11,572 bases of DNA from positions 1-11,572 of the forward strand of contig JABMQR010000263.1 of the NCBI GenBank assembly GCA_013202335.1. Reading direction: 5' to 3'. The notes beneath the pieces were generated by a model. The model searched no databases and was not told the DNA's origin. It worked only from the letters and a program-made list of their open reading frames with translations. Position numbers and translations under genes: made by a program. Numbering within the stretch: position 1 is the first letter of the stretch; each line of letters starts with the position of its first letter. Positions 1 through 11,572 of the stretch are shown in pieces. The DNA comes from Bacteroidota bacterium. GTDB lineage: Bacteria > Spirochaetota > Spirochaetia > JABMQR01.

Positions 1-15
1 CTTTCTTTTAGCCAT
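1..15 (-). CDS. Start of a leftward gene, truncated by window edge
   Basis: Reading leftward, the minus strand shows ATG GCT AAA AGA AAG (Met-Ala-Lys-Arg-Lys) running off the left edge. It is preceded by a purine-rich ribosome binding site, AGAGGGGGTG, at 30-21 and by a good promoter at 75-47. Only five codons are visible, so the product cannot be named. The start is supported by correct RBS spacing (about 6-7 bases) and by the promoter, not by homology. If real, this gene is read in the same direction as the hydrolase and the remnants to its right. Confidence 0.6.
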
Positions 16-46
16 ACAAACACCCCCTCTATAGTACACTATTTAG

Positions 47-75
47 AGGATAGCATAAATATTATTTATTGTAAA
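47..75 (-). promoter_or_regulatory. Sigma-70-type promoter for the leftward gene at the left edge
   Basis: On the minus strand TTTACA (75-70) and TATCCT (52-47) are separated by 17 bases, followed by an RBS and ATG at 15. The -35 box lies inside the word TTTATTGTAAAC (65-76, plus-strand reading). That word occurs again, identical, in the deoR promoter region, so a repressor could compete with RNA polymerase here. Confidence 0.6.
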
Positions 76-108
76 CATTTAGATGTTACAGACTACTAGC
101 TGGACACA

Positions 109-331
109 TCAATCAGCAAGAAATTCTTTCATATTCTCAGAACTCTCAGACTTCAGTATTTCTACATACTGCGATGCTTCCTGCTGGTCAGGATTGTTTT
201 TGAGTTCATTCAGAAATAGATTCAGCGGCGGAGCATTAAGGAACTACCTCATTTCAAGTAAACAGTTAAGGGTTTTTGGCAGGGACTGCATCCCCATCTA
301 CTCAGGGATCCAGTACATTCGGGATTTCTTT
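109..331 (-). pseudogene. Decayed C-terminal remnant of an unidentified minus-strand gene
   Basis: The minus strand from 243 down to 112 reads as 44 codons with protein-like composition. It includes the stretches LNLFLNELKNNPDQQEA and SQYVEILKSESSENMKEF and ends at TGA 111-109. The same frame upstream carries an in-frame TAG at 246-244, preceded by SLPKTLNCLLEMR. A different frame further upstream (from 331) reads KEIPNVLDP, a stop, then VDGDAVPAKNP. This pattern of plausible peptide broken by stops and a frame change is what a degrading gene looks like. No family is recognised. The alternative is chance open frame in AT-rich DNA. The 345-base open frame on the plus strand over the same bases looks like an antisense shadow. 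Confidence 0.4.
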
Positions 332-352
332 ACATGTTTCTCATTGTACTAT

Positions 353-1177
353 CTATTTTGGGTCCTTACCTGTAATTATCTTATAGAGGAATTCTGTAAT
401 CGTATCGAGTACTTTGGGATAGAATAGAGACAGATTGTGATCGGCTCTTTCCAAAGTATGTAATGATGCCTTAATACCGATTTCACCTAATTTTTCTGTA
501 AGGTTCACGCTTTCGCTGTATGCAAGGATTGTATCTCGTTTTCCATGAATTGACAGACAAGGAGGATCACTTTTGTCAGGAGTACCCAGTCCCACACCAC
601 CTCCAGATAGGTTAATTACCCCAATAATACTATCTTTATTCCATACGGCATTTTTTCCATCTTTATAGGTTAGATTTGTTGATATTAGTGCACCGGCAGA
701 GTGTCCGCCAATAGCGATATTATGTATATCGACTCTATATTTTTTGCTATTTTTTACAAGCCAGTCTACGGCTGCCGCCGCATCATCAGTGGAATCGACA
801 AATGTTCCCACCCAATTCTTAATTGGATTATTTCTGAGCCTGTAATTTATCGATATTGTAACATAGCCCTTCTTTGCAAAATCAATGGCTGGTCGGATAT
901 CTTCTGTATCTCCATTTGGCTGGTAGACATCAAGAAAAAGCTTTTCCATATTACCATGTATGTTGACAGCTTCTCTGTAAAGAATATCCTTTTCAATGTC
1001 AACTTTATTAAAGATAGGTTCTATGTATCTTGATGGGGTATTGACTCTGATATGATGTACTTTCGTTAGTGAATATCTATCAGGGACGCCCGGTCTACAT
1101 AACCTAACTTGCACAGTAGAAACAGTGTGATAGGTGTTAGTGTTATTACAAACAACTCCCAGTTTTCTGGCTCTCAT
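353..1177 (-). pseudogene. Alpha/beta-hydrolase (esterase/lipase-like) with internal deletion and no credible N-terminus
   Basis: The 274-residue open frame contains a recognisable alpha/beta-hydrolase core of the carboxylesterase/feruloyl-esterase-like type. It shows LFLDVYQP (80-87), GYVTISINYRL (104-114), the nucleophile elbow GGHSAG with Ser160, a candidate acid at Asp215 in HGKRDT, and a candidate His247 in RADHNLS. In this family a strand ending in HGGG(F/W), which forms the oxyanion hole, lies between the 'DVYxP…RP' segment and the 'FAKKGY' segment. Here DIRP (93-96) runs straight into AIDFAKKGY (97-105), so roughly 20-30 residues are missing in frame, near base 889. Family-like sequence begins only around SRYIEPIF (49-56). 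The first ~48 residues resemble neither a signal peptide nor the family, and no good RBS precedes the ATG, which overlaps the stop of the URO-D remnant (ATGA). It is most likely a non-functional relic. A repurposed, inactive protein is the alternative. Confidence 0.65.
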
Positions 1178-1260
1178 TCATACATAGACAGGATATTCTC
1201 GAGGCTGGCATTATCCTGTATGGCATGTGTCAGTGGCAGACAGTACTCCCTGCCCTGTGC
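1174..1260 (-). pseudogene. C-terminal remnant of a second URO-D-family protein
   Basis: The minus strand reads REYCLPLTHAIQDN followed by ASLENILSMYE and a TGA at 1176-1174. This matches the typical C-terminus of URO-D-like proteins (GGYxLxPTHAIQxxxPxENILAMYE). It also aligns with the end of the intact gene to its right, which has GGGYILAPCHNLQ then SPVENIITLFE. The same frame is interrupted by TAA at 1272-1270 and loses similarity upstream. Only the last ~26 codons of a paralogue therefore survive, in the opposite orientation to the intact copy. The upstream piece 1394-1302 (minus, KNPDSWWSIDELMGG…) is open in another frame and may belong to the same relic, but I cannot align it. Confidence 0.55.
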
Positions 1261-1430
1261 ATCATTACTTTATGGGTGTCCTGTACAGTATTTGAAGCTC
1301 ATCCTCCGTTTCCTCTCCCATTGATTTTTACAATTCCCCCCATTAACTCATCAATACTCCACCAGCTGTCTGGATTCTTGTGGTATAATTTTCTTTACTT
1401 GAGAACACCTTGAATACCGATAACGCAACA
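1261..1430. other. Non-coding stretch upstream of the URO-D-family gene
   Basis: No convincing gene is seen here. The plus strand holds only short open frames without an RBS. The minus strand has a 31-codon open piece (1394-1302) flanked by stops that looks like gene debris. The right part carries the extended -10 promoter of the downstream gene. Confidence 0.5.
1381..1389 (+). promoter_or_regulatory. Extended -10 promoter for the URO-D-family gene
   Basis: TGG followed by TATAAT is a perfect extended -10 element. No convincing -35 lies 16-18 bases upstream, which fits promoters that rely on the TGn extension. Transcription would begin near 1396, about 50 bases before the chosen start codon. 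Confidence 0.5.
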
Positions 1431-1446
1431 AATGGAGAACAGCAGA

Positions 1447-2505
1447 ATGAAACAAGAAACCATGACACCAAAAGAGCGATGGAAAGCAGTGCTAAACCGG
1501 AAACAGCCTGACAGAATTCCCGTTGACTGGTGGGGTACCGTAGAGGTAGAAAAGAAGGTAAAAGCTCATCTGGGGCTTGATGATATATGGGATGTCTATA
1601 AAAAACTCCACATAGATAAACTGATTAAAATTGAACCTGAATATGTTGGGCCTAAACTTGCTCAGGGAACCGACTGGTTCGGATGTAAATTTAAGGGTAT
1701 CCCGTATGGAAAAGGGGAGTACGAGGAGTGTGTATTTCATCCTCTGGCTCAGTATGAGACTATTGAAGAGATCGAAGCACATTATACCTGGCCTGATCCG
1801 GACTGGTTTGATTATTCGGGCATGACGGAAAAGTTGGTGGGAAAAGAGGAGTATCCTGCACAGGGTCCTCACTCGGAACCATTCTACTTTTATAAATATT
1901 TACGGGGTGATGAACAGGCCTTTATGGACCTGATTCTAAATCCTGAATTAACAGAATATATCCTTGAAAAGATTTTTTCTTATGAACACACAAGAATACA
2001 ACGGACGCTTGAGGCCGTTCCCGGGAAACTGACATGCGGTATGGTTGCTGAGGATTTAGGGGCTCAGAGCTCATTAATGTATTCGCTTGCACATATCGAA
2101 AAATTCTTTTTCCCTAGAATGAAAAAGATGATGAACCTGCTGCACCAGGATAACATCTTTGTAATGACACATAGTGATGGAGCTGTCAGGGATGCGATTC
2201 CCGGTTTGATTAATTGCGGTATGGATGTACTTAATCCTGTCCAGTGGCGCTGTACCGGAATGGAACGTGAGGGGCTAAAGAGAGATTTTGGTAATCAGAT
2301 TATTTTTTATGGTGGAGTGGATAATCAGATAACGCTGCCGTTCGGTTCCGTCGCGGATGTTCGAAAGGAAGTGATAGACAATATTAACATACTGGGGGAT
2401 GGAGGTGGATATATCCTGGCACCATGCCATAATTTACAATCCGTTTCACCGGTTGAGAATATTATTACCCTGTTTGAAACAGCTTATCACGAAGGTTGGA
2501 ACTGA
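1447..2505 (+). CDS. Uroporphyrinogen decarboxylase (URO-D) family protein, non-haem type
   Basis: This 352-residue protein has the layout of the URO-D-like superfamily found in carbohydrate and methyl-transfer clusters. It shows the N-terminal MTPKERWKAVLNRKQPDRIP (residues 6-25), the central AEDLGAQSSLMYS (201-213), THSDGAVRDAIPGLI (241-255), MDVLNPVQ (259-266), YGGVDNQITLPFG (288-300) and the C-terminal GGGYILAPCHNLQSVSPVENI (319-339). Members include true haem-pathway decarboxylases and corrinoid-linked methyltransferases such as MtaA/CmuA. The invariant haem-enzyme N-terminal signature is not evident, so haem synthesis is unlikely. His242, Cys327 and His328 could bind a metal, but that is speculative. 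I chose ATG 1447 over ATG 1432 because GGAG at 1434-1437 sits nine bases ahead of it, whereas the earlier ATG has no RBS. It converges on the repressor gene with only 10 bp between, and no terminator is visible there. A decayed paralogue lies just upstream. Confidence 0.85.
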   Translation: MKQETMTPKERWKAVLNRKQPDRIPVDWWGTVEVEKKVKAHLGLDDIWDVYKKLHIDKLIKIEPEYVGPKLAQGTDWFGCKFKGIPYGKGEYEECVFHPLAQYETIEEIEAHYTWPDPDWFDYSGMTEKLVGKEEYPAQGPHSEPFYFYKYLRGDEQAFMDLILNPELTEYILEKIFSYEHTRIQRTLEAVPGKLTCGMVAEDLGAQSSLMYSLAHIEKFFFPRMKKMMNLLHQDNIFVMTHSDGAVRDAIPGLINCGMDVLNPVQWRCTGMEREGLKRDFGNQIIFYGGVDNQITLPFGSVADVRKEVIDNINILGDGGGYILAPCHNLQSVSPVENIITLFETAYHEGWN

Positions 2506-2515
2506 GATTCAGAAT

Positions 2516-3307
2516 TTACTCAAAGGTAAGTACTTCAATATCTGCTTCCTCATACTGTTTCCTGAGCTTATCTGAAATGGTATCGGTTATAAGCAGATCG
2601 ATTTCATCCGGGGTTGCAAAATTCATAAACGAATTCATTTCCAGCTTGGTGTGGTCACAAATAATGATAACTTTTGAGGCAATACGTATCATCTGTTTTT
2701 TCAAGGCAGCCTGAGAGAGATCGGGTGTGCTGGCACCTTTTTCGATAGAGAATGAATTTGCCCCCATCATTGCTTTATCAACAGATAATGATTCAAGAAG
2801 CGGGGAAGCCCCATGATCAATAGTACAGTGAAATCCTTTTCGCAAAAGTCCACCGATTAACAGCGTGTCGACACTCTCCGTTCGTTCCAGGATTGCAGCA
2901 ATATTAAGGTCATTTGTGACTACGGTAATGTTTTTTTTGCTTCCAAGAAGCTTTGCCAGCTCAGTCGTTGTGGTTCCGGTATCCAGGATAATAGTATCTC
3001 CATCATCAATACATTCCAATGCAACTTTTGCTGCAGAAACTTTGCTTTGCGTGTTCTTGGCAATTCTACTGTCAATAATGGGTTCATGCCCTGTATGGGA
3101 TTTCTTTATTGCCCCGCCATGTGTTCTGGTTATCAAGCCGGATTCATCAAGATCCCTGAGATCGTTACGGATAGTAGCGCTGGAAACATCAAAATTCTGG
3201 CACAGTTCAGGAACGGTTACGCGTCCAACATTATTAATATACTCAACAAGCTTCCTTTTGCGCTCTTCGGCAAACAGTACTTTTTCACCTGTATTATCCT
3301 GTCCCAT
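2516..3307 (-). CDS. DeoR-family transcriptional repressor
   Basis: This 263-residue protein has an N-terminal winged helix-turn-helix (about 12-68). It carries the DeoR signature VSSATIRNDLRDLDESGLI (41-59) followed by the wing TRTHGGA (60-66). The C-terminal sensor domain belongs to the ISOCOT/sugar-phosphate-binding fold, with LDTGTTTTELAKLL (108-121), VVTNDLNIA (129-137), GANSFSIEKG (182-191) and ICDHTKLE (216-223). These proteins usually repress neighbouring sugar genes and release DNA when a phosphorylated sugar intermediate binds. The start ATG is preceded by AAAGGAT at suitable spacing. It is transcribed divergently from the Gfo/Idh gene, which implies control of that gene and of itself. 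The nearby word TTTATTGTAAAC is a candidate binding site. Confidence 0.93.
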   Translation of the reverse strand: MGQDNTGEKVLFAEERKRKLVEYINNVGRVTVPELCQNFDVSSATIRNDLRDLDESGLITRTHGGAIKKSHTGHEPIIDSRIAKNTQSKVSAAKVALECIDDGDTIILDTGTTTTELAKLLGSKKNITVVTNDLNIAAILERTESVDTLLIGGLLRKGFHCTIDHGASPLLESLSVDKAMMGANSFSIEKGASTPDLSQAALKKQMIRIASKVIIICDHTKLEMNSFMNFATPDEIDLLITDTISDKLRKQYEEADIEVLTFE

Positions 3308-3416
3308 TGTTTGTATCCTTTTATTGTTTTCACACTGAATAGAACCCTAACATATCATATTACTATGGAATCAGAAAGTCCTTCTCATGTTGTCATTTTC
3401 TATTATTTATAATTTT

Positions 3417-3445
3417 ATTCTATCTTCTGATAGCGTTTGGGTCAA
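3417..3445 (-). promoter_or_regulatory. Promoter of the DeoR-family gene
   Basis: On the minus strand TTGACC (3445-3440) and TAGAAT (3422-3417) are 17 bases apart. This places transcription start near 3410, about 100 bases before the start codon. The shared word (minus reading GTTTACAATAAA, 3461-3450) lies immediately upstream of the -35 box. Confidence 0.55.
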
Positions 3446-3486
3446 TTGTTTTATTGTAAACCGATTAAAACTCAATATCAGAAAGC

Positions 3487-3514
3487 TTGACACCTACAAA
3501 TGCCGTGATACTAT
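3487..3514 (+). promoter_or_regulatory. Promoter of the Gfo/Idh/MocA gene
   Basis: A consensus TTGACA (3487-3492) is followed after 16 bases by TACTAT (3509-3514) with a TGA extension in front. The start point would be near 3521, which leaves a leader of about 28 bases carrying a perfect AGGAGG (3537-3542). An alternative -10 is TATTAT at 3512-3517 with a 19-base spacer. Confidence 0.6.
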
Positions 3515-3548
3515 TATGTAGAAATATGAATGTAGCAGGAGGAAACAG

Positions 3549-4571
3549 ATGGCAAAATATCGTGCTGGTGTAGTAGGAATCGGAGATGTGGCAAAGGAAT
3601 ATATTAAATCACTAAATGCAAATCCACTGGCTGAAGTAACCGCTGTAGTAGGAAGAGATCAGGAAAAAACAAAAAAGCGAGTTGCTGAATGGGGACTAAC
3701 CTGTGAAGTGCTCTTTTCCATAGACGAGCTGCTGAGCATGGATGAAATTGACATCATTGTAATTACCAGTCCTCATCACCTGCATAACCAGGCGGCAATT
3801 GCTGCGGCAGAAGCCGGTAAACATATTATATGTGAAAAACCGATCGGAATGAACTTTGCTGAGCTCTGTGCATTGCGTGACAAGGTGCATGAAAGCTCTG
3901 TAATTTTCCAAAGTGGACTGGTGCTTCGCTGGAATCCCTTTATACAGAACCTAAAAAATCTTGTAGAAAAAAAGCAGTTAGGCAGTCTTTTTTATATGGA
4001 AGCTGATTACTGTCACGAACTGGGACCCTGGTGGAATGGATTTTCATGGGGTGGACAGAACAAAAGCGGCGGCCCTTCAGCCTCATTGGTTGCCGGAATT
4101 CATGCGGTAGACCTTATTCGCCATATTTGCGGTGAAGTTGAGGAAGTTCACGCATACGGCACCTGGGGACATCGGGATGATTTTGGATATCCTCCAACCT
4201 ATGCAGCTGTGTTGAAGTTTGCAAATGGAGCGGTAGGAAAAACCAGCTGCAGTTTTGCGATTGAATCACCCTATGATATGAATTTCATACTTCATGGTTC
4301 TAAAGGCTCTGTCAGGAATGAGAAGTTTTTCATTAAGGATCTTTTCCCCGGACAAACAGGCTGGCAGAATTTTGAGACCGTTATGCCGGACAGCGGCGCT
4401 GTTTCTCATCATCCATTCAAATATCTGGTTGATGATTTTCTCGAGGCTCTGGATAAGGATCAGCAGCCTATGCTTAACATTGATGAAATGTTCAAAACTC
4501 ATGAGCTTTGTATGGCCATAGATCTCTCAATCGAAACCGGGAAACCGGTAAAACTGCCTCTGAAACTCTAG
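3549..4571 (+). CDS. Gfo/Idh/MocA-family NAD(P)-dependent oxidoreductase
   Basis: This 340-residue protein has the usual length for the family and its two-domain plan. The N-terminal Rossmann fold has GVVGIGDVA (7-15) for dinucleotide binding, followed by DIIVITSPHHLHN (68-80) and the hallmark CEKPIG (95-100), whose Lys97 is the conserved catalytic/cofactor residue. The C-terminal GFO/IDH domain has SGGPSASLVAGIHAVDLIRH (173-192), equivalent to the common GGG…GxHxxD motif. His185 and Asp188 are the expected active-site residues. Relatives oxidise or reduce hydroxyls of sugars, inositols and their glycosides in the cytoplasm, and the precise substrate cannot be read from sequence. Start choice is secure: AGGAGG ends six bases before ATG. 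It sits divergent to the repressor and alone in its transcription unit, ending at the hairpin at 4598-4622. Trp161, Trp162, Trp167 in WWNGFSWGGQ suggest an aromatic sugar-stacking loop (inference). Confidence 0.93.
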   Translation: MAKYRAGVVGIGDVAKEYIKSLNANPLAEVTAVVGRDQEKTKKRVAEWGLTCEVLFSIDELLSMDEIDIIVITSPHHLHNQAAIAAAEAGKHIICEKPIGMNFAELCALRDKVHESSVIFQSGLVLRWNPFIQNLKNLVEKKQLGSLFYMEADYCHELGPWWNGFSWGGQNKSGGPSASLVAGIHAVDLIRHICGEVEEVHAYGTWGHRDDFGYPPTYAAVLKFANGAVGKTSCSFAIESPYDMNFILHGSKGSVRNEKFFIKDLFPGQTGWQNFETVMPDSGAVSHHPFKYLVDDFLEALDKDQQPMLNIDEMFKTHELCMAIDLSIETGKPVKLPLKL

Positions 4572-4596
4572 GAGTTCGACAGATCTCCAATAAAAA

Positions 4597-4622
4597 GGAT
4601 CCCGGTCAATCTGACCGGGATC
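4597..4622 (-). terminator. Rho-independent terminator, mainly leftward, between convergent genes
   Basis: An 11-bp perfect stem, GATCCCGGTCA / TGACCGGGATC (4598-4608 and 4612-4622), closes a three-base loop. Read on the minus strand it is followed by CTTTTTATT, a proper U-tract, 37 bp after the stop of the flavoenzyme gene. Read on the plus strand it is followed by ATGTTATG without a T-run. It is therefore a good terminator for the flavoenzyme gene and at best a weak one for the Gfo/Idh gene, which ends 26 bp before it. Confidence 0.85.
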
Positions 4623-4658
4623 ATGTTATGAATAGAAAATTAATTCCAGTATTTGGCT

Positions 4659-6782
4659 TTAGCGCAAAAGCTGAGCCGCTATATCAATAGGCACCTCATT
4701 AATACAGGTATTGTTTGGATTTACCAGCTGATGTTCATCTAACAGAAGACCGGCGGTAGCGCCCTCACGAACTGCAGCATGGAGATTCCTCGGAGCCACT
4801 GCATCTCCCACATTGACGACTGTTAGACCCGCCTCTTTCATGGTGTTCAGCATTTCGATATTAGGCGCGGTCCAGCAGGTTACCACATTGTCACAGGCGA
4901 TAGTATTTCTCTTAAGCTGTTTATTCAGCGTAACAACTTCTCCTTCGTGTATTTCGATGATACGTGTTTTTTCAATCACCGTAACCGGAAATTTAAATGG
5001 TTTGGAAGTCAGAGCCTCCGCATCTGTCTGGTTAAACCGCTTCCGCAAAACATACATGTGGATAACTTCAACTGTTGAGGCGAACTCATTTCTGTCGGTT
5101 ACAATTGTTACCTCTTTACCGATAGCGGCAAGATGTGCTGCCGTATCAGCTGCTGCATAGTGATCGCCCCAGACGATTACCTTTGACCCTTCAAGTTTCC
5201 TCGGTTTTCTACCATCCTGCGGATGATATTCACAAGCTGTTTTCGGACAGGCCATTACTTCTTCAAAAGGAATTACTGTCTCAGCCAGGCCGCTTACTGC
5301 AGGAACGAAAGATTTTGCTCCGGTTGCATTAATTACCAGATCAAAGGATTTTAGCTCCTCAATTGATGGAACAGTGGAGAGTTTTACCTCAATCTCCAGT
5401 TCTGCGACCTGATTTCTTATCCAATCCGTATACCATTTCATCTTTATCTCTTTACCGGGGGTTGAGCAGCAGCCCAATATTGCCCCGCCAAGTTCGGATG
5501 ATTTCTCAAAAATGGTGGCTTTGTGACCGCGTTCCACAGCAACACGCGCAGCTTCCATTCCAGCCGGTCCGCCGCCGACAACTGCCAGATTCAACGGTTT
5601 CTCTGTACGCTTCATCTCATAGAAATCCTCATTTCCACAAGCCGGATTGATCGCACAGGCGATCTCTTTTTTTGCCATCATCGATTCCTGCCAGCAGCCG
5701 GTAAGACAGGATATACATTTTCTGATAGAATCAACTTTTCCGTATTTAGCCTTTATTGGCCAGAATGGATCTGCAAGTATTTGTCTTGCAAGTCCAACCA
5801 TATCAGTTTTGCCTTCAGCCAGAATCTTCTCACAATATTCCGGGTTTCTTAATGTATGACTGTTAATTACGGGAATGCTGACAGCTTTTTTAATCTCTTC
5901 AGAAGCGTACATAGTCCAGCCTTCCGGATAGTACATGGGATCAAAACCGGCACCCGGACTCTCTTGAATACATTGGCTGAGGTCCAGGGCGGCAACTCCC
6001 GCCTCCTCAAATAATTTGGCAACCTGGACAGATTCAGGCAGCTCCCGACCTCCGGGTACCCATTCATCAACTGAGTAACGAACAAGGACAGGAAAATCGA
6101 CACCGCATTTTCCCTGAATAGCACTTATCAGAGCCAGAGGGAAACGCATTCGGTTCTCTAAACTTCCACCAAACCTGTCTGTCCTTCTGTTCAGGTAGGG
6201 ACTCATGAACTGGGATATAAGATATCCATGGGCTGCATGAAGCTCAACGGCATCAAATCCGGCCTGTTTTACCCGCCAGGCTGCCTCTGAAAACTCATCA
6301 ACCAACGCTACAACATCATCCGTTGATAATACCTGCATGGTTTTTTTTGCTTCATCCGCATTTGCATATACAATCGTCCTGCTCTGCGACCAGGGAAGTT
6401 TAAGTGCCTGATCGGTAGCGGTAAGTTTTCCTTCTCGAGGCAGGGAAGCCTGTCTTCCGGGGTATTGCAGCTGAACGGCACACTTTGCTCCGTACTTGTG
6501 CATACTGTCAGCCAACCGGGCAAAACCGGGAATATAGTTATCATCATCTATTACAAGACACGAAACTGTAGAACGACCGGTTTTAGCATTTGGGGATGTG
6601 GCACCGACAATGATTAATCCGGTACCACCCTTGGCTACAAGGCTGTGATGATAAATATCTCTGTCACTCACAGAACCATCCGCATTTGATGAACTGACAT
6701 CAGTTGGGACATGACAAATCCTGTTAGGAACTTCCATATTACCGATCATAATGGGTGTAAATAAGTGTTTAAATTCAGGCAT
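4659..6782 (-). CDS. Old Yellow Enzyme/FadH-TMADH-type flavin and 4Fe-4S oxidoreductase
   Basis: This 707-residue protein matches the 2,4-dienoyl-CoA reductase / trimethylamine dehydrogenase / BaiCD-BaiH family in length and order. An N-terminal TIM-barrel FMN domain (about 1-345) contains LHAAHGYLISQFMSPYLNRR (181-200), with Tyr187 in the position of the FadH catalytic Tyr, and TDRFGGSLENR (201-211). A 4Fe-4S cluster motif C356-x2-C359-x3-C363-x12-C376 follows. The FAD-binding domain starts at LAVVGGGPAGMEAA (399-412), and the closing FAD motif is VVNVGDAVAP (655-664). The second nucleotide-binding fold, VIVWGDHYAAADTA (535-548), lacks the GxGxxG loop expected for NAD(P)H binding, which recalls TMADH rather than FadH. 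I chose ATG 6782 because AAGGAGG (6795-6789) precedes it and MPEFKHLFTP is the family N-terminus. An upstream ATG at 6845 adds 21 unrelated residues across the promoter. It is read divergently from the transporter operon. The likely role is reduction or oxidation of an unsaturated, keto or amine intermediate. Confidence 0.93.
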   Translation of the reverse strand: MPEFKHLFTPIMIGNMEVPNRICHVPTDVSSSNADGSVSDRDIYHHSLVAKGGTGLIIVGATSPNAKTGRSTVSCLVIDDDNYIPGFARLADSMHKYGAKCAVQLQYPGRQASLPREGKLTATDQALKLPWSQSRTIVYANADEAKKTMQVLSTDDVVALVDEFSEAAWRVKQAGFDAVELHAAHGYLISQFMSPYLNRRTDRFGGSLENRMRFPLALISAIQGKCGVDFPVLVRYSVDEWVPGGRELPESVQVAKLFEEAGVAALDLSQCIQESPGAGFDPMYYPEGWTMYASEEIKKAVSIPVINSHTLRNPEYCEKILAEGKTDMVGLARQILADPFWPIKAKYGKVDSIRKCISCLTGCWQESMMAKKEIACAINPACGNEDFYEMKRTEKPLNLAVVGGGPAGMEAARVAVERGHKATIFEKSSELGGAILGCCSTPGKEIKMKWYTDWIRNQVAELEIEVKLSTVPSIEELKSFDLVINATGAKSFVPAVSGLAETVIPFEEVMACPKTACEYHPQDGRKPRKLEGSKVIVWGDHYAAADTAAHLAAIGKEVTIVTDRNEFASTVEVIHMYVLRKRFNQTDAEALTSKPFKFPVTVIEKTRIIEIHEGEVVTLNKQLKRNTIACDNVVTCWTAPNIEMLNTMKEAGLTVVNVGDAVAPRNLHAAVREGATAGLLLDEHQLVNPNNTCINEVPIDIAAQLLR

Positions 6783-6813
6783 AGTTCTCCTCCTTTTATT
6801 ATCCAAGAGCTTT

Positions 6814-6822
6814 ATTGTAACA
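6814..6822 (-). promoter_or_regulatory. Extended -10 promoter of the flavoenzyme gene
   Basis: The minus strand shows TGT-TACAAT (6822-6814), an extended -10 element. Only a weak -35 (TGTCGT, 6841-6836, 16-base spacer) is seen. The start point near 6807 gives a short leader holding AAGGAGG. A second -10-like GATAAT closer to the gene is too near the RBS to be useful. The -10 is embedded in the shared word TTTATTGTAAC (6811-6821). Confidence 0.45.
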
Positions 6823-6898
6823 TACAAATTTTGAAACGACAGCATATAATAACATATTTTACATATACAACAACAACCAATTTAAAAAAACAAATAAA

Positions 6899-6927
6899 TT
6901 GACAAAGAGCAGTCATCGACTTACAAT
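6899..6927 (+). promoter_or_regulatory. Strong sigma-70-type promoter of the transporter operon
   Basis: A consensus TTGACA (6899-6904), an ideal 17-base spacer and TACAAT (6922-6927) make this the best promoter in the window, with an A/T-rich tract directly upstream. Its -10 overlaps TTACAATGAAA (6921-6931), a variant of the word seen at the other promoters, so a bound repressor would block it. Transcription should start near 6934, just before the leader hairpin. Confidence 0.8.
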
Positions 6928-6936
6928 GAAATACAG

Positions 6937-6962
6937 GAGCGTGAGTAATCACGTTCTTTTTT
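6937..6962 (+). terminator. Terminator-like hairpin in the leader of the transporter operon
   Basis: GAGCGTGA (6937-6944) pairs with TCACGTTC (6949-6956) around a GTAA loop. This gives eight base pairs including one G-U, followed at once by six T residues (6957-6962). It lies only a few bases after the predicted start point and 28 bases before the GTG start codon, so it can only act on this operon. It may be an attenuator, a 5' stem that protects the mRNA, or an operator palindrome. No leader peptide, antiterminator stem or known riboswitch fold is seen. Confidence 0.6.
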
Positions 6963-6990
6963 CTAAAAAACTTGCATGGAGGTGTGTATT

Positions 6991-8007
6991 GTGAAAAAAA
7001 TTCTATTGCTTTTAGTATGCTTGATGATGGTAGGAACATCAGTGTTTGCAGCAGCAGAAGCTGAAGCAGAGAAGAAACTTACTGTAGGGTATGTCATTCC
7101 TTACGAAATTGGCTGGTTTGCAGCTTTTGTTCAGGGATTTGAACTTGTTGCGGAATCTGAAGGTGTGAAGACAACCAGACTGCATCATAACTACAATCCC
7201 GCTGAAGAGAATACTGCGGTACAGAACCTGATTACTTTGGGTGTTGACGGTATCAATGTAACATCAGCAAGTCCGGAAAGTGCAGAATACTCCTGTAGAC
7301 TGGCAAATGAAGCCGGAATTCCAATTCAGGTAACAGAGAGCGGTGTTGCAGAAGGGAAAGGAAAACCCTTTGCAGACATAGACTTTAACTGGAATGAAAT
7401 CTACAAATATATTGCACAGAATATCAGAAATGATGTTGACGGCGATCTCTCAATAATTAACCTTCAGGGATTCCTGGGAACTCCTCCTGTTATGTTGGGA
7501 ATCAGCGGATTAACTGAAGAAGTTGGCAAACTTGCCGGTATGAAACTGGCTACCGATGTTCAGGATGGACAGTATGCAACAGCTCCATCACTTGATATTA
7601 CAAAAGCTCTTGTACAGTCAGGTCTTGAATTCAACGTAGCAATTGGTTCATGTCAGGAAATTACAGAAGGTATCGTTCAGGGGCTGAAAGAAGAAAATGT
7701 TCCCAGAGAAGATGTAACTATTATATCTGTAAACGGCGGACCCATGGATGTAGAGAACCTGAAAAAAGGTAACATCGACTATGTTCTCAGCCAGTCACCT
7801 GCAGTACACGGTATGATCTGTGCGCTTAACCTTATCTCTTACCTGAAGGGCGAAACATATCAGAAAAAAACTTATTCACCAGTAATCTGGGTTAACCAGG
7901 AGACATGGGAATCAGATCTGATACCTTGGGACGTAGATAATAGCTGGTTACCAGTTGTTGAAGAATTTGTTAAGACAGGAAATTACAAACCAGAACTACG
8001 TATGTAA
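6991..8007 (+). CDS. Periplasmic sugar-binding protein of a ribose-type ABC transporter
   Basis: This 338-residue exported protein has a signal peptide (KK then a hydrophobic run LLLLVCLMMVG, cleavage likely after SVFA at residue 20, no lipobox Cys). The mature part begins AAEAEAEKKLTVGYVIPYE. It belongs to the type 1 periplasmic-binding fold (Peripla_BP_4, RbsB/XylF-like). NLITLGVDGINVTSASPES (about 70-88) is the typical hinge-side segment where a bound sugar is described in the family, followed by NEAGIPIQVTE. The start is GTG 6991, because GGAGGT (6978-6983) sits seven bases ahead. The ATG at 6976 overlaps that Shine-Dalgarno and is unlikely to be used. It is the first gene of the operon and is followed by a strong hairpin, which fits the usual need for more binding protein than membrane components. 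The ligand is unknown; several Trp/Tyr residues suit ring stacking. Confidence 0.93.
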   Translation: MKKILLLLVCLMMVGTSVFAAAEAEAEKKLTVGYVIPYEIGWFAAFVQGFELVAESEGVKTTRLHHNYNPAEENTAVQNLITLGVDGINVTSASPESAEYSCRLANEAGIPIQVTESGVAEGKGKPFADIDFNWNEIYKYIAQNIRNDVDGDLSIINLQGFLGTPPVMLGISGLTEEVGKLAGMKLATDVQDGQYATAPSLDITKALVQSGLEFNVAIGSCQEITEGIVQGLKEENVPREDVTIISVNGGPMDVENLKKGNIDYVLSQSPAVHGMICALNLISYLKGETYQKKTYSPVIWVNQETWESDLIPWDVDNSWLPVVEEFVKTGNYKPELRM

Positions 8008-8032
8008 TTTTTGCAAGTTTAAATTTCATATC

Positions 8033-8065
8033 TCAGAAGGGTCTCCATTTGCGGGACCCTTCTGA
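8033..8065 (+). terminator. Intercistronic hairpin between binding-protein and ATPase genes
   Basis: TCAGAAGGGTC (8033-8043) and GACCCTTCTGA (8055-8065) form an 11-bp perfect stem, which extends to 13 bp through a G-U and a C-G pair around a seven-base loop. It is followed only by TTAAAAGGAG, so the U-tract is missing. It is more likely a partial terminator or an mRNA-stabilising 3' stem that keeps the binding-protein message abundant while letting some transcription reach the ATPase gene. Its right arm ends six bases before the RBS of that gene. Confidence 0.7.
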
Positions 8066-8083
8066 TTAAAAGGAGTTGCGGTA

Positions 8084-9583
8084 TTGGAACAGGATATCAT
8101 ACTTCAAGCCAGAGGCGTTTATAAAGGATATCCAGGGGTTCAGGCACTGGATGATGTGGATTTTGAGCTTCGTCATGGTGAAATTCAGGCTCTTGTAGGA
8201 CAGAACGGAGCTGGAAAATCGACATTTATCGAGATACTCGCCGGATCATTATCTCCGGATAAAGGAGAGATTGAAATTGGTGGATCAGTCTATAGCCATT
8301 TAGACCCCTCAGTCTCAATTGAGCTTGGCATTCAGACAGTACACCAGGAAAATCAATTGGTGGAGGAACTCTCTGTTGCTGAGAATATTTTTCTGTATGA
8401 TCTGCCGAAAACCCGGTTTGGATTTGTGAATCTCCCAACCTGTGTTGAATCTGCTAATGCTTTACTGAATCAGCTGGAAATTGACATTCCCTCTGATAAA
8501 AAGCTTTCAGATCTTACATTTGTTGAAAAAAAACTTGTGAGCATTGCAAAGGCTTTTTCCCGACAGGCAAAAATACTTATTTTAGACGAGCCTACAGCTT
8601 CCCTTGATAAAAAAGGCAGGGGAATTCTATTTGATATAGTGAGAAAATCTACCCAGAAGGGGCTGAGTGTCATCTATATTTCGCATCATTTGAGTGAGAT
8701 TTTTGAAATTTGCGATCGGGTGACTATTTTTAAGGATGGTCTTAAAGTTGACACCTCTGAGGTTCGAAAAACAGAGATGGCCTCTATCGTTCAGAAGATG
8801 ATTGGAAAATCCAACAGTTCTTTAAATCAGCACACCCGGGAAAACACATTCAAACCGGAGTCAAAGACACTCGATATTATCGACTACTCCCGCGGGGATG
8901 TGGTAGATCATGTCTCTTTCAGTGTGAGAGAGGGTGAGGTTTTTGGACTGGGCGGTCTTGTCGGAGCAGGAAGGACTGAACTTGCACGAATGATCTTTGG
9001 ACTGGATAAAAAAGAGTCCGGCAAGCTTATCTTTTTTGGGGAAGAGATAACCCCCAGCAGTCCGTCGGATGCAATTAAAAAAGGTATTGGATATCTCACA
9101 GAGGATAGGAAGGACGACGGTCTTTTTCTTGTTCGACCAATTTATGAGAATATAGGAACTGTTCTCCTTACAAAATTGAAAAGATTTTTTATGGATTTAC
9201 CTAAAGAACGCAAGAATACGACAGGTATATCGGATCAGCTATCAGTAAAAACACCGTCAATAAAACAGTTGGTAATTAACCTGAGCGGCGGAAATCAACA
9301 GAAAGTTGTTCTTGCAAAATGGTTGTACGCTGAGTCGGAAATTTTGATTTTTGATGAACCTACGGTGGGAATTGATGTTGGTAGTAAAAGTGAAATCTAC
9401 CAGCTTATGAACGATCTCGCCAAACAGGGGAAGATTATCATTGTTATATCATCTGATACTCTGGAATTAATCTCTATCTGCGATAGGGTTGGTGTTATGC
9501 GGTATGGAAAACTAGCTGAGATTCTTGAAGGAGATCAGATCACCGAGGAAAATATCCTGCGTCTATCTATGGGCGTTGAATAA
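8084..9583 (+). CDS. Two-domain sugar ABC transporter ATPase (RbsA/MglA type)
   Basis: This 499-residue cytoplasmic protein has two fused nucleotide-binding domains, the normal length for the family. Domain 1 has Walker A GQNGAGKST (39-47), Walker B LILDEPTASL (165-174) and the H-loop ISHHL (199-203). Its signature is degenerate (LTFVEKKLVSIAKAF, 144-158), as is usual for this half. Domain 2 has the family's variant Walker A GGLVGAGRTEL (290-300), a full signature LSGGNQQK (400-407), Walker B LIFDEPTVGID (421-431), and Ser instead of His in the switch (ISSDTLEL). GYLTEDRKDDG (336-346) is a hallmark of sugar importers. It starts at TTG 8084, since AGGAG (8071-8075) lies eight bases ahead, no nearer ATG exists, and the family's N-terminal 'LQARGVYKGYPGV' begins directly after. 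The weak start codon may lower its level relative to the binding protein. The permease gene follows after 11 bases. Confidence 0.95.
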   Translation: MEQDIILQARGVYKGYPGVQALDDVDFELRHGEIQALVGQNGAGKSTFIEILAGSLSPDKGEIEIGGSVYSHLDPSVSIELGIQTVHQENQLVEELSVAENIFLYDLPKTRFGFVNLPTCVESANALLNQLEIDIPSDKKLSDLTFVEKKLVSIAKAFSRQAKILILDEPTASLDKKGRGILFDIVRKSTQKGLSVIYISHHLSEIFEICDRVTIFKDGLKVDTSEVRKTEMASIVQKMIGKSNSSLNQHTRENTFKPESKTLDIIDYSRGDVVDHVSFSVREGEVFGLGGLVGAGRTELARMIFGLDKKESGKLIFFGEEITPSSPSDAIKKGIGYLTEDRKDDGLFLVRPIYENIGTVLLTKLKRFFMDLPKERKNTTGISDQLSVKTPSIKQLVINLSGGNQQKVVLAKWLYAESEILIFDEPTVGIDVGSKSEIYQLMNDLAKQGKIIIVISSDTLELISICDRVGVMRYGKLAEILEGDQITEENILRLSMGVE

Positions 9584-9594
9584 GAGGGAATGCT

Positions 9595-10608
9595 ATGAGG
9601 GAGAAAATTGCTGCACTGTTTACTAAGGATGCAAAGAACAAGAAAAGTATGAATCAGTCACTTCTGCTGATTATTCTTATCGTTATTTTGTGCATTATTG
9701 CCACATCTGTTAACCCCAGGTTTATGAGGATCTCAAACATCATCAACATTTTCCAGCAGGTATCAGTACTGGGTATTATAGCCTGCGGAGTCGGGATGCT
9801 CTTAGTCTCCGGTGATATCGATATCTCTGTTGGTGCCCAGGTATCACTTATCGGCATCATCCTTGCCATGATTATTGAGAAAGTCGGAGGAATTGCTCCT
9901 GGTGAAGCAAATGCATGGCTGGCATCATGGGCTATTCCTATGGCGATAGTTGCTTCCTTTGCGGTAGGAGCTCTGCTTGGTCTTATAAATGGAATCATTG
10001 TCATAAAATCGGGTGTTACTTCCTTTATAATAACTCTCGGATTCAGCACCATCTACAAAGGTGTTGCCCTGTTGATAAGCGGCGGAGCCTCCTATATGCT
10101 ATTTGGCCGATTTGAAACTCTTGGAAGGGGTCGTGTGTTCGGAGTTATTCCTGTTGCGATATTCTTTTTTCTGGGTGTCGTAATTCTTGCCCATATAATA
10201 TTGAAATATACGCGTTACGGCAGATTTCTCTATGCCCTTGGTGGAAACAAGAAGGCTGCCTTTGTTTCAGGTATTAATACCAAACGAGTAACCCTAAAAG
10301 CGTATGTTATTGTTGGGTTACTAAATGGCCTTGCTGCTCTGATTCTGATCTCCCGTGTAGGTTCTGCGCTGGCAACTACCGGAGAACCCTATTCCCTGGA
10401 TGCTCTGGCAGCCATAATTGTTGGTGGAGTTATTCTGACAGGTGGAAAAGGAAGTGCGGTCAATATTTTTCTTGGGGTCCTACTTATTGGACTGGTGGGA
10501 AATGCTCTGGTTATTATGAATGTAAATCCCTATCTGCGGGGTATCGTAATTGGTATTATCATAATTGCTGCAGTAACGATCAGTAATGCATCAAGCGGCA
10601 AAAAATAG
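9595..10608 (+). CDS. Sugar ABC transporter permease (RbsC type, BPD_transp_2)
   Basis: This 337-residue inner-membrane protein is highly hydrophobic, with about nine or ten membrane segments: 21-38, 50-73, 80-95, 112-135, 141-162, 183-203, 234-254, 266-284, 288-308 and 314-330. Family marks are GVGMLLVSGDIDISVGAQVS (65-84), TLGFSTIYKGVALLISGG (147-164) and the coupling-loop region YSLDALAAIIVGGVIL then TGGKGSAVNIFLGVLL (266-297), which contacts the ATPase. Its short Lys-rich N-terminus is cytoplasmic. The ATG is preceded by AGAGGGA and lies 11 bases after the ATPase stop, so the two are likely translationally linked. A single permease gene implies a homodimer, as in the ribose transporter. 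Confidence 0.95.
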   Translation: MREKIAALFTKDAKNKKSMNQSLLLIILIVILCIIATSVNPRFMRISNIINIFQQVSVLGIIACGVGMLLVSGDIDISVGAQVSLIGIILAMIIEKVGGIAPGEANAWLASWAIPMAIVASFAVGALLGLINGIIVIKSGVTSFIITLGFSTIYKGVALLISGGASYMLFGRFETLGRGRVFGVIPVAIFFFLGVVILAHIILKYTRYGRFLYALGGNKKAAFVSGINTKRVTLKAYVIVGLLNGLAALILISRVGSALATTGEPYSLDALAAIIVGGVILTGGKGSAVNIFLGVLLIGLVGNALVIMNVNPYLRGIVIGIIIIAAVTISNASSGKK

Positions 10609-10618
10609 GGAGTAGATT

Positions 10619-11572
10619 ATGAAACAGATAGACCTTCTATCCACTCTGGATGGATCACTTTTTGATGGGTTTTACCCAAAAGAACTCGATCTTGCAAAAC
10701 TCGATAACTGCTGCAGCAGACGTCCTGAAGAGGTTTTTGAGAAAGAACCCTGGTGGCATAAAGATTTCAAACCCGTTCAGGCCGATACACTTGAAGATTT
10801 CAATACACTTATGGGTCATGATATTGCTCTGCAGATTAAGCTTGCACGGGACGAGGGACGTGATATTATTGTCATTCTCTCAGCAGGACCTATGGGTATG
10901 TACCGCTGGGCGGCAGAATTTCTTACCTCCTGGAATGTAGACTGCAGCCATGTTCATGGTTTCAATATGGATGAGTGGTCAGATTCTGAAGGAGACACAC
11001 TCCCCTCATCTAACCCCGGTGCATTCAGGAATGCAATGGAAAATGCTTTCTACGGGCGGCTGGGAAATCTTACTGTTCCTGAAACGCAGCGTCATTTTGC
11101 CACAAAAGATGAGCTTCCCCGCTATCCGGAGATGATCGCGGATTTGAAGAGTAAGAATGCAAAATTTTTACTGATTTACGGTATTGGGTGGATATTTCAC
11201 ATTGCCTTCTGGGAACCGCACTTTGCTGCAGATTACAAATCTATGGATGAATGGAAACAGGCTACCCACAGGATGGCTGCAAAACTTCATCCTATGACCA
11301 TAATCCAGAACTCTATAACAAGTTTCAAAGGTAAAATAACCTCTGTGCCTGCAAGGGCAAATACTATAGGCCCGGGAATCTTTCTGCAGGCAGATTATAC
11401 GATAGGGGGAGTAGATGGATATCTCCCGGCCAGAAACATGATGTACCAAAGCATGGCTTTATGGGCAACGTTGAAATACGGTCCTGACATGTGGGTACCT
11501 TCAAGTATTATGACGCAGTATCCGGGAAAACTCTTTTTTATTAAGGACCTTGCCGGACCGCTTGATCCTGAA
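10619..11572 (+). CDS. Atypical NagB/glucosamine-6-phosphate isomerase-like protein, cut by right edge
   Basis: At least 318 codons remain open to the window end. After an N-terminal region of about 80 residues with no NagB equivalent, the protein follows the NagB/ISOCOT fold. It shows IVILSAGPMGMYRWAAEFL (84-102), VHGFNMDEW (112-120), IYGIGWIFHIAFWEPHFA (186-203) and ARANTIGPGIFLQADYTIGG (246-264, with one residue less in parts), the last equivalent to the lid/TVGVGTLLDA segment. Compared with E. coli NagB, the Asp72 equivalent (Asp118), His143 (His194) and Glu148 (Glu199) are kept. Asp141 is replaced by Ile192, Gly142 by Phe193, and the phosphate loop TGGTP is shortened to SAGP. It is therefore unlikely to be an ordinary glucosamine-6-phosphate deaminase. 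GGGAG precedes ATG by six bases, and the gap to the permease is 10 bases, so it is the fourth gene of the transporter operon. It probably acts on the imported compound in the cytoplasm. Confidence 0.8.
   Translation, partial: MKQIDLLSTLDGSLFDGFYPKELDLAKLDNCCSRRPEEVFEKEPWWHKDFKPVQADTLEDFNTLMGHDIALQIKLARDEGRDIIVILSAGPMGMYRWAAEFLTSWNVDCSHVHGFNMDEWSDSEGDTLPSSNPGAFRNAMENAFYGRLGNLTVPETQRHFATKDELPRYPEMIADLKSKNAKFLLIYGIGWIFHIAFWEPHFAADYKSMDEWKQATHRMAAKLHPMTIIQNSITSFKGKITSVPARANTIGPGIFLQADYTIGGVDGYLPARNMMYQSMALWATLKYGPDMWVPSSIMTQYPGKLFFIKDLAGPLDPE

Follow-up and report, generated by a model that had tools for sequence, protein, structure and literature searches.

A NagB-like protein encoded behind an RbsABC-type sugar importer keeps core catalytic residues and appears to have lost the phosphate grip of NagB

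The window, i.e., the whole stretch of 11,572 nucleotides that was analyzed (contig JABMQR010000263.1, assembly GCA_013202335.1), probably stems from an uncultured spirochaete and ends within the gene of interest, which encodes a NagB-like protein (Q; 10619..11572, + strand, 318 aa, truncated at the 3' end by the window border). Upstream, on the same strand, lie the genes for a periplasmic sugar-binding protein of the RbsB type (6976..8007, + strand; PF13407, 84.2 bits), a sugar ABC importer ATPase of the RbsA/AraG type with two ABC domains (8084..9583, + strand; PF00005 in two stretches, 171.2 bits) and an importer permease of the RbsC type (9595..10608, + strand; PF02653, 110.5 bits). These four genes are separated by gaps of 76, 11 and 10 bp, the start of Q being located 10 bp past the stop codon of the permease, which agrees with the linkage to a sugar importer proposed in a first-pass annotation of this DNA. 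Divergent from the importer, an OYE-type flavin/NAD oxidoreductase is encoded (4659..6845, - strand; PF00724, 228 bits; cluster 10). The remaining genes comprise a Gfo/Idh/MocA-type sugar dehydrogenase (3549..4571, + strand; PF01408, 84.3 bits; cluster 1), a DeoR-type regulator (2516..3307, - strand; PF00455, 150.5 bits, and PF08220, 67.2 bits) and a URO-D family protein (1432..2505, + strand; PF01208, 48.5 bits; cluster 8).

The reading frame of Q comprises 318 codons and is still open at the window end. Since most of the 119 listed database relatives have lengths of 316-323 aa, only few C-terminal residues are missing. A Pfam search with Q gave no family at an E-value of 0.001. The NCBIfam matches were three NagB models only, of which the best, nagB (TIGR00502, an equivalog model), scored 42.7 bits and remained below its cut-off of 236.9 bits. 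The PDB was searched by sequence at an E-value of 0.01, which gave nine matches, all NagB and with 26-41 bits, and no solved structure within the short-loop branch described below. In the predicted model, a NagB-type alpha/beta fold extends across residues 50-317 and places Q in the NagB/6-phosphogluconolactonase fold superfamily, the fold match to 6-phosphogluconolactonase being somewhat weaker than that to NagB. The first residue of 1dea_A and 2bkv_B is matched to residue 50 of the model; the N-terminal extension, which is absent from E. coli NagB and had been estimated at about 80 residues, therefore measures about 49 (residues 1-49, 10619..10765, + strand).

Residue counts were taken from 200 proteins, namely the window protein, 80 genome loci (the best 80 of 527) and 119 listed database proteins; P0115 (256 aa) had been dropped from the initial 201. 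Alignment A1 contained 89 of the 201 proteins, the others being left out by hand against near-copies and not by a strict rule. A further alignment of 48 rows comprised 15 window-family rows, 17 more distant relatives, 12 NagB and four rows (L088-L091) which we take to be AgaI-like deaminases.

In E. coli NagB, Asp72, His143 and Glu148 are catalytic and Asp141 is the ring-opening Asp. Two of the fold markers named in the first-pass annotation, FNMDE at residues 115-119 and HIAFWEP at residues 194-200, are present in Q. The first lies in FNMDEW (residues 115-120; 10961..10978, + strand; motif conservation 1.00), where Asp118 corresponds to Asp72. The second lies in GIGWIFHIAFWEP (residues 188-200; 11180..11218, + strand), where His194 and Glu199 correspond to His143 and Glu148, and where Ile192 and Phe193 were confirmed at the positions of Asp141 and Gly142. 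Asp118, His194 and Glu199 are each invariant (200/200 proteins), as are Arg218 and Asn231. The Asp141 position, residue 192, is Val in 161 proteins, Ile in 13, Met in 11, Ala in 11 and Cys in 4, and never Asp. The changes at the active site run through the whole window family. The description of this site as rebuilt holds insofar as residues are changed; because the equivalents of Asp72, His143 and Glu148 are retained, the site is changed but not wholly rebuilt, and with these equivalents invariant the different mechanism that had been considered is not needed. Asn is found at the Asp141 position in L086 (298 bits against the cut-off of 236.9), in L114 and in the AgaI-like rows L088-L091, all of which are otherwise NagB- or AgaI-like, so that Asp141 alone is a weak marker. 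A new mechanism on the ground of Asp141 loss alone was ruled out for the same reason.

The NagB phosphate loop Thr41-Gly42-Gly43-Thr44-Pro45 is replaced in Q by the short loop Ser88-Ala89-Gly90-Pro91 (10880..10891, + strand). The SAGP motif reported earlier is indeed present at residues 88-91, and the shortening relative to TGGTP amounts to two residues, the gap being placed on E. coli Gly43-Thr44 by two hhalign profile comparisons and by MAFFT. Gly90 and Pro91 occur in 200/200 proteins, and in the 48-row alignment 32/32 short-loop rows have a loop shortened by two or more residues relative to NagB. The AgaI-like rows are also gapped at the loop in the 48-row MAFFT alignment and ungapped in another alignment, which makes their loop length uncertain.

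Phosphate is bound in E. coli NagB by Arg172 and Lys208. The Arg172 position is occupied by Ile233 within QNSITSFK (residues 230-237; 11306..11329, + strand), an assignment anchored on the shared Asn (Asn231 of Q, Asn170 of NagB). Across the 200 proteins this position is Ile in 180, Leu in 12, Val in 5 and Gln, Phe and Met in one each; in the 48-row alignment, Arg is found in 12/12 NagB, 0/15 window-family and 6/17 distant rows, the 15 window-family rows all having a hydrophobic residue there. An insertion lies ahead of the Lys208 position (DGYLPARNMMYQ, residues 266-277; 11414..11449, + strand), which is aligned to Gln277, a residue invariant in 200/200 proteins. Lys stands in this column in 16/16 NagB and AgaI-like rows, in 0/15 window-family rows (Gln in 15/15) and in 3/17 distant rows. 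In the accessible text of a simulation study of S. mutans NagB (PMC8369159), phosphate is held by Lys194, Thr38 and Ser37 and by a water-bridged Arg127. By alignment offset these correspond to E. coli Lys208, Thr44, Gly43 and position 140, and the equivalents of Ser37 and Thr38 as named there fall inside the loop deletion of Q. The window has Trp191 at the Arg127 position, but 99/200 relatives have Arg there. The accessible parts of PMC9812318, PMC4008608 and PMC4281351 gave no usable phosphate contacts. Arg272, which is conserved in 199/200 proteins, could bind an acidic group. As judged from these alignments, Q keeps the core catalytic residues and appears to have lost the phosphate grip, so that it probably uses non-phosphorylated sugars.

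In a tree of the 48 rows, the 32 short-loop rows were separate with a support of 100/100 and a branch of 1.7, and the window family formed a single clade inside this branch; the tree was rooted on the AgaI-like rows for drawing only, and the program warned of long branches meeting. Compared with NagB (TIGR00502; E. coli 1dea, 2bkv), Q has a loop shorter by two residues, replacements of Arg172, Lys208 and Asp141 and about 49 extra N-terminal residues, and it scores far below the family cut-off. Q and the AgaI-like rows belong to one superfamily, and Asp141 is changed in the latter as well (Asn). Unlike Q, the AgaI-like rows keep Lys at the Lys208 position (4/4), and they stand across a 100/99 branch, so Q is not AgaI-like. 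Three of the 17 distant rows, L135-L137, keep both Lys208 and Asp141 and have Gln at the Glu148 position. They form a distinct short-loop subgroup, adjoined by a PfkB-like gene (identified by Pfam for L135, by eye for L136 and L137).

The closest genome relatives of Q among the best 80 of 527 stretches are 94, 89 and 82% identical and come from MAGs labelled as spirochaetes; the labels within these 80 include Spirochaetes, Atribacteria, Planctomycetota, Hydrogenedentes, Paenibacillus and others. A family profile matched in 46 of 296 genomes of the relative's phylum, mostly weakly, many of the weak matches among the loci fetched reading as ordinary NagB, and in 24 of 299 genomes of the phylum of the Paenibacillus relative. 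This short-loop branch of amino-sugar deaminase-like enzymes is widespread and little described; in the open-access literature, judged by titles and the beginnings of abstracts, no description of the family or of a deaminase beside PIG-L was found. Regarding mobile elements, viral contigs gave no match, and one weak match was to an unannotated phage record; the five plasmid matches to Q all had <31% identity, none had >80% coverage, and no mobile-gene sign was seen. The closest relative's genome additionally encodes a canonical NagB (410 bits), and on this ground the idea that Q serves as the NagB of its genome was rejected.

Gene neighborhoods were analyzed at 81 loci, i.e., the window and the best 80 among 527 stretches that had been confirmed, with genes called by a home-made caller, and the counts therefore describe the closest members. 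A de-N-acetylase gene lies no more than 1.5 kb from Q and on its strand at 38 of these 81 loci, compared to 3 of 304 control genes lying >4 kb from Q at the same loci; the 43 loci without one include some short contigs. Among the 67 well-flanked loci of this set (≥1 kb of DNA on either side), the deacetylase is of the PIG-L type in 21, NagA-like in 13 and both in one, and the two partners seem to replace each other. In the subfamily of the window (16 loci plus the window), a NagA-like gene is present in 14/17, while outside of it the partner is PIG-L; it is missing in L013 and L014, and the window ends short of that place. The usual gene order of the subfamily is binding protein, ATPase, permease, Q, NagA-like gene, dehydrogenase. 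The first-pass annotation had raised a general link to RbsA/RbsC genes. Permease and binding-protein clusters occur at 17 and 15 of the 81 best loci, respectively, mainly in the subfamily of the window, and a universal RbsABC link is thereby ruled out. De-N-acetylases are commoner across this set and found in more phyla. Of the 22 more distant short-loop loci (L122-L138 and L167-L171), ten have a deacetylase gene in the vicinity, namely L125, L127, L128 (four genes away), L129, L131, L133, L167, L169, L170 and L171 (one gene between). The call for L131 rests on Pfam and alignment, and L130 and L132 were judged by eye.

Further genes recur in the surroundings of Q. Dehydrogenases of the Gfo/Idh/MocA cluster 1 are present at 46 of the 81 loci (best 80 of 527 plus the window), OYE cluster 10 at seven of them (window, L004, L008, L009, L010, L011, L015) and URO-D cluster 8 at ten (window, L004, L008, L011, L013, L014, L016, L044, L050, L068). 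The presence of the OYE-type reductase, the URO-D protein and the dehydrogenase close to the operon suggests that an unusual sugar is used, or more than one. Genes which we take to be DegT-aminotransferase-like (cluster 9 and relatives) lie near Q in L018, L019, L021, L025, L027, L029, L037, L053 and L057 and near its distant relatives in L128, L169 and L170; a presumably ceramidase-like gene, likewise assigned by eye, is found in L037, L128, L168, L169 and L170. Cluster 15, a small and presumably thiamine-binding-type protein with a length of about 98 aa, is encoded directly upstream of Q in L051, L062 and L067 and about 0.8 kb upstream in L043.

The NagA-like partner retains the catalytic motifs of E. 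coli NagA. The Asn of the HLYNAM motif is changed to Asp in 12 of the 13 covered partner rows (L010 keeps Asn), and the Arg of the TGR motif is changed to Met in 13/13 rows when anchored on the following Pro-Gly. According to the accessible text of PMC6016474, Asn212 and the Ala213 amide bind phosphate in M. smegmatis NagA, whose invariant Arg220 points away while a non-conserved neighboring Arg of the other subunit binds phosphate; changing the invariant Arg abolished the activity of M. marinum NagA, and neither enzyme used plain GlcNAc. The pairing of these residues with HLYNAM and TGR, made on the basis of that text, is our own assignment, and because the conserved Arg is reported there to point away from the ligand in M. 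smegmatis NagA, the argument from the TGR Arg is indirect. At the level of its sequence, the NagA-like partner of the window subfamily is changed at the NagA phosphate contacts. In L125 and L131, the NagA-like partner still has the Asn, which restricts the argument to the subfamily of the window instead of the whole branch. The proposal that Q may act on a non-phosphorylated substrate gains support from the loss of Lys208 and Arg172 (0/15 each), the deletion of the Ser37 and Thr38 equivalents and the changed partner.

The 489 genes called up to 4 kb from Q at the 81 loci (best 80 of 527 plus the window) were scanned with kinase profiles, which were shallow and built from few sequences each (PFK from one), so kinases may have been missed. 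Matches were obtained for galactokinase-like genes in L003 and L008, a PfkB-like gene in L024 and ROK-type genes in L025 and L060, the last two belonging to a cluster in which HTH-ROK regulators also occur. In L014, a further galactokinase-like gene lies 6.1 kb from Q (GHMP genes at L003:6713-8116, L008:13054-14535 and L014:2536-3906). Such a gene is thus found near Q in 3/17 subfamily operons, inside the operon once (L003, between Q and the NagA-like gene), where it passes the TIGR00131 cut-off (265.7 against 226.65 bits). The earlier statement that no kinase is visible stands for the families listed in the nine window proteins, but does not extend to these three related operons. Neighbors in the wider branch include kinase-family genes of the FGGY (L123, L131), PfkB (L135, L138) and PFK (L125) types. 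In L131, genes for an FGGY kinase and a DeoC/LacD-type aldolase follow beyond the short-loop gene on its strand, separated from it by a single gene of opposite orientation, a layout compatible with phosphorylation after the isomerase step. In L125, neighbors from the PFK kinase family and the class II fructose-bisphosphate aldolase family hint at a phosphorylated (6-phosphate) product there. Together with L135-L137, L125 suggests that parts of this wider branch make use of phosphate.

On balance, we favor with modest confidence that Q is a NagB-fold deaminating aldose-ketose isomerase acting on a non-phosphorylated 2-amino sugar, after import and deacetylation. The fold, the kept and lost residues, the branch and the gene neighbors were computed, while we infer the chemistry, the order of steps and the substrate. 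The importer would bring in an N-acetylated sugar in unphosphorylated form, and the acetyl group would then be removed by the deacetylase, which is NagA-like and encoded just downstream of Q in close relatives; the operon of the window presumably continues with such a gene beyond the window end. Q would open the sugar ring by His194 and Glu199, and Asp118 would move a proton between C2 and C1, with ammonia being released and a ketose left. Any phosphorylation would come after this step.

Alternatively, Q might isomerize or eliminate a non-phosphorylated sugar without deamination, e.g., a keto sugar from the Gfo/Idh/MocA dehydrogenase, whose gene shares the strand of Q and lies within 1.5 kb of it at 27 of the 67 well-flanked loci (from the best 80 of 527 plus the window). 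TIM-barrel isomerase-like genes at 15 of the 81 best loci are in line with this, and as normal ring opening would not be needed, the complete lack of Asp at the Asp141 position among the 200 proteins would be explained. However, the ring-opening residues His194 and Glu199 are kept in 200/200, and the pairing with deacetylases at 38 of the 81 best loci points to a free-amine substrate, which makes this alternative unlikely. A binding of acidic substrates other than a 6-phosphate (a sugar 1-phosphate or an amino uronic or aldonic acid) would make use of Arg272 or Arg218, conserved in 199/200 and 200/200 proteins, and would match the galactokinase-like genes in 3/17 related operons, that of L003 lying above the TIGR00131 cut-off. 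We consider it rather improbable, given that no such gene was found at the other 14/17 loci, several of them on short contigs, and that the NagA-like partner has Asp for the phosphate-binding Asn in 12/13 rows. Least probable is that Q, despite a diverged pocket, remains an ordinary deaminase of glucosamine-6-phosphate (or galactosamine-6-phosphate), supplied by a kinase whose gene lies elsewhere. In its favor, the source names of the relatives, where given, mostly say glucosamine-6-phosphate deaminase or isomerase, and the NagA-like partner passes the NCBIfam NagA cut-off (245.3 against 225.65). Against it, Q fails the cut-off of NagB, the loop, Arg172 and Lys208 are all changed in 15/15 window-family rows, 6/8 searched genomes carrying Q have a NagB above cut-off, and no action of PIG-L deacetylases on 6-phosphates is known.

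As a deaminating isomerase for free amino sugars, Q would resemble the NagA-NagB pathway of GlcNAc utilization in that deacetylase and deaminase-like genes lie side by side in its subfamily. Unlike in that pathway, no PTS or GlcNAc kinase is found among the window genes, both enzymes are changed at phosphate contacts, and an RbsABC-type importer and a dehydrogenase are part of the operon. A further comparison is offered by the oxidative chitin pathway OngB-OngC-KdgK, in which, according to the accessible text of PMC9537276, a free N-acetylated sugar acid is deacetylated, deaminated and phosphorylated last. The order of steps described there is the one proposed for Q, with other enzyme families: OngC is compared with PLP enzymes, OngB is closest to D-aminoacylase, and NagB is named 0 times in that text.

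It is possible, and put forward tentatively, that much of this cross-phylum branch annotated as glucosamine-6-phosphate deaminase deaminates free amino sugars in the order import, deacetylation, deamination and, last, phosphorylation, beside the classical Nag pathway and often in the same genome. The enzyme name borne by the 6628 database proteins that match Q at E ≤ 0.001, true NagB possibly among them, may be misleading. If free amino sugars are indeed the substrates, the branch would represent a second bacterial amino-sugar route, for which activity without phosphate is predicted.
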